From an uncultured Dehalococcoidia bacterium (GTDB lineage: Bacteria; Chloroflexota; Dehalococcoidia; Lucifugimonadales; UBA1123): a stretch of DNA of 64,000 bases. The notes beneath the pieces were generated by a model. It worked only from the letters and a program-made list of their open reading frames with translations, searched no databases and was not told where the DNA came from. Position numbers and translations under genes: made by a program. Location of the stretch: assembly GCA_958296105.1 (NCBI GenBank), contig OY282441.1, positions 310,001 through 374,000 on the forward strand, given 5' to 3'. Positions 1 through 64,000 of this stretch are shown in pieces; the stretch's first letter is position 1; the number at the start of each line of letters is the position of its first letter.

Positions 1-1
1 G

Positions 2-1234
<1,233 letters not shown>

Positions 1235-1296
1235 CCGCCCCCCAGCTTGCCAAGCAGGCGGCGAACGCCCAAGCCAGCCATGAACCGCAGCCATCC

Positions 1297-1327
1297 CTCC
1301 CGCTCTCCCTCGATGGGAGAGCGGGAG
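1297..1327. repeat. Perfect 13-bp inverted repeat after valS (palindromic repeat family)
   Basis: A 13-bp stem (CTCCCGCTCTCCC pairing with GGGAGAGCGGGAG) closes a 5-nt loop. It has no following T-tract, so it is not a classic intrinsic terminator, though it could protect or end the valS message. It belongs to the CTCCC...GGGAG family that also occurs near 7.06, 23.4, 48.3, 53.3 and 61.1 kb. Confidence 0.8.
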
Positions 1328-1376
1328 AGACATCAGCCGCATCCACCTGACCCCTCGCCCCCGTCGGGAGGCTGAC

Positions 1377-2624
1377 CTGACCATCCTCCGATCAGTCATC
1401 CCATCAGTAGACCGAGACGGGCGCATCGTCATTGCCGCCGCCGCCGTCCGCTCCTTGGACTACGGATTCCTCAGCGTCTTTCTCGGCGTCTACCTCGACC
1501 TGCTGGAGTTCACCGCGTTTCAGGCAGGCCTCGTGTTCAGCGCGATCATGGCAGGCGGCGCACTCTCCAACGTCATCGCAAGCTGGCGCGGAGACTACAT
1601 AGGCCGCAGGCGGATGCTCGTAGCCATGGCCGCGCTCATGGGAATCGGCGGCATCCTCTTTCCGCTCACCGAGCAGACGGCCATGCTGATCGCCATATCC
1701 CTGATCGCCATGACCACCTCCACAGGCGGAGACCGAACCGCCTTCCTGTCGCTCGACATGGCAATCCTAGCCCAGTCCGGCCGCGCGAATCAGAGCACCC
1801 TAGTATTCAGCTGGTACAACCTCGCCGGCCGCCTCACCAAGGCCGCCGGATCTCTGCTGATAGTCATTCCCGCCGCGCTCCAGCTGCTGCTCGGCATGGA
1901 TGCGGTCGCCTCGTTCAAGGTCATGTTCTTCGGATACGCGCTCGTCGCCTTCGCAGGGTGCGCCATCTACTGGAAGCTCAGCCCACAGATCGAGACGGCG
2001 CGCCGCCGCGCGACGGGGCAGCCCCCATCCCAAGAGATGTCCCAAAGCTCGCGCAGTATAATGATCAAGCTGTCGCTCCTGTTCAGCCTCGACTCGTTTG
2101 GCGGCGGCTTCATGGTCAACAGCTTCATGGCATACTTCTTCGCCAACAGATTCGACATGTCGGCAGAGACGATAGCCGCCATCTTCTTCGCCGCTCAGAT
2201 GCTCAACTCCGTCTCGATAGTACTCGCCGCCCCAACCGCACGCCGAATCGGACTCATACTGACCATGGCAGGCTCGCAGGGCATCGCCAACTCGATGATG
2301 ATACTCATGGCGCTCACCGCCAACCCGCTGCTGGCGGTCGCCTTCTTCATGACGAGAGAGCTGATCAACGACATGGACATCCCCACGCGCCAAGCGTACT
2401 CCATGGCAATAGTCCCGCCCGAAGCGCGCACCGCCACCGCCGGAGTCACCAACTTAGGAAGAACACTCGCCCAGACCGTCACCCCCGCAATCGCCGGACT
2501 CGTGGGGCAGACGACCGCGCTCGGAGCGCCGATAGTCATAGGCGGCGTCATCAAGCTCGTGTACAACGCCGCGCTCTACGCCATGTTCAGATCCGTCCGA
2601 GAACCCGAAGACCGGCCGGACTGA
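1377..2624 (+). CDS. Major facilitator superfamily transporter
   Basis: About 415 residues with the alternating hydrophobic segments of a 12-helix MFS carrier. A Gly-Asp-Tyr-Ile-Gly-Arg-Arg-Arg motif after helix 2 is the MFS loop 2-3 signature. The substrate cannot be told from sequence; the fold suggests inner-membrane drug or metabolite export. The first TTG, at 1455, would remove helix 1. In frame upstream, a CTG at 1377 sits 5 nt after a strong GGGAGG (1366-1371) and adds residues that complete helix 1, so 1377 is preferred despite being a rare start codon. No other gene joins it in an operon: valS ends 140 bp before and the next gene is convergent. Confidence 0.85.
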   Translation: MTILRSVIPSVDRDGRIVIAAAAVRSLDYGFLSVFLGVYLDLLEFTAFQAGLVFSAIMAGGALSNVIASWRGDYIGRRRMLVAMAALMGIGGILFPLTEQTAMLIAISLIAMTTSTGGDRTAFLSLDMAILAQSGRANQSTLVFSWYNLAGRLTKAAGSLLIVIPAALQLLLGMDAVASFKVMFFGYALVAFAGCAIYWKLSPQIETARRRATGQPPSQEMSQSSRSIMIKLSLLFSLDSFGGGFMVNSFMAYFFANRFDMSAETIAAIFFAAQMLNSVSIVLAAPTARRIGLILTMAGSQGIANSMMILMALTANPLLAVAFFMTRELINDMDIPTRQAYSMAIVPPEARTATAGVTNLGRTLAQTVTPAIAGLVGQTTALGAPIVIGGVIKLVYNAALYAMFRSVREPEDRPD

Positions 2625-2641
2625 ACGCATCTCAGCGCATC

Positions 2642-4171
2642 TCAGCGCAGGTTGTAGGCGTAGTGGCTCTCCCCGCATTCCAGCTCCCACTCCGCGAACC
2701 AGCGCTGTATATGCGGCAGCAGATCGGCGGACAGCCGCGCTCTGCTCGCCTCGCGCACGCTGATCTCGCCCAGCAGAGATTCCCTGAGCCTGCCGGCTAT
2801 CTCCGCTTTGTCCAGACTGACGAACTCCCCATCCCTCAGCAGAACTTCACCGTCGACCATGACCGTATCCACGTCGAGACCCTTCCCCCGATAGATCAGC
2901 GCGTCCACCACGTCCGTGTCCGGATGCAGATACGGCTCCTCGATCCTTTCCAGATCGAACAGCACCAGATCCGCGCGCCTGCCGGGTTCGATGACGCCCA
3001 CGTCATGGAACTGCGTCACCTTCGCCCCGCCCTCCGTGGTCAGCCGAAGTATGTCGTGAGAAGTGGGGTAGGGGGAGGATATGCCAGGCTCGCGGTGCAG
3101 CTTCTGGGCAATCCGCATCTCCTGAACGATGTCGTTGTCGTCGTTCATCCCCGCCTCGTCTATCCCAAGCGCAACCGTCACCCCGCCGTCCAGCAGGCGG
3201 TTGATCGGCGCGATGCCGCTCTTGAGTCTGAGATTCGAGCTGGGGTTGGTGCATATCGCCGTCTCGGTCTCGGCAAGCGCGCTCACGTCCGACTCGCTCA
3301 GCCACACCCCGTGAGCGCATGAAACCTCCGGCCCAGCCACGCCCAGATCCACGAGATGCGCCAGCGGAGTCTTCCCCCAGTGACGCGCGCCGTACATGCG
3401 CTGATAGACAGTCTCTTGCAGATGAATATGAAGACCCGTCCGATGGCGTTTGGCGAAGTCGCCAATCGCAGCCAGCATCTCGTCCGAACACCAGTGGACG
3501 TTGTGAGGGCTGACGAAGATGTTCGTTCTGGCAGCCTGCCGCCTCGAATGAAGCTCGCCGCACACCGACAGATACTCCTCCACCGTAATAGGCCGAGCGC
3601 CCAGATACTCGCTCGCCCGCCGCGCAAGCCCCCGCGGAAGAGTGGACAGAAAACGGGCATCGTCCTCGTATACCAAGTGGTTCTGATCTCTGGTGGAAAG
3701 CGAGAACGCGACCCTCATTCCGCTGTCCTCGTAAGCGTCGACTACCCGCGAAGCCGCCTCGTACATGACCTGATCCGGCGGCAGTCTGGCGGACATGTGG
3801 TTGTGCTGCACTGTGGTGATGCCCGACTCGATCATCTGCATCGCGCACCAGAGCGTATCCAGATAAGGGTCCACGTCGCGAATCGCCCATCTTGCGATGA
3901 TCCACGTCTCCAGAGGAGCGTCCAGCGCGCCAAGCTGAAACGGCGTCAGCCCCACGTGATGATGAGCGTTTATCAGCCCCGGCGTCACCAGATGCCGACC
4001 CGACCCGATCAGCTCGGCGGCGTGATATCGAGGACGCAGATCTTCGTACCTGCCAACCTCGACGATCTCCCCATCCGAGACGGCGACGGCGCCGTCATCG
4101 ACGATCTCCGCCGAGTCCCTCCCCGTAACCCTGCACACGACCTTTCGCCCTCTGACCAGCTTTGTCACCAT
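2642..4171 (-). CDS. Amidohydrolase (MTA/SAH deaminase - chlorohydrolase type)
   Basis: A metal-dependent hydrolase of the amidohydrolase superfamily, cytosolic, 509 residues. Visible metal-site motifs are NAHHH (H70/H72), a central HIHLQET, CAHGVWL and the GIDEAGMND aspartate region, in the order found in S-adenosylhomocysteine/5'-methylthioadenosine deaminases and atrazine-chlorohydrolase relatives. The exact substrate is not predictable. The ATG at 4171 is preferred because GGGGGAGG lies 5 nt upstream; the longer frame (to 4246) translates repeat DNA. It lies downstream of the M14 peptidase on the same strand, separated by a tandem repeat derived from that gene's 3' end, and its ribosome binding site lies in the last repeat copy. 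Confidence 0.9.
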   Translation of the reverse strand: MVTKLVRGRKVVCRVTGRDSAEIVDDGAVAVSDGEIVEVGRYEDLRPRYHAAELIGSGRHLVTPGLINAHHHVGLTPFQLGALDAPLETWIIARWAIRDVDPYLDTLWCAMQMIESGITTVQHNHMSARLPPDQVMYEAASRVVDAYEDSGMRVAFSLSTRDQNHLVYEDDARFLSTLPRGLARRASEYLGARPITVEEYLSVCGELHSRRQAARTNIFVSPHNVHWCSDEMLAAIGDFAKRHRTGLHIHLQETVYQRMYGARHWGKTPLAHLVDLGVAGPEVSCAHGVWLSESDVSALAETETAICTNPSSNLRLKSGIAPINRLLDGGVTVALGIDEAGMNDDNDIVQEMRIAQKLHREPGISSPYPTSHDILRLTTEGGAKVTQFHDVGVIEPGRRADLVLFDLERIEEPYLHPDTDVVDALIYRGKGLDVDTVMVDGEVLLRDGEFVSLDKAEIAGRLRESLLGEISVREASRARLSADLLPHIQRWFAEWELECGESHYAYNLR

Positions 4172-4570
4172 GATCACCTCCCCCGGTGATATACCAAGCG
4201 GTTCACTGAATCGAGCAGCAGCCCGTACACGCCATCCGCGCCGCACCGCGCCCCTCGGCTTGTGACCGTGTCGTCACCGTGACCGCCTCCCTCGGTTATA
4301 TACCGAGTGGCACACCGAGTCGAGCAGCAGCCCGTACACGCCATCCGCGCCGAGCCTCGCCCTTGGGCTTGTGACCAGCGTCGTCACCGTGACCGCCTCC
4401 CTCGGTTATATACCGAGTGGTACACCGAGTCGAGCAGCAGCCCGTACACGCCAGCCGCGCCGCGCGCCCTCTGCCCGGCGTCGTCACCGTGACCGCCTCC
4501 CTCGGTTATATACCGAGTGGTACACCGAGTTGAACAGCAGCTTGTACGTGCCGCGCGCCTGCGCCCTGAA
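4164..4570 (-). repeat. Four-unit tandem repeat derived from the 3' end of the M14 peptidase gene
   Basis: Units begin near 4164, 4273, 4383 and 4483, with periods of 109, 110 and 100 bp. The right-most unit is the real end of the peptidase reading frame (its last 20 or so codons, including Leu-Phe-Asn-Ser-Val-Tyr-His-Ser). The next two are close non-coding copies, and the left-most is diverged and contains the ribosome binding site and start of the amidohydrolase. The 312-bp gap between the two genes is therefore almost entirely repeat, and no other gene is seen in it. Confidence 0.85.
4177..4184 (-). promoter_or_regulatory. Strong ribosome binding site of the amidohydrolase
   Basis: Minus-strand GGGGGAGG followed by TGATC and ATG. 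This sets the start at 4171. The site lies inside the divergent left-most unit of the 4.16-4.57 kb tandem repeat; the other units carry the related GGGAGGCGGTCAC followed by a GTG. Confidence 0.75.
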
Positions 4571-6979
4571 GTGCGGTCTGAAGCCGAACAGTATCACCCT
4601 GCCCAGCCCGAGCGGAATCTCCGCCAGCGCAGCTAGTCCCGCTATCCTGTCCGCGCCGATGAGCCATCCGCTCAGGAGCGTATCCCGCTCGCGGAAGCGC
4701 GCGACCACGCTGCCCCTCTCCACCTCGTAGGCGGGGCCGTTCATAAACAGCGCGGCGCAAGCCTCCGGCATCCCGTAGCCAATCGGATGCCGCGTGTCTA
4801 TCGAGATGTCGAGCAGGCTTCCCGGCGCGAAGAACTCGGAGTGCGACAGCCGAGCCAGCGGGTTCTTCGCCGCAAGCTCCAGCCGCCAGACCAGAAAGCG
4901 CGCCGACTCGTCCCAGCCGATTATCGTCCCCCCGCGCTTGGCGAACTCCCTGAGACTCTCGACCCCGCGATCCCCGAGCCCTCCCGAGAAGCGCGATGAG
5001 TAGTGAGCGCGGCTGAAGCCCCGATGCAGCTGCCTGATCGTCTGGTGCGGCACTATCAGACAGTCGATGCGGCTGTCCAGATGCCCCTCCCTGATGTCTC
5101 CGTCCACCAGCGAGGCGTACTCGAAGCCGTAGTCGTCGAACACGAACCGCGTCCAGCCCTCCTCGATGCACGGCACATAGCTCGCATAGACGCCGATGCG
5201 AGGCGGCTGAAGCAGCTTCAGCGCCTCCTCCGGCCTGCGCCAGATCGGCTCCACGCTCACGCCCCGCTCCTCACCCGAAAGCGCCTCGCGCGTCTGCGCG
5301 GACGCGGGCGCAACCCACGTACCAGCCGGCAGGATGCCCGACTCCGCAGCGAAGGGCGCCGACGCCCTGAACACGGGGTGGCCCTCGAACAGCAGCCTGT
5401 TGACCACCCGCGCCGAGGCGTTCGACTCCGGCCTTATCCCGTAGGCGGGCGCGTCCACGTCCGCCAGACCGCGCCCAGACTTGCGGCGGCGCGGCTCGCT
5501 CAGCGCCTCCGACGTCTCGATCTCCAGCGCCTCCCCGATCTCGTGGCATCGAACGCCCATCTTCAGCGGCAGGCTGTGGGCTGTGGCGTCGTATGGACGC
5601 TTCGGAGGCCCGCCCGGATACTGGCGGATGTCCGGATACTGCCGCTTCTCCAGCATCGTCTGCGCGAACGCGCCGTATGGCTGCCGCGTAACCACCACGC
5701 GGTCGCCCTTGCGAATCACCAACCCGCCGCGCTCCACATGCTCCCGCGCCTCGCGCACCTCTACGCCTGCGAAGCTCAGCAGCTCCGCCAGCTCGTCCGC
5801 CGCGCTCGGATCGTGCTGATCCGCAGGTATCACGTAGCCGAACGGGTTGCCCTCCCGCTCGGTCGCCCGCCTGATCACGTCGTAGGAGTTCCTGACCCAC
5901 CACTCGCGGTTTCTGGCGGCGTGTTCCAAGCACGCCATGGACGCGGACATGTCGTACTCCACGATGTCCCTGAGCGTCCACTTTCCGCCCGTCCACGGCA
6001 GGGGATGGTTCCAAGACTTCGCGCTTGGACGCTCCCCCCTGTCGTCTTTCAGCCCCCTCCCGGAGACCTCGATAGGCGATGCGATCCGCGCGCTCGCCGC
6101 CTCCGAGAGCGCCCTGACCCCGCCGTGGTAGTGGGGATACGATCTGCTCGGACTGTACGAATCATAGACCACGTTGACAGCCACTCCGCCCTTTCCCTCC
6201 GCGGTCATCTGCGCCGCCATGTACGTTCCCAGCGCCGACAGCTCACTCTGAAGCACGGGATCCACGTTCGGGCCAACCGGATCCACCAGCGGCGGAAGTA
6301 TCATACGCATCCCGTCCGAGCGCGTCTGATGGATGTCGTAGGTGATGTGCGGTCGCCAAGCGTTGTGAACATGCTCCACCACCAGCCGCGTCTCCTGCTG
6401 AGTGAACATGAACCAGTCGCGGTTGTTATCGTGTCCCGTGTACTTGTGGTACAGGTAGGGCGGAATCGAACCCTCGAAGTGAGTCCCCAGCGATGCGCTG
6501 TACCAGTCCTTCACCCGCACCAGCCCATCCGGATTCAGGCTGGGAACCAGAAGCAGAAGCACGTTGTCCAGAATCGTCTTCACCCTGTCATCGGACGAGG
6601 ACGCGAGCAGATGAGCAAGCTCCAGCGACATCTGGCTGCCGCCCACCTCCGTGGCGTGGATGCTGCACGTGATCGCCACCACCGCGCGCGCTTCCCGCGC
6701 GTATCGAAGCGCGTCGGCCTCTCCGATAGTTCGCGGGTCTGCCAGAGACTGCTGTATCTCGCGCAGCCTGTCCAGCCGCTCCAAGTTGCGCGGCGAGCTG
6801 ATAACGCACAGGATGAACGGGTTGTCCTCCGTCGAGCGTCCTATCTCGCTCACCCGGACGCGGTCGCTCTGTCGGTCGAGCAGATCGAAATACTCCACCA
6901 TCTGCGCCCAGCCCGCCAGCTTGCGCTCCTCTCCTACCGCGAACCCGAGCAGCTCTTCCGGTGTGGTAACATTCTTCAT
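4484..6979 (-). CDS. M14-family zinc carboxypeptidase-like protein
   Basis: An 831-residue predicted metallopeptidase. An M14 zinc site is visible: H108-x-x-E111 in CSIHATEVGG, and a third ligand His217 in YDIHQTRSDG, with SLNPDGL and HDNNRDWF substrate-pocket segments between. The peptidase domain fills roughly residues 1-330; the remainder is a long C-terminal region of the kind seen in large bacterial M14 proteins. No signal peptide is evident, so location is uncertain. A GTG at 7003 extends the frame by eight codons, but ATG at 6979 (MKNVTTPEE) better matches the start of the folded domain; neither has a strong ribosome binding site. Its 3' end is tandemly repeated downstream. Confidence 0.88.
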   Translation of the reverse strand: MKNVTTPEELLGFAVGEERKLAGWAQMVEYFDLLDRQSDRVRVSEIGRSTEDNPFILCVISSPRNLERLDRLREIQQSLADPRTIGEADALRYAREARAVVAITCSIHATEVGGSQMSLELAHLLASSSDDRVKTILDNVLLLLVPSLNPDGLVRVKDWYSASLGTHFEGSIPPYLYHKYTGHDNNRDWFMFTQQETRLVVEHVHNAWRPHITYDIHQTRSDGMRMILPPLVDPVGPNVDPVLQSELSALGTYMAAQMTAEGKGGVAVNVVYDSYSPSRSYPHYHGGVRALSEAASARIASPIEVSGRGLKDDRGERPSAKSWNHPLPWTGGKWTLRDIVEYDMSASMACLEHAARNREWWVRNSYDVIRRATEREGNPFGYVIPADQHDPSAADELAELLSFAGVEVREAREHVERGGLVIRKGDRVVVTRQPYGAFAQTMLEKRQYPDIRQYPGGPPKRPYDATAHSLPLKMGVRCHEIGEALEIETSEALSEPRRRKSGRGLADVDAPAYGIRPESNASARVVNRLLFEGHPVFRASAPFAAESGILPAGTWVAPASAQTREALSGEERGVSVEPIWRRPEEALKLLQPPRIGVYASYVPCIEEGWTRFVFDDYGFEYASLVDGDIREGHLDSRIDCLIVPHQTIRQLHRGFSRAHYSSRFSGGLGDRGVESLREFAKRGGTIIGWDESARFLVWRLELAAKNPLARLSHSEFFAPGSLLDISIDTRHPIGYGMPEACAALFMNGPAYEVERGSVVARFRERDTLLSGWLIGADRIAGLAALAEIPLGLGRVILFGFRPHFRAQARGTYKLLFNSVYHSVYNRGRRSR

Positions 6980-7054
6980 TGGCAAAGAAGCGCGCCTGCC
7001 CACCGCGGGCTTTCAGATGTATCTAACCGAGAACCAAACATGAACCCCAGCCAT

Positions 7055-7165
7055 CGACCCCCTCTCCCTCTATGGGAGACTCAGCCATAACACCCTCTCT
7101 CCCTATGGGAGACGCAACTGGCAACCCCCTCTCCCTCGACGGGAGAGGGTTGGGGTGAGGGTGAT
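7055..7165. repeat. Cluster of CCCTCTCCC palindromic intergenic repeats
   Basis: Three successive units start with CCCCTCTCCCT or CCCTCTCTCCCT followed by ATGGGAGA or GACGGGAGAGGG. The last is complete: CCCTCTCCC, a short loop, GGGAGAGGG, then a TTGGGGTGAGGGTG tail. Same family as at 1297, 53.3 and 61.1 kb. It lies between the divergent M14 peptidase and PIG-L genes. Confidence 0.8.
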
Positions 7166-7218
7166 AAACAACCATCGCATCAGTTAGACAAATCTATCAC
7201 AGGAGCATCAGAAATAAC

Positions 7219-7917
7219 ATGACCGACGCCACCAACACGATACTGGTCGTTACACCACATCCAGACGACGCCGAAGGCGGCGCCGGCGGCACGATCGCCA
7301 AGTGGACGCGAGAGGGCAGGAGGGTCGTCTTGGTCGTCTGCACCAACGGCGACAAGGGCACCAGCGACCGCGCCCTCGCGCCCGCCAAGCTGGCAGAGAT
7401 CCGCGAGCGCGAGCAGCTCGCCGCCGCCGAGGTTCTGGGCATAGACGAGGTGGTGTTTCTGAGGTTCCCAGATCAGAACCTCGAAGACTCGCGCGAGTTC
7501 AGGCTGGCGCTCTCACGCCAGATCAGGAAGCACAGGCCCGATATCGTGGTAACCATAGACCCCAACAGGCCCTACATCAGGCACCGAGACCACTACATGA
7601 CCGGCAGGGTGACGCTGGACGCCGTGTTTCCATACGCCCGCGACCATCTCGCCTTTCCCGAGCTTATCGAGGAGGGCTTGGAGCCGTACAAAGTCCCCGA
7701 AGTCTGGCTGTTCAGGCCCGAAAGCGCGGACGTCCATATAGACATCACCGACACGTTCGATCTGAAGATGGATGCGCTGTTCCGTCACGCCAGCCAGATG
7801 TCCAGACCGAGGGAGACGAGCGAGGCGCGCTCCCGCGAGCGCGCCGCCGAGATAGGCAAGCACATAGGCGGAGGGCTGGCAGAGGGCTTCAAGCGAATAA
7901 CCCTCTTCAGAGGCTGA
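7219..7917 (+). CDS. PIG-L/LmbE family deacetylase
   Basis: A 232-residue zinc-dependent N-acetylglucosaminyl-type deacetylase. The family motif is present near the N-terminus (THPDDAE, with His14, Asp16 and Asp17), followed by GDKGT and the conserved HRDHYMTG histidine pair around residues 117-121. Relatives deacetylate GlcNAc-inositol conjugates in mycothiol or bacillithiol synthesis, or sugars on antibiotics; the substrate here cannot be assigned. The length matches the family. AGGAG lies 14 nt before ATG. The gene stands alone, convergent with the sigma factor gene. Confidence 0.92.
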   Translation: MTDATNTILVVTPHPDDAEGGAGGTIAKWTREGRRVVLVVCTNGDKGTSDRALAPAKLAEIREREQLAAAEVLGIDEVVFLRFPDQNLEDSREFRLALSRQIRKHRPDIVVTIDPNRPYIRHRDHYMTGRVTLDAVFPYARDHLAFPELIEEGLEPYKVPEVWLFRPESADVHIDITDTFDLKMDALFRHASQMSRPRETSEARSRERAAEIGKHIGGGLAEGFKRITLFRG

Positions 7918-7943
7918 CGCGCCAGCCAGCAGACAGCGCGCCG

Positions 7944-9368
7944 CTAACCAGACTCTACCTCTTCCAGCTGCGGCAGCTTGTCCGACCCCCTCAGCAGGCC
8001 CAGCGCCTGCTTCTCCAGCTGGCGCACCCGCTCGCGGGTGACTCCAAGCTCGCGCCCGACCTCTTCCAGCGTGCGCGGGCGGTCGTCTATGAACCCGAAT
8101 CGAAATGCCAGCACCATTCTGAGACGAGGGGGGATGTCATCCAGCGCCTCGATCACGTCTTCCCTCGTCAGCATCCGCATCGCCACCTCGTCGGGCGTCC
8201 ACGTGCTGGTATCTTGGATGAAGTCCTCAAGCGTAGACTCCTCCTCGCCCACCGGCGTTCCCAGAGAGATCGTGTGCTGGCGCTGTCTCATCAGCGTCTC
8301 CACCTGCTCGGGCGTCCACCCAAGCTCCTCCGCCAGCTCCTCCGGCGTCGGGTCGCGGTCCTTGTCTCGCATCAGATGGCGCTCCGCAGTGTTCAGCTGC
8401 TGTAGCCGCTCGACCACGTGGACGGGCAGCCTGATCGTCCGCCCCTGGTCTGCCAGCGCCCGCGTCACCGCCTGCCTGATCCACCACGTCGCATACGTGC
8501 TGAACTTGTAGCCGCGATGAGCGTCGTACTTCTCCACCGCGCGCATGAGTCCCAGGTTTCCCTCTTGAATCAGGTCCAGCAGCGGCAGCCCCCTTCGCAG
8601 GTAGCGCCGCGCCACGCTCACCACCAGCCTGAGATTCGAGCTGGTGAGCCGCTCGGATGCCGCCTTGCCTCGCGCCGTGAGGATCTTCCACCAGCGCTCG
8701 ATCCGCCACCGCTCCCCGTCGATCGCAGCCGCTATCGTGGCAGTCTCCAGATCGTCGAAGTAGAGCTGAGCCCCCAGCTCGCGCTCGGCGCGTCTGAAAA
8801 CCTCCACCGGCACCAGCACCGAGGCGCGCGACAGCGCGGTGATCATACGCCCCGTATCCTCTATCTCCACGTCGAGCGCGTCCGCCACCTTCTCCTTGAG
8901 CGAGTCGGGGGGCGGGCTGTCCAGAAGCAGCCGCACCTGCTCATCCGCCAGCAGCACGCTCACCGGAGCTTCCAGCGGCAGCTCCAAGTCAGACTCAGAC
9001 GCCACCGTTCTCAGCAGCGCCATGTCTCGGATGGTAGCCAGCAGGAACACCGCCGCCATCTCGATGGAGTCGGGATCTCGCCCCGTCTCCTCGTTCAGCT
9101 GCTTGCGGGTCTCCTTGAGCAGCATCCACCGCTCCACGTCGCGCCCCAGGTCCAGCTCTTCGGGCGCAGTCAGCAGCGCGTGCTGTCCGATGGACCTCAG
9201 ATACTCCCTTACCGTATCCGTCGGCTCGTCCCTGATCTCGCGCTCGTATGCCAGCATCAGCTCGTTCGAGCGCTCACCCGCCGTGCGCCGTGCGGATCGC
9301 CGCTCGCTGAACGAATCGCCTTCTATGTCGACTTCCTGATTGTTGAGAAAATTTCCTCGTTGGGTCAT
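7944..9368 (-). CDS. RNA polymerase sigma-70 family factor, RpoD-like
   Basis: A 474-residue sigma factor directing RNA polymerase to promoters. Region 1.2 (TDTVREYLRSIGQHALL, with the following Glu/Asp-rich helix) begins near residue 50. Region 2 carries NLRLVVSVARRYLRRG, LLDLIQEGNLGLMRAVEK and the region 2.3-2.4 core YKFSTYATWWIRQAVTRA. Region 3 has DRDPTPEELAEELG, and region 4 ends with the helix-turn-helix TRERVRQLEKQALGLLR. Region 1.1 is short, and a spacer of about 190 residues of unknown fold separates regions 1.2 and 2.1. This is a group 1 or 2 factor; whether it is the only primary sigma cannot be judged from this window. AAGGGG precedes the ATG at 9368. Confidence 0.93.
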   Translation of the reverse strand: MTQRGNFLNNQEVDIEGDSFSERRSARRTAGERSNELMLAYEREIRDEPTDTVREYLRSIGQHALLTAPEELDLGRDVERWMLLKETRKQLNEETGRDPDSIEMAAVFLLATIRDMALLRTVASESDLELPLEAPVSVLLADEQVRLLLDSPPPDSLKEKVADALDVEIEDTGRMITALSRASVLVPVEVFRRAERELGAQLYFDDLETATIAAAIDGERWRIERWWKILTARGKAASERLTSSNLRLVVSVARRYLRRGLPLLDLIQEGNLGLMRAVEKYDAHRGYKFSTYATWWIRQAVTRALADQGRTIRLPVHVVERLQQLNTAERHLMRDKDRDPTPEELAEELGWTPEQVETLMRQRQHTISLGTPVGEEESTLEDFIQDTSTWTPDEVAMRMLTREDVIEALDDIPPRLRMVLAFRFGFIDDRPRTLEEVGRELGVTRERVRQLEKQALGLLRGSDKLPQLEEVESG

Positions 9369-9760
9369 CGTACCCCTTCGACTGATCGAGAATAGGTGTC
9401 AAACAATATCAGACACCCCTCCGCCTTACAACCGCGTTCACCATTTATATATACGTGTCAACCCCTTTTGCGTATTCAATTCCCCGCTTCGACAGTCGAA
9501 CCCGAGTCCAAGCCAATCGCCGCCAGCGTACAGCCTCCACCCGATGAGGACGAAAGCCACGCTTGCTTCACTGCCCCAAGCCCCAATCGCCGCCAGCAGC
9601 CCCTATCCCAGGACGCCCCAGACAGTATGAGGCCGGAGCGCGGGGTATCATCCCGCCTCGACCCTCTTTCCCTCACTCCCCATCTCTTATATCATGCCAT
9701 GAAATCGTCCGCCGCGCTTGCCCAAATCGTCCGCGCGTCAGGATGGGAGGCCTTTTCAAG
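9369..9760. other. Intergenic region between divergent sigma factor and epimerase genes
   Basis: A 392-bp gap without a convincing gene. It contains a 6-bp inverted repeat GGTGTC...GACACC at 9395-9417 close to the sigma factor start, and an AT-rich patch at 9441-9470. TTGACA occurs on the minus strand at 9456-9461, but no -10 lies at the right distance, so no promoter is called. The short open frames here have no recognisable features. GGGAGG at 9745-9750 serves the epimerase start. Confidence 0.5.
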
Positions 9761-10525
9761 ATGAACAAACGAGTGCTGATAACCGGAATGAGCGGGCTGA
9801 TAGGCGGCTTGCTCAAAGACCACCTGCTGGAAGCCGGCGGTTACGACCTCACCGCGCTGAACCGCCGACCCGTGGAGGGCGTCCCCACCGTTCAGGCAGA
9901 CATCGCAGACATAGACGCCATACGCCCCGCCTTCGAGAACCAAGACGTCGTCGTTCACCTCGCCGCCTACCTCGGCGCGCAGGACTGGGAGGGACAGCAC
10001 GCCGGAAACGTCCTCGGCGCCTACAACGTGTTCGAGGCGTCGCGAGAAGCCGGAGTCGGGCGCGTCATATTCGCGTCCAGCGGCAACGCCATCAGAGGAT
10101 TCGAGCGCATCCCCCCGTACTCCGACATCGCCGCCGGCAGCTACGACAGGGTCCCGTCCGACTTCCGCAGACTCACCCATGAGGATGTCCGCCCCGAGGC
10201 GCTGTACGGAGCGGCAAAGGTCTGGGGAGAGGCGCTGGCGCGCCACTTCTCGGACGACTACGACATGAGCATGATCTGCGTCCGCATCGGCTCGGTCACA
10301 CAGGGCAACCGCCCCAGAACCACGCGCGAAAACGCCATCTACCTCAGCCACCGCGACGTTGCGACCCACCTGAAGGCTTGCATAGACGCCCCGGACGATC
10401 TCAGATTCGGCATCTTCTTCGCCGTCTCCAACAACAGATGGAACTACCGAGACCTCTCACACTCCAGAGACGTACTCGGCTGGCAGCCGCAGGACACCGC
10501 AGACGACAAGATGTTCAGCGGCTAG
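9761..10525 (+). CDS. NAD(P)-dependent epimerase/dehydratase family protein
   Basis: An extended short-chain dehydrogenase of 254 residues. The Rossmann motif TGMSGLIG (residues 8-15) binds NAD(P), HLAAYLG is the family's second motif, and catalytic YxxxK is Y149-G-A-A-K153. Size and C-terminal region resemble small sugar-nucleotide or uronate dehydrogenase-like members rather than 320-residue epimerases. The ATG at 9761 is chosen because GGGAGG lies 10 nt upstream and the beta-strand of the Rossmann fold begins immediately; an upstream ATG at 9743 adds six residues and overlaps the ribosome binding site. The following formamidase, 137 bp away on the same strand, may share its transcript. Confidence 0.88.
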   Translation: MNKRVLITGMSGLIGGLLKDHLLEAGGYDLTALNRRPVEGVPTVQADIADIDAIRPAFENQDVVVHLAAYLGAQDWEGQHAGNVLGAYNVFEASREAGVGRVIFASSGNAIRGFERIPPYSDIAAGSYDRVPSDFRRLTHEDVRPEALYGAAKVWGEALARHFSDDYDMSMICVRIGSVTQGNRPRTTRENAIYLSHRDVATHLKACIDAPDDLRFGIFFAVSNNRWNYRDLSHSRDVLGWQPQDTADDKMFSG

Positions 10526-10662
10526 TGGCTGCTGATTGGGCAGCTGGCGACAGACGCCGGCATCCACATGACTAGACCGTTCGCACCGAGCTTGCGGAGC
10601 GACAGACGCCGCTCACGAGCCACCAGCCACCGACCGCAGCTTGCCGCTCACCGAGAGATCCC

Positions 10663-11772
10663 ATGACCCAGTTCATAAGAATAGACCGCTCCAAGAGGCT
10701 CCGAGACCAGCCCGACACAGGCCATAACCGCTGGCACCCGGACGTTCCGCCCATCCTGGAAGTTGGCGAGAACGAGAACATCGTCATCGAAACCCGCGAC
10801 GCCAGCGACGGACAGATGACCCCGAACACCACTGTGGCAGACTTCGACCACATGGACCAGAAGGTCGCCCACCCACTCACCGGGCCGATCTACGTCCAGG
10901 GAGCGATGCCCGGCGACCTGCTCGAAATCGAGTACGTGGACATCTTCCCCCAGCCATACGGCTGGACGCGCTTCAGGCCCGGCGCCGGATTCCTGAGAGA
11001 CATCTTCACCGAACCCTTCATCGCCCACTGGGATATCGAACATGGCTATGCCACGTCCGCCCACATCCCCGGCGTCCGCATCCCGGACGGCTCGTTCATG
11101 GGCACCGCCGGCCTCGCCCCGTCCAGAGAGCAGCTCGAAGCGTGGACCAGAAGAGAGCAGGATCTGCTCGAAAGGGGCGGCATCGTGCAGCCGCCCGACA
11201 TTCAAGACGCCGTCCCCGCAGGCCGAATAGGGGAGGAGGGCTTGCGAACCGGCCCCCCGCGAGAGAACGCCGGCAACATGGACGTCAAGCAGCTCACGCG
11301 AGGATCCAAGCTGTTCATACCCGTGGCCGTCGAGGGCGCGCTGTTCTCAGTCGGAGACGGACACTTCGCCCAGGGCGATGGCGAAGTCTGCGTAACCGCC
11401 ATCGAGATGGGCGCTACGGTGTCCGTCCGCTTCACCGTCCACGCCGGCGAGGCAGAGAGAAAGGGCATCCGCGCGCCGCGCTTCTCCCATCCCGGCCACT
11501 TCCTGCCGCCTGCGTCCGCCATCCCCGCGAACTTCATCGCCACCGTCGGCTACCCCATCCGCGAAGACGGCGCGCAGGAGGGCGAGGACGTCACCCTAGC
11601 CGCGCGCCGCGCCCTGCTCGAGATGATCCAGCTCCTCGGCGAGCGTGGTTTCAGCCCAGAGCAGGCATACGCCATCTGCTCCGTCGCCGTGGACCTGCGC
11701 ATCAGCAACATAGTAGACCTGCCCAACGTAACCGTCTCCGCCTTCCTGCCCGAGAACATCTTCGCGGAGTGA
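10663..11772 (+). CDS. Acetamidase/formamidase family protein
   Basis: A 369-residue member of the FmdA/AmdA family, which hydrolyses formamide or short amides to ammonia and the acid. The family layout is visible: the N-terminal RWHPDVPPILEVG, then PNTTVADFDHMDQKVAHPLTGP, PGDLLEIEYVDI, the central GNMDVKQLTRGSKLFIPV and GDGHFAQGDGEV, and the C-terminal helical pair ending DLPNVTVSAFLP. Length is slightly below typical (about 400). The ATG at 10663 has only a weak GAGAG ribosome binding site. Such amidases often supply nitrogen. The FmdB-type zinc ribbon sometimes found with formamidases is instead at 31 kb. Confidence 0.9.
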   Translation: MTQFIRIDRSKRLRDQPDTGHNRWHPDVPPILEVGENENIVIETRDASDGQMTPNTTVADFDHMDQKVAHPLTGPIYVQGAMPGDLLEIEYVDIFPQPYGWTRFRPGAGFLRDIFTEPFIAHWDIEHGYATSAHIPGVRIPDGSFMGTAGLAPSREQLEAWTRREQDLLERGGIVQPPDIQDAVPAGRIGEEGLRTGPPRENAGNMDVKQLTRGSKLFIPVAVEGALFSVGDGHFAQGDGEVCVTAIEMGATVSVRFTVHAGEAERKGIRAPRFSHPGHFLPPASAIPANFIATVGYPIREDGAQEGEDVTLAARRALLEMIQLLGERGFSPEQAYAICSVAVDLRISNIVDLPNVTVSAFLPENIFAE

Positions 11773-11790
11773 GTTCTGTCACAACGAGGA

Positions 11791-11819
11791 TTGCCATTCG
11801 CGCCAATCGAATGGATAAT
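11791..11819 (+). promoter_or_regulatory. Predicted sigma-70 promoter of the DUF4365 pair
   Basis: TTGCCA (11791-11796), a 17-bp spacer and GATAAT (11814-11819), 50 bp before the proposed start of the DUF4365 gene. It lies just past the stop of the formamidase gene, so the pair can be expressed independently. Confidence 0.55.
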
Positions 11820-11868
11820 ACCCCATACAGCAAGAGACTAGGAGCGTGGCAGCCGAAGGAGATAGACA

Positions 11869-12435
11869 CTGGCGCCGAGTGGTGATGCCCTTCTTACCGA
11901 CAACAATCGTAAGGCGGAGTTGTCTTTCGCTTACCTGTCCGCCATATCCGCCGTTGCTGGATACACCTGCCAGCGGGGACCCGAACCGGATGTCGACAGC
12001 ATAGACGCTTTTGTCAGAGCCGGGGGACCTATGCGACCTCAAATCGACTTCCAGCTAAAAGCCACTTCCTCGCCGGTTCTGATATCGGATAGCCTTCACT
12101 TCCGCTTGAGCAAAAAGAACTACAACGACCTTGCGGATCCGCGAATGGTTCCGGCTGTTCTTGCGGTTCTCGAACTTCCCAAAGACCCTGATGAATGGCT
12201 GCGCTGTGACGCGGATAGTCTGATTTTGCGCCGTCGCTTCTGGTGGATGTCGCTCGAAGGAAGACCAGAGATATCCGCCGGCACTAAAACCGTTATATTG
12301 CCGCCATCGAGTCTTCTGAGAAAGCGCTCATCTCATGCGTGCGCGAGCGAAGCCTCTCATCGAGGAATCCACAGCCATGAACAGAAATCTCGAATACAAA
12401 ATCGAGCGCGATACCCTGTCCAGAATCCCCCCTAG
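11869..12435 (+). CDS. DUF4365 domain protein (predicted PD-(D/E)XK-like nuclease)
   Basis: About 188 residues. It shows the DUF4365 pattern: an initial helix (KAELSFAYLSAISAVAGY), Asp in DSIDAFV, and the strand RPQIDFQLKATSS, then KNYNDL and a conserved W...LRRRFWWMSL tract. Together the Glu, Asp and D-x-Q-x-K positions resemble a restriction-endonuclease fold core; this is an inference. No ATG, GTG or TTG exists before the first helix, but CTG at 11869 has AAGGAG seven nt upstream. The TTG at 11920 would cut the helix. The last 45 codons look unlike the family and overlap the next gene. In the -1 frame, the sequence after 12306 continues with acceptable codons to a TGA at 12378-12380, overlapping the next ATG, so a late frameshift is possible. 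Confidence 0.7.
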   Translation: MAPSGDALLTDNNRKAELSFAYLSAISAVAGYTCQRGPEPDVDSIDAFVRAGGPMRPQIDFQLKATSSPVLISDSLHFRLSKKNYNDLADPRMVPAVLAVLELPKDPDEWLRCDADSLILRRRFWWMSLEGRPEISAGTKTVILPPSSLLRKRSSHACASEASHRGIHSHEQKSRIQNRARYPVQNPP

Positions 12436-13261
12436 AGCATTGCGCGCATACATAGAAGCGCGCGGGTGGCGCAAGGCTGGAACCTACCCGGGATTGGCGG
12501 ACGTCTACGAATTCGACGAAGATGGCCCCGGAATCAGAGTGGCGGCATCTATACACTTCGCGGATTACCCTCTCAGAATGTGGGAAGCGGTTTCCGCCCT
12601 TGCCGATACCGAAGATCGGGAGTGGAGCGCGGTTTTGCGCGACCTCGCCCTTGGCGACCTCGACACGATCCGAGTTCGCTGGTCAGGCGACTCGAACGAC
12701 GGCTCCATCCCCATAGGCGCGGGCATGGAGATGCTCCGACATTCACACTACATGCTGTTGACGGCGGCATGTTCGGCCCAGCGTCCCCACCAGCGCGTAT
12801 TCAGACCCCGTGCCAACAAAAAGGCGAAGGAATATGTGAAGAACGTCCGGCTTGGCCAAACTGAGCGCGGCAGTTTTGTCATACATATCTTGTCACCCGT
12901 TCACACCGAGCCTGAACATCTACATGCCGCTAATCCGGGGGCCGAGCCTTTTCCTCGAAAGGTGGTTAACAAGCTGGCTTCGGGTCTAGGGGTTATTCAC
13001 GAGGTTGCGCGACTCGTAGCAACCCGAGATTACCGATCCGAAATGCTCGAAGAGTGGGTAGCCCAGGGCATGAGCGCCAATCTGTGCGCCGCTGTCGGCG
13101 GGATGCTGGGCAACGGCAGCCAGAGCGGGCTGGATATCTCCGTCAGCTGGGCGCTTACCCACGTGCCGCCATCCCGCGAACCATCCGAGGTCCATTTCCG
13201 CGAATCGGATGCTCCCATACTCGAAGAGGCGTCCCAGGTTCTGAAAAGAACTGGTGGATAG
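12377..13261 (+). CDS. Uncharacterised protein paired with DUF4365
   Basis: A 294-residue protein without a domain I can name. Visible conservation-like features are an N-terminal RALRAYIEARGWRKAGTY helix-turn, a FADYPLRMWEAVSALAD helix, and later SFVIHILSPV and PFPRKVVNKLASGLG blocks. This layout recalls a widespread family of bacterial hypothetical proteins, but I cannot attach a function. There is no signal peptide or membrane segment. ATG 12377 (MNRNLEYKIER) is preferred to ATG 12335 because GAGGAA lies upstream and the intact end of the DUF4365 gene would overlap it as ATGA. Co-transcription with DUF4365 is likely. Confidence 0.65.
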   Translation: MNRNLEYKIERDTLSRIPPRALRAYIEARGWRKAGTYPGLADVYEFDEDGPGIRVAASIHFADYPLRMWEAVSALADTEDREWSAVLRDLALGDLDTIRVRWSGDSNDGSIPIGAGMEMLRHSHYMLLTAACSAQRPHQRVFRPRANKKAKEYVKNVRLGQTERGSFVIHILSPVHTEPEHLHAANPGAEPFPRKVVNKLASGLGVIHEVARLVATRDYRSEMLEEWVAQGMSANLCAAVGGMLGNGSQSGLDISVSWALTHVPPSREPSEVHFRESDAPILEEASQVLKRTGG

Positions 13262-13298
13262 TGGATTTGGCGAACGCACTAGGTGATCTGCCCTGCGC

Positions 13299-14297
13299 CT
13301 AAGCCAAGTCCCCCTCCCGATCCAGCGCGAACTTGCCCCAGTACGGCGCGCGCAGCCACTCCAGCGCCTCGCGCCGCGCTTGGCGCACTGCATCATCCCA
13401 GCGCGCAACCTCATTCGCGGCATTCGCATAGGCGAGGAAATCCGCCCTGAAATCCGAGATATCCACGTACCCCCGTCGCCCGATTCGGTCGAGTATGGCA
13501 GCCGCCGCCTCGCGCTGGCGTCCGTCGGCATGTGCGCCGAACTCATCGGACAGCGCCCGCGCCCTGCGCTCTATCCTGCCCGAAAGCGGCGTCTCCCTGA
13601 TAGCCGTGTATCTCGAAGCCGCCGTCGGCGTGGGATGCGGCGTGGTGTACGACGCGAAGAACTCCAGAAGAGCGTCGTTCACGTCCACCCCCTCGCGTCG
13701 GCGCGTCGCCATACGGGGTTCTACCAGATTGCCGAGATCTATCACCGTCGTCTTCGCGCTGTCGGGCGCGTAGAACACGTTGCGCGCCCCCAGGTCGCGC
13801 GCAACGTACCCGCGCTCCGCGCATCGCTCGATCACGTCCAGAACCTCCATCGCCGGAGACCGTCCCCGCGCGCGCGGCGGCGGATGCAGCGCGAACAGGT
13901 TCATCGGCAGCGCCACCGGATGCCCCCTGACCTGATCCGCCACACTCCCGATCAGCGGCACGCCCCGGGCGCGCTCCTCCACCAAGACGGTGTACGGACA
14001 CCCTGGATCGTCTCCGAAGAGCTGGGCGAACCTATCCGGCCCGACCACCGTCACCAGACGCGGCAGCGCGCCCACGTCCCCCATGTCCCATCGCAGCCTC
14101 GCCTGCGCTCGCATCCGCCGCTCCACGTCGTCATGCAGGTCTCTGGACACGAGCGACGGGTGCGGCCTCTTGACGACCACCGTCCCCCCGCTGTGAAGGT
14201 CTTTGGCGAGAAACGCCTGAAGATCAGCGCCCTCGCCCACTATTTCGCCCAGCCTGAAGCGGTCGAAACTCGACGGCTCCGTTAGCCGCAAATCCAT
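13299..14297 (-). CDS. Protein kinase-like protein
   Basis: About 332 residues with the remnants of a kinase fold: a Gly-rich start (LGEIVGEGADLQAFLA), VVVK as the candidate ATP-anchoring lysine, YVARDLGARNV in place of the HRDxxxxN catalytic loop, and VIDLGN in place of DFG. The catalytic Asp, the Asn and the metal-binding Asp are thus all present, but the loop His is Ala. It could be an active atypical kinase, a small-molecule phosphotransferase or a pseudokinase. ATG 14297 is chosen with GAGGG and GGAG just upstream; longer starts reach into the promoter region of the divergent plsY-like gene. Convergent with the accessory pair, 37 bp away. Confidence 0.65.
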   Translation of the reverse strand: MDLRLTEPSSFDRFRLGEIVGEGADLQAFLAKDLHSGGTVVVKRPHPSLVSRDLHDDVERRMRAQARLRWDMGDVGALPRLVTVVGPDRFAQLFGDDPGCPYTVLVEERARGVPLIGSVADQVRGHPVALPMNLFALHPPPRARGRSPAMEVLDVIERCAERGYVARDLGARNVFYAPDSAKTTVIDLGNLVEPRMATRRREGVDVNDALLEFFASYTTPHPTPTAASRYTAIRETPLSGRIERRARALSDEFGAHADGRQREAAAAILDRIGRRGYVDISDFRADFLAYANAANEVARWDDAVRQARREALEWLRAPYWGKFALDREGDLA

Positions 14298-14368
14298 ATC
14301 CCTCATACTCCGAATGGGTCGAGAGCGCGAGCGTCTCACCCCTACAGGCTTACCCACCTTCGGCGGGC

Positions 14369-14397
14369 GTGTCAAGCGCGGCGTCAAGTGTTACAAT
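14369..14397 (+). promoter_or_regulatory. Possible promoter of the plsY-like gene
   Basis: GTGTCA (14369-14374), 17 bp, TACAAT (14392-14397), about 45 bp before the ATG. The -10 is good and the -35 weak. Confidence 0.4.
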
Positions 14398-14442
14398 GCC
14401 AGTGATCACCCCAAGCGGAGGGCTTGGAACAGGCGGAGCGTG

Positions 14443-15081
14443 ATGATAGGAACAGGTATCCCCGACATTTCGAGCTTGCTGCTCGCTACTACCATTGCGT
14501 ACATAATCGGAGCGCTGCCGCTCGCCGACCGCCTCAGCCGTCGAAGGGGAATCGACATCTTCAAGGCAGGCACCGGACTCGCCGGCGCATCCAACGTCCT
14601 TCGCAACGTGGGCAAGATTCCCGCCATGCTGGTATTCATCGGCGACATGGCAAAGGGGATCGTCACCGTATTCATCGCCCAGCAGCTTCTGGGCGTCGAA
14701 GGCCCCTGGATCGTGGTTCCCGCCGCCGCCGCCGTCATCGGACATTGGAACTCGATCTTCAGCCGATTCAAGGGCGGCGACGGCTTGGTGGTGCTGGGCG
14801 GAGTAACGCTGCTGGCATTCCCGGACTACGCCATCGGCTTCACCGGAGTAGCGGTCGCCTCGATAGTCGCCCTTGTCGCTCAGAAGATGCCTTACAGCTC
14901 TCTGATGAACATTCTGATTGGATACACCGTCATAATCGCGCTGTCCGCCCGCTTCTCTCCCGAAGACCTCAACAGCGCGCTCGCGCTCGGAGGCCTCGCG
15001 GTCATCGTCTTCGGCCACGCCATACTTGGACACGCGCGCAGGCGCAGGTCGGAAGTCGCCGCAGACCTCGCGAGCAGATAG
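14443..15081 (+). CDS. plsY: PlsY-type glycerol-3-phosphate acyltransferase homologue
   Basis: A membrane protein of 212 residues in the PlsY family, which transfers acyl groups from acyl phosphate to glycerol-3-phosphate in phospholipid synthesis. Five hydrophobic segments are visible. Motif 1 appears as DIFKAGTGLAGASNVLRNVG and motif 2 as GHWNSIFSRFKGGDG. The usual GSGNxGATN is altered (GTGLAGASN) and the nucleotide-like loop GGKG is GGDG, so activity or substrate may differ; the symbol marks the family only. GGAG precedes the start by 4 nt, and GTG 14440 just before the ATG is an alternative. Confidence 0.8.
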   Translation: MIGTGIPDISSLLLATTIAYIIGALPLADRLSRRRGIDIFKAGTGLAGASNVLRNVGKIPAMLVFIGDMAKGIVTVFIAQQLLGVEGPWIVVPAAAAVIGHWNSIFSRFKGGDGLVVLGGVTLLAFPDYAIGFTGVAVASIVALVAQKMPYSSLMNILIGYTVIIALSARFSPEDLNSALALGGLAVIVFGHAILGHARRRRSEVAADLASR

Positions 15082-15150
15082 AGAGTCTGCCAAGACAGCC
15101 GCTCCTTCCCTGACAGTGGGGCAGGGGACAGCGCGAATTCCGAGTCGGCT

Positions 15151-15834
15151 TCACCTCGGCCCCAGCGCCTCCTCCACGTCCACGCCAACCCTGTCGAGCA
15201 GCTCCAGCGGAGACGAATCCAGCAACGCCTTCGCCTCTTCCACGTCCAGCCCGGAGCCAAGAGCCACCTTCATGGCGAACTCCCGCGTCAGCAGATCCGA
15301 AGGCGCGTGCGCGTCCGAGTCCAGCACCATCCGCGCGCCGGCGGCCTTCGCCGTCCGAACCACGTGGCCGTTCGCCATGCCGTGACCCCTCCGCCCCGAC
15401 ACCTCCAGGAACACCCCGTTGGCAGCCGCGATCCGCGCCTCCTCCGGCGTGATCAGGCCCGGATGCGCGAGTATGTCGACAGCCCCGCTCGTCACCGCCG
15501 CCCGATTCGTCCCCTCGACCACAGGCTCCGTGATCGTCTCCCCGTGAACGTTGACGACCTTCGCCCCGAGTCTGCGACACTCGCGCGCAAGTCGGTCTAT
15601 GTCCTCGCTCGGCGTATGCGTGATCTCGACCCCAGGCAGCGCCAGTATGTCCCAGCGCTCGCTGGCCATTGCGCAGTCAGCTATCAGCGTCTTCAGCACG
15701 AACTCCATATTGCCCGGGCCTACGTGATCGGTAATCGCCATCACGCGATATCCCGCGTGAATCGCGCGCCTTATCAGCTCTATGGGCGACAGCTCCCCGT
15801 CGCTCAGAAACGTGTGTGTGTGAAAGTCGAACAC
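15151..15834 (-). CDS. PHP-domain phosphoesterase
   Basis: A 227-residue polymerase/histidinol-phosphatase family metal hydrolase. The first motif FDFHTHTFLSDGE sits at the N-terminus, followed by AITDHVG, LPGVEITH, an HPG segment (DILAHPGLIT) and the terminal DSDAHAPSDL, together giving the three-metal PHP site. Members include histidinol phosphatase and nucleoside-phosphate phosphatases; the substrate is unknown. It starts with GTG at 15834, using a GGAGG that lies within the end of the upstream TPP-enzyme gene, 6 bp away, which implies translational coupling in one operon with it. Confidence 0.9.
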   Translation of the reverse strand: MFDFHTHTFLSDGELSPIELIRRAIHAGYRVMAITDHVGPGNMEFVLKTLIADCAMASERWDILALPGVEITHTPSEDIDRLARECRRLGAKVVNVHGETITEPVVEGTNRAAVTSGAVDILAHPGLITPEEARIAAANGVFLEVSGRRGHGMANGHVVRTAKAAGARMVLDSDAHAPSDLLTREFAMKVALGSGLDVEEAKALLDSSPLELLDRVGVDVEEALGPR

Positions 15835-15840
15835 GATCCG

Positions 15841-16407
15841 TTACGCCTCCCGCAGATTCTCTGCCAGCCGCCTCATCTCCGGCCCAGTCTTGCCCATGTA
15901 GAACGGGGGTGGATCGGGCGGGTGGCTCACCTTCAGGCACACGAACACAGGCCCCCGCTGAGCCATGATATCGGGCAGCTCGCTCACCATGTCTTCGAGA
16001 TCGGAGAACTCGTAGGACGCCGCGAACCCTGCGTCCCTTGCCATCGCCGCCAGATCCACCTTGCCCGCGCCGGGGATCGGCTGTGCGCCTGTGGTGAAGT
16101 AAGCCCCGTCCTCGAAGACGAAGTGCGTCAGATTCGCGGCAGCCGTCGCGCCGATGGTCACCAGCGAGCCGAGATTCATCAGCAGCGAGCCGTCCCCGTC
16201 CAGGCAGATCACCCTCCTGTCCGGCTTCGAAAGCGCGATGCCAAGCGCGACTGACGACGCCTTGCCCATCCCGCCGAATATCGGCAGGTCGAGGTCGCGC
16301 CTGTCCGACACCGCCTCCCAGTACCGGTTTGGGGTCATCGTCCCCACCACCACCGCGTCCCCGCGCACGTCGCTGATTGCCTTCGCCGCATCGAGTGAAG
16401 AGATCAT
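15841..16407 (-). CDS. Thiamine-diphosphate-dependent decarboxylase, beta-type subunit
   Basis: A 188-residue protein equal to the C-terminal TPP-binding half of a 2-oxoacid decarboxylase, like the beta subunit of sulfopyruvate or phosphonopyruvate decarboxylase. The TPP/Mg motif is GDGSLLMN around residues 70-77, with GGMGKASSVALGIAL before it and a HFVFEDGAYFTTG loop after. These enzymes need an alpha subunit carrying the activating glutamate, but no such gene adjoins it in this window. GGAG lies 5 nt before the ATG. It is the upstream partner of the PHP gene and lies downstream of ubiX on the same strand (about 100 bp). Confidence 0.8.
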   Translation of the reverse strand: MISSLDAAKAISDVRGDAVVVGTMTPNRYWEAVSDRRDLDLPIFGGMGKASSVALGIALSKPDRRVICLDGDGSLLMNLGSLVTIGATAAANLTHFVFEDGAYFTTGAQPIPGAGKVDLAAMARDAGFAASYEFSDLEDMVSELPDIMAQRGPVFVCLKVSHPPDPPPFYMGKTGPEMRRLAENLREA

Positions 16408-16509
16408 TGCCGCTCCTTGAATATCGCTTCGATTGTCACGTCTGGCCGTAATTCCAGCTGGTCGAATCGCCCTCTAAGTCGATTCTCATAGATCGAGCGT
16501 CTTTGGAAT

Positions 16510-17112
16510 CTACCGAGCGCGCGGCCCCCGATACTGGAATCTACTCGGCAGCTGTTCGATCACTCCCAGCGCCAGCAGCGCGCGCTGCGCCGCGAAGTCC
16601 GCCACGTCCTCGATACTCTGCTCCCCTAAGTAGAACGCAGGCTCCGGCGGGATGACCGTCGCCCCCAGCGCCGCCAGCCTCGTCAGGTTCTCCAGATGGA
16701 TCACGCTAAGCGGCGACTCCCTCGGCACCACCACCAGCCGCCTCCGCTCCTTCAGCGTCACGTCCGCGGCGCGGCGAATCAGATTGTCCGATAGCCCGTG
16801 CGCAACCGCCGCCGCCGTCGCCATGCTGCACGGAGCGATCACCATTCCCAGAGTCGGATACGTCCCGCTCGCCACTGGCGCCGCGATCTCCCCAGGCCCG
16901 AAGTACGAGAACGCGCCGCTGTCCATCCAGCGCTCTATCGCCGCGCCGAAAGACTCATCCATCTCCAGCTTCCACACCATCCGCGCCGCAGAAGAAGCTG
17001 TCGCCACCACCGCCGCCCCCTCCGCCAGAAGCGCGTCTATCGTCCGAGAAGCCACTATGGCCCCGCTCGCGCCCGTAATTCCCACCACCACCGGCCGCTC
17101 GCCCCCACTCAT
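16510..17112 (-). CDS. ubiX: UbiX-family flavin prenyltransferase
   Basis: A 200-residue flavoprotein that attaches a dimethylallyl group to FMN, making the prenyl-FMN cofactor for UbiD decarboxylases. Motifs are GITGASGA at residues 11-18, SPLSVIHLENL with the preceding VVVPRE, and PPEPAFYLGEQSIEDV, in the family order; length is normal. ATG 17112 overlaps the stop of ubiA by 4 bp (ATGA), so the two are translationally coupled. The GTG-extended frame upstream is translated from ubiA codons and is rejected. A UbiD client lies 1.6 kb upstream. Confidence 0.93.
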   Translation of the reverse strand: MSGGERPVVVGITGASGAIVASRTIDALLAEGAAVVATASSAARMVWKLEMDESFGAAIERWMDSGAFSYFGPGEIAAPVASGTYPTLGMVIAPCSMATAAAVAHGLSDNLIRRAADVTLKERRRLVVVPRESPLSVIHLENLTRLAALGATVIPPEPAFYLGEQSIEDVADFAAQRALLALGVIEQLPSRFQYRGPRAR

Positions 17113-17987
17113 GAGTACACCGCCCACACCGTGCCTATCAGCATAGTCGTCGAGACGTAGGCGTTGATTCTCCCGAACGCAGCGCCCAGCCGAGACAGGT
17201 CGCCCGGCGACACCAAGACGTACTTGTACCACAGTATGCCCGCCGCCGCCGCGCACGACAGGAAGAACGGCCACGCCAGCCCCATCCACACCCCAAGCGC
17301 GACTAGGCAGACCACAGCCAGCGCGTCCAGCGTCCGCGCTATCCTGAACGCCGCCACTATTCCGAACCTCGAAGCCACCGAGTGAAGCCCCTGCTCACGG
17401 TGAAACTCCACGTCCTGCGTGTGGTAGATGATGTCGAAGCTGCCCGCCCACATCGCCACCGCGAGCGACATCAGCACAGGCTCCAGCGTCAGCGAGCCGG
17501 TAACGCCGATCCACGCCGCCGACGGAGATATGGCGAGCGCCCAGCCCAGAAGCAGATTCGCCGCCCACGTGAACCGCTTGGTGTACGGATACAGCGTCAG
17601 ATACGCCGCCGCCACCGGAGCCAAGACCAGCGCAAGCGTGTTCAGCTGCCACGCCGCGACCATGAACACCGCGAACGACACGACAGCCAGCGCAGTCATC
17701 TCGGGCGCGCTCAGCAGCCCTCGCGGAATGTGCCGCTCCGCCGCCCTCGGATTCCTCGCGTCTATGTGTCGGTCGATAACGCGGTTGGCAGACATCCCCA
17801 CCGTGCGCGCGCTGACCATCGCAGCCGTTATCCACGCGAACGTCCGCCAGCCCGGAAAGCCGTCCGCCGCCAGCGTCATCCCAATGTACGCGAACGGCAG
17901 CGCGAATACGCTCTCGTGGAACTTGATGGCGTCCAAGAACATCGGCGCTTTGCGCCAGGGGGATATGGCATGTGTCGTATCAGTCAA
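17109..17987 (-). CDS. ubiA: UbiA-family aromatic prenyltransferase
   Basis: An integral membrane protein of 292 residues that joins a polyprenyl chain to an aromatic acid in quinone synthesis. The first Asp-rich motif is N68RxxD72xxxD76 (NRVIDRHID), followed by NPRAAERHIPRG. The second is the D-x-x-Y-x-x-x-D stretch DIIYHTQDVEFHREQGLHS. Eight or nine hydrophobic helices surround them. TTG at 17987 is chosen because GAGGAG lies 9 nt upstream and the protein then begins like other family members; the frame extends to 18152 but with uncharacteristic sequence. With UbiX and UbiD close by, it probably acts in menaquinone synthesis (inference), possibly by the futalosine route. Confidence 0.9.
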   Translation of the reverse strand: MTDTTHAISPWRKAPMFLDAIKFHESVFALPFAYIGMTLAADGFPGWRTFAWITAAMVSARTVGMSANRVIDRHIDARNPRAAERHIPRGLLSAPEMTALAVVSFAVFMVAAWQLNTLALVLAPVAAAYLTLYPYTKRFTWAANLLLGWALAISPSAAWIGVTGSLTLEPVLMSLAVAMWAGSFDIIYHTQDVEFHREQGLHSVASRFGIVAAFRIARTLDALAVVCLVALGVWMGLAWPFFLSCAAAAGILWYKYVLVSPGDLSRLGAAFGRINAYVSTTMLIGTVWAVYS

Positions 17988-18195
17988 AGCGCGCGGCTCC
18001 TCGCATTCCAGCACAGAGTAGAATTCACGCCCCCACAGGTCAAGACCTAACGGAAACTGCAAAAGCCCAATTCCGAAGAGTGAAGATACAGGGATACGGA
18101 GTGAGAACACCCCTCGGACTGTCTCGGCGATGCCGCGTCCGAGTTTTTGCAAATCTCTCGCTGCCTTGTGTTATCCTAGTCTTCAGGAGAACGAC

Positions 18196-18765
18196 ATGGG
18201 AACAGAGACAGTACTCTGGGTACAGACGGCAGGTATAATCGCCACCATAATCGCGGTGGTCGGGTTCGGCTTCCTGCTCATGCGCCAGATCCACGCGGTG
18301 TCGGCGCGCCTCGAAGACAGAATAGACAGAGTGGATGCCAAAGTAGACGATCTGGCAGCTCAAATGCGAGCTACCGAGTCCCGAATCAACGAACTCGTGA
18401 CTGAGGTCGAGCTGATCAAAGCCAGGCTCGAAGCCATCGAGTCTAGGCTCGACGCCATTGAGTCCAGACTCGACATCGCCGAAGCCAGACTCGACGCTCT
18501 CACCATTGAAGTCAAGGCGCTCGATTCCAGAGTCGTCGTTCTCTCTGTCGAAATACAAGCGCTCGAATCCGGCCTCGCTGTGAGGATCGACGGGGTCGAG
18601 TCCAAAGTCGACAGCCTCACGGTCGAAGTCAGGGACCTCCGCGAGAGAGTGGATACCCGCCTGCGGCGTGTGGAGCGTGACCAAGCCAGGCTCGAAGGCG
18701 CCTTCATGTCCACCACAGGCTGGCAGCAGAGCGAGCGCGAAGAGATGTCCGAGACAGCCACCTAG
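18196..18765 (+). CDS. Membrane-anchored coiled-coil protein
   Basis: A 189-residue protein: one N-terminal transmembrane helix (about residues 9-29, GIIATIIAVVGFGFLLM) then an almost unbroken heptad coiled coil to residue 175, with tandem RLEAIESRLDAIESRLD-type repeats. AGGAGA lies 5 nt before ATG. No catalytic motif; it may be a membrane-linked spacer or scaffold. It is transcribed opposite to the flanking ubiA and ubiD genes and its stop lies 4 bp from the end of ubiD. The DNA encoding the coil is internally repetitive. Confidence 0.8.
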   Translation: MGTETVLWVQTAGIIATIIAVVGFGFLLMRQIHAVSARLEDRIDRVDAKVDDLAAQMRATESRINELVTEVELIKARLEAIESRLDAIESRLDIAEARLDALTIEVKALDSRVVVLSVEIQALESGLAVRIDGVESKVDSLTVEVRDLRERVDTRLRRVERDQARLEGAFMSTTGWQQSEREEMSETAT

Positions 18766-18769
18766 CCGC

Positions 18770-20227
18770 TCAAAACCCGTACTCCCCCCACCTTCGATCC
18801 ACCAGCAGCTTGATCCCCTCGTCCATCACTATATCGGGCGGCCACTCGCGGTTTCTGCCGCCCTCGCCCACCAGCTTGGCGGTGGCGTCTATGCCCACTT
18901 TGCCGCCGAACCTCGGCGTCGCCGCCGCGTGATCCAGATCGTCCAGCGGCCCCTCCGCGAACACGATGTCTGCGGACGGATCGATGTTCGCAGTCACTCG
19001 CCACACCACTTCGGACGGGTTCTGAACGTCCACGAAGTGGTCCACCACCACAATCGACTTCGCCAGCATCATCAGCCCCAGCCCCCAAAGCGCGTGCATC
19101 ACCTTGCGCGCGTGGCCCGGATACTCCTTTCGGATAGAGACGACGACCAGATTGTGGAATATACCCTCAGCCGGCATGTTCACGTCCGCTATCTCGGGAA
19201 GCGCCATCTGAAGCGCGGGAAGCATCACCCGCTCCGCCGCCTTGCCCATGAAGAAGTCCTCCGTTGGCGGCCTGCCCACCATAGTAGTGGGGTAGATCGG
19301 ATCGCGCCTATGGGTCATCGCCGTGACGTGGAACACCGAATACGGCTCGGCAGGGGAGTAGTAGCCGGTGTGGTCTCCGAAAGGCCCCTCGTCCCTCGTC
19401 TCGCCCGGCGTCACGTACCCTTCCAGCACGTACTCGGCGTGCGCGGGTACTTCCAGATCGACCGTCCTGCACCTGACGACCTCCACGGGCGCGCCGCGTA
19501 TCGCGCCCGACACCGCCAGCTCGTCCATGTCCGGCGGAAGCGGCATCGAACCCGTCCACATCGTGGCGGGGTCGGCCCCCAGCGCAACCGCCACTTCCAG
19601 CCGATCCAGCCCCCCCTCTCTGGCGCGGCGGTCGTGGCGAGCGCCCACCTTGTGGCTCTGCCAGTGCATCCCCGTCGTTCTGCGGTCGTACACCTGCATT
19701 CGGTAGGTGCCCACGTTCCGCCTGCCAGACTCCGGATCGCGGCTGATGACCAGCGGCAGCGTTATGTACGGCCCCGCGTCCAGCGGCCAGCAGGTGATGA
19801 TCGGCAGCCTGTACAGATCCACTTCATCCCCTGTCAGCGTCACCTCCTGACAGGGCGCTTGGCGAACGGTCTTCGGCTGAGACCTCGCAAGCCCGATCAG
19901 GTCACCCGCCGCGCGCATCTTCGCCACTATCCCCGCTGGCGGCCCCTGCGCCATGCCCAGCAGCTTTCGCACACGCTCCGCAAGCTCTTCGATATCCTCC
20001 ACACCCAGCGCCAGCGCCGTCCTCTTGTGCGTCCCGAACAGATTGATGAGCAAGGGCGCGGCGTGTCCTCTCACGTTCTCGAACAGCAGCGCCGGGCCGC
20101 CGGACTTGACCATGCGATCCGTTATCTCGGTTATCTCCAGCTCAGCGCTGACCGGAGCGCCGATCCGCTTCAGCTCCCCTCTGTCTTCGAGAAACGAGAT
20201 GAACTCTCTGAGGTCCCTGAAACTCAT
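18770..20227 (-). CDS. ubiD: UbiD-family prenyl-FMN-dependent decarboxylase
   Basis: A 485-residue cytosolic decarboxylase removing carboxyl groups from aromatic or unsaturated acids with prenyl-FMN, the product of UbiX. The catalytic region reads RDEGPFGDHTGYYSP at about residues 276-290, preceded by the cofactor-binding RRNVGTYRMQVYD and AVALGADPATMW. Length matches the family. ATG 20227 (MSFRDLREF) is the canonical start; a TTG at 20263 adds twelve unlikely residues. It is upstream of ubiA and ubiX on the same strand but separated by the opposite-strand coiled-coil gene, so it is probably transcribed apart from them. Confidence 0.93.
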   Translation of the reverse strand: MSFRDLREFISFLEDRGELKRIGAPVSAELEITEITDRMVKSGGPALLFENVRGHAAPLLINLFGTHKRTALALGVEDIEELAERVRKLLGMAQGPPAGIVAKMRAAGDLIGLARSQPKTVRQAPCQEVTLTGDEVDLYRLPIITCWPLDAGPYITLPLVISRDPESGRRNVGTYRMQVYDRRTTGMHWQSHKVGARHDRRAREGGLDRLEVAVALGADPATMWTGSMPLPPDMDELAVSGAIRGAPVEVVRCRTVDLEVPAHAEYVLEGYVTPGETRDEGPFGDHTGYYSPAEPYSVFHVTAMTHRRDPIYPTTMVGRPPTEDFFMGKAAERVMLPALQMALPEIADVNMPAEGIFHNLVVVSIRKEYPGHARKVMHALWGLGLMMLAKSIVVVDHFVDVQNPSEVVWRVTANIDPSADIVFAEGPLDDLDHAAATPRFGGKVGIDATAKLVGEGGRNREWPPDIVMDEGIKLLVDRRWGEYGF

Positions 20228-20326
20228 CGGATGTACATTTCCAAATTCGTCACCTTCGCGCAAGCGCGTCTACTCGTCATTACCGTCATGGATGCGCGAC
20301 ACCCAGAGGGTGATCGCCAATGGCTT

Positions 20327-21490
20327 CTAGCCCCGCTCGTCCCGCGAATCTGCCACACCTCTTATCTCCGAAGAAGACACGTCCTCGCGGAACGCCGACT
20401 CCGGTATCTCGGTGAACATGCCGCGCAGGTCCGGCGGCGTCTCCACATCTCCCAGCGTCTTGAAACGCCCGTCTGCCACGCGCCCAGCCACGAGGAACGA
20501 GCAGCCCAGCCCCTGCATCTCCAGCAGCGCCGACGCCATACGCCCCGCGCTGCCCCCGTAGTATCTCGGATCCACCAGCCGCTCCATCGTGTCGAACCCG
20601 ATCACGAACGCGCAGCCCGGCATGAGCCGCGCCTTCTCGTAGAACACCGTCGCGCGCGTTGCCGCCACGTCCGCCCGCCCGCCGATCTGACCGATCCTCC
20701 GCCTGACCTCACCGAGCGCCAGCGGCGGCTTGTCCACGTTGGTGATGGATATCTCGTAGATCACCGGCTTGCCCAGCATAGACGAGGCCGCGCCAGCCAG
20801 CATCTCGTGTCCTCTGTGAAGCGGATTGAAAGAGCCGGAGATGACGCCCACCCCCGCGCCGATCCGCGCGTCCGCCTCCTGCGCCCCGTCCGCGCCCACC
20901 ACCACGTGGCCCACGTGGCGCGCGCCCAGAGCGTCCAGCGCGTCCTCGAACTCCACCTCGTCCCGAGCCACCGACTCGTTCGGCGTGAGACCGAGATCGA
21001 CCCTCTCCGCCACCCCGAACGACTCCGCAATCGCGTTGAGTATCAGCCTGCTCACCACGCAGTCCTCCCCATCGCGGCTTCGGCGTCCCTTGTCGAGCGT
21101 GAGCGACAGCGACACGCCGCCGCCGGCGTGATGCGTAGCCACGTGGCATCTGTGATCGCCTCGCTTGGGGCGGTCGGTAGCTATCGTGGCAGTGCAGGAG
21201 ACGCCGACCACCGGCTCGCTCCCGCCTCTCAGCGCCACCGCCCTGAAGTAGGCGGCGCGAGCGAGCGACCTCGCCGCCGCCGCCGAAACGAACTGACGCG
21301 GCTCGTCCCCCATGTAGTCCACAACCGCGCTCGAAGCGTAGGGAACCTGTATGTCCAGAACCGTGCGCGACGCCCCCGCCACGCCCAGAACCCAGCCTAT
21401 GGCGCGCGTCCCCGCGCCGGCGATGACCAGAGACGCCATCCCCCGCGCCGAGTGCAGCGATTCGACCAGCCTAGACTCTTGGGAGTCCAC
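20327..21490 (-). CDS. Fusion of CinA/PncC-like amidase and NMNAT-like nucleotidyltransferase
   Basis: A 387-residue two-domain protein. Residues 1-180 resemble the CinA C-terminal domain (NMN amidohydrolase PncC): LVESLHSARGMASLVIAGAG, VDYMGDEPRQFVSAAAARSLA and GVSCTATIATDRPKRG. Residues 215-350 form a nucleotidyltransferase fold with GSFNPLHRGHE, a typical HxGH active site, and FVIGFDTMERL. NMN deamidation followed by adenylylation would recycle NMN to NaAD; that role is inferred from the two families. The N-terminal domain has lost the canonical ESCTGG start (ESLHSARG). GTG at 21490 has AGGAG upstream. It ends 99 bp before the ubiD start. Confidence 0.75.
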   Translation of the reverse strand: MDSQESRLVESLHSARGMASLVIAGAGTRAIGWVLGVAGASRTVLDIQVPYASSAVVDYMGDEPRQFVSAAAARSLARAAYFRAVALRGGSEPVVGVSCTATIATDRPKRGDHRCHVATHHAGGGVSLSLTLDKGRRSRDGEDCVVSRLILNAIAESFGVAERVDLGLTPNESVARDEVEFEDALDALGARHVGHVVVGADGAQEADARIGAGVGVISGSFNPLHRGHEMLAGAASSMLGKPVIYEISITNVDKPPLALGEVRRRIGQIGGRADVAATRATVFYEKARLMPGCAFVIGFDTMERLVDPRYYGGSAGRMASALLEMQGLGCSFLVAGRVADGRFKTLGDVETPPDLRGMFTEIPESAFREDVSSSEIRGVADSRDERG

Positions 21491-21514
21491 CAGCCCATCT
21501 CCTGTCTGCTTGGC

Positions 21515-22396
21515 TCACGCCCTCCGCGAGAAGCGCGGATCCAGCGTGTCCCTCAGTCCGTCTCCCACGAGGTTTATGGACAGCACGCTGAACGAGAGGA
21601 ACAGCCCCGGGAAGAAAGTCACCCAGACCGCTATCTGGAGATACGTTCGCCCCTCTCCCATGATATTGCCCCAGCTTGGAATCGAGGGCGGCACTCCCGC
21701 GCCCAAGAAGCTCAGGTTCGCCTCCACGATTATCGCCAGCGCGAAGATGAAGGTCGCCTGCACCATGACAGGCGCGAACGTGTTCGGCGCGATGTGCCTG
21801 AGAAGCACCCTCCAGGCCGGCGTCCCGATTGCGTTCGCCGCCTCCACGAACTGCTGCTCACGCAGCGTCAGCACCGCCCCGCGCACCACGCGCACCATCC
21901 TGGGCGTATCCACCACGCAGATAACCAGTATGACGTTGACCACGCTCGCGCCCAGCAGCGAGATGAGCGCCAGCGCCAGCAGCAGAGACGGAAACGCCAT
22001 CAGCCCGTCCATGAAGCGCATGATGACGTCGTCCACGCGCCGGTAGTAGCCTGCGACCAGACCGATAGCCAGCCCAGCCACGGACGTTATTATCCCCACC
22101 GAGAACCCGACCAGCAGCGATATCCTGCTGCCGACCAGCGTGCGGTCGAACACGTCGCGCCCCAGATGGTCGGTGCCGAACCAGTGGCTGGCGCGCGGCG
22201 ACTCGAGCCGCTCGAACGGACTCAGCTTCGAAGGATCCGTCCGCGTCAGCAGCGGCGAGAACACCGCAATCACCATCACCAGCGCGAGAATCACCGCCCC
22301 GAGCATCATGTTCGGATTCCGCCGCAGCGCGTACACGGGCCCCTGGATCACTCCACGGCTGCGTCCTCGCGCTATCGGCTGGTCGACAGTTGCCAT
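21515..22396 (-). CDS. Peptide/nickel-type ABC transporter permease (DppC-like)
   Basis: A 293-residue inner-membrane permease with an N-terminal helix (residues 30-50) followed by a soluble segment and five more helices. The EAA loop, which contacts the ATPase, is visible as EAANAIGTPAWRVLLRHIAPN. SVRFGTDHLGRD-type family features appear as HWFGTDHLGRDVFDRTL. ATG 22396 (MATVDQPIARG) is preferred to the longer frame at 22426. It forms an operon with DppB-like and the binding protein (84 bp gap). No ATPase gene follows; the next gene is the PncC fusion. Confidence 0.92.
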   Translation of the reverse strand: MATVDQPIARGRSRGVIQGPVYALRRNPNMMLGAVILALVMVIAVFSPLLTRTDPSKLSPFERLESPRASHWFGTDHLGRDVFDRTLVGSRISLLVGFSVGIITSVAGLAIGLVAGYYRRVDDVIMRFMDGLMAFPSLLLALALISLLGASVVNVILVICVVDTPRMVRVVRGAVLTLREQQFVEAANAIGTPAWRVLLRHIAPNTFAPVMVQATFIFALAIIVEANLSFLGAGVPPSIPSWGNIMGEGRTYLQIAVWVTFFPGLFLSFSVLSINLVGDGLRDTLDPRFSRRA

Positions 22397-22480
22397 ATCA
22401 CGTTTCCAATCGCGCGCATGGAACACTCCCGATGCGCCGTCAGCGAGTTTATTCGGAGCGCGCCTCTCACTCCTCGAAGA

Positions 22481-23422
22481 TCAGTACCTGATCCGCGGAT
22501 CCAGATAGGCGTAGACGATGTCTATTATCAGATTCACGAACACGTATGCCACCGCCGTCACCATCAGCATAGCCTGAACGATGGGGTAGTCCCTGCGAAC
22601 CACCGCGTCCACCAGCAGCCTGCCCAGCCCCGGAATGGCGAACACCGTCTCAGTCACCACCGCCCCGCTGACCAGCGCCGCGAACACCAGCCCAATCACC
22701 GTCACTATCGGAATCGAGGCGTTCCTGAGCGCGTGCCGCCCGACCACCAAGAGCTCGGCAAGCCCCTTGGCTCGCGCCGTCCTGATGTAGTCTTCCTGAA
22801 GAACCTCGACCATAGTCGATCTCGTCATGCGCGCCACCAGCGCGGAGAACGGGATGGCGTTCGCAAAAGCGGGCAGCGTCAGACTTCTCAGGTAGGGCAG
22901 AATACCTTCCGAGATCGGAACGAAGCCCACCGCCGGAAAGATTCGCGCCTCGACCGCGAACAGCCAGATGAAGATGAAGCCGAGCCAGAACACCGGCACC
23001 GAGAAGCCCAGCACCGCGAATATCATCACCCCGCGATCCGTCAGGCTGCCCGCGTAGGATGCCGCAAGCACCCCCATCGGAATCCCCATCAGCACCGACA
23101 GCACTATCGCTATCAGCCCCAAGCTGAGCGTGGGCTGGAGCCTCGGCGCCATCAGGCTGGCTATCGAGTGCTTCGAGAAGATGGACGTTCCCAGATCGCC
23201 GCGCAGCAGGTTGCCCACCCACACCCCGAACTGCACGTAGAACGGCTTGTCGAACCCAAGCGCCTGCCTCATCTTCTCGACGTCTTCCGGCGTGGCTTCC
23301 TCGCCCGCCATCAGCACCGCCGGATCCCCCGGCGAGATGTGCAGAATCGAAAAGGTGATGATCCCGACCATCAATATGACCGGAATGCTCGCCAACAGCC
23401 GCCGTACTATATAAACAGACAT
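22481..23422 (-). CDS. Peptide/nickel-type ABC transporter permease (DppB-like)
   Basis: A 313-residue permease beginning MSVYIVRRLLASIPVIL, the typical DppB/OppB N-terminus, then a periplasmic loop with GDPAVLMAG and FDKPFYVQFG and five further helices. The EAA motif is RTARAKGLAELLVVGRHALRNA, and VTETVFAIPGLGRLLVDAV is a strong family signature. It pairs with the downstream DppC-like protein to make the channel of an oligopeptide or related importer. ATG 23422 is the only sensible start. Confidence 0.93.
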   Translation of the reverse strand: MSVYIVRRLLASIPVILMVGIITFSILHISPGDPAVLMAGEEATPEDVEKMRQALGFDKPFYVQFGVWVGNLLRGDLGTSIFSKHSIASLMAPRLQPTLSLGLIAIVLSVLMGIPMGVLAASYAGSLTDRGVMIFAVLGFSVPVFWLGFIFIWLFAVEARIFPAVGFVPISEGILPYLRSLTLPAFANAIPFSALVARMTRSTMVEVLQEDYIRTARAKGLAELLVVGRHALRNASIPIVTVIGLVFAALVSGAVVTETVFAIPGLGRLLVDAVVRRDYPIVQAMLMVTAVAYVFVNLIIDIVYAYLDPRIRY

Positions 23423-23439
23423 GCCGTCAGCCTATCCGA

Positions 23440-23515
23440 ACACGTTTCCCCTCCCTTGACGGGAGAATCTTAGAGCCTGGCCCCGCGCTCCATACGAGGG
23501 CGGGGGTGAACGATG
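23440..23515. repeat. Degenerate copy of the CTCCC/GGGAG palindromic repeat
   Basis: CCCCTCCCTTGACGGGAGAA, then an interrupted tail GGCGGGGGTGAACGATGA. It lies between the DppB-like and binding-protein genes, about midway in the 214-bp gap, and could stabilise the upstream part of the message. The remainder of the gap shows no gene. Confidence 0.55.
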
Positions 23516-23636
23516 ATTCTGAAAATACCATAATCTCGCAAATCCTGCTTCTGACGATTCCGCGCTGTGCAGGACGGCTGGGACGAAAGCGGGCCCTCGC
23601 CCCAGCCGCCAGTCACTGCTCGCTAACTGCTCTCCG

Positions 23637-25430
23637 CTACTCCTCCAGCCAGGTGTCCCACAGCACCGGGAACGGAATCGGATTCCAGCCCTTGACCTCC
23701 TTGCGAGAGGCGAGCGGCGGGTAGAAGTCGCCAATCCTGATCATGGGCATGTCCTCGAACGCGAAGGCGTTGATCTCCTCCCAGATGCTGAACTGCTCCT
23801 CCGCGTCTTTGGCTCTGGCGAACCTGTTCATCAGCTCCGTCATCTTCCCGGACGTATCCTGGTACCTGTTGAACCAGCCGTCCTTCTGGAGGGACGTGTT
23901 CGTTAGCGGCCCAAGCACGCGGCCCGTGCCGCTCCAGGTGTGGAACGCCTCCCAGAGCTCGGGGTCGGCGCGGCGCGTGCCAAGAGTCGCCCAGTCCATC
24001 GGCTGAAGATCCACGTCGAACCCCAGCTCGGTCAGCACCTCGGCCGTCACCGCCGCCAGATCGGGCAGAACGGGCATGTCCAGCGGCTGCATCACGCGAA
24101 CCTCCATCCCCTCGACTCCCGCCTCGGCGATCAGCGCCTTCGCAGCCTCGATGTCCTGAACGTTGTAGCGGCCCTCCGAGCCTGCGTCCGTGTCCCAGCG
24201 CGTGAAACACGCCTGATAGTTGGTGCAAAGGCTCCAGAACTCCGGATCGCCCACCGCAGCCGTCAGCGCGCGCTCCATCGGGTACGCCAGCTGAAGCGCG
24301 CGGCGAACGCGCTGATCGTCGAACGGCGGCTTGAGGTGGTTGACCCAAACCGCAGTGCCGTTGCCCGGCTTGTTGATGAACAGGTTCAGATCCGGATTGT
24401 TCTTGATCTGCGGAACGAAGTCAGCCTTGAACTCGTCCAGCGCGTGGACCTGCCCCACCGCCAGCGCCGCGATTCTCGAAGCCATGTCCGGAATCTCTAT
24501 CCACTCGATGGAGTCCAGATAGACCGTGTGGCCCCCCGCCAGCGCCGAAGTCGGCTCGTCGCGCTTGGCGTAATCAACCCAGCGCTCCGCCACCCAGCGG
24601 TCGCCCGGCGCCCACCTGACGAACTTGAACGGCCCCGTTCCCATCACCGTCTGCGATGATTCCGTCTGCGGCAGCGTGTGAATCTCAGAGGGAAGCACGT
24701 ATGGCGCGAAGCTCTGGTTGGTGTGTATCGAGTCCAGCACCAGCGCAGTCGGCTCGGTCAGCGTTATGACTATGGACGAATCGCCGTCCGCCGTCATGTC
24801 CGCGCCGAACTCGCCCATCAGCCGCTTGTACATGCCCGCCTTCGTCTTCACCCGGTCGAAAGACCCGACCACGTCGCTCGCCGTGACCGCGCGCCCATCG
24901 TGGTACTTCAGCCCGTCCCTCAGATCGAACATCCACGTCAGACCGTCGTCGCTCACCGACCAGTTATCCACCAGCATCGGAGACGGGCTGAAAGACTCGT
25001 CCAGCTGGAACAGCCCCTCCATCGTGTGCCTTGCCACGTGCGCCGTCACGATCAGAGTCGTCCACTGCGGATCGACCGACTTCAGGCTGCCCTGCGGCAC
25101 TATCTTGAGCGTTCCGCCCATCCGCGCCTCGCCGGTGGTCATCGGAGTCGGCACGGCTGAATAGACTCTCGGAGTCGGCTGAGCGATCGGCGCCACCACG
25201 TTGGGCATGGCCGGCATGGCCGTAGGCGCAGGAGCCGCTGGGGCCGCCTCCGCAGGCTGAGCGGGCATCATCGCCCCTCCACCCGCTCCGGCCATGGCCG
25301 TAGGCGCAGGCGCCGGAGCCGCGGGCGCAGCCGGCTGAGCGGGCGACATCGCATCCTCCGATGCGCCGCACGCCGCGACCAGCAGCATCGCCATCGCTGC
25401 GATCAGTACGTATGCTGTCGCTGTTTTCAT
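23637..25430 (-). CDS. Extracellular solute-binding lipoprotein, family 5 (peptide ABC importer)
   Basis: A 597-residue binding protein delivering peptides or similar ligands to the permeases encoded downstream. The signal peptide ends with the lipobox LVAAC (Cys21), followed by a 70-residue Ala/Pro/Met-rich tether, then the SBP_bac_5 domain (GGTLKIVPQGSLKSVDPQ, WTFDLRDGLKYHDGRAVTASDVV, GTGPFKFVRWAPGDRW). The start at 25430 gives a proper signal sequence, with GGAGG 12 nt upstream. A near-consensus promoter lies 73-101 bp upstream. It is the first gene of a three-gene operon. Confidence 0.93.
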   Translation of the reverse strand: MKTATAYVLIAAMAMLLVAACGASEDAMSPAQPAAPAAPAPAPTAMAGAGGGAMMPAQPAEAAPAAPAPTAMPAMPNVVAPIAQPTPRVYSAVPTPMTTGEARMGGTLKIVPQGSLKSVDPQWTTLIVTAHVARHTMEGLFQLDESFSPSPMLVDNWSVSDDGLTWMFDLRDGLKYHDGRAVTASDVVGSFDRVKTKAGMYKRLMGEFGADMTADGDSSIVITLTEPTALVLDSIHTNQSFAPYVLPSEIHTLPQTESSQTVMGTGPFKFVRWAPGDRWVAERWVDYAKRDEPTSALAGGHTVYLDSIEWIEIPDMASRIAALAVGQVHALDEFKADFVPQIKNNPDLNLFINKPGNGTAVWVNHLKPPFDDQRVRRALQLAYPMERALTAAVGDPEFWSLCTNYQACFTRWDTDAGSEGRYNVQDIEAAKALIAEAGVEGMEVRVMQPLDMPVLPDLAAVTAEVLTELGFDVDLQPMDWATLGTRRADPELWEAFHTWSGTGRVLGPLTNTSLQKDGWFNRYQDTSGKMTELMNRFARAKDAEEQFSIWEEINAFAFEDMPMIRIGDFYPPLASRKEVKGWNPIPFPVLWDTWLEE

Positions 25431-25502
25431 CTCTATTTGGAACCTCCACAACCTTGAAAATCGCTCTCTCCAAGCCGTTCGCATAACGGCTTCAACTGCC
25501 GC

Positions 25503-25531
25503 ATTCTAGTTAACGGCTATCTCAGTGTCAA
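25503..25531 (-). promoter_or_regulatory. Near-consensus sigma-70 promoter for the peptide importer operon
   Basis: Reading on the minus strand, TTGACA (25531-25526), a 17-bp spacer and TAGAAT (25508-25503). This matches the consensus at 11 of 12 positions and leaves a leader of about 65 nt. Confidence 0.75.
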
Positions 25532-25635
25532 CGATTGCGGCATCCTGACGAAGGCCCTGCGAAAAATGTTTACAAAATCGTTACAATATCCGAGCCGATG
25601 AGACATCCACTTATTTCACGAACACGGGAACTCCC

Positions 25636-26850
25636 TTGCATGACGCCGTCATAGTCGGCGCAGGCCCGGCGGGGAGCATGGCCGCGCTCGAACTGGCGAA
25701 AGCCGGACTGGACGCAGCCCTGATCGACCACCGCCACCGGATAGGCGATAAGCTCTGTACAGGGGTCATCGGCGCAGAGTGCGCCGACAGGTTTCCCGTC
25801 CCCCCGGATCTGACTTACCATCGGGCAAGCTCCGCCGTCATACACTCGCCGGCAGGCAGGAGATACACAGTCGAGCATCCGCAGACTCAGGCCCTCATAG
25901 TAGACAGGGTCGCCTACATCGCCGGCATAGCGCGAGAGGCAGAATCGCGCGGCGCGGAGCTTCGTCTCGGATACACCGTGCGCGGCGTGGAGAAGAGCGC
26001 GGATCGCGTCGCCATCCGAGCGAGCGGGGCAGGGGAGGATCGCCTGTTCGAAGGCCGTCTGCTGATAGCGGCAAGCGGATTCGGACACTCACTCACCAAG
26101 ATGGCGGGCCTCGAACCCGGAAACCAGCGCGACTTCCTCATGGGCTGCCAGGCCGAAGTGCGGGTCTCCGACCTCGATTCCACGCAGGTGTTTCTCGGCC
26201 AGGACGTGGCGCGCTCGTCCTTCGGATGGCTGGTGCCGACCTCGCCCGCCACGGCGCTTCTCGGCACAATATCCAGGAGCCGCGATCAGAGCGGCTTGGC
26301 GCGCCTCGCCAGTCGGCTTCGCGCTCAGGGCGGCGTCACGTCCGATCTCGCAGGCGTCAGACACTGGGGAATACCCCTCAAGCCGATTCCCAAGACATAC
26401 GGCGAGCGCGTCATGGCGCTTGGCGACGCCGCCGGATTCGCCAAGCCCATCACCGGCGGCGGCATCTACTACGCCATGCTGTCGGGACTGCTCGCCGCTC
26501 GAACAGCCATAGACGCGCTGGACGCCGAGGACTTCTCCGCAGGGTTCCTCTCGCGCTACGAAAGCGCGTGGAAGCGCGAGTTCGGAGACGAGCTTAGAAT
26601 AGGATACTACGCGCGTATGCTGTTCGAGAGTATGAGCGACGCCCAGATAGAGCTGCTCATGGAGACGTTCCTGTCCTCCGAAGTCCAGGAGCAGCTGATA
26701 AACTCGCCCGACTTCTCGTTCGACCGCCACAGCCGAACGATCCTGCGCACCGTGGGACACAGGAGAATAGCGCGCCTCATCGCCAGCTTCGGCCCCTCCG
26801 TCGCCCCCTTCCTGACGCGCCTCCTAAAATCCGCCGTCTTCTTACGCTGA
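25636..26850 (+). CDS. Geranylgeranyl reductase family flavoprotein
   Basis: A 404-residue FAD-dependent oxidoreductase. The FAD dinucleotide fold GAGPAGS is at residues 8-14 and the second FAD site MALGDAAGFAKPITGGGI around residues 262-279. The family reduces isoprenoid double bonds (chlorophyll side chains, archaeal lipids, menaquinone). Saturating the menaquinone tail made by the nearby UbiA/UbiD set is plausible but inferred. A TTG at 25636 is taken as start; the frame has no earlier ATG, and the N-terminal strand begins at residue 2. Divergent from the ABC operon. A TACAAT hexamer at 25582 could be its -10, without a good -35. Confidence 0.87.
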   Translation: MHDAVIVGAGPAGSMAALELAKAGLDAALIDHRHRIGDKLCTGVIGAECADRFPVPPDLTYHRASSAVIHSPAGRRYTVEHPQTQALIVDRVAYIAGIAREAESRGAELRLGYTVRGVEKSADRVAIRASGAGEDRLFEGRLLIAASGFGHSLTKMAGLEPGNQRDFLMGCQAEVRVSDLDSTQVFLGQDVARSSFGWLVPTSPATALLGTISRSRDQSGLARLASRLRAQGGVTSDLAGVRHWGIPLKPIPKTYGERVMALGDAAGFAKPITGGGIYYAMLSGLLAARTAIDALDAEDFSAGFLSRYESAWKREFGDELRIGYYARMLFESMSDAQIELLMETFLSSEVQEQLINSPDFSFDRHSRTILRTVGHRRIARLIASFGPSVAPFLTRLLKSAVFLR

Positions 26851-27012
26851 CAGCCTCATACCTCGAATGATACTTCCACACCAACCCGCCAGTCTTTGTC
26901 TTTTCGATCAGTCCGCCAACGATATCCTGTACGTCAACCATGTTCTGTCTCCTGTGTGTTGCTATTCGGCGGTGGCCGTTACGGTCATCAGCCACCGCCG
27001 TTGTGCTTGGGG

Positions 27013-27978
27013 TTACTTCTGGCAGAACTCCTTCACGGGCTGGTATGCACCAACGAAGCCAGCTAGGTCGAACTTTGCGCCACTCCAATCAAGAAAGCCT
27101 TCAACTGCGAAGTCGAGATGCTGGTGATCGTGGAGTTTGTCTATGAACTCCCTGACATGGCGGCGGGTTCTACTATACCGAGGGGTAACGTAATCCCCTT
27201 CTCCATCCCACTTATCGAATTCAGTTGGCTCTGAATCCCAATCTAGGTGAACGTTTATGTCGTCCATGCTAGACACATACGCATAGCGTTCCCACCTTAT
27301 GCTCACACTCAGGTACTTACCTGAACGGTCAGAGTCAAAGCAGGATACTTTAAGGCTAACGTCTCCTTCTTCACCGAATGTCTCATAGGCTTCCAAAATG
27401 ATGGAACGACTCGACAGACTTTCACCATCAATGCTGAACGGCCACCACTCACCAGTGAAACTGTAATCAGGAGTAGCAGTTGGTTCTGGCGTGGCTGTTG
27501 GCACCGGCGTAGCAGTTGGTTCTGGCGTGGCTGTTGGAATGGCTGTCGGACTTGGCGTAGCAGTTGGCACCGGCGTAGCAGTTGGTTCTGGCGTGGCTGT
27601 TGGCACCGGCGTAGCAGTTGGTTCTGGCGTGGCTGTTGGAATGGCTGTCGGACTTGGCGTAGCAGTTGGCACCGGAGTAGCCGTTGGTTCTGGCGTGGCT
27701 GTTGGCACCGGAGTAGCCGTTGGTTCTGGCGTGGCTGTTGGAGTGGCTGTTGGAATGGCTGTCGGACTTGGCGTAGCCGTTGGTTCTGGCGTGACCGTTG
27801 GGATGGCTGTCGGCACGAGTGTCACCGTCGGCTCAAGTGTTGAGCTTGAAACGACAATCGGACTAGGTGTTGAAACCGGAACAGGCCCCTCCCCACAACT
27901 TGCCGTAAGCGCAAGTACTCCAATTGCGACGGTTAGTATTCCGACCTTGACCTTCGCGCTTATCTTCTTCATGTCCAT
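27013..27978 (-). CDS. Lipoprotein with long Thr-Pro repeat stalk
   Basis: A 321-residue secreted lipoprotein. The signal peptide ends in a lipobox LTASC (Cys28). Residues 30-180 are a low-complexity stalk of about 12-residue repeats ([12 protein letters not shown]), encoded by near-identical 36-bp DNA units at 27480-27790. Residues 185-321 form a compact acidic and aromatic domain ([25 protein letters not shown]-type segments) of unknown family. A surface-exposed, extended anchor is likely. ATG 27978 is chosen because AAAGGAG lies 8 nt upstream. It follows the carbamoyltransferase-like gene by 27 bp on the same strand. Confidence 0.8.
27475..27795 (-). repeat. 36-bp coding tandem repeats (Thr-Pro stalk)
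   Basis: Units such as GTAGCAGTTGGTTCTGGCGT and GTAGCAGTTGGCACCGGCGT alternate with few substitutions, encoding the TPEPTA and TPVPTA stalk. Near identity suggests recent expansion or gene conversion, and copy number may vary between strains. Confidence 0.85.
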
Positions 27979-28005
27979 GATTCCCACTCCTTTGTGGTGG
28001 TTGAT

Positions 28006-28953
28006 TTAATTGACCGTACCTAGTCCCTCCACCCTAGCCCCCTCTTGGCTTTCCCCGAACATGTGCGCCAGCACCCCCATCCGCGCGTACAGCCCATTCT
28101 CCGCCTGTCTGTAGAACGCCAGCCGCCGATCTCTCACCTCTATCGTGAAATCCCCGCTGCGCTGCATCGGGTCCATCACAATGCAGCTTGGCTTCAGCAT
28201 GTCCATGAAAGCCCGGTCTATCACCAGCCGCCCGCGCCCTCTGCTCCTCAGAAGCTGCATGTGCGCTGCCGTTCGAGGTCCGTTCAGGTACACCGCGTCC
28301 GCCTCGGATACCGATTCCACGTCCTCGCTCACGTGGAATCGAACCCCGCGCTCAGCGCAATACTCCAAGACCTCCGAAGGCGGCTGACCGCTGAACGGCA
28401 CCAGCAAGACCTCGATTCCATCGAACATCGCCAGCCCCGTCAGCAGCGCGCTTACGTTCCTATGCTCCAGCCGCCCAACAATGGCGACTGTCGAGCCGTC
28501 TATCTCCCCCCGCTCCCTGTGCAGCGTGTACAGATCGGTCAGCGCCTGCGTGGGATGATCGTCCGGACTGCCCCCGTTGATTACCGGCAGCGCGTCCACC
28601 GAAGCCGCCCTGCTCGCCACGCGCGCATCCCCGCTGCGGATTACCACCACGTCGATCATCATGCTAGCCAGAATGCTCGTGATGTCATCCACGAAGCGCG
28701 CGCTGTGGACTGGAAAGAACTGAGTTGCGTCTTCCGTATGGTAGGCGTGTCCGCCGAGCAGCCCGGCGGCGCGCTCGAACGAAGTCCTCGTGAGAAAGCT
28801 GGGTTCGTAGAACAGACAGTACAGCGCCCTGCCGACCATCGACTCCCGCCCCCCTCTCTCCTCGCGCAGACTCTCGCACAGCGGGAACAGCTCGCGCTCG
28901 ATCCACTCCCTGCTCAGGCGAGAGGTGGCGATCATGTGTCTGTACTTCGGCAT
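28006..28953 (-). CDS. Aspartate/ornithine carbamoyltransferase-like protein with altered phosphate loop
   Basis: A 315-residue protein of the ATCase/OTCase fold: an N-terminal carbamoyl-phosphate domain and a C-terminal amino-acid domain, with HPTQALTDLYTLH, DPMQRSGDF and a final RQAENGLYARMGVLAH. The normal phosphate-binding loop PSTRTR is here PSFLTRT (residues 51-57), so Thr53 and Arg54 of the standard enzyme are Phe and Leu. Arg54 is essential in E. coli ATCase, so it may act on another substrate or have no transferase activity. No pyrimidine or arginine genes are nearby; the Thr-Pro lipoprotein follows by 27 bp. Confidence 0.75.
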   Translation of the reverse strand: MPKYRHMIATSRLSREWIERELFPLCESLREERGGRESMVGRALYCLFYEPSFLTRTSFERAAGLLGGHAYHTEDATQFFPVHSARFVDDITSILASMMIDVVVIRSGDARVASRAASVDALPVINGGSPDDHPTQALTDLYTLHRERGEIDGSTVAIVGRLEHRNVSALLTGLAMFDGIEVLLVPFSGQPPSEVLEYCAERGVRFHVSEDVESVSEADAVYLNGPRTAAHMQLLRSRGRGRLVIDRAFMDMLKPSCIVMDPMQRSGDFTIEVRDRRLAFYRQAENGLYARMGVLAHMFGESQEGARVEGLGTVN

Positions 28954-29098
28954 TCGCGGACTCCATATATTACACGTGAAGGGTAGAAGGGCAGTGGGAC
29001 TGCGCCAGCGAAATTGTACAGCCCGCCCCGTCCCATAGCCAGTTCAGCGCCCACGCAGGCGCGCCCCGCGCCGTCCGTGAATCTCTGGCTGCCCAGCA

Positions 29099-29107
29099 TG
29101 TTATAAT
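29099..29107 (+). promoter_or_regulatory. Extended -10 element before the AAA/DUF3226 pair
   Basis: TGTTATAAT: a perfect TATAAT at 29102-29107 preceded by TGT. No clear -35 is visible, as expected for extended -10 promoters. The element lies 53 bp before the ATG of the ATPase gene. Confidence 0.5.
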
Positions 29108-29160
29108 TGTCGTTGCGGAGAAAGATCGCTCCGCCGTGCCGACGATGATGAGGATAACGC

Positions 29161-30255
29161 ATGATAACCGAGCTGAGCATATCCAACTTCAGACACATAG
29201 AGCAGTTCACCATAGCCCCGCTTGGACGAATCACGCTGATCGGCGGCAAGAACGGCGCGGGAAAGACCGCCCTGCTCGAAGCGCTGTGGCTGTTCACAGC
29301 CCCGAACCGGCCCAGAATGACTGTGGTGCTGGACGACTTTCGAGGCATAGCGCCAAGACCGGAAGCGGATTTCTTGCCGAGCGTGTTTCGGAGCTTCGAC
29401 GAGCGAAAACCCGTAGTCATTTCCGCCAGGCGATCTCCGCACAGTGCGCCCTGCATTCTCAGGATCGAGGCAGTCGAAGGCGAATTTACAACTCTCCCCC
29501 TCGCCCCCACAGGCGTTTCGGGCTTTGCCGAAACCGCCGACCGCTTGCAGATTGTCAGCACGTACACGGATGAAGACGGCGGCGAATACGTATCCCGCGC
29601 TCGGAGGGTTCAGCAAACTCTCGACGCGGTTCTTCCCGGTTCCGGTCAGCTGGCTACTATAGGAATACGCGAGGACCATGCCCAGATACCTCATAGACCC
29701 TCTGCGATGATCATGCCGTCCAGATATCGAGAATCGAGTGAATCCGTCTCAGAGGGCTTCGGAAAACTTCAGCGTGTGGGAAAAGAAGACCGTGTCACCC
29801 GCCTCCTAGAACATCTGGAGCCGTCTCTGAAATCCCTGTCCGTCATATCTTCCGGCGGCTCGCCGACTATCCACGCCTACATCGGCGACAGCCTGCCCAT
29901 ACCCGCCAGCCTCGTCGGAGAGGGCTTTGTCCGCATGTTGGAGTTGGCGACGGGCGTAGCCGCTGCTGAAGGCGGCCTTCTGCTGGTGGACGAGATCGAA
30001 AACGGCTTGCACTACTCTACCCACGAAGCCATCTTCTCCACCCTGTTCGAGTTTGCAAAGGAGTTCGACGTTCAGGTCGTAGCCACCACCCACAGCAGCG
30101 AGTGCGTCAAGGCGGCGCACAGAGCCTTGGGAGACAGGGGCGAGGACACGTTCACCTACCACAGAATAGACCGCGACGGGGACGATCTGCGCCTTGCCCA
30201 CTTCGACAGCGAGATGATGGACACCGCCATAGACTTGGGAATGGAGATCAGGTAG
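29161..30255 (+). CDS. AAA ATPase of an OLD/PARIS-like pair (AAA_15/AAA_21 type)
   Basis: A 364-residue SMC/RecF-like ABC ATPase. The N-terminus MITELSISNFRHIEQF leads to Walker A G29-K-N-G-A-G-K-T36. LVGEGFVRMLEL is the helical signature region, Walker B is LLLVDEIENGL with D277/E278, and ATTHSSECVKA provides the switch histidine. This is the ATPase architecture of OLD-family nucleases and of AriA in the PARIS defence system, but the TOPRIM nuclease part is absent here and encoded by the next gene. GAGGA lies 8 nt before ATG. The stop TAG at 30253-30255 directly abuts the ATG of the partner gene. Confidence 0.85.
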   Translation: MITELSISNFRHIEQFTIAPLGRITLIGGKNGAGKTALLEALWLFTAPNRPRMTVVLDDFRGIAPRPEADFLPSVFRSFDERKPVVISARRSPHSAPCILRIEAVEGEFTTLPLAPTGVSGFAETADRLQIVSTYTDEDGGEYVSRARRVQQTLDAVLPGSGQLATIGIREDHAQIPHRPSAMIMPSRYRESSESVSEGFGKLQRVGKEDRVTRLLEHLEPSLKSLSVISSGGSPTIHAYIGDSLPIPASLVGEGFVRMLELATGVAAAEGGLLLVDEIENGLHYSTHEAIFSTLFEFAKEFDVQVVATTHSSECVKAAHRALGDRGEDTFTYHRIDRDGDDLRLAHFDSEMMDTAIDLGMEIR

Positions 30256-30891
30256 ATGGCGAACCCAGCAAATACTGGCCAAGACTGGTCTATCGACTCT
30301 CCGAAGCTGCTTCTGGTCGAAGGCGTTGATGAAGTGCGCGTGTTCGGCGCCTTGGCAAAGACTCTTGGCATCGAGGATATCCAGATTGAATCCTACAACG
30401 GTCGAGACAACCTCAGAGGAGCTCTCAAAGCCCTCCCGCAGATCGCCGGTTACCGCACGTTGAAATCAGTCGGCATAGTAACGGACGCGGACCAAAGCGC
30501 GTCGGACGCCGCAAGGCGAGTTCGAGGCGCTCTTGCCGCCGCATCGCTTCCCGTTCCCGACGCTCCTCTTGATAGAGCCTGCGATGGTAACATGCTCGTC
30601 TGCTATCTCATCCTCCCCCACGATTCCGACTCGGGCGCATTGGAAGACGTCTGCTTGAAGTCCGTCGCCACTGACCCCGTGATGAGCTGCGTTGACGACT
30701 TCTTCGACTGCATAGCGCGCGCGCCATCGGGCGGGCCGAACCCCGTATGGATGTCCAAAGCCAGAGTCCACGCATATCTGGCATCTAGGAAGCGCCCCGA
30801 CCGTCGCTTGGGAGAAGCGGCGGATCGCGGCGTCTGGCAGTTCGACGCGCCCGCCTTCGCTCCATTGAAGAGCCTTCTTCGCATGATGTGA
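30256..30891 (+). CDS. DUF3226 TOPRIM-like protein, partner of the AAA ATPase
   Basis: A 211-residue protein with TOPRIM hallmarks: LLLVEGVDEVRVF (E22-G-x-D25) and VGIVTDADQS with D77 and D79, which would bind the catalytic metals. The segment LILPHDSDSGALEDVCLKSV matches the DUF3226 family. TOPRIM domains nick or cut nucleic acid in OLD, topoisomerase and primase proteins. Together with the abutting AAA protein this makes a split OLD-like, PARIS-like module. The ATG at 30256 starts immediately after the previous stop, so translation is coupled. Activity and target are unknown; a role in anti-phage defence or in DNA repair is inferred from the architecture. Confidence 0.8.
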   Translation: MANPANTGQDWSIDSPKLLLVEGVDEVRVFGALAKTLGIEDIQIESYNGRDNLRGALKALPQIAGYRTLKSVGIVTDADQSASDAARRVRGALAAASLPVPDAPLDRACDGNMLVCYLILPHDSDSGALEDVCLKSVATDPVMSCVDDFFDCIARAPSGGPNPVWMSKARVHAYLASRKRPDRRLGEAADRGVWQFDAPAFAPLKSLLRMM

Positions 30892-30913
30892 AACACCCCG
30901 CCGCGAGGCGAAT

Positions 30914-30943
30914 TTGACACCCTCTGAAGGCCAATGGTAGATT
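30914..30943 (+). promoter_or_regulatory. Predicted promoter of the FmdB-dtd unit
   Basis: TTGACA (30914-30919), 18 bp, TAGATT (30938-30943). It lies 20 bp after the DUF3226 stop and 68 bp before the zinc-ribbon gene, so the defence-like pair and the housekeeping pair can be transcribed separately. Confidence 0.6.
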
Positions 30944-31010
30944 TATCAGGGTGATTGGCAATCATTTGATTCGACTGCTAACAGGTCAGAGTCAGCCGGG
31001 AGATATTAGC

Positions 31011-31325
31011 TTGCCGAGGTACGACTATCGTTGCGCGGTCTGCGGCCACCAGTTCGAGTTGAGACAGAGCTTCGACTCCGCCACGACGACCGACTGCTTG
31101 AAGTGCGGAGCCGAGGCCACCCGCAAGATCCACGCTCCACCCGTCATATTCAAGGGCAGCGGCTGGTACGTGACCGACTACGGCAAGGGACGCGGCAACA
31201 ACGGCTTGGGTCCCGACAAAGCCGAAGCCAAGTCCGAGAGGAAGGAGAAGGCCGCCGAGAAGTCTTCCTCCAAAGACGCGGGCAAGTCGGAAGCGTCCTC
31301 CACCGCCGCCAACAAGAATGACTGA
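31011..31325 (+). CDS. FmdB-family zinc-ribbon protein
   Basis: A 104-residue small protein with a zinc ribbon formed by two Cys pairs: CAVCGHQFELRQ and CLKCGAEATRK, then the family tail VIFKGSGWYVTDYG, followed by a Lys/Glu/Ser-rich low-complexity end. FmdB proteins are putative regulators with unproven function. Translation is taken from TTG 31011 (MPRYDYRCAVCG), since GGGAG is 8 nt upstream and family members begin this way; the longer frame from 30951 adds unrelated residues. It precedes dtd by 3 bp, forming a clear operon. Confidence 0.9.
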   Translation: MPRYDYRCAVCGHQFELRQSFDSATTTDCLKCGAEATRKIHAPPVIFKGSGWYVTDYGKGRGNNGLGPDKAEAKSERKEKAAEKSSSKDAGKSEASSTAANKND

Positions 31326-31328
31326 GCG

Positions 31329-31793
31329 TTGCGCGCGCTCATTCAGCGAGTCAAGCGGGCATCGGTCTCCGTAGATGGCGAAGTCCTGGGTCGCATAGGC
31401 CCGGGACTCGTCGTTTTCGTGGGAATCCGCCGAGACGACGCCCAGCCCCAGATCGCCTACGTCGTCGACAAGACCGTCAATCTCCGAATCTTCCCAGATG
31501 CCGATGGAAGATTCGACCTCTCAGCCATGGACGTAGGCGCGGAGTTGCTGGTCATCAGCCAGTTCACCCTCTGCGCCGACACTCGGCGCGGACGCAGGCC
31601 CAGCTTCAGCTCCGCCGCGCCGCCCGACGTTGCCGCGAGCGTCTTCGACTGCGTACTAGCCGCCTTCAGAGCCACCGGCTTGACCGTTCGCACCGGCCGC
31701 TTTCAGGCGCACATGAAAGTCGAGATTCTCAACGACGGCCCCGTCACCATCGCGCTGGACTCCGACGACCTCTCCCGCCCCAGACGAGGATAG
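31329..31793 (+). CDS. dtd: D-aminoacyl-tRNA deacylase
   Basis: A 154-residue enzyme that frees D-amino acids (and glycine mis-attached to tRNA-Ala) from tRNA. The N-terminal MRALIQRVKRASVSVDGEV, the catalytic block SQFTLCADTRRGRRPSF and the cross-subunit NDGPVT (canonical GPVT) are present; the length is normal. It starts at TTG 31329 three bases after the FmdB gene stop, so it is probably translated by coupling; there is no separate ribosome binding site. Confidence 0.95.
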   Translation: MRALIQRVKRASVSVDGEVLGRIGPGLVVFVGIRRDDAQPQIAYVVDKTVNLRIFPDADGRFDLSAMDVGAELLVISQFTLCADTRRGRRPSFSSAAPPDVAASVFDCVLAAFRATGLTVRTGRFQAHMKVEILNDGPVTIALDSDDLSRPRRG

Positions 31794-31872
31794 CCAGCGC
31801 CGATACTGCGCGCCATGCCGGTTTCGACGTCGATTCAGCCAGCGGCGCTGCCCCGCCTGCGAATCCGAATCG

Positions 31873-32748
31873 TCATTCCGTCATTCCCATCTCCCGCGCC
31901 CGCTCTATCAGCGCCTGCGCGCGCTTGACCACCGGAACGTCGACCACCTTGCCGTCCAGAGACGTCGACCCCCGCCCCATGCCCGCCGCCTCCTCGAACG
32001 CCTCGATCACCCTCAGCGCATGGCTGATCTCTTCCTCTGACGGCGAATACACCTCATTGATGATCTCCAGCTGCGACGGATGGATGGCGAACCGCCCCCT
32101 GAAGCCCATCCCCCGCGACGTCAGCGAGTTCGCCCTGAGTCCATCCGGGTCGCGGAACGCGAAGAACGGCGTGTCGAGCGCGAGTACGCCCGCCGCCCTC
32201 GCCGCCACCGCAATCACGCTGCGCGGATACACAAGCTCCGCGTCATCGTCTCTGCGCTCGATCTCCATGTCGTTCGTGAAGTCCTCGGCCCCCAGCGCCA
32301 CCGCAGCTATCCTGCTGGACGCTCGACATATCTCGTAGGCGTTCATAATCGCCTCGGCGGACTCTATCCACGGCACCAGCCTGATCGCCCCCGCCTCCAC
32401 GCCATGCCGAGCTTCCGCCTCCCCGATGAGCCTGACGACCTCGCCCACGATCTGCGGATTGTCCATCTTCCCTACGGACACGCCATAGACGCGCTCCCCC
32501 GCCACCGCCGCCAGATCGTCTTCCAGCAGCCCGGTATCCAGCGAGTTGAGTCTGGGAATCACCGGCGCGCCGCTCGCCGCCAGCTGCGGAATGTACGCCG
32601 CCACCACCCCGCGCGCGTTCTCCTTCTCGTCCCACGGAACCGAGTCCTCCATATCCGGAACGAAGGCATCCGGCCGCAGCCCCCGCGCGCGCTCCAACAT
32701 GCGCGGCGCATTCCCCGGCACGAACAGCAGACTTCTCAAGACTGGCAT
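31873..32748 (-). CDS. HpcH/HpaI aldolase-citrate lyase (CitE-like) family protein
   Basis: A 291-residue TIM-barrel lyase. Family features are LLFVPGNAPRMLERA at the start, FVPDMEDSVPWDEKENAR (Mg-binding), VIPRLNSLD, LVPWIESAEAIMNAYEI with the metal-binding Glu, and ALGAEDFTNDM. Relatives cleave malyl-CoA, citramalyl-CoA or citryl-CoA; no acyl-CoA gene neighbours help decide. GAGGTG lies just before the ATG. Encoded on the same strand as two hydrolases with short gaps (37 and 27 bp), which suggests an operon with HSL-type esterase, alpha/beta hydrolase and lyase in that order. Confidence 0.9.
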   Translation of the reverse strand: MPVLRSLLFVPGNAPRMLERARGLRPDAFVPDMEDSVPWDEKENARGVVAAYIPQLAASGAPVIPRLNSLDTGLLEDDLAAVAGERVYGVSVGKMDNPQIVGEVVRLIGEAEARHGVEAGAIRLVPWIESAEAIMNAYEICRASSRIAAVALGAEDFTNDMEIERRDDDAELVYPRSVIAVAARAAGVLALDTPFFAFRDPDGLRANSLTSRGMGFRGRFAIHPSQLEIINEVYSPSEEEISHALRVIEAFEEAAGMGRGSTSLDGKVVDVPVVKRAQALIERAREMGMTE

Positions 32749-32785
32749 ATCCCACCTCTGAATCTGGCTGACGGCTTTGCGCCCC

Positions 32786-33628
32786 CTACGCGGTCACTCC
32801 CATGAACGCGCGAGTCGCCTCTATGAACTCCATCGGCTTGTCCACCGTCACCACGTGACCGGCGCCTGCCACGTCCACGGAAGTCAGGTCTTTGGCAGCT
32901 GCCTTCATGCGCTCCAAGACTTCGTCCGACACCAGCGGACTCTCCGAGCCGCGCACCTCCAGAATGGGGCAGGGGATCGTCTCGAGCGCGCTCCAGTATC
33001 TCGACATCAGCTCTGGGTCGCTCATGTCCGGAAGCGGCGTGTCGAACAGCGCCGGGTCCGCCTTCCACGTCCAGCCGCCGCCGTCGCTCCGCTTCGTCTT
33101 GTGTTCGGCGTCCAGTCTCAGGCGCGCGTCCGACGCCCAGGGATTGCCGCCGCGCATCCACTCGACCGCCTCCTCGAAGCTGTCGAACCGCATCGGAGTC
33201 GGCGGACGGCTCCCCGCCGATCTAGCCGCCTCGGACGGCTCGGGCCCGATGTCCACCATGACGATCCTGTCGACCCTGTCCGGGTAGCTGGCAGTGTACA
33301 GCATGGAGTGCCACCCGCCCATCGAAAGACCGGCGAGCGTGAACCGCTTCAGCCCGAGGGCGTCGACCAGCCCCGCGAGGTCCTCCACGAATCTGTCGCG
33401 CGCGTACCCGTCGCTCGCGTGCGCGGATTCGCCATGCCCGCGCTGATCCACCGCGTAGACGTGGTAAGACCCGCGCATCGCCTCCGCGAACTCGTCCCAT
33501 ATCCGCGCTTGGCCAGTATGCCCGTGAAGACACACCAGAGGAGGCAAACCCTCCGTACCCCAGTCTAGGAAGCGCAGCCGAACGCTGTTGACCGTTACGA
33601 ATCTCGATTTGGCTTGTGCCGTTGTCAT
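32786..33628 (-). CDS. Alpha/beta hydrolase
   Basis: A 280-residue cytosolic alpha/beta hydrolase. Visible elements are the oxyanion-hole region CLHGHTGQARIWD, a YAVDQRGHGES strand-turn, the nucleophile elbow GLSMGGWHS with Ser111 approximately, and a C-terminal GAGHVVTVDKP carrying the catalytic His. Substrate unknown (ester, lactone or C-C bond). AAGGAG is 7 nt before the ATG. It lies between the CitE-like gene and the HSL-type hydrolase. Confidence 0.9.
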   Translation of the reverse strand: MTTAQAKSRFVTVNSVRLRFLDWGTEGLPPLVCLHGHTGQARIWDEFAEAMRGSYHVYAVDQRGHGESAHASDGYARDRFVEDLAGLVDALGLKRFTLAGLSMGGWHSMLYTASYPDRVDRIVMVDIGPEPSEAARSAGSRPPTPMRFDSFEEAVEWMRGGNPWASDARLRLDAEHKTKRSDGGGWTWKADPALFDTPLPDMSDPELMSRYWSALETIPCPILEVRGSESPLVSDEVLERMKAAAKDLTSVDVAGAGHVVTVDKPMEFIEATRAFMGVTA

Positions 33629-33655
33629 ACATCTGCTCCTTTGCGCCGCGAAATC

Positions 33656-34603
33656 CTACTGCCCCAGACACCCCTCGATGAACTCGTTCATCTTCAGCCG
33701 CGCCCTCTCCGCCATCTTCGTGGCGTGGCCGTCGAATCCGTGCGCCCCGCCCGGATACACCGCCAGCTCCGCCGGATTGCCCGCCGCTATCCAGCGCTGA
33801 TACATGAACAGCGTGTCGTCCAGCAGAGGATCCAGCGTCCCCACCGTGAACAGCGCGCGCGCAAGCCCGCTCAGCTCCGCGTACAGCGGAGACACCTCCG
33901 GCCGCCGTCTAATGTCCTTCGGAACGAACTGATCGTAGAACCAGTCCATGATCGAAGTGTTCAGAACCAAGTTGCGCTCGCCCCAGCTGCGCTGTGACGG
34001 CGTCATGCCCAGATCGTAAACCCCGTAGACCAAGTTCGCGCCCTCGAAACCGCTGAAGCCGTGCCTGTCCCGCATCCTCAGCAGAGTCGTCGCCGACAGA
34101 TGGCCGCCAGCCGACTCGCCGCCGATAACCAGCTTGTCCGCCCCGAACTCCGCCCGCATGTTCTCCGCAACCCACACCGCCGCCGCCTCGCAGTCGTCCA
34201 GCGCCGCCGGATACGGATGCTCCGGCGCCAGCCGATAGTCCACGCTCACCACCGCCGCCGACAGTCCTCTGGCGATATCCTCGTTCCTCGGATCCTGAAG
34301 ATGCGCCCGACCCAGTACCCAGCCGCCTCCGTGGATGTGCAGGTACACCCCCTTCGGACTCTGCGGAACGAACGTCCTCAGCGTGAGCGGCCCTCCCGGC
34401 CCCTCGATCACTCGCTCCTCCGCCATCTCGGAAAGAACCACGGGCCCGGCCGGACCGCGCCCCTCCTCGCGCGCGCGCCTAGTCTCCTCCACCGGAGTCT
34501 CGCTGACCGACGGCGCATCGGCGAGCAGCGCTTCCAGCTGCTCGTTGAGCTCCGCAGTCTCCGCGTCTATCGCCCTCGGATCGAAAATCGTGTGGTCCAA
34601 CAT
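33656..34603 (-). CDS. Hormone-sensitive-lipase-type esterase
   Basis: A 315-residue alpha/beta hydrolase of the HSL family. HIHGGGWVLG gives the diagnostic HGGG oxyanion hole, GESAGGHLSA the nucleophile Ser, and GTLDPLLDDT and HGFDGH the Asp and His of the triad. No signal peptide, so probably intracellular. Likely a carboxylesterase of broad specificity. AGGGG precedes the ATG by about 8 nt. First gene of the three-gene lyase/hydrolase unit, divergent from secA. Confidence 0.9.
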   Translation of the reverse strand: MLDHTIFDPRAIDAETAELNEQLEALLADAPSVSETPVEETRRAREEGRGPAGPVVLSEMAEERVIEGPGGPLTLRTFVPQSPKGVYLHIHGGGWVLGRAHLQDPRNEDIARGLSAAVVSVDYRLAPEHPYPAALDDCEAAAVWVAENMRAEFGADKLVIGGESAGGHLSATTLLRMRDRHGFSGFEGANLVYGVYDLGMTPSQRSWGERNLVLNTSIMDWFYDQFVPKDIRRRPEVSPLYAELSGLARALFTVGTLDPLLDDTLFMYQRWIAAGNPAELAVYPGGAHGFDGHATKMAERARLKMNEFIEGCLGQ

Positions 34604-34698
34604 GGCAATCCCCTAGTGTTTTCCATAGGTTAGCATATGAGCATGCACCTCGTGAGAGCGCCCCCAATCCGATCCCCGATAAATCTGGCATCGTAGTG

Positions 34699-34704
34699 TA
34701 TAAT
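34699..34704 (+). promoter_or_regulatory. Possible -10 of the secA region
   Basis: A perfect TATAAT, 89 bp before the first secA-like start. No convincing -35 at 16-18 bp. It lies upstream of the duplicated segment, so only the truncated copy has it directly and the intact secA would depend on read-through or on another promoter. Confidence 0.35.
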
Positions 34705-34760
34705 AGATACAGCATACGGAAACGCGTGCGCCATCCCAAGCGCGCTCTCCCAATCGGGCA

Positions 34761-39039
<4,279 letters not shown>

Positions 39040-39069
39040 ATCATTCCACCAGAGCCGCGAGACACCGCC

Positions 39070-40836
39070 ATGACCAACTCGGAAATCGCAGAAGCCTTCG
39101 AGACGATCGCCACCCTGCTTCAGATCGAGGGCGAAAAGTCCTTCACCGTCAGGGCGTATCAGCGCGCCGCCCGAACCATAGAGCGCCTTCCCCAAGACGT
39201 CGACGCCATGATCCGAGACGGAGACGACCTGACCGCCATACCCGGCATCGGCAAGGCAATATCCGCCAAGATCGCCGAGCTAGTCGCCACCGGCCGCATG
39301 GCATATCTCGACCGCCTCGAGGCGGAGTTCCCCGAAGGCGTGCTGGACCTCGTTCGCATACCCGGGCTCGGCCCCAAGACCGTCGTTCGCATCTGGAAAG
39401 AGCTGGACGTAACCTCCATAGAGGCGCTCCAAGCCGCTATCGAAGATGGGCGAGTCGCCTCGCTGCCCCGCATGGGCAAGAAGAGCGCGGACAACATCAG
39501 ACGCGCGATACAGTTCGCCAGATCCAAGAGCGACCGCCTCCCGATCTCCCGCGCCGTGGACATCGCCCGCCGCGTCGCCGCCCACCTCGAATCCACGTGT
39601 CCCGACATCAGCAGCCTCGTAGTCTGCGGAAGCCTTCGCAGATTCGAGGAGACCGTAGGCGACCTCGATCTGGTGTGCGTTACCGCCGACCCCGCCGCCG
39701 CGCTCGACGCCCTGATCTCCATGGACACCGTGACCCAAGTCATCGGACACGGCGACAAGAAGGCGTCCGTCATACTCGACTCCGGCGCGCAGGTGGATCT
39801 GCGCGTCAGCCAGCCGGAGACCCTCGGAGCCATGCTCCAGTACTTCACGGGCAGCCTCCATCACAACGTGCGCCTCAGAGAGATCGCCAGCGCGCTGGGC
39901 CTCTCCCTCAACGAATACGGGCTTGCGAATTCAGAGAGCGGCGAGCTGGAGACGTTCGCAGACGAGCGCGCCCTCTACGCTCGGCTCGGCCTCCAGTACG
40001 TCCCGCCGGAGCTTCGGCAGGGGACAGGGGAGATCGCCGCCGCCAAGAACGGCGTCATCCCCCGCTTGGTGCAAGGCTCGGACATCCGCGGAGACCTGCA
40101 CGCACATACCGACTGGAGCGACGGCAGAGACCCCATGGAGACCATGATCGCCGCCGCCAGAGAGCGCGGCTTGGAGTACATCGCCATAACCGACCACTCC
40201 GCCGGTCGAGGAATCGCCAACGGCTTGAGCGTCGAGCGTCTGCGCAGTCACCGCGCCGCGCTCCGCCGCGCCGAAAGCCACATCGGAGGAATCCGCGTCC
40301 TCAGCGGCACCGAAATGGACATCCGAGCCGACGGCAGCCTGGACTACCCCGACGATGTCTTGGCAGATCTCGACTGGGTAGTCGCCTCCGTCCACAGCGC
40401 GATGGGGCAGGACTCCGCCACCATGACCGAGCGCATCATCAGCGCGATGAACAACCCATACGTCTCCGCAATCGGCCATCTCTCGACGCGACTCATCGGA
40501 GAGCGCCGCCCCGTGGACGCCGACTACGAAACTCTGTTCCGAGCGGCGGCGGACACCGGAACCGCCCTGGAGATCAACGGCTCCCTCGAACGGCTCGACC
40601 TCAAAGACGCCCACGCCAGCAGAGCGAGGGAGCTTGGAGTCCCGCTCGTCATAGACTCAGACGCCCACACCGCCGAGGCGCTCGGCAACCTGGACTACGG
40701 CGCTCGCCTCGCAAGGCGCGGATGGTGCGAAGCGCGCCATATCGTCAACACCATGCGCGCGGATGACTTCGTTTCGTGGCTAAAACTGGACAAAAAGAGC
40801 AGAAGTAGGGCATTATCTGGGTATGAACGAGTGTAA
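39070..40836 (+). CDS. polX: Family X DNA polymerase with PHP domain (PolX)
   Basis: A 588-residue bacterial PolX, a gap-filling DNA-repair polymerase with a PHP 3'-5' exonuclease. N-terminal helix-hairpin-helix motifs (IPGIGKAISAKIAEL and IPGLGPKTVVRIW) bind DNA. The polymerase active site is GSLRRFEETVGDLDLV and QVDLRV, giving the three aspartates. The PHP domain starts at DLHAHTDWSDGRD (about residue 342), with ITDHS, GTEMDI and the final DSDAHTAE. Full length for the family. Its stop overlaps the start of the next gene by 14 bp. Confidence 0.95.
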   Translation: MTNSEIAEAFETIATLLQIEGEKSFTVRAYQRAARTIERLPQDVDAMIRDGDDLTAIPGIGKAISAKIAELVATGRMAYLDRLEAEFPEGVLDLVRIPGLGPKTVVRIWKELDVTSIEALQAAIEDGRVASLPRMGKKSADNIRRAIQFARSKSDRLPISRAVDIARRVAAHLESTCPDISSLVVCGSLRRFEETVGDLDLVCVTADPAAALDALISMDTVTQVIGHGDKKASVILDSGAQVDLRVSQPETLGAMLQYFTGSLHHNVRLREIASALGLSLNEYGLANSESGELETFADERALYARLGLQYVPPELRQGTGEIAAAKNGVIPRLVQGSDIRGDLHAHTDWSDGRDPMETMIAAARERGLEYIAITDHSAGRGIANGLSVERLRSHRAALRRAESHIGGIRVLSGTEMDIRADGSLDYPDDVLADLDWVVASVHSAMGQDSATMTERIISAMNNPYVSAIGHLSTRLIGERRPVDADYETLFRAAADTGTALEINGSLERLDLKDAHASRARELGVPLVIDSDAHTAEALGNLDYGARLARRGWCEARHIVNTMRADDFVSWLKLDKKSRSRALSGYERV

Positions 40837-41521
40837 TTCCATCTCCGCGACCCCACAATCACAGGCGATCGCGTATCTCAGGCAGTCGCTTCGAGACGGC
40901 GTCAGCTGGCCCAAGGCGCTCATGCAGTCCATGGCGCTGTGGACCGTGCCGGAGGAGATGTACGAGGGAACTAGACTCGTCTACCTGATCGGCTTCGAGG
41001 CGTTCGACTGGCTTGCCTTGGCCAACCGTCTGTGCGCCGAAGCCCGCGACCTGATACCTGCCGACGAGCTGGAAACCCTCCTGTTCACGGGCCGCTTCCC
41101 CAAGTCCGTCCCGGAATCCGACTTCAAGGACATACTGGGCTCGGACAAGTACAGCGCATACCTCAACTTCTTCTACGGCGTGGAGGTCGAGATGGCGCTC
41201 CAGCACGCCGTAGAGTCCGAGGTCGAAAAGCGCTTCTACGCCGGCGGACGCCAGTACGTAGCCGACCACATGGACGCCGCCTACCAGCGAATATACAGAT
41301 CCAGCCGCGCCGAGCTGCTCGCCGCGCACAGAGACGACTGGGGACGCCCCCACCGTCCCATAGCCAGCATGACCGAGATCAAAGAGTTCACCTACTGGCT
41401 GTTCAAGCGCCGCCTGCGCGTATCCGACAAGGCGAAGATCGCCTCCGACACCCGCAAGGGGATCGCAGCCCTCGACTCCACCGCCCACGTCCCGGACGAG
41501 GCAGGCGCCCTCGCATCCTAA
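40823..41521 (+). CDS. Conserved-looking hypothetical protein overlapping polX
   Basis: A 232-residue, mainly helical protein that I do not recognise. It is not membrane bound and has no known catalytic motif. Tryptophans and acidic residues are concentrated in the first half (SWPKALMQSMALW, LIGFEAFDWLALANRL), and the C-terminus has a basic helix (LFKRRLRVSDKAKI). ATG 40823 lies within the last codons of polX, 14 bp overlap, so coupling with the repair polymerase is likely. Codon use resembles the neighbours. Confidence 0.75.
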   Translation: MNECNSISATPQSQAIAYLRQSLRDGVSWPKALMQSMALWTVPEEMYEGTRLVYLIGFEAFDWLALANRLCAEARDLIPADELETLLFTGRFPKSVPESDFKDILGSDKYSAYLNFFYGVEVEMALQHAVESEVEKRFYAGGRQYVADHMDAAYQRIYRSSRAELLAAHRDDWGRPHRPIASMTEIKEFTYWLFKRRLRVSDKAKIASDTRKGIAALDSTAHVPDEAGALAS

Positions 41522-41609
41522 CCGCGCGCGCCTGCCCGACACCTGCCGACGTTCACCCCGCCCGCCGATCTCTGACCAGCATGAGCGGCGCGCGTGATCG
41601 CGTTCTCCA

Positions 41610-43925
41610 TCAGGGGGTATCGCCCTCGCCCCCTGTCATTGGTATTTCCTCCGACCAAAACACCGTCCCCTGCTCCTGATCGTACTGCCCTGTTCTGATC
41701 GACTCCATTTCGTACTCAGGCAGGTCGCGCCACGCGATGCACGTGCCGCCGCCGCGCGCGCCTGCCTGATCCGAAACCGTCTCTGACATTGTGAAGTCGA
41801 GGTTGTCGAATCCGTGTACCTTGCGCCACTCCGGAAGGTCTTCCTCGTCCACCGGAACGATATGCAGAAAGAACCACGCGCCCGCGTGGTCTATCTCGTG
41901 GCATCGCTCGGATAGGTACACCAGCTTTCCGTCCGTCATGTACACGTCATAGCTGGATCTGATCACCGGCTCGCCGAGATTCAGACCGTCGAGCAGCCGA
42001 AAAATGACGCGCCTTGCCAACATCGCCTCCGCCCTGCGCGCCTGTTGTCCGTCCATGTACCCTGTTATCAGATACAGGTCGAACTCTCTGGTTCGGCTGG
42101 TGGAAAAGATATCCACCAGATCGTCGATCGCGCCCATGTCCCTGAACTCGGGCAGAAACCGGTACGCGGATCTGGCGGCGTAAACGCAGCTCGCGCCGGG
42201 ATCACGCTGGCACTCCCTCAGCTCGGCGGCTACTCTCTCGACGGACAGCTCCGCCATCAGGTCGTCAATCAGCCGCCTCTCTCGACTCTTCGACTCCTTC
42301 AGGATGTCTCGCCTGACCCAGACCCCAGTCGGCGACTCCGGATTGCTGGCGCAGTGTTCCTTTGCCCGGCCCATCAAGTCGGCTCTGACCGGTCGATAGA
42401 GCCGAGCGAACTTGGGCGACGACAGAATGGCATCGTCGTATTCGCACGACCAGCCGTCGTGTACCTCTATCATATCCGGCGCGGCGAAATCCAGCGCGTA
42501 TTCGGCGACGATCGCGCTTTCGACCAGCCTCGCAAGCAGCGGGTCGCCCAGCTTGCCGAGATCGACCACGTTGAACTGCTTGCTCCAGCTCATCACGCCC
42601 AGGTCCGGATTGGCGACCATTGGGCGGGGCAGCGACTCACGTTCGGCGATGTCGGTGAACTCCTGTCTGAACCGATCGAAACCCCATGTTACACAGCACA
42701 GGCCGTATGGCTCTGCGCGATTCACTGAAAACACGGCGAACCCGACTGCCAGCAGCGCGGGCGCAGCCCACAGAAAGAGCCTGTTCGTCCTTGCGTGATA
42801 GATCAGCAGCGCCACGCCAATAACCACCGCCACCGCCAGATGAGTGGTGGTCCTGTTCACGTCTAGGCGCGCGCCGCCGAACACGAACGGGCTGGCGTAG
42901 GCGGCAAAGACGAGCGCACAGACCAATGCGAACGTATGAACTCTCTCTCTGTGTGTGTGAAGCAGCATCAGCGGCGCTGTCAGCAAGATCAGATACCCGC
43001 CGTGCGCCGAGAACAGAGCGTTGGATATGTTCCGAGAGCGCTCTATCAGATATGGGTCCAGATCCAGCAGATCGGAGACTCGCTCTGTCAGCGATATGCC
43101 CTGCGCGTAAGCCGTGTTCGGAATCATATCCCCGAAGTACACGTACCGCCACAGGTTGAAGGCGGCCCACAGTCCGAACACCAGCGCGGCGAAGATCGCC
43201 CCCCGCCGAGACCTGCGCGCCAGCAGCATGAATCCCGTGAACGCCAAGACCATCGGGCCGACGTAGTAGATCGCCTCCACTCTCGATATCGACGCCAGAA
43301 AGACCACCGGCGCCAGCCAGTAGCTGACTCTACCCGTCCGCCCGGCTTCGATCAGAATGAGCAGCGTCGCCAGCATGAGCGCGTGCGTGATCGCGTTCTC
43401 CATGCCCGAGCCATGCCACTCGATGAACGAAGTCAGCTGAGACAGCATCAGCGCGCCAAGCGCGGTCAGGCCCACCGCCCACAGACCGCCCCTTGCGGAT
43501 CGCGCCTCTTTGAAGAACGTGATGAACAGCGCCCCGAGCGCGAACGTCGCCGCCAGCGTCTGAAGGCGCGCGTAGGTATCGTAGCTCACGCCCGTCGCCG
43601 CGTATGCCAGCGCATACGCGAACATCTGGACTGGGGCAGAATATCCCTCGACGCGCGGCCCAGACGGGTTGACTCCGATGAAGCCGTAGTCCACCAGATT
43701 CTTGGCGTGGCTCATGGTGATCACGCCGTCGTCGCGCGCCTCGTACAAGTGGTCAGGAATCTGAGAGTATCGCCAGTGGAAGACCGCCAAGAACAGCAGA
43801 CCGCCAATCACTGCCAGATACAGAGTCCTGTTCGTGAGCGCCCGCAGCGTGGCTTCTCTGAGTCTGTGCGGATCGAATCCGCCAAAGCGCAGATTCCCGA
43901 AAGAGCCGAGAGCGCGGAACGTCAC
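41610..43925 (-). CDS. Large multi-span membrane protein, glycosyltransferase-C-like
   Basis: A 771-residue protein with about ten to twelve hydrophobic helices in residues 30-400, followed by a soluble C-terminal half. The first extracytoplasmic loop has EARDDGVITMSHAKNLVDYG and GPRVEGYSAP, resembling the Asp-containing loop of GT-C glycosyltransferases such as arabinofuranosyl- or mannosyltransferases, though this family assignment is tentative. The C-terminal part (RSSYDVYMTDGKLVYLSERC, HAGAWFFLHIVPVDEEDL) is unusual. GTG 43925 overlaps the cofE stop as GTGA, with GAGGGA 9 nt upstream; the longer frame runs through cofE and is rejected. Possibly it glycosylates lipids or cell-surface polymers. 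Confidence 0.75.
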   Translation of the reverse strand: MTFRALGSFGNLRFGGFDPHRLREATLRALTNRTLYLAVIGGLLFLAVFHWRYSQIPDHLYEARDDGVITMSHAKNLVDYGFIGVNPSGPRVEGYSAPVQMFAYALAYAATGVSYDTYARLQTLAATFALGALFITFFKEARSARGGLWAVGLTALGALMLSQLTSFIEWHGSGMENAITHALMLATLLILIEAGRTGRVSYWLAPVVFLASISRVEAIYYVGPMVLAFTGFMLLARRSRRGAIFAALVFGLWAAFNLWRYVYFGDMIPNTAYAQGISLTERVSDLLDLDPYLIERSRNISNALFSAHGGYLILLTAPLMLLHTHRERVHTFALVCALVFAAYASPFVFGGARLDVNRTTTHLAVAVVIGVALLIYHARTNRLFLWAAPALLAVGFAVFSVNRAEPYGLCCVTWGFDRFRQEFTDIAERESLPRPMVANPDLGVMSWSKQFNVVDLGKLGDPLLARLVESAIVAEYALDFAAPDMIEVHDGWSCEYDDAILSSPKFARLYRPVRADLMGRAKEHCASNPESPTGVWVRRDILKESKSRERRLIDDLMAELSVERVAAELRECQRDPGASCVYAARSAYRFLPEFRDMGAIDDLVDIFSTSRTREFDLYLITGYMDGQQARRAEAMLARRVIFRLLDGLNLGEPVIRSSYDVYMTDGKLVYLSERCHEIDHAGAWFFLHIVPVDEEDLPEWRKVHGFDNLDFTMSETVSDQAGARGGGTCIAWRDLPEYEMESIRTGQYDQEQGTVFWSEEIPMTGGEGDTP

Positions 43926-44704
43926 CTGAACATATCCCTCTGCCGCTCGCGCGCCAGCGCCCCGCACCCCCCGACGCCCGCCCTGTACGGATACCCTCTG
44001 ATCACCGACACAGGCACGCCTATGGCTTTGAACTGCACCAGCTCCGCCGCCGCCGCCAGCTCGTCCGCCACCGCGATCGTCGTAACGTGCATCTCGCGCC
44101 CTTGCGCGTCCGGCGTCCCCCTGTAGTCCGCCATCGGATCCATCCCCGCCACGCCTATGGCGAAGTTGACGTGTCCCTCGCGCCACGCGCGCCCGAACGT
44201 GTCCGAAACGATCACCGGAACGTCCAGCCCAGTCAGCCCCCGTATCTCGTCGCTTATCCTTCGCGCCGATGCGTCCGAATCCTTCGGCAGCAGACAGGCG
44301 ACGTCTTCACCCGGCACGTTCGCCGGCACGTTCGACTGATCTATCCCCGCGTTGGCGCACACGAAGCCGTGATGCGTCTCCGATATGATGACGCCCCTGT
44401 CCGCATCCATCCTCACTATCGCCTTGCTCTCCCTCAGAACAAGCTCGACCAGTCTCGGATCGCGCCCGGATCTGGCGGCGAAGCTCAGTGCGAACTCCGA
44501 CGGACTCACTGAAGACAGCTCGACCAGCCTGCCCTCCGACTTGGACACGATCTTCTGAGTCACCACCAGAATATCGCCCGCCTTCAGCGCCGACCCCTGC
44601 GCCTCGCACGCCTCCGAGATCATCCTCCCCAGCGCGTCGCCCGCGCGTATCTCCGGAATCCCAGCGACTCCGAATATCTCCACAGACTCTACGGACTCCA
44701 CCAT
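43922..44704 (-). CDS. cofE: Coenzyme F420:L-glutamate ligase
   Basis: A 260-residue enzyme adding glutamate residues to F420-0, the last step of coenzyme F420 synthesis. Typical motifs are GDILVVTQKIVSKSEGRLV near residues 43-61, ISETHHGFVCANAGIDQSN, LLPKDSDASARRI and VIVSDTFGRAWREGHVNFAIG, in the family order. Length matches archaeal CofE; the FMN-binding FbiB extension of mycobacteria is absent. F420 is used by Chloroflexota and Actinobacteria, supporting the suggested host. Its stop overlaps the next gene by 4 bp, and the MEMO-type gene lies 79 bp upstream. Confidence 0.95.
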   Translation of the reverse strand: MVESVESVEIFGVAGIPEIRAGDALGRMISEACEAQGSALKAGDILVVTQKIVSKSEGRLVELSSVSPSEFALSFAARSGRDPRLVELVLRESKAIVRMDADRGVIISETHHGFVCANAGIDQSNVPANVPGEDVACLLPKDSDASARRISDEIRGLTGLDVPVIVSDTFGRAWREGHVNFAIGVAGMDPMADYRGTPDAQGREMHVTTIAVADELAAAAELVQFKAIGVPVSVIRGYPYRAGVGGCGALARERQRDMFR

Positions 44705-44783
44705 CGAAAACCTTCCCGCATCTCCCGAACGCTTTCAGTGATACTAAAGAGGGCAGGGGAGAGGCTGAGCCAGTCGCCGCCCG

Positions 44784-46031
44784 CTAACGATACAGCAGCG
44801 CGCCCACTATGGAAACCACCGAGCCGTTCGCGCTGTCGGCGGGGCATTGGTCATAGCCCATATGCGCCCCGGCCGCGCCCTCCAGCGCGCGCAGCATCAG
44901 ATATATGGGAGGAAGCCCGCATATCTTCCTGCGGTCGGACTCCGCGCGCGACAGCGCCAAGAATTCGTCCGCGTCCCCCGAGCATATCGCCCGTATCGAA
45001 GCCGCGTCCTCGGTTCGCAGCCCAGACTTTGCCGCCTCGTCCAGCGCGCGCTCGTCTCCGAACGCAGGCCCCACGTGCGCCAGATCGCCCGCCGCCACGA
45101 TCAGCGTCCGCCGCCGCCTCGCCACGTGCGCCACTATCTCCGCAGCCTCCATCATGCGCGAATCCTCGTCGGGCAGCGCGTCCCCGTTCGTGAACTCGTG
45201 GAACGAGCCGCAAAGTATGGGAACCACGCCGATATCCATATCTCGCGTGAAGTGGTGCAGCCAGACGAGCGCCAGCTCGATGGAGTGTTCGTTCACGTGG
45301 TGCAGCTCCTCCTCGAACGCCTCGCGTCCCAGCGAGCGCGCCAGCCTGTCCACCACGTCCGCGTCCGTGCGCAGAGCGCCGTAGGGCGTGGCGTAGCTCT
45401 GGCGCGTCAGCGTAATCCTCCCCAGCCCGCCGCTGTGGTCCGTCCCCAGAACGATCGCCAGCTCCACGTCGGACAGATCCGGCTCTGCCTGCTGCCACAG
45501 CTTGGCGTAAGTCGCGTGGCCTCGCTCGAAGTCTATGTGAGGACACACCATACCCACCAGATCGCCCCCCGGGCTCGGCGCGGACGACTCCGCCGGAAAC
45601 CTGCGCCCCCAGTCGTCTATCGCCGAAGCCAGCGCATGAGCCGCGCGCGGATACACGGCGCCCGCGTGCGCCGGCCGCCTGAATTCCAGCCCGCGATACT
45701 CGTCCAGCGCGCGCCTGTGGGCGCGGCGGTACTCGCCGTTCTCGATCATCAGCGCCTTGTCCAGCTGTCCGACCAGCGAGCGAACGTTCGCCTCCGTCAG
45801 CGACAGTCCGAACCTCAGCGCCGCGCCCGACCTGATCTCCGCGAGGCTCCTCGTTCCGTCCAGCAGCGCCAGCAGCGGAGCCACGGCCTCCGGAGCCATG
45901 ATCGTCATGTCCGACAGCGCCATCGGGTCACGCAGATGAAGGAAGCGCTGCCCCATATGCTCGACCCACATCGGCTCGACCATCCGCAGCTTTGGTCGCT
46001 CTGGCAAATTCATAAACTCGTTGTCAGCCAT
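44784..46031 (-). CDS. AmmeMemoRadiSam system protein B (MEMO1 family)
   Basis: A 415-residue protein: an N-terminal region of about 130 residues unlike classic MEMO1, then the MEMO1 fold, related to class III extradiol dioxygenases (HAGAVYP, CPHIDFERG with a His, VLGTDHSGG, the HHVNEHSIELALVWLHHF histidines and AAGDLAHVGPAF). The family occurs with AMMECR1 and a radical SAM enzyme; neither partner is in this window. ATG 46031 is chosen with GGAG 5 nt upstream. Function is unproven in bacteria. It heads the MEMO-cofE-membrane protein unit. Confidence 0.85.
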   Translation of the reverse strand: MADNEFMNLPERPKLRMVEPMWVEHMGQRFLHLRDPMALSDMTIMAPEAVAPLLALLDGTRSLAEIRSGAALRFGLSLTEANVRSLVGQLDKALMIENGEYRRAHRRALDEYRGLEFRRPAHAGAVYPRAAHALASAIDDWGRRFPAESSAPSPGGDLVGMVCPHIDFERGHATYAKLWQQAEPDLSDVELAIVLGTDHSGGLGRITLTRQSYATPYGALRTDADVVDRLARSLGREAFEEELHHVNEHSIELALVWLHHFTRDMDIGVVPILCGSFHEFTNGDALPDEDSRMMEAAEIVAHVARRRRTLIVAAGDLAHVGPAFGDERALDEAAKSGLRTEDAASIRAICSGDADEFLALSRAESDRRKICGLPPIYLMLRALEGAAGAHMGYDQCPADSANGSVVSIVGALLYR

Positions 46032-46353
46032 GCCGCTCCGCTCCAACAGCGTTCCGACATGATACACGCCTCCGCCCCGTTCTCACCAGTCTTCTCAGCG
46101 CATTGGCAGGGCAGGGGACGCGGCGGCGGCAGTCTGCGCTTCCGGCGCGATTGGCTGGCAGGGGCATCGACCCATGCCGTCAGCCCGTGAGCGGAGGGAC
46201 CCTGAAGGGAGTGACAGGATTCACCGCTCGCGCCGCCCGACCGCGCCAAATCCGCCAAAGTTGGCGCGCCGCGCGCGTTAAGCGAGAGGGCGCGCTGTGC
46301 TACAATTTCTTGGCTTCGCTGAGCCGACGTCTCACCCACAAGGAGGGTACGCA
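46032..46353. other. Divergent intergenic region with inverted repeats
   Basis: A 322-bp gap between the MEMO-type gene and prs without a gene. It holds a small hairpin (GGCAT 46163-46167 with ATGCC 46174-46178) and a longer-range stem (GAGCGG 46189-46194 with CCGCTC 46224-46229, extending to CGTGAGCGG with CCGCTCGCG). The enclosed AGGGACCCTGAAGGGAGTGA could fold further. No known RNA family is recognised. The prs promoter lies at its right end. Confidence 0.4.
46278..46306 (+). promoter_or_regulatory. Predicted promoter of prs
   Basis: TTAAGC (46278-46283), 17 bp, TACAAT (46301-46306), 47 bp upstream of the GTG. The -10 is strong and the -35 moderate. Confidence 0.5.
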
Positions 46354-47319
46354 GTGCCGATTGCAGAAGACCTCAAGGTATTCACAGGCAACGCCCACCC
46401 GAAGCTGTCCCGCGACATCTGCCAGTATCTGGGCATTCAGCCCGGCAGAATGGAAGTGTTCAAGTTCGCCAACGACAACACGTTCGTCAAGATACTCGAA
46501 AACGTGCGCGAGCGCGACGTATTCATAGTCCAGCCCTTCAGCTCGCCGGTCAACGACCACATCATGGAGCTGCTCATAATGCTCGATACGGCCAAGAGGG
46601 CGTCGGCAGGCCGCATAACAGCGGTGCTGCCGTACTACGCCTACGGGCGCAGCGACAAGAAAGATCAGCCCCGCGTTCCAATCACCGCCAGGCTCGTCGC
46701 CTCCATGATAGAGGTGGCGGGAGCCAACCGAGTACTCACGCTCGACCTGCACGCCGGCCAGATACAGGGCTTCTTCAACATCCCCGTAGACGAGCTTACT
46801 GCGATACCGATGCTTGCGCGCCACTTCACCAACGGCGAGGACGTGGTTGTGGCCGCCACAGACGTGGGAGGCGCGAAGAGGGCGCGCGAGACCGCCGACA
46901 TCATCGGGGCAGACATAGCCATCGTCCACAAGCGGCGCATGGGCAACACCGACAGAGTCGTCGCCGAAGAGGTGATCGGACAGGTCGGCGGCAAGAAGGC
47001 CGTCATCGTCGATGACGAGGTGACCACCGGAGGCACAGTCATAGCCGCCGCCAACGCCCTGATGCACAACGGCGCGGAGCAGGTGTACTGCGCCGCCACG
47101 CACGGCGTCCTGTGCGCCGATGCGCCCAGCCTCATCCAGAGCAGCCCCATCATCCAAATGGCGGTCACAGACTCGCTCCCCATCGACCGCCGAAAGCTCG
47201 GCTCCAAGACTCGCGTAATCTCGGTTGCCGCCATTCTGGGCGAAGCCATCCATCGCATACACAGCGGCCTGTCCATCGGCGCAATGTTCGAGGGCGCCAC
47301 GCCCGCGATCAGCTTGTGA
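46354..47319 (+). CDS. prs: Ribose-phosphate pyrophosphokinase (PRPP synthetase)
   Basis: A 321-residue enzyme making PRPP from ribose-5-phosphate and ATP for purine, pyrimidine, NAD, His and Trp synthesis. Motifs are LKVFTGNAHPKLSRDI at the start, VQPFSSPVNDHIMELLIMLD, LPYYAYGRSDKKDQPR, LDLHAGQIQGFF and the PRPP-binding VIVDDEVTTGGTV. The usual YGRQDRK is YGRSDKK, as in some non-class-I-typical bacterial forms. GTG 46354 follows AGGAGG by 9 nt and gives a normal N-terminus; the ATG-like start at 46297 adds unrelated sequence. Full family length. Confidence 0.96.
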   Translation: MPIAEDLKVFTGNAHPKLSRDICQYLGIQPGRMEVFKFANDNTFVKILENVRERDVFIVQPFSSPVNDHIMELLIMLDTAKRASAGRITAVLPYYAYGRSDKKDQPRVPITARLVASMIEVAGANRVLTLDLHAGQIQGFFNIPVDELTAIPMLARHFTNGEDVVVAATDVGGAKRARETADIIGADIAIVHKRRMGNTDRVVAEEVIGQVGGKKAVIVDDEVTTGGTVIAAANALMHNGAEQVYCAATHGVLCADAPSLIQSSPIIQMAVTDSLPIDRRKLGSKTRVISVAAILGEAIHRIHSGLSIGAMFEGATPAISL

Positions 47320-47342
47320 ATCATATCGCAAAATGGTAGAAT
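47314..47342 (+). promoter_or_regulatory. Promoter overlapping the prs stop, apparently giving a leaderless NYN mRNA
   Basis: TTGTGA (47314-47319), 17 bp, TAGAAT (47337-47342). Transcription would begin 6-7 nt later, at the A of the NYN gene's ATG (47349). The -35 overlaps the prs TGA. No ribosome binding site precedes the ATG. Confidence 0.5.
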
Positions 47343-47348
47343 CGAAGC

Positions 47349-48230
47349 ATGGTGAATTCAGATAATCCCAACGAACCAAGCACCGGAATCTATGCCGACA
47401 TCCAGAATCTTCAGGAGATAGCGCGCAACGTTCTCTTGGCGCTCGTCCGCCGCTGGCCTGAGCAGATGCCGCGGCCGAGCAGGCTGAACCTGTACGTCAG
47501 GGCAGACCACTCTCATCTGTGGCGCGTATGGGCAACGGACGCCTTCCCTGAGATCGAAGTCACGGTCAAGGGCGTCCAGCACTACAGCCTAGCCGCCACC
47601 AAGAACGCCGCGGACATGGCAATCGCGGTGGACGCCATCAGCGACTTCAACCACCAGCGCGTCAGCCACGTCTCCGTCATAAGCGACGACAGCGACTTCA
47701 TCTCCCTCTACGCCAAGCTCGCGGACGAGGTGAAGCAGCGCGAGACCTACAGCAGGGGAGACCCCGTACCATTCCTATGGGTTCTCACCGACCGCATAGA
47801 TACCAAGTCAACGCTGCTCCAGCAGTTCTTCCCCGAAAAGTACGTCTACATAGTCGACCGGTTCGCCCCGCTCTACGATGACGAACCGGGTGGAGACGAT
47901 GACAGGGACGCCAGAGACGAGGCAGACAGCCCGCCGCCGCCGCTCATTCCCATCTCTCAGCGAGACATGTCGGAGACTGAGCGCATAGCCCTTCAGCTCA
48001 TTCGAGACATGCCCGTGGGCAAGTTCAAGAGCACCGAGTGCCAGGGCATAATCAAGGAAAATTTCCCCGGGCACCAGCTATCCGCCGCAGACGGCCCCGC
48101 ATTCGGGATCACCTTCAGAAGGGACGTCCTCCCATACATGGAAAAGCGCGGCGTGCGCGAGATCGGCAACCAGAAGCCCCGCCAGTACGAGATGACACTG
48201 GAAGCCAAACGCTCACTGGCGCGCTTCTAG
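47349..48230 (+). CDS. NYN-domain (PIN-like) ribonuclease
   Basis: A 293-residue protein of the NYN/LabA-like nuclease family. The first acidic motif is YADIQNL (Asp near residue 15), the middle KNAADMAIAVDAISD supplies one Asp and the third is VISDDSDFISLY, together forming the Mg-binding PIN core at residues 10-130. A Pro/Asp linker follows, then a C-terminal domain (SETERIALQLIRDMPVGKF, KRGVREIGNQKPRQYEM) that looks like a winged-helix nucleic-acid binder. Such proteins cut RNA, with roles in rRNA or tRNA turnover and in toxin-like defence. It lies 29 bp after prs and may be expressed from a leaderless promoter in the gap. Confidence 0.85.
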   Translation: MVNSDNPNEPSTGIYADIQNLQEIARNVLLALVRRWPEQMPRPSRLNLYVRADHSHLWRVWATDAFPEIEVTVKGVQHYSLAATKNAADMAIAVDAISDFNHQRVSHVSVISDDSDFISLYAKLADEVKQRETYSRGDPVPFLWVLTDRIDTKSTLLQQFFPEKYVYIVDRFAPLYDDEPGGDDDRDARDEADSPPPPLIPISQRDMSETERIALQLIRDMPVGKFKSTECQGIIKENFPGHQLSAADGPAFGITFRRDVLPYMEKRGVREIGNQKPRQYEMTLEAKRSLARF

Positions 48231-48330
48231 CCCTTTCCGCCTCTCCTTAGACGAGTTGGGCGATGGTGGGCAAATGCGCGAGCTGGCCCGAATGCCAGCC
48301 GGCAGATTCCCCGTTCCCTGATGGGCGAGC

Positions 48331-48422
48331 GGTGAAATTCCCCACGTCGTCCAACTTTGGACTAAAGGTCAAGACAGACCAAGGCGGCAACCTGACGGGT
48401 GAGGGTGAAATTCCCCACGTCG
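48331..48422. repeat. Direct repeat between convergent NYN and MFS genes
   Basis: GGTGAAATTCCCCACGTCG occurs at 48331-48349 and 48404-48422 (73-bp period), each preceded by a CCTGATGGGC or CCTGACGGGT stretch, so the unit includes a degenerate part of the palindromic family. The 200-bp gap has no gene or visible terminator. Confidence 0.7.
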
Positions 48423-48429
48423 CCCAGCC

Positions 48430-49692
48430 CTACTCCTGCGCCCTCAATCTGGACGCGAACAGCAGGTATGGGATTGACACCGCCAGCCCCGCCAGCCCCA
48501 TGGCCGCGAGCGCCCAGCTCACAGACGTTACCCCCGCGAACCAACCAACCAGCAGGCTAGACCCCACCACGAACCCTTGACCGATCCTCTGAAGGCTCGT
48601 GACCCGCCCCCTCAGAGCGTCCGGAGTCAGCGTCTGCGTCAGCGTGCCGTTGGTCGTGCGAAACGCCGTCTGGCTTGCGGCAAACAGCGCGATCACCAGC
48701 AAGGCGACGGGCAGCCAAGCGGCTTGCGTCAGCGCGAGCGCGAGCGCAGAGCTGGCTATGGCAGTGATCAGACACACCATCCCCCGCCTTATGAAGAACC
48801 CGAACGATGCGATGGTCAGCGCCATCAGCAGCCCGCCGAAGCCGTTTATCGCCAGCATGTAGCCGCCAACGTCCGCGCCCCTGCCGAGAATCTCACTCGT
48901 GAACAGCGGCAGCAGGAAGATCACCGGCTGAAGCAGCACGTTCGGCGTCACCGTCAGGCTGATGAGCAGGAACAGCACCCTGTTTCCAGACCAGATATAG
49001 GCGAACCCCTCGGCTAGCTCTCGCCAGAATCCGCCCCCGCGCCGCCCTGCGCCATCCCTGCGAGCCGCCGCGTATGGCGTTCGCATCGGAACGAAGGCAA
49101 GCACCATACCAACGTACAGCAGGGATTCGATGGTGAAATTCCAGAAGAAGCCCAGAGACGCCACCAGAATTCCCCCGACGAAAGGCCCCACCGCCCGAGT
49201 TCCCGGAATGGTCAGAACGTTCGTGGCGTATGCGTTGCCCAGCATGTGCCTCGGAACCGTGTTGGCGATCAGCGCCTGGCGCATCGGCTGGGTTATCGAC
49301 AGACAGCACCCGCTCACCACCGCGTAGGCGAACACGTGCCAGACCTCCACCACGTCCAGCGCCACCAGCCACGCGAACCCGAACGCGAACGCCGCCATGA
49401 AGCACTGGATGGACATGATCAGCTTGCGCCGGTCTACCCTGTCTCCCAGCACCCCGCCTATCGGCCCGATCACCAGCCCGGGCAGCGTGTTCATGCCGCC
49501 CACTCCAACGACCAGCAGCGCGGACGCCTCCATCCCCTGCGTCAGACGACTGACCAGCCAGCCGAGCGTGAGCAGCTGAAGCCAGTGCGCCGTATTGGCG
49601 AAGAAATTTCCGACCCACAGGAACCTGTAATCTCGGTGCGCGATCCACGCATCGAGAGTCCGGGGCCTGGGAAACCATGCTCGTCCCGCTAT
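48430..49692 (-). CDS. Major facilitator superfamily transporter (start uncertain)
   Basis: About 420 residues with MFS topology: loop 2-3 motif LGDRVDRRKLIM, a repeat-like central region and twelve predicted helices. Probably an efflux carrier. The frame extends past ATG 49533 to include the typical first helix (DYRFLWVGNFFANTAHWLQ), but before that helix there is no ATG, GTG or TTG. An ATA at 49692 lies 8 nt after GGGAG (49701-49705), directly after an in-frame TAA, so an ATA start is suggested. Otherwise a frameshift joins the out-of-frame ATG at 49678. Substrate unknown. Convergent with the NYN gene. Confidence 0.75.
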   Translation of the reverse strand: MAGRAWFPRPRTLDAWIAHRDYRFLWVGNFFANTAHWLQLLTLGWLVSRLTQGMEASALLVVGVGGMNTLPGLVIGPIGGVLGDRVDRRKLIMSIQCFMAAFAFGFAWLVALDVVEVWHVFAYAVVSGCCLSITQPMRQALIANTVPRHMLGNAYATNVLTIPGTRAVGPFVGGILVASLGFFWNFTIESLLYVGMVLAFVPMRTPYAAARRDGAGRRGGGFWRELAEGFAYIWSGNRVLFLLISLTVTPNVLLQPVIFLLPLFTSEILGRGADVGGYMLAINGFGGLLMALTIASFGFFIRRGMVCLITAIASSALALALTQAAWLPVALLVIALFAASQTAFRTTNGTLTQTLTPDALRGRVTSLQRIGQGFVVGSSLLVGWFAGVTSVSWALAAMGLAGLAVSIPYLLFASRLRAQE

Positions 49693-49931
49693 TTACGACG
49701 CTCCCAAGAAGTATCCACCCAGAATCATGCAGCAGTCGTTGAAGTACAGATTCGCCCCATCGTTCGAGTACACCCCAGAATCATACAGCAGTCGTCCGAC
49801 ATCTGTAACAGCCAGCCATCTTCCGAGAGCCGCTCTTTTGACCAGCCGCTCCGTTTTCAGCGCAGACGCGCAGGCTGTACACTATTTTTCACAATACCCT
49901 CATGTCAAACGCAACTTGGGAGATCCGCCCC

Positions 49932-50768
49932 ATGCTCGACCCAGACACCACTTGGCCGAACTTCAGCGAAGGCGACCTCGACTTCGTCATCGAAAACGTC
50001 GCTCCCGACGCCGCCGACCCTGCCGCCCTCAAGAAACTCGTCTCTCAAGACCCTCAGTTCAGAGATGCCATGGTGGGAGACGACTCTCTGCTGGAGCGAA
50101 TCCTAAACGACGAGGAGATATTCCTGCGCATCTCGCCCGCGCTCTACTTCGAGATACTTCTACGCCGCTCGTACCGCGACCTAGAGACCGCATCGTACAC
50201 TGAGGAGCGCGAGGGTAGGGCGTCGATACCCGTATTCGACACGCCGGACGTGCTGAAGTTTATGAAGCGGCCCGGCGTGATCGAGTATCTCGCGTCCATG
50301 ATGGCGTCCTTCACGCGCATCCACAGCTACGTAGTCCCCGTTCGGGTCAGAAAGGGCATCCGCCGCCGCGTCCGCTACAGCGACATGGACGTAGACAGCC
50401 TCATCCACTTCGCCGCCAGCGCCGACCCCGCCCAGCGCTTCGGATACTACAAGAGAATCGCGGACGTGTGCCTGTTTCTGTCGGGCGTCTTCCCAGACAG
50501 CGCCTCGCGCCGAACTGTCGTGGCAGGCTCGACGCCTGCGGGCAGTCGATGGAGGCTTCGCCGCACCATAGAGGAGTACGAGCGCGAGGGTCGAAGATTC
50601 TACGGACTGGCGCAAGATCACCCCGCAGCCCGCGCATTGGAGCTGTCCGCCGTGTTCGCCACTCTGAGGGAAGACTTCACCTCTGCGCGCAAGCCGCTGA
50701 CGTTCGTGGCAACCAGATTCCTTCACGCCCAGAAGCGCAGGCTCTTCGGGATAGCGCCCGCTTCGTAA
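49932..50768 (+). CDS. Hypothetical protein
   Basis: A 278-residue protein I do not recognise. It is acidic in the first 60 residues and increasingly basic later, with an LRISPALYFEILLRRSYRDLE helix, a PDVLKFMKRPGVIEYLASMMASF region and an RKGIRRRVRYSD basic patch. Mostly helical, soluble, no signal peptide. ATG 49932 is favoured since GGGAG lies 9 nt before; ATG 49902 adds ten residues and would include that site. A solitary gene between the divergent MFS gene and a tandem repeat beside tRNA-Leu. Confidence 0.7.
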   Translation: MLDPDTTWPNFSEGDLDFVIENVAPDAADPAALKKLVSQDPQFRDAMVGDDSLLERILNDEEIFLRISPALYFEILLRRSYRDLETASYTEEREGRASIPVFDTPDVLKFMKRPGVIEYLASMMASFTRIHSYVVPVRVRKGIRRRVRYSDMDVDSLIHFAASADPAQRFGYYKRIADVCLFLSGVFPDSASRRTVVAGSTPAGSRWRLRRTIEEYEREGRRFYGLAQDHPAARALELSAVFATLREDFTSARKPLTFVATRFLHAQKRRLFGIAPAS

Positions 50769-50936
50769 CCTGCCCGCGCGCGGCTGGCGAAGGCCCTAGT
50801 GAAGGTCTATGGCCCGAAACAAGATGCGCGTCTTTCGGCGCACCCTGCCCGCGCGCGACTGGCGAAGGCCCTAGTGAAGGTCTATGGCCCGAAACAAGAT
50901 GCGCGTCTTTCGGCGCACCCTGCCCGCGCGCGGCGC
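50769..50936. repeat. 75-bp tandem repeat next to tRNA-Leu
   Basis: Units at 50769-50843 and 50844-50918 are almost identical (a single GGCTGG to GACTGG change seen), and a third begins at 50919 and is cut off just before the tRNA CCA end at 50937. Each unit contains GGCGAAGGCCCTAGTGAAGG and ATGCGCGTCTTTCGGCGCA. On the minus strand they lie immediately downstream of the tRNA, so they could form part of its 3' trailer. Confidence 0.85.
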
Positions 50937-51024
50937 TGGTGCCCAGGAAGGGACTCGAACCCCCACACCCCGCGAAGGGTAGCGGATTTTAAGTCCGCCG
51001 CGTCTGCCATTTCGCCACCTGGGC
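50937..51024 (-). tRNA. tRNA-Leu (UAA)
   Basis: The minus strand reads GCCCAGG at the 5' end, pairing with CCTGGGC before A and an encoded CCA (50939-50937). The anticodon arm is GCGGA-CTTAAAA-TCCGC, so the anticodon is UAA. A long variable arm (about 15 nt, with an ACCC/GGGT-type stem) marks a class II tRNA, and the T arm contains GGTTCGAGTC. Total 88 nt including CCA. It decodes UUA and UUG. Confidence 0.95.
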
Positions 51025-51092
51025 TTGTGGTCGCCAATCGCGGCGCGCTTCATTCCGCCGCCCGTCACACGCGCGCGCCGCGAGATTCGCGC

Positions 51093-53132
51093 CTATAAGA
51101 ACAGCGGCGCGAAGACCAGCGCGACTATGCTCATCAGCTTGATCAGGATGTTCAGCGCAGGCCCCGAAGTGTCCTTGAACGGATCGCCCACCGTGTCCCC
51201 GACCACCGCCGCCTCGTGCGGAAGCGAGCCTTTTCCGCCATGCGCCCCCGCCTCGATGTACTTCTTCGCGTTGTCCCACGCGCCGCCCGCGTTCGCCATC
51301 ATTATCGCCAGCAGGAAGCCGGACGAGATCGAGCCGATCAGCAGCCCGCCGAGCGCCTCCGCCCCCAGTATCGCGCCTATCGCCACCGGCGCCACTATGG
51401 CAAGCACGCCGGGAAGCACCATCTCTTTCATCGCCCCTCGCGTGCTTATGTCCACCGCGCGCGTGTAGTCCGCCGGAGCGCTGCCCTCGCGCAGTCCCGG
51501 AATCTCGCGGAACTGCCGCCGAACCTCCTCCACCATCGCGCCCGCCGCGCGCCCTACCGCCTGCATCGTCAGCGCGCCGAACAGGAACGGCATCAGCGCC
51601 CCAACCAGAAGGCCCATCAGCACGTTCAGGTCTCTCAGATCGAAGGCGTTCGCCCCAGTCACCGCCGAGTACGCCGCCATCAGCGCCAGCGCGGTCAGCA
51701 CCGCCGACCCGATTGCGAACCCCTTGCCCGTTGCCGCCGTGGTGTTGCCGAGCGAGTCCAGAGCGTCCGTGCGCTCTCTGACGGACGGGTCCAGCCCCGC
51801 CTGCTCCGCTATGCCGCCCGCATTGTCCGCCACGGGCCCGTAGGCGTCCGTAGCCAGCGTGATTCCCAGCGTGGAGAGCATCCCCACAGCCGCCAGCGCA
51901 ACCCCGTAGGTACCCGCCAGATCGTTCGCCAGCCACATCGCCACCACGATCACCACCGCCGGAACCAGCGTGCTGACCATTCCCAGCCCAAGCCCGCCGA
52001 TGATCACCGTAGCGGGCCCGGTCAGCGCCTGATCTGCTATGCCCCTCGTGAACTTGTACTCGTAGCTCGTATAGACCTCGGACGACGTGCCGATGATCTG
52101 TCCAGCCACCAGCCCGGTCAGCACCACCCAGAACAGGTTGAAGTTCATATCCAGCAGGATCAGCGCCGCCGCCGTGCCGATCAGCACCAAGACCCCCGCG
52201 CCGAATATGCCTATCCTGAGCGACCACAGCAGCGACCCCATGCTCGCGCCCTCTTTGGTGCGAACCAAGAACGTGCCTATGATAGAAGCGAATATGCCAA
52301 TCGTGGCGATCAGCATGGGAAGAACGAGTATGTTCGCGTCGAACTCTCCCGGCTGCACTATCCCCAGCGCGGCGACGCCCGCCACGCCCAGCGCGATCGT
52401 GGCGATGATCGAGCCTGTGTAACTCTCGAACAGGTCCGCCCCCATACCCGCCACGTCGCCCACGTTGTCGCCCACGTTGTCGGCGACGGTGGCGGGATTG
52501 CGCGGGTCGTCCTCGTCCAGACCCTCCTCGATCTTGCCCACCAGATCGGCGCCAACGTCGGCCGCCTTCGTGTATATCCCGCCGCCCACTCTGGCGAACA
52601 GCGCGATGGAAGACGCCCCGAAGCCGAAGCCCGCTACCACGCTTATGTCCTGAAATATCAGGTACACGGCGCAGAGGCCGATCAGCCCGATTCCGACCAC
52701 GCTCGCGCCCATCACCGTGCCGGAGCTGAACGCGATCCTCAGCGCCGAGTTCAGCCCTATCTGCGCCTGAACAGTCGTGCGCGTGTTCGCGCGCACCGCT
52801 ATGCTCATGCCGATGAACCCCGCCAGCCCGGAGCCTATGGCGCCCACCAGATACGAGAGCGCGGTGGCGGGAACGCCGCTCGCCTCTCTGTCTATCTTGT
52901 TCAGCACGTCGTAGTCGATGAACACCGCAAGGACGATGAACACCGCGAGAACGAACACCGCCAGCAGGCGATACTCGCGCGAGAGAAAAGCCATCGCCCC
53001 CTCTCGAATGGCGTTTCCTATGAAGCGCACCTCTTCGCTGCCCTCGTCCGATCTGAGAATGCGCATCGTGAGGATAGCCGAGAACCCGAGCGCCACCACC
53101 CCGGCCGCGATCGCCATTAGCAGTATAATCAC
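51093..53132 (-). CDS. hppA: Membrane-bound ion-translocating pyrophosphatase
   Basis: A 679-residue, about 16-helix protein that hydrolyses pyrophosphate and pumps H+ or Na+ across the membrane. The catalytic loop [35 protein letters not shown] and the second acidic loop ([17 protein letters not shown]) are intact. The sequence [15 protein letters not shown] has Ala where K+-independent enzymes have Lys, so it is the K+-dependent type; this subgroup includes Na+ pumps and some H+ pumps. GTG 53132 is taken because GGAGG is 6 nt upstream; the longer TTG form at 53147 includes that site. Possibly an energy saver recycling PPi. Confidence 0.94.
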
Positions 53133-53521
53133 TTCACGCCTCCACAAAAACAGCCTCCCAAAACACCGGGAGGCCGCAAGTCGTCAGATACTCATTTCGT
53201 CGAAAACCTACCACAGACAGACCGATCCGGTCAAGACGCGCCGCCAATGGCATTCTCAGCGCGCGCTGGTTCTATAAGCTCGCATTGCCCATATATAGAA
53301 GAGCAGCCAGTTTAGAACAGCGCCCAGCGAACCCCTCTCCCTGTTGGAACAGCGCCCAGCGAATCCCCTCTCCCTTGACGTGAGAGGGCTAGGGTGAGGG
53401 TGAACACCTTCAGCGGACTGACCGAAAACTCCGAACTCTCTTGACGTGAGAGGGCTAAGGTGAGGGTGAACATGAAACCGCCATTTCACACCACATCCCA
53501 AGAATACCCCGCTTCATCATA
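53133..53521. repeat. Intergenic region with direct and palindromic repeats
   Basis: GAACAGCGCCCAGCGAA followed by CCCCTCTCCCT occurs twice (near 53313 and 53345). Two units containing TTGACGTGAGAGGGCTA and GGTGAGGGTGAAC lie at about 53375-53405 and 53440-53472. They belong to the CTCCC/GGGAG family, but the arms are asymmetric here (CTCTCCCTTGACGTGAGAGGG). No gene is seen in this stretch. Confidence 0.8.
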
Positions 53522-53549
53522 TTGACATTGTACCCCATATCCATATCAT
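53522..53549 (+). promoter_or_regulatory. Predicted promoter of the beta-propeller lipoprotein
   Basis: TTGACA (53522-53527), 16 bp, TATCAT (53544-53549), 75 bp before the GTG. Consensus -35 and one mismatch in the -10. Confidence 0.6.
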
Positions 53550-53623
53550 CTAATGGTCGGCAGACCCTTGGTTTCCCCCTTGCGCTGCCATCACGCCGCA
53601 AACGAAAGAGGAGCTTCGGCAAC

Positions 53624-54841
53624 GTGAAACTGCAAACCCCACCAACTTGCATGTCGCATACACTCGGAGCAGCCGCTGCGATTATCTTCGCCGCGCTGCT
53701 GGCGGTCGCATGTGACTCACCCCCACCGCGAACGGTCGAGGTCATCAAAGAGGTCGAAGTTCCCGTCGAAGTGGTCAAGGAAGTGGTGCGAACGGTCGAA
53801 GTCCCGGTCGAGGTTATCAAAGAGGTCGAAGTTCCCGTCGAGGTCGTCAAGGAAGTGGTGCGAACGGTCGAAGTCGAGGTCATCAAGGAAGTCGAAGTTC
53901 CTGTCGAAGTCGTCAAGGAAGTGGTGCGAACGGTCGAAGTCGTCGTTACCCCTGCGCCATCGCCCACACCGTCCGATCCACCCACGCCCACGCCCGTACC
54001 AGCCCATTACAAAATCGCTTTCTCTTCAGGTCGAGACGGCAATTACGAAATCTACACGGCGGACTCGGATGGCAGGAACGTAAAGCGCATCACGTTCACC
54101 TCGTTTGACGAACACCCTTATGATTGGTCTCAAGATGGGAATATGATTTCATATGATACATCCTTCACCCAAGACGATAACCGTCGGAGTTTGATCTTTA
54201 CGGCTAATGCCGACGGCGCTAACCAGAGGCCGATACGCGAAGAGCTGGGCGGCAGCGATGGCTGGCCTGTATTTTCTCCATCAGGCGAAGAGGTGGTCTT
54301 CATGTCGAATAGGAGCGGCAGCTGGGATATCTACACCATTGGGGTCGATGGCGCGAATCCCAGACAGATCACGTTTAGCGACAACGATGATATTCGCCCT
54401 GATTGGTCGCCGGACGGCAGACATATTGCATACTCGTCCGAACGGGACGGCAACTGGCAGATCTACTTGGTGGATATCCAAACCGGCGACGAGCGCAGGA
54501 TAACCTCGGGAATCGCCAACAATAGACAGCCAAAGTTCTCCCCCAACGGCAAAGAGATCGCATATCACAGCATCAGCGGAGATCCAAGCACAACAGGCGG
54601 TATAACAGAACTGTTCGTTCTCGACTTGGAATCCCTCGCTGCAAGGCAGGTCACTCGACTCGGTAAATCTTCATGCTGCACGAGCTGGTCTCCGGACGCC
54701 AAGTTCATATATTTTGAGATATACGAGGAAGGCCAGTCCGATATCTACCGAATCTCGCCTGACGGCGGCTTTCCGGAAGCGATCGTACAGAGCGAGTCCT
54801 ATGAGGGCAGAGTCGTCGTATCGCCGTTCATCGAGCGGTAG
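53624..54841 (+). CDS. Lipoprotein with VEV/KEV repeat stalk and TolB-like beta-propeller
   Basis: A 405-residue secreted lipoprotein. A hydrophobic signal ends with the lipobox LAVAC (about Cys30). Next comes a repeat stalk of VEVPVEVVKEVVRT units (residues 35-110, encoded by near-identical DNA), a Thr/Pro hinge, then a propeller of PD40-like repeats such as FSSGRDGNYEIYTADSDGRN, DWSPDGRHIAYSSERDGN and FSPNGKEIAYHS. Related propellers occur in TolB and bind proteins; no enzymatic motif is seen. GTG 53624 has AGAGGAG 10 nt upstream; ATG 53651 (MSHTLGA) is a shorter alternative that would also work as a signal peptide. Probably cell-surface. Confidence 0.85.
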   Translation: MKLQTPPTCMSHTLGAAAAIIFAALLAVACDSPPPRTVEVIKEVEVPVEVVKEVVRTVEVPVEVIKEVEVPVEVVKEVVRTVEVEVIKEVEVPVEVVKEVVRTVEVVVTPAPSPTPSDPPTPTPVPAHYKIAFSSGRDGNYEIYTADSDGRNVKRITFTSFDEHPYDWSQDGNMISYDTSFTQDDNRRSLIFTANADGANQRPIREELGGSDGWPVFSPSGEEVVFMSNRSGSWDIYTIGVDGANPRQITFSDNDDIRPDWSPDGRHIAYSSERDGNWQIYLVDIQTGDERRITSGIANNRQPKFSPNGKEIAYHSISGDPSTTGGITELFVLDLESLAARQVTRLGKSSCCTSWSPDAKFIYFEIYEEGQSDIYRISPDGGFPEAIVQSESYEGRVVVSPFIER

Positions 54842-54923
54842 GCTGTAATCCCTCGCATCCGCTGAGTGAACCGACGAGTGTTCGATCAGCAGTCGAAGAA
54901 AGTACCATCCCGGAGGCGCTGTC

Positions 54924-55844
54924 ATGCTCGAAATCGAACCCTCCAGGCTGACCCCCGTTCCCAACACCGCCAACGGGGGACAGCCAAAGTTCGCCCACCC
55001 CAGCGAGCGCGAGTTCGCCCGAATTCTCGACTTCTACGGCTTGCGCTGGATCTACGAACCCCTCTCGTTCCCGCTCGAATGGGACGACTCCCAGCGCGCC
55101 GCCCAGATGATGACCCCTGACTTCTACCTCCCAGACCTCGACCTCTACCTAGAGCTCACCACCATGAAGCAGTCTCTCGTCACCCAGAAGAACCGAAAGC
55201 TCCGAAAGCTCAGGCAGCTATACCCAGACATCAACATCAAGCTCCTATATAGGAAGGACTTCCATCGCCTGCTCGCCAAGTTCGGCTTCGGCCCCCTCGC
55301 AGAGTCGGACATCCCCCGAATATCCAGAGTGCTGTACACCGAGCGCCAGATCCAGCAGAAGGTACAGGAGCTCGGCAGGACGATATCCCGCGACTACGCC
55401 CGCCGCCGCCCCGTCCTCATCGGCGTCCAGCGCGGGATGGTCTGCTTCATGGCAGACATCATGCGCCATGTCTCGCTGCCGGTCAGGATGGATTTCATGT
55501 CCATCTCCAACTACTCCGGAGAGGATGGATCGGACATCGAGATCACCAAGGGACTCGATCTGAGCATAGAGGGCGACGACGTCATCCTGATCGAAGACAT
55601 CGTCGATACCGGGATGACCCTGAACTGGCTCATCGGCTATCTGCGCTCGCTCCGTCCCGCCAGCCTCGAAATCTGCGCGCTGCTGGACAAGCGCGCGAGA
55701 CGGATAGCGGACGTGGACATCAGATACACCGGCTTCGACGCGCCCGACGAGTTTCTGGTCGGCTACGGACTGGACCACATGGAGACCTACCGAAACCTGC
55801 CGTTCGTCGGAGTGCTGAAGCCAGAGGAGGGAAGCCGAAAATGA
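54924..55844 (+). CDS. PD-(D/E)XK-like domain fused to hypoxanthine phosphoribosyltransferase
   Basis: A 306-residue two-domain protein. Residues 145-306 are a purine phosphoribosyltransferase: the PRPP loop is VILIEDIVDTGMTL (about 220-233), the family's MDFMSISNYSG lies before it, and the C-terminal FVGVLKPEE end is typical of Hpt. Residues 20-135 resemble a restriction-endonuclease-like fold: SEREFARILDFYG helix, then TPDFYLPDLDLYLELTTMK with P65-D66 and E77-x-T, in place of E-x-K. The combination is unusual. Hpt converts hypoxanthine or guanine to IMP or GMP. Start ATG 54924 with GGAGG 8-12 nt upstream. The next small frame overlaps its stop as ATGA. Confidence 0.8.
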   Translation: MLEIEPSRLTPVPNTANGGQPKFAHPSEREFARILDFYGLRWIYEPLSFPLEWDDSQRAAQMMTPDFYLPDLDLYLELTTMKQSLVTQKNRKLRKLRQLYPDINIKLLYRKDFHRLLAKFGFGPLAESDIPRISRVLYTERQIQQKVQELGRTISRDYARRRPVLIGVQRGMVCFMADIMRHVSLPVRMDFMSISNYSGEDGSDIEITKGLDLSIEGDDVILIEDIVDTGMTLNWLIGYLRSLRPASLEICALLDKRARRIADVDIRYTGFDAPDEFLVGYGLDHMETYRNLPFVGVLKPEEGSRK

Positions 55845-56074
55845 GTACGCCCCAACAGGCTTCGCCTATCTGCTCTCCGCTCTCCAGCCTCGACGTGTGG
55901 GCCGCCGCCGCTCGGATAGCTTCGCGCATTGGGCTAGGTCCATTGGGACGTACTTCAAGCCTATACCCCGCGCCCGCCCGTGTCAACCCGAATGTCCAGA
56001 ACTCGGCTGCGCTGAAAACGAGCAGCCGACCAGAAGAGCGGCTCGCAGTGATCGCCCCTCGTCTGAGCAGATAG
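55841..56074 (+). CDS. Possible small protein coupled to the phosphoribosyltransferase
   Basis: A 77-residue frame starting at an ATG that overlaps the previous stop (ATGA), with GGAGGG about 8 nt upstream, so initiation looks good. The product (MSTPQQASPICSPLSS and onward) is Ala/Ser/Pro-rich with no recognised domain. It could be a true small gene, a remnant of a longer one, or chance. It ends 24 bp before the S9 peptidase start. Confidence 0.35.
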   Translation: MSTPQQASPICSPLSSLDVWAAAARIASRIGLGPLGRTSSLYPAPARVNPNVQNSAALKTSSRPEERLAVIAPRLSR

Positions 56075-56097
56075 AACAGCCCCGCAGCGAGGACAAG

Positions 56098-58059
56098 ATG
56101 CCGTCTCCGATCATTCCCCGCAAGGTCCTTTTCGGCAACCCCGAGCGCGAGATGGTCACCGTCAGCCGAGACGGGTCGCGCATAGCCTATCTCGCCCCGC
56201 TCGAAGGCGTCCTCAACGTCTGGGTCGCCCCCATAGACGCCGTTCAGGACGCCGCGCCCGTAACCCGCGACTCCCACAGGGGAATCAGGTTCTACTTCTG
56301 GGCGCACAACACCGACTTCATCATCTACGCGCAGGACAGGGACGGAGATGAGAACTGGCGCGTCTACGCCGTCGACCTGCGCGGCGGCGAGACGCGCGAC
56401 CTCACCCCATACGACAGCGTTCACGCCGTCCCACAGCCCCCGTCCCCCCGATTCCCGAACGAAATCCTCATCGGCATAAACGACCGCGACCCCCAGCTGC
56501 ACGATATCCACAGAGTCGACATCCTCAGCGGCGAAACGAGCCTCGTCACCCGCAACGACATCGGCGCGTCGGACTTCGTCGCAGACTTCGATTACAACGT
56601 CCGCCTCGCGCGCGTGTCGCTTCCGGAGGGCGGCTCCCGCCTGCTCGCGCCGTCCGAGTCCGGAGAGTGGGAGACTCTCTTCGAGATCGCTTCCGAAGAC
56701 GACCTGACCACCTTCCCACTCGGCTTCGACGCCGATGGTCGCCGTCTGTACATGCAGGACAGCCGCGCCCACGACACCTCCGCGCTCGTCGAAGTCGACT
56801 TCGACACTGGGGCGCAGCGCGAGCTGGCGCGCGACCCCAAGGCAGACGCCGCCGCATACATGCTTCACCCCGTCACCCACCGCCCCCAGGCCGTCGCGTT
56901 CGAGTACGACCGCGTCCGCTGGCAGGTCTTGGACGAGAGCATCGCCGAACACCTGCACCGCATAGAAAGCCACTCCGAAGGCAGGTTCAGCGTAACCAGC
57001 TGCTCCATGGACGGCCGCATCTGGATAGTAGAGTACGAACGGGACGACGGCCCCAAGACCTTCTACCTCTACGACAGCCAGACCGCCGTCTTCTCGTACC
57101 TGTTCTCCAACCGCCCCGATCTGGAAGACGCCCCCCTTGCCCCCATGCGCTCCCACGTCGTCCGCGCCAGAGACGGACTCGACCTCGTGATCTACTGCAC
57201 GCTGCCCATGGATTCCGCAGAGGACGGCGGCGACCGCCCATCGCAGCCGCTGCCTGCCGTGCTGCTCGTCCACGGCGGGCCCTGGGGCAGGGACAGCTGG
57301 GGATACGACCCGCATCATCAGCTTCTCGCCAATCGAGGATACGCCGTCATCTCAGTCAACTTCCGCGGCTCTACGGGCTTCGGCAAGCGCTTCGTCAACG
57401 CCGCAAACATGGAGTGGGGCGGCAGGATGCACGAAGACCTCATCGACGTGGTCGAATGGGCAGTCGCCGAGCGCATCGCGGACGCGGACAGAGTAGCCAT
57501 CATGGGCGGGAGCTACGGCGGCTACGCCGCGCTCGTCGGCATCACATTCACCCCCGAGCTCTTCGCCTGCGCCGTCGACATAGTTGGCCCGTCCAACCTC
57601 CTCACACTTCTCGACTCCGTGCCGCCATACTGGAAGCCCATGATCTCCATGCTTCGCGCCAGAGTCGGAGACGACACCACCGAAGAGGGCAGGCGTCTTC
57701 TGCGCGAGCGCTCCCCTCTGACCCGCGTCGACAGCATCGTTCGCCCACTGCTGATAGGGCAGGGCGCAAACGACCCGCGCGTCAAGCGCGCAGAGTCCGA
57801 CCAGATAGCCCAAGCCATGTCCGAGCGCGGCATCCCCGTCGCCTACGCGCTGTATCCCGACGAGGGACACGGATTCGCCAGACCGGAAAACACCCTCTCC
57901 TTCATCGCCATTGCCGAAGCGTTCCTAGCGCGCTGGCTCGGCGGCCGCTCGGAGCCTATCGGCAGCGACTTCGACGGATCCTCCATCCAGATACTCGCCG
58001 GCGCCGACCAGATCCCAGGCCTCTCCGAAAGCCTGCGCGATGAGCCGACCGAGTCCTAG
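56098..58059 (+). CDS. S9-family prolyl oligopeptidase-like serine peptidase
   Basis: A 653-residue peptidase: an N-terminal beta-propeller of about 400 residues gates a C-terminal alpha/beta hydrolase domain. The hydrolase part has VLLVHGGPWGRDSWG as oxyanion region, the nucleophile elbow MGGSYGGYAA (Ser472), the acid in GQGANDPRVK and the His in PDEGHGFARPEN. It resembles acylaminoacyl peptidases that trim short peptides. No signal peptide, so cytosolic. ATG 56098 follows GCGAGGACAAG, a fair ribosome binding site, and starts at the family's first strand; the frame upstream to 55897 is unrelated sequence. Confidence 0.93.
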   Translation: MPSPIIPRKVLFGNPEREMVTVSRDGSRIAYLAPLEGVLNVWVAPIDAVQDAAPVTRDSHRGIRFYFWAHNTDFIIYAQDRDGDENWRVYAVDLRGGETRDLTPYDSVHAVPQPPSPRFPNEILIGINDRDPQLHDIHRVDILSGETSLVTRNDIGASDFVADFDYNVRLARVSLPEGGSRLLAPSESGEWETLFEIASEDDLTTFPLGFDADGRRLYMQDSRAHDTSALVEVDFDTGAQRELARDPKADAAAYMLHPVTHRPQAVAFEYDRVRWQVLDESIAEHLHRIESHSEGRFSVTSCSMDGRIWIVEYERDDGPKTFYLYDSQTAVFSYLFSNRPDLEDAPLAPMRSHVVRARDGLDLVIYCTLPMDSAEDGGDRPSQPLPAVLLVHGGPWGRDSWGYDPHHQLLANRGYAVISVNFRGSTGFGKRFVNAANMEWGGRMHEDLIDVVEWAVAERIADADRVAIMGGSYGGYAALVGITFTPELFACAVDIVGPSNLLTLLDSVPPYWKPMISMLRARVGDDTTEEGRRLLRERSPLTRVDSIVRPLLIGQGANDPRVKRAESDQIAQAMSERGIPVAYALYPDEGHGFARPENTLSFIAIAEAFLARWLGGRSEPIGSDFDGSSIQILAGADQIPGLSESLRDEPTES

Positions 58060-58176
58060 CCCCCGAAGGCGCTAGTCTCTCCTGCCCATTCCGCGCATCT
58101 ATGTTAAAGCCCGATGAAGATGTATCCTATACTCGACTACTCGATGAAACTCTTCACAGCCGCGCGGAGCGTTCCC

Positions 58177-59889
58177 ATGACCACAGCCCCAACCGTCACC
58201 ACCATCAGCAAGTCCGAAGCCCGCTCCGCCGCCGGAATGGTCGCGTCCAAAGACGTCCACGCCACCAGAGCCGGCCTCCAGATGCTGGAGATGGGCGGCA
58301 ACGCCGTCGACGCCGCCGTCGCCGCGTGCTTCGCAGTCGGCGTTGTCGAGCCGATGTCCAGCGGCATAGGCGGCGGCGGATACCTCGTATATCAGGTGGG
58401 GGAGATCGGCGGCGTCATAGGCTTCCCGATGAAAGGCCCGCTCGCTGCCACTCCCGACATGTACGAGCTTACTGGCGAGGCGGCAGTAGGCAACTTCGGC
58501 TGGGCGGGAGTCGTCAACGACGAGAACTTGGACGGACCCCGCTCCATCGCCGTCCCCGGCGCAGTCGCCGGGCTGTGCGAGGCGCACAGGCGGCTGGGCA
58601 GCCTTCCCCTCCGAGAGGTCACAGCCCCCGCAGTCTCCCTGGCGCGGGATGGACACTACCCGGGCTGGCACAACATGTACGCGCTCGGCATGATGGCGAG
58701 CCGCCTGTTCGCGTTCGACGAGCTTCGCGCCGTCTTCATGCCCGGCGGCCGCCTGCCGAGCGGAGACGCGACCGCCCCGGCGCTCATCCGCCAGCCGCAG
58801 CTTGCCGACGTGCTGGAAGCCATAGGCAGGCATGGCGCATCAGCCTTCTACGCCGGCGACGTCGCAAAGGCGATCACTTCCGACGTCCGCGCCAGCGGCG
58901 GCATACTGTCCGAGCGGGACCTAGCCGAGTACGAGCCGTTCGTGTGGGAAGGCGGCCTCGAATTCGCCTATCGCGGCAACACCGTCCGCGTTCCCCCGTT
59001 CGCCTGCGCCGGCACCACGTCCGCTATGACGCTCAGGCTGCTCGATAGCTTCGACGTTCGCTCGATGGGTCACAACTCCGCTCGCGCGCTCCACACCTAT
59101 ATATACGCCGCCCGCCTCGCCTACGCCGACAGATTCGCATACATGGCAGACCCCGCCTTTGTGGAAGTCCCGTGGAAGGGACTGGTATCGGACGGATACG
59201 CCCACGCCCGCAGGAAGGGCATCTCCCCAGACCGACTGGGCGCGATACAGGCAGGCGACCCTTGGGCGTTCGAGGATGGCGAGCCGTCCGAAGCCCTGCC
59301 GCCGAGCGCGCCCGCCCTCGACTCCGGCACGACTCACCTGTGCGCGATGGACGCCGATGGCGGCGCGGTATCCCTCACCAACACCCTCATGGCTGGCTTC
59401 GGCTCCGGCTTCGTCCCCAAGGGAACCGGCGTAGTGATGAACAACGGCATGATGTGGTTCGACCCCGTTGCGGGGCGCGTCAACTCCATCATGCCCGGCA
59501 AGTATCCGCTCAACAACATGACGCCCGCGCTCGTGATGAACCAAGACGGCGTCCGAATGGCAGTTGGCGCGTCCGGCGGCAGGCGCATAACCAACTGCGT
59601 AACCCAGCTGATAAGCAAAGCCCTAGACTACGGCATGGGGCCGCAGGACGCCATAGACTCGCCCCGCGTGGACTGCTCGCTGCCCGTCACCAGCGTAGAC
59701 CCGCGCCTGCCCGCCGATGTGGTGGCAGACCTCGAATCGCGCGGCCACCGCATCCACGTCATAGGAGACAACCACGTACAGGGCGGATTCGCCAGCTTCG
59801 CCAGCCCCGTCGCAATCGTCAGGGAGTCCGCCAAAGACTTCCGCGCCGGCGTGGACACGTTCCACTCGGCTTACGCGGAGGGGATATAG
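58177..59889 (+). CDS. Gamma-glutamyltransferase family protein
   Basis: A 570-residue N-terminal nucleophile hydrolase that removes or transfers the gamma-glutamyl group of glutathione-like compounds and other gamma-glutamyl peptides. It is made as a proenzyme and cleaves itself before the catalytic Thr, here T385 in LDSGTTHLCAMDADG. Other features are GGNAVDAAVAACFAVGVVEPMSSGIGGGG, SIAVPGAVAGL and the substrate-binding PLNNMTPALV. No signal peptide is visible, unlike most proteobacterial enzymes. ATG 58177 is chosen because GGAG lies 7 nt upstream; ATG 58114 is possible. The S9 peptidase and cation exporter flank it on the same strand. Confidence 0.92.
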   Translation: MTTAPTVTTISKSEARSAAGMVASKDVHATRAGLQMLEMGGNAVDAAVAACFAVGVVEPMSSGIGGGGYLVYQVGEIGGVIGFPMKGPLAATPDMYELTGEAAVGNFGWAGVVNDENLDGPRSIAVPGAVAGLCEAHRRLGSLPLREVTAPAVSLARDGHYPGWHNMYALGMMASRLFAFDELRAVFMPGGRLPSGDATAPALIRQPQLADVLEAIGRHGASAFYAGDVAKAITSDVRASGGILSERDLAEYEPFVWEGGLEFAYRGNTVRVPPFACAGTTSAMTLRLLDSFDVRSMGHNSARALHTYIYAARLAYADRFAYMADPAFVEVPWKGLVSDGYAHARRKGISPDRLGAIQAGDPWAFEDGEPSEALPPSAPALDSGTTHLCAMDADGGAVSLTNTLMAGFGSGFVPKGTGVVMNNGMMWFDPVAGRVNSIMPGKYPLNNMTPALVMNQDGVRMAVGASGGRRITNCVTQLISKALDYGMGPQDAIDSPRVDCSLPVTSVDPRLPADVVADLESRGHRIHVIGDNHVQGGFASFASPVAIVRESAKDFRAGVDTFHSAYAEGI

Positions 59890-59931
59890 AATCGGCTTAT
59901 GCGCAGGAGGTACAGGAGGAGGTATAGAAGG

Positions 59932-61071
59932 ATGACTAAAGCGCGCGACCACGAAGACGCCGACAGCCACGATCACGACCACGCGCACGAAGACGCCGAC
60001 AGCCACGATCACGACCACGCGCACGAAGACGCCGATAGTCACCACGACCACGCGCACGGAGACGCCGATAGTCACCACGACCACGCGCACGAAGACGCCG
60101 ATAGTCACGACCACGACCACGCGCACGGAGACGCCGATAGTCACCACGACCACGCTCACGACTACCGGGGCACCAGTAGGCGCAGTCTGATTATCGCCCT
60201 GACACTGATCGTAGGGTACATGATGGCAGAGGTCGTGGGCGGCATCATGTCGGGCAGTTTGGCTCTCATATCCGATGCCGGCCACATGCTCACAGATGCG
60301 TCTGCCATAGGCTTGGCTCTGCTCGCCATGTGGATTGCGGGTCGAGAGGTGTCCGTAGATCGCACCTTCGGCTATCACCGCGCCGAGATTCTGGCCACCA
60401 TGCTCAACACGCTCGGACTCTGGCTGATCGTGGGCTGGATGTTCCTGGAAGCATATAACCGCTTCGGGGATGTCCCCGACGTAAACGGAACGATACTGCT
60501 GACAGTCGGCACGGGCGGCTTGGTGATAAACCTGATTGCGGCTTGGGTGCTGCACAGGTCTGCGCAGCACAGCCTGAACGTCGAAGGCGCGTTTCGCCAC
60601 GTGATGGCAGACCTGATGGGGTCCGTCGGCGTGGTCGTTTCCGGCATCTTGGTTCTGGCATTCGGATGGACGATCGCCGACCCGATTCTGAGCGTGGTCA
60701 TCGGCGTTCTCATTCTGGTTAGCTCATGGCGCCTGGTAGCCAAAACCTTCCACGTTCTGCTGGAAGGGACGCCCGAGCATATAGACGTATATGAGCTGTG
60801 CAGCAATATGGAAGACTTGGAAGGAGTGACCCTAATACACGACGTTCACGTCTGGACCGTATCCTCCGGTTACGAGATCTTTATGGCTCACGTACTCGTG
60901 GATCCAGATTACAGTGGAGATCTGGACCTGCTGCTTCGCCGCCTGCGTCAGATCGCATCCCGAGACTTCGACATCGACCACGTCACCATACAGATGGAGC
61001 AGTCTCTGGCAGACTGCTCTGAGAATCATCACCTAGGCCATCTGCTCGCCCGCAGCCGTTCGACGATCTGA
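59932..61071 (+). CDS. Cation diffusion facilitator with expanded His/Asp N-terminus
   Basis: A 379-residue CzcD/ZnT-like exporter of divalent metals such as Zn2+, six membrane helices. Residues 6-75 consist of six repeats such as HEDADSHDHDHA, a probable metal-binding tail. Helix 2 has SDAGHMLTDA and helix 5 FRHVMADLMGSVG, giving the HxxxD transport sites. The C-terminal domain (LIHDVHVWTVSSGYEIF, HVTIQMEQ) is the usual metal-sensing cytoplasmic fold. ATG 59932 is preferred, with AGGAGG 9 nt upstream; the upstream frame codes for Arg repeats derived from the same purine-rich tract. It starts 42 bp after gamma-glutamyltransferase. Confidence 0.92.
   Translation: MTKARDHEDADSHDHDHAHEDADSHDHDHAHEDADSHHDHAHGDADSHHDHAHEDADSHDHDHAHGDADSHHDHAHDYRGTSRRSLIIALTLIVGYMMAEVVGGIMSGSLALISDAGHMLTDASAIGLALLAMWIAGREVSVDRTFGYHRAEILATMLNTLGLWLIVGWMFLEAYNRFGDVPDVNGTILLTVGTGGLVINLIAAWVLHRSAQHSLNVEGAFRHVMADLMGSVGVVVSGILVLAFGWTIADPILSVVIGVLILVSSWRLVAKTFHVLLEGTPEHIDVYELCSNMEDLEGVTLIHDVHVWTVSSGYEIFMAHVLVDPDYSGDLDLLLRRLRQIASRDFDIDHVTIQMEQSLADCSENHHLGHLLARSRSTI
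59945..60165 (+). repeat. 36-bp coding repeats (His/Asp array)
   Basis: Six units of CACGAAGACGCCGACAGCCA or variants, encoding H-E-D-A-D-S-H-D-H-D-H-A. Strong similarity between units points to recent expansion. Confidence 0.9.
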
Positions 61072-61367
61072 TTCCACACTTCCCCAACATCACCATGCCA
61101 GCCCAGCGACCACTTGAACATGCCGAATCAACAGGTTCCGAGCCACCCCCTCACCCTTGACGGGAGAGGGCCAGGGATCCGAATTCATCCCCCCTCCCTT
61201 GATGGGAGAGAGCTAGGGATCCGATTATCCCTCCCCCTTGGCGGGGGAGGGTTAGGGTGGGGGTGATCCCCCCTCTCTACGGAAGAGGGCTAGGGATCCG
61301 ATTCATCCCCTCCCCCTTGGCGGGGGAGGGTTAGGGAGGGGGACTGCCCGCCTTCTCGCGTGGCGGG
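61072..61367. repeat. Array of palindromic repeats between convergent genes
   Basis: A 296-bp gap holding five units of the family: CCCCTCACCCTTGACGGGAGAGGGCC, CCTCCCTTGATGGGAGAG, CTCCCCCTTGGCGGGGGAGGG (twice) and CCCTCTCTACGGAAGAGGG. Several are separated by AGGGATCCGAAT or AGGGATCCGATT, and some have a TTAGGGTGGGGGTG or TTAGGGAGGGGG tail. Unit stems of 6-10 bp could act as terminators for both convergent genes. No coding gene is seen. Confidence 0.85.
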
Positions 61368-64000
61368 TCAGCGGCGGCTGTAAGTGTCCGGCGGCTCGAC
61401 ACCGTAAAAGATCGAGTACTCGGAAACGACCTCGTCTTCCGAGCCTAACTTGGCCCACACTACAACTGTGTACACCCCTGCGCCGTATCGTCCGATGACG
61501 TCCCCGATTTGAGCCTCGACTGAAAACCCCCGAATCATGTCCGCTCTCCAGTGAGTCGCTGTGATCCATGGAACGGTGATCGCCGCAGATGGCATAGATT
61601 GACTTGCCTCTATCGCCGCCTGCTGATACCCACGGGATTCTGCTAGCGAGCGTGGCGCGGGAGTATCGGCTGGAATCCGATACGGGTCGAGGCAGGGAGA
61701 ATAATCTTTTATGAACTCATCCGATGCCCAGTATTGATTTCCCGTGAGCGGAGGCCGCAGCGCCGCTGCCTGAATGCCAAGACCGTAACAGTACGTTAGC
61801 GATAACTGCCCTCTGGTAAGCGGCTTTGGCGGCGGATCGTAGTATATCTGCACTCCGAGATCTTCCTCATCATCCAGCCGCGCCCCGTTTTTGACAATCC
61901 CCGACATATGCAGAACACCGCCTTTGATGGATGGCAGGTTGTCGTACTCGACATAATCCCCCTCGAAATGCTGAACCGCCTCGAAGTTGTAACCATCCCA
62001 CGCGAGGCCGATATTTACCTTCTTGTGCGATGCCGTCAGAATGTTGCGACGGTGCCCGGGGCTGTTCATCAAACCCTGCATAGCTTGGCGAATCATCTGC
62101 CTGACATTCGTAAAGAGAGGGTCATACCCTTCATCGGATTTGGTGAGACAGTAATCTATGCTAGACCATCTCTGTCCTGTGGATTTTACGTATTCACCAA
62201 TGGATTGATGCACGTTCTCGCTATTGGACTGGTACCCGCCCGCCAGACTGTATCGCATATAAGGCTTCAGCCCGTCCATCCCCCAATGAGATGAGAAGCA
62301 GCCTTCCAGAGCCGCCTCCGCGTGCATCTGAGCCGCCGCGTTCGTCCCGAGAGTCACAGGCTCCAGACCCGCGCCTTCCCGCTCCGCGTTGATGAGTTGG
62401 ATCATGTAAACCTTGTATTCCAGGTGTCTGAAGAATGGCGCGCCCGCAGATTTGGCTATTTCAACGAACCATGACGCGCTTACAATCTGCTTTGCGATTG
62501 CTTCATTGTCGTGTGCAATCTCTCCGAGAAGTCTAATTGCCTCCAGTTCTGTATATGTGATGCCGTCTGCGAACCAGTGCTGGTCGATCAGGGATAGTGT
62601 AAGCGTCTCATATACCGATGCCAGCGTGACCACTTCCTGAACGGCTCCCGTCTCCGATACTGTGATGCCGTCCATAACCCAGCTGATTTCTTCGATTGAT
62701 GCAGCCAGAGTAGGCTTGTTCTCCAACAGCCATGCGCCGTTTCTGAATTGAGCAAGCGAGAGTGGAACCGGCGTCGGAGTTCGGATGACATTGCGAGCCG
62801 CCGATGTCGGAACGAGCGTAGCCGTTGGCTGCGGCGTCTCCGTCGGCGTCGCGCTCGGGGCTACGGTAGCCGTTGGCTCGGGCGTCTCCGTAGGAGTAGC
62901 GGTCGGCTGCGCCGTTGGAGTCGGCATCAGTCGGACTACCGAGTCCGCCACCACGTCTATCGAAATCTCGGCCCGCGCGTCCGCCGCCATGAGCGTCACA
63001 GTGTACTGTCCGGGAGAGAACTCCCTGGCGAACACGAACGACTCCGATTTGCCGACTTCGGGACTCGTGATGATCGCCACGAGCTCAGGCTCTCCGCCGT
63101 CTATGGACATGAGAAGTTCGATGAGACGTCCGCCTGTTCCATACACGTTGCCCACTCGCGCCGAGAAGTCCGCTGTCACCGTCCCGCCGCCGCTCGATAC
63201 GAACGACACTTCCACCTCGTCGATGCGGTAATCGGTCGGCAGTGGGGTAGGGGTATAAGTGGGGACCGGCGTAGGGGTGGCGGTTGGCGACGGTGTCGGA
63301 AGCGCGGTGGAAGTCGGCAGAGCCGTCGGTGTTGGCGTCACCGTCGGCGTCGCGGTCGGAGCGACCGTTCGCGTCGGCGTCGCTAATACCCGAACGACGA
63401 CAGGCGTCGGCGTCGGATCGGATCCGGGTTGGCTGAGGATGGCAATTACGCCCACGACGACGAATACCAACAGGAAGAACACCAGCGCCCCCCAGACCCA
63501 GCCCCTTCCTGCGCCTCCGCCCGTACTAGGCGATGGCGGACGTCCACCGCCATAGCCGCCCGTGCCGATGGTGATTCTTCTCGGCGGCTGGTGTCCGATC
63601 CCGCCACTGCCAAACTGCCCCCGACTGGTGGCGTCTCTACGGACCACACTCCGACTCCCACCAGCGGCGGGTTCGAGCGGAGTTCCGATTCTTGAGTCGT
63701 CTGCTGAATTGCGCCGCGACCTTACGACGCGGCGGCACTTCGCGCACTTACACTCGGGCGGATGATCCTGTGTGGAGTCTTCTTGCGCCTCTGAATCTTT
63801 ATCAGGCGCTTCTGAATCCGATACTGTGTCCGTGGGCGATGTTCGTTCAGCGATTCGCGCCCGTTCCTGCATACGGCGAAGTTTCTTCCGTCGTTCTTCG
63901 CAGCTGCTGCACGTGCAGCGGGGTGGATGCCCATAGTTCCAAGTATTAGTTGCGTCGTCATAGTGGATGGAGGAGCGCCTAGTCGCTGTGGAACCGCTCT
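61368..64000 (-). CDS. CAP/SCP-domain protein with tandem Cys motifs, N-terminus outside window
   Basis: The frame is open from the right edge; ATG 63872 gives 834 residues, but 42 codons upstream continue in frame and contain HPPRCTCSSCEERRKK, a copy of HPPECKCAKCRRVVRS found after the ATG, so the real start is beyond the window. After these Cys motifs comes a basic, Gly-rich stretch, one transmembrane helix (WGALVFFLLVFVVVGVIAIL), a Thr/Pro linker, a beta-sandwich-like segment, a second Thr/Pro linker, a helical region and a CAP domain (INAEREGAGLEPV, HWGMDGLKPYMRYS, ENVHQSIGEYV, MNSPGHRRNIL), then a C-terminal extension. Probably a membrane-anchored extracellular CAP protein with cytoplasmic zinc motifs; CAP domains bind lipids or peptides. 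Confidence 0.85.
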   Translation of the reverse strand, partial: SGSTATRRSSIHYDDATNTWNYGHPPRCTCSSCEERRKKLRRMQERARIAERTSPTDTVSDSEAPDKDSEAQEDSTQDHPPECKCAKCRRVVRSRRNSADDSRIGTPLEPAAGGSRSVVRRDATSRGQFGSGGIGHQPPRRITIGTGGYGGGRPPSPSTGGGAGRGWVWGALVFFLLVFVVVGVIAILSQPGSDPTPTPVVVRVLATPTRTVAPTATPTVTPTPTALPTSTALPTPSPTATPTPVPTYTPTPLPTDYRIDEVEVSFVSSGGGTVTADFSARVGNVYGTGGRLIELLMSIDGGEPELVAIITSPEVGKSESFVFAREFSPGQYTVTLMAADARAEISIDVVADSVVRLMPTPTAQPTATPTETPEPTATVAPSATPTETPQPTATLVPTSAARNVIRTPTPVPLSLAQFRNGAWLLENKPTLAASIEEISWVMDGITVSETGAVQEVVTLASVYETLTLSLIDQHWFADGITYTELEAIRLLGEIAHDNEAIAKQIVSASWFVEIAKSAGAPFFRHLEYKVYMIQLINAEREGAGLEPVTLGTNAAAQMHAEAALEGCFSSHWGMDGLKPYMRYSLAGGYQSNSENVHQSIGEYVKSTGQRWSSIDYCLTKSDEGYDPLFTNVRQMIRQAMQGLMNSPGHRRNILTASHKKVNIGLAWDGYNFEAVQHFEGDYVEYDNLPSIKGGVLHMSGIVKNGARLDDEEDLGVQIYYDPPPKPLTRGQLSLTYCYGLGIQAAALRPPLTGNQYWASDEFIKDYSPCLDPYRIPADTPAPRSLAESRGYQQAAIEASQSMPSAAITVPWITATHWRADMIRGFSVEAQIGDVIGRYGAGVYTVVVWAKLGSEDEVVSEYSIFYGVEPPDTYSRR

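Follow-up and report, generated by a model that had tools for sequence, protein, structure and literature searches.

The window analysed here is a stretch of 64,000 nucleotides from an uncultured Dehalococcoidia bacterium, positions 310001–374000 of a single 3.18-Mb contig. Two overlapping genes, A followed by B, lie in it, flanked by a gene of the formamidase family and one for a kinase-like protein. The original prediction described them as a compact, promoter-led unit of a nuclease-like gene and an uncharacterised partner. What does this pair encode, how did it reach this site, and is it still in working order? The features of the locus are as follows.

10663–11772, + strand: left flank, acetamidase/formamidase family gene (PF03069, 5.1e-111)
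11773–13298: inserted segment, from the formamidase-family stop (11770–11772) to the convergent kinase-like stop (13299–13301)
11791–11819, + strand: promoter-like TTGCCA-17-GATAAT (10/12 matches; chance level, unproven)
11855–11861, + strand: Shine-Dalgarno-like GAAGGAG, read from the sequence, 7 nt upstream of CTG 11869
11869–12435, + strand: A, DUF4365/PDC-M02A nuclease-type ORF, counted from the CTG (core 11887–12315 conserved)
12004–12060, + strand: predicted catalytic residues of A (D46 at 12004–12006; D60, Q62 and K64 at 12046–12060)
12313–12380, + strand: apparent frameshift region of A, from a shuffle comparison of the tails of two frames
12377–13261, + strand: B, PDC-M02B partner, 294 codons (coding 12377–13258; profile positions 6–289 of 380)
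13259–13261, + strand: stop codon of B, at the boundary to the OB-fold of the family
13299–14387, − strand: right flank, kinase-like gene (NF038150 at 2.2e-11, far under its cut-off)

Family membership and predicted folds

Window A matched the Pfam family PF14280 (DUF4365) at 44.9 bits (cut-off 24.3), and the DUF4365 gene is followed by a 294-residue partner, as predicted. Window B had no match in Pfam or NCBIfam. The PADLOC models assigned A to PDC-M02A (PDLC04278; E 1.8e-40, profile positions 3–152 of 167) and B to PDC-M02B (PDLC04298; E 1.3e-78), and the partner thought to be of unknown family thus has a name. The PDC-M02B-type gene is located directly downstream of the PDC-M02A-type gene on the same strand, the gene order of PDC-M02 itself. 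Since both proteins match, the pair has already been catalogued by PADLOC and is, by these profile matches, a copy of its defence candidate PDC-M02. It differs from the catalogued form in that window B spans only positions 6–289 of the 380 in its profile and the 3′ end of window A is altered. PDC names denote PADLOC defence candidates, which a 2026 paper (PMC12988326) describes as products of 'guilt-by-embedding' and as unvalidated in most cases. A literature search found no published test of PDC-M02, so a defence role is read from its setting only. The PDC-M02 models do not name any domains; the division of B into HicA-like, middle and OB parts comes from the present analysis.

The predicted promoter sequence is present upstream of A, but one such match was counted in 3 kb, where 0.6 ± 0.7 would arise by chance. 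Because this count is no higher than chance, the promoter is unproven, and we rejected it as supporting evidence.

The fold of A was assessed on the model of an intact homologue (L019 A, pLDDT 72). Its best PDB match was the DREN of SPARDA (Foldseek 7.8e-5; Z 12.8, 3.1 Å over 135 residues), followed by archaeal Hjc Holliday-junction resolvases (Z 9.7); the comparison with PD-(D/E)XK folds proposed earlier thus favours a nuclease. A sequence search of solved structures with A gave no match. The predicted D-x-Q-x-K motif and acidic position were confirmed: window A retains D46, D60, Q62 and K64 (counted from CTG 11869) of the pattern D..(D/E)xQxK, and QxK was kept in 23/23 A proteins. By modelled fold and residues, A is a predicted PD-(D/E)XK/DREN nuclease.

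DREN is given as an alternative name of DUF4365 in PMC12205087. For a DUF4365-APAZ nuclease, PMC10810196 describes Q62A/K64A as an inactive mutant, and the intact DUF4365-APAZ/Argonaute complex as degrading DNA nonspecifically after target recognition. A shares the nuclease fold and the Q..K residues with SPARDA, but it is a protein of its own, and its partner is unrelated. No match to APAZ or a short Argonaute was found in A or B (Pfam, NCBIfam, PADLOC) or in the two flanking proteins (Pfam, NCBIfam). Should A cut DNA and be restrained by B, the pair would represent a second way of controlling a DREN nuclease besides the APAZ/Argonaute arrangement.

The model of L019 B (pLDDT 79) showed three parts: an N-terminal HicA-like domain, a middle domain (about residues 90–285) and a C-terminal OB-fold. 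The HicA-like domain (residues 7–89) matched 1whz, which we take to be HicA, at Z 8.1 with all 70 residues aligned. It also matched 5yrz (Z 7.3, rmsd 1.7) and 6g26 (Foldseek probability 0.99). The OB-fold (residues 286–375) best matched SilF (Z 9.8), with PriB, SSB and RPA also listed. The OB region of B aligned with that of DnaE-like polymerases at 2e-4 to 6e-4, and hhalign of the OB region against DnaE gave a probability of only 9.6. Foldseek of B against the PDB returned no match at E ≤ 0.001, hhalign of B against one annotated HicA returned nothing, and Pfam on 10 B proteins returned nothing convincing, HicA included. A solved-structure sequence search with B reached ribosomal S17 at E 0.39, a chance-level match that was discarded. 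The OB and HicA-like assignments, made on the model, are therefore of moderate strength.

B residues 7–89 share the fold of HicA toxins, but they lack a Pfam sequence match to them. The HicA catalytic histidine is absent from window B, and in an alignment read by eye it occurs among the other B proteins in one clade only. HicA generally stands alone, whereas the HicA-like part is the first domain of the larger protein B. A HicB partner is not present; the partner of B is the DUF4365 protein.

The remaining parts of B vary among loci. The OB-fold is kept in 25/27 full-type B proteins; besides window B, the B proteins of L024 and L064 lack it, and it was treated as usual but not defining. Short B proteins of 175–181 residues, in which the N-domain is joined directly to the OB-fold, were found at L062, L063, L066, L078 and L079, and this form occurs on Nostoc, Tolypothrix and Calothrix plasmids. 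The B of L064 (Azospirillum) consists of the N-domain and another tail. PADLOC models recognised 3/3 short forms tried (L062, L064, L078). Since the short and other-tailed forms keep the N-domain, it is the constant part of B beside the nuclease in the loci read, and it may be the part that binds A. With a known nuclease fold, a constant candidate docking domain and naturally occurring small forms (about 170 + 180 residues), the widespread candidate PDC-M02 becomes testable.

On the cyanobacterial plasmids L062, L066 and L078, the short pair comes after a gene of ParA type and a single small gene, always in this order. This gene order may point to plasmid maintenance.

Insertion and damage of the window copy

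The flanking genes, formamidase-family (+) and kinase-like (−), are mutually convergent. The site is empty in 4/4 checkable genomes of the family (those whose fetched stretch includes both flanks; three belong to the same genus): the two genes are only 33–51 bp apart there, versus 1,526 bp here. Three further stretches (L052–L054) showed no kinase-like match. The 7 remaining family genomes lack B. The GC content of the pair is 57% versus 63% for the window, and third-position GC is 0.57 in A and 0.64 in B versus 0.75–0.84 in the nearest neighbouring genes. We think it rather probable, as part of the overall explanation given below, that the pair was horizontally acquired and came to lie between these convergent genes by insertion. 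The isolated position among housekeeping genes, noted in the original prediction, belongs to this insertion and not to the PDC-M02 family.

The kinase-like gene weakly resembles the kinase portion of LanL and has no Pfam match. It adjoins the formamidase gene in four relatives.

The reading frame of window A contains no ATG, GTG or TTG start before 11920, a position inside the conserved N-terminus. Its start is likely CTG 11869, seven bases after GGAG. At the other end, the tail of A after about 12315 has no homology to the family, and the ORF extends 59 bases into B versus an overlap of 1–4 bases in 22/25 loci. The frame that ends at TGA 12378–12380 (ATGA with the start of B) moderately resembles the family C-terminal tail. 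Its tail score was reached by 19/500 shuffles, and that of the open frame by 305/500. The 3′ end of window A thus appears to be frameshifted, a reading with moderate support. It is possible that the frameshift is an assembly error; the long frames listed for the window gave no sign of a general frame disorder.

Window B contains the HicA-like domain and the middle domain and ends at profile position 288–289 of 380, where the OB-fold begins. No OB remnant was found in the six frames of 11501–16000. Departures at conserved sites numbered 3/21 in A and 2/21 in B, and unusual erosion of conserved residues was not seen. Because the conserved residues are otherwise kept, either the damage is recent or the window copy is an unusual working form. 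We favour damage, and the copy is most likely decaying. The original prediction had missed this damage.

That the window pair still works is a doubtful alternative. In such a pair the CTG would serve as start, the altered tail of A would be tolerated, B would be a natural OB-less form, and the middle domain would sense. The good Shine-Dalgarno spacing before the CTG and the retained family-conserved and catalytic residues agree with this, as does L064, where an OB-less B stands beside an open A. Against it speak the three lesions together, the loss of a fold kept in 25/27 full-type B proteins, and a non-homologous A tail that overlaps B by 59 bases, unlike in 22/25 loci. An ordinary family member that is probably decaying accounts better for the window copy.

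Pairing, second copy and possible working of the family

Co-occurrence was scanned with profiles of A and B in 400 genomes of the phylum. Strong B matches (E ≤ 1.3e-45) were found in 9/400 genomes, strong A matches (E ≤ 6e-25) fell in the same 9, and no strong match of either protein stood alone. The co-occurrence that the original prediction proposed to check is thus strong. We set aside three weak matches of the B profile (2e-4 to 6e-4), which lie inside DnaE-like polymerases (named by eye), and one weak A-profile match at 6.4e-4 in genome G232.

A set of 33 distinct loci was assembled from B matches (27 plus L061–L066); near-identical or duplicate matches (H7, H10, H16, H18 and others) were left out. 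A lies upstream of B in 31 of the 33 (25/27 and 6/6). The two loci without A carry, as read by eye, an HsdS-like fragment (L020) or a transposase fragment (L027) instead. Among plasmid records found through A, 25/25 carry B; 23 of these are also in the B match lists, and the two others have a short B. The two genes overlap by 1–4 bases in 22/25 two-gene loci, mostly as ATGA, GTGA or TGATG (eye count). The exceptions are the window, L003 and L036.

A is broken in two of the 31 loci with A upstream (L023 and L063). Frame changes or stops interrupt it at 9564–9998 in L023 and at about 3500–4000 in L063, and B stays open. The idea that A is the costly partner, drawn from these broken genes, was dropped because most loci had been found through B.

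PDC-M02 records come from Chloroflexota, Nitrospirota, Acidobacteriota, Rhodothermota, Pseudomonadota, Actinomycetota, Spirochaetota, Bacillota, Bdellovibrionota and Cyanobacteriota, and from temperate phages. The pair is carried by a Mycobacterium abscessus prophage (L037, 398–2157) and by Leptospira phage LE1 (L061, 2432–4110). An LE1 protein matched the B model over its full length (2.8e-21, TM 0.65), and an LE1 gene belonging to the family has its own A upstream. A scan of viral contigs with B confirmed 0/92 stretches.

The same genome carries an intact, divergent second copy (L003) at 1.23 Mb, 0.9 Mb from the window, with full-length A and B between hsdS and hsdR. Its place is given below in coordinates of the fetched stretch.

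3384–15783 (about 1.231–1.244 Mb of its own genome): L003 type I restriction operon

Besides HsdM, HsdS and HsdR, this operon encodes A, B and a dense set of other defence candidates: a protein with a partial match to PD-Lambda-2_B, a TIR-like protein, PDC-M24A and PDC-M24B. A Polbeta nucleotidyltransferase domain is part of HsdS, and the stop of B shares bases with the start of hsdR. A defence module within a type I restriction operon has been described for DarTG2 with RptR in E. coli (PMC12255303). The second copy resembles such modules in lying between hsdS and hsdR with PDC-M24, whereas the window copy is not embedded and has formamidase and kinase-like flanks. The second copy was also considered as a recent duplicate. 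This was rejected: identity between the two B proteins is 29%, and they sit on separate deep branches of the B tree, but the support of the forks (88/85 and 94/89) does not reach the starred level and L003 is a long branch. Genes for hsd functions were near 3/26 PDC-M02 loci scanned (L003, and L019 and L020 with the same kind of embedding, A being absent in L020). Probes found none in the other 23/26, in part of which the flanks are short, and several other loci adjoin ordinary genes.

The best explanation of the family is a nuclease that comes with a modular regulator and serves either to attack foreign DNA or as an addiction pair. We consider it fairly probable, with some reserve, that the window holds a horizontally acquired and now decaying PDC-M02 copy and that the intact family consists of nuclease A and modular regulator B. 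A and B would be translated together through their overlapping ends and would form a complex. In a healthy cell the complex would be quiet, with B restraining A and the constant HicA-like domain probably docking on A. The middle domain and the OB-fold, which may bind nucleic acid, would be exchangeable sensing parts. This sensor would recognise an abnormal nucleic acid that stems from an invader or from restriction that has failed. A would then be released and cut DNA, and the invader or the cell would be killed. For the two-gene defence or toxin system suggested originally, the nuclease fold and the conserved pairing, either of which might have refuted it, speak in favour, but PADLOC already lists the pair, the promoter does not exceed chance and the copy is damaged.

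A toxin-antitoxin or plasmid-stabilising pair, with A as nuclease toxin and B as antitoxin through its HicA-like domain, is possible but finds us sceptical. Two small overlapping genes that are frequent on plasmids and temperate phages, and that, in their short form, directly follow a ParA-type gene plus a single small gene on cyanobacterial plasmids, would suit such a pair. The location of the second copy and of L019 inside type I restriction operons does not suit it, nor does the missing HicA histidine outside one clade, and B, with three parts, 380 residues and an OB-fold, makes a large antitoxin.

It is unlikely that the pair is an accessory restriction factor, in which A and B would act with HsdR or other nucleases on DNA already cut or unwound. 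The shared bases of B and hsdR in L003 and the HsdS-like fragment directly upstream of B in L020 (read by eye) fit this role, and an OB-fold would suit single-stranded DNA. Most loci, however, have no hsd genes nearby, and phages and plasmids carry the pair without them.

We further speculate, as a quite improbable extension, that PDC-M02 is a nuclease-release switch. The HicA-like N-domain would be a universal holder of DUF4365 and the rest of B an exchangeable trigger. In hsd operons the switch would be coupled translationally to hsdR and, as a second line, fire when restriction fails, and the window copy would be live without an OB trigger. A chance association of a stray DUF4365 gene with an unrelated orphan, to which the housekeeping flanks and the low-GC island might point, is refuted by the co-occurrence in 9/9 strong-match genomes and the conserved 1–4 base overlaps, and has next to no probability left.

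In three genomes of genus g139 the pair is adjoined by AAA_5 (L055, L056) or VWA_CoxE (L057). In L058 and L060, a gene for a 1483-residue helicase with partial DpdJ similarity is located directly upstream of the pair.

Follow-up and report, generated by a model that had tools for sequence, protein, structure and literature searches.

The window analysed here, a 64-kb stretch of DNA corresponding to positions 310001-374000 of a 3.18-Mb single-contig genome, carries two adjacent genes that encode an OLD-type ATPase and a DUF3226 protein, located in a segment that is absent at the same site in related genomes. Coordinates, strand and the nature of each feature are as follows.

28954..30908 (no strand): inserted segment (net length about 1.88 kb) that relatives G001, G002, G003, G005 and G007 lack at this site
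29099..29107 (+): extended -10 element TGTTATAAT, putative promoter of the pair, found by a motif scan of the window
29161..30255 (+): OLD-type ABC ATPase (AAA_15/21; PDC-M38A-like), 364 aa, from ORF, Pfam, PADLOC and model
29245..29268 (+): Walker A of the ATPase, residues 29-36
29989..29994 (+): Walker B of the ATPase, D277 and E278
30256..30891 (+): predicted DUF3226 TOPRIM nuclease (PDC-M38B-like), 211 aa, from ORF, Pfam, PADLOC and model
30319..30321 (+): E22 of DUF3226, first TOPRIM glutamate (E400 of Bp OLD; PMC6755086)
30484..30492 (+): D77-A-D79 of DUF3226, DxD motif (D455/D457 of Bp OLD; PMC6755086)
30643..30645 (+): E130 of DUF3226, start of the first helical-domain helix (E508 of Bp OLD; PMC6755086)
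30757..30759 (+): K168 of DUF3226, C-terminal helix (K562 of Bp OLD; PMC6755086)
30914..30943 (+): promoter-like site of the downstream FmdB/dtd genes, outside the cassette, in the shared flank

Both ORFs lie where the preliminary description of this DNA had placed them, and the TAG stop codon of the ATPase gene is followed directly by the ATG of the DUF3226 gene, on the same strand and with a 0-nt gap. In Pfam, the first protein matches AAA_15 (3e-21) and AAA_21 (1e-19) above the curated cut-offs, while DUF3226 (1.1e-29) is the sole family above cut-off for the second. The Walker A motif at residues 29-36 and the Walker B pair D277/E278 had been correctly read from the sequence, and G29, N31, G34, K35, D277, E278, Q305 and H311 of the ATPase are invariant in 49 relatives.

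The pair had also been credited with an extended -10 of its own and a separate downstream promoter. The extended -10 element occurs a single time in the 64 kb (0.34 occurrences expected) and ends 53 bp before the ATPase start codon. The downstream site, a 10-of-12 promoter match with TG, lies within DNA common to the pair-less relative G002 and is therefore native to the FmdB gene, that is, to the old arrangement of the locus.

Comparison with five relatives, which belong to the genus or at least the family of the source organism, demonstrated that the pair in the window is a clean insertion of about 1.9 kb. The distance from the carbamoyltransferase-like gene to dtd is 2375 bp here vs approximately 500-540 bp in the five relatives, in which the ATPase gene is absent from this interval. 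The left border can be fixed only to within about 76 bp; on the right, homology with G002 restarts at 30909, 18 bases past the DUF3226 stop codon. The net insert comprises the two genes together with their promoter region. The GC content of the insert is 0.59 vs 0.63 in the flanks. No integrase or transposase was found within it, and no usable or clear target-site duplication or terminal repeat was found at its borders. Elsewhere in the window, the first 1.37 kb or so of secA are present as a tandem duplicate (34761-36134 and 36332-37705, 95% identical), the upstream copy being a truncated SecA that runs into a TPT-rich tail and the downstream copy being full length, and positions 27013-27987 encode a putative lipoprotein with long repeats and no Pfam match.

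AlphaFold2 models of the single chains were built on 49-sequence alignments. The ATPase model (pLDDT 90) matched PtuA, AriA and GajA with Z values of about 18, and the heads of SMC and Rad50 scored equally high; as these heads dominate the fold search, the fold alone does not single out OLD. By sequence profile, PtuA and OLD proteins rank first. The DUF3226 model (pLDDT 93.6) had as its top match PH0156, an uncharacterised archaeal protein (Z 12.7), for which no paper was found in the literature searched. Next come class 2 OLD proteins, matched in their C-terminal regions (Z 10.1-10.9 over 158-163 residues), and Ts OLD of Thermus (Z 10.0), and AriB of PARIS (Z 7.4) falls below these OLD matches. 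Foldseek returned Xcc OLD as the best match (E 5.5e-5), and the family profile recovered PH0156 by sequence (4e-6) and AriB weakly (E 0.04). The comparison with AriA/AriB and OLD that had been proposed earlier thus recovered OLD and AriA, with AriB weaker. On the basis of these models, DUF3226 is predicted to adopt a TOPRIM nuclease fold which, among defence proteins, is closest to the class 2 OLD nucleases.

The predicted active site points in the same direction. In Bp OLD it includes E400, E404, D455, D457, T506, E508 and K562 (PMC6755086), and residues E22, E26, D77, D79, E130 and K168 of DUF3226 match E400/E404/D455/D457/E508/K562 (PMC6755086) when aligned by order, motif and secondary structure rather than by superposed coordinates. 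E22 and D77 are present in 49/49 relatives, E130 in 48/49 and K168 in 47/49, while an aspartate or glutamate occupies position 26 in 42/49 (E26 here) and position 79 in 47/49. E130 begins the first helix beyond the TOPRIM core, whereas K168 is located in a later one. No conserved residue matches T506 of OLD, position 128 of DUF3226 being variable and an alanine here. The claim that the EGxD and DxD motifs are intact therefore stands for the invariant E22 and D77, with the correction that the second conserved acidic residue in EGxxD/E is E26 and not D25.

The proposal of a split OLD-like system is well supported by this fold match (Z 10.1-10.9) and by the retention of the metal ligands and the lysine (PMC6755086). 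With class 2 OLD and GajA the pair shares an OLD-type ABC ATPase, a TOPRIM with a helical domain and the E/E/D/D/E/K positions (PMC6755086). It differs from class 2 OLD and Gabija in that two ORFs are found here where one chain is found there, in that the metal-B residue T506 is not conserved, and in that the genes downstream are an FmdB-type zinc ribbon and dtd rather than a UvrD-like helicase. Having two chains and no helicase, the pair is not class 2 OLD or Gabija by membership, yet it would appear to work most like a split OLD. The TOPRIM-linked OLD-ABC dyads described in BREX and other conflict loci (PMC12839542) have the same general architecture, and one relative of the pair (L101) is itself within a BREX locus.

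The likeness to PARIS, also proposed in the preliminary description, holds for the layout only, namely separate adjacent ATPase and TOPRIM genes with an OLD-type (AAA_15/AAA_21) ATPase first. The effector of PARIS is a DUF4435 protein, whereas here it is DUF3226; AriB is longer and its fold match weaker. Since PARIS is detected, under the published rule, by a DUF4435 effector (PMC9122126) and DUF3226 alone is above cut-off, membership of PARIS was rejected. A tRNA-cleaving abortive defence of the PARIS type, which would be a sub-case of the defence reading favoured below with another substrate, is nevertheless conceivable given the two-gene layout, the OLD-type ATPase and the AriB matches by profile and fold; the better fit of the class 2 OLD DNA nucleases (Z 10-11) and the lack of DUF4435 make it the less likely variant. 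Septu (PtuAB) was likewise rejected, as its partner is an HNH nuclease and here it is DUF3226. A full-length match of the ATPase to the AbiLi model of PADLOC (1.1e-43) was also obtained, whereas the partner matches PDC-M38B, and no AbiL effector model was found among the PADLOC matches.

Both proteins are already modelled in PADLOC-DB as PDC-M38A and PDC-M38B, and calling the pair a distinct defence module was consequently too strong. The ATPase matches PDC-M38A at 3.6e-48, and the window DUF3226 matches PDC-M38B at 6.8e-12 and 1e-8, a modest similarity in comparison with the second copy in the genome (3.5e-49), which is the clearer match. With both components matching and the genes adjacent (0-nt gap), the module is, to judge from its profile matches, a member of the existing candidate system PDC-M38, from which the window copy differs by this modest B similarity and by standing alone among housekeeping genes. 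Neither DUF3226 nor PDC-M38 is named in the papers searched, a scope that leaves out preprints and most subscription papers.

A genome scan by ATPase motifs alone yielded 80 loci, in 72 of which the ATPase matched at E < 1e-40. DUF3226 directly follows the ATPase in 64/72 of these loci, which corresponds to 64/67 with testable downstream DNA: of the eight remaining loci, five stop at or near a contig edge, while L051, L079 and L081 are true orphans. The pairing is far above chance, and its hosts comprise Chloroflexi, Cyanobacteria, Bacteroidota, Pseudomonadota, Planctomycetota, Spirochaetota, Bacillota and one archaeon. Distances in the two protein trees are correlated (r 0.72, against a maximum of 0.16 in 2000 permutations), a value to which shared ancestry contributes. 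Fusion of both proteins in one ORF was found in none of the scanned loci; the long DUF3226 ORF of L006 was considered as a fusion and rejected, being an upstream start-codon extension. The source genome carries three divergent copies, every one paired, and its two other ATPases are about 35% identical to that of the window.

Several variants were observed alongside. The three orphans and the viral loci L177-L180 belong to the ATPase clade but have no adjoining DUF3226 match, and in L051 the next gene on the strand encodes a Fic-like protein. A Magnetococcales locus (L065, 6312-9680) holds two ATPase-DUF3226 pairs in direct tandem. In a long variant (L101, 8855-11877; also L100, L104 and L110, and the viral L184, L187 and L190-L193), the ATPase reaches about 590-750 aa through an N-terminal extension, and the DUF3226-like partner has 285-296 aa; L101 has this variant inside the BREX locus and a DpdF-like helicase downstream of it.

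The pair is a mobile cassette, borne by prophages and by tiny plasmids. By tblastn, DUF3226 relatives were found in about 140 plasmid records, mostly Klebsiella plasmids of 4.1-4.2 kb. One of these (L036, NZ_CP024435.1), a ColRNAI plasmid of 4167 bp, has four annotated genes, which encode an HTH protein, Rop, the ATPase and DUF3226; a relative in E. coli (NZ_CP093231.1, 4693 bp, with the pair at 781-2528) is similar, plus one more small gene. The 4167-bp Klebsiella plasmid is common, and the same region appears to be integrated in larger plasmids (L037 and L200). The ATPase was matched at E < 1e-40 in 29 viral contigs, 22 of which have DUF3226 beside it. A lambdoid prophage (L168) has the pair flanked by lambda O/P/Ren-like genes on one side and NinB/HNH/RusA genes on the other, and in a P2-like prophage it lies between gpA and the portal gene, an interval known as a P2 hotspot, in which P2 has old and tin, and in which further defence systems have been reported (PMC9122126). 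A viral scan based on DUF3226 gave no matches, which is a matter of sensitivity, as the later scan by ATPase gave these 22 pairs; tblastn of two queries against phage records gave none either.

This carriage bears on whether the pair could be a toxin-antitoxin module, or one for plasmid addiction or plasmid competition, that maintains itself and does not protect its host. The pair is the sole annotated cargo on the 4.2-kb ColE1-type plasmid and the solved AriA entries are titled 'AriA antitoxin', as would suit such a module; defence agrees better with the copies in prophages, of which one occupies the old/tin slot of P2, and with those standing alone on chromosomes. In PARIS, moreover, deletion of either gene is non-toxic (PMC9122126), so that a similar layout need not be toxin-antitoxin, and we regard this explanation as improbable.

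The genomic neighbourhood gave a mixed picture. The window copy is surrounded by housekeeping genes, and the surroundings of the two other copies in the genome look alike by eye; L101 is situated within a BREX locus and L072 adjoins a type I restriction gene. For each of 30 loci, two flanking genes per side were searched for PADLOC families at 1e-15, and the control, drawn from one phylum only, consisted of 120 genes in arbitrary regions of four genomes. PADLOC families numbered 159 near the pair vs 13 in the control, many of the 159 being overlapping models of a few BREX or restriction proteins, and housekeeping Pfam families dominate both sets. The association with defence loci is real but limited, and the enrichment is partial, not proven. 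Defence-island surroundings, which the preliminary description had put forward as a check, were accordingly seen in some relatives, as BREX and type I restriction neighbours and as prophage defence slots, and not at this locus.

Housekeeping neighbours would also be expected of a cellular enzyme of genome maintenance or of the cell cycle, acting as an ATP-gated TOPRIM nickase in DNA processing. There is a precedent in the archaeal OLD protein Cran1, an OLD-family ATPase-nuclease which has a role in the cell cycle and not in defence, without antiviral effect (PMC12796447), and OLD-like architecture alone is hence no proof of defence. Cran1, in contrast to the pair, is described as conserved across Sulfolobales. 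DUF3226 is patchy, being present in 4/60 relatives and in 28/400 genomes of the phylum, genus-mates lack the pair at the same site, and prophages and 4-kb plasmids carry it, all of which renders a maintenance role very improbable.

The reading that we favour, with a probability of roughly 78%, is that the pair is a self-contained, horizontally moving anti-phage cassette of the split OLD type. We infer a complex of the two proteins in which the ABC ATPase most likely serves as a nucleotide-bound scaffold and sensor that keeps the TOPRIM nuclease (DUF3226) inactive. A phage product would act as the cue by which the nuclease is released or activated; it would then cut nucleic acid by a two-metal mechanism, and the infection would be stopped, probably at the expense of the cell that is infected. 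As regards the substrate, DNA nicking is somewhat likelier than cleavage of tRNA, since OLD is closer in fold than AriB.

The analysis ties DUF3226, an unnamed domain, to the OLD nuclease fold, with an active site that can be tested, and the small ColE1-type plasmid (4.2 kb, with a near relative in E. coli), which carries the pair as its main annotated cargo, is a ready object for such tests. Whether the pair amounts to a further widespread class of OLD, split and of the class 2 type, which as a stand-alone exchangeable cassette replaces old/tin in P2-like prophages and enters lambdoid prophages and minimal plasmids, is a proposal to which we give even odds. If active, it would represent a further common layout of OLD-type immunity beside single-chain OLD/Gabija and PARIS.
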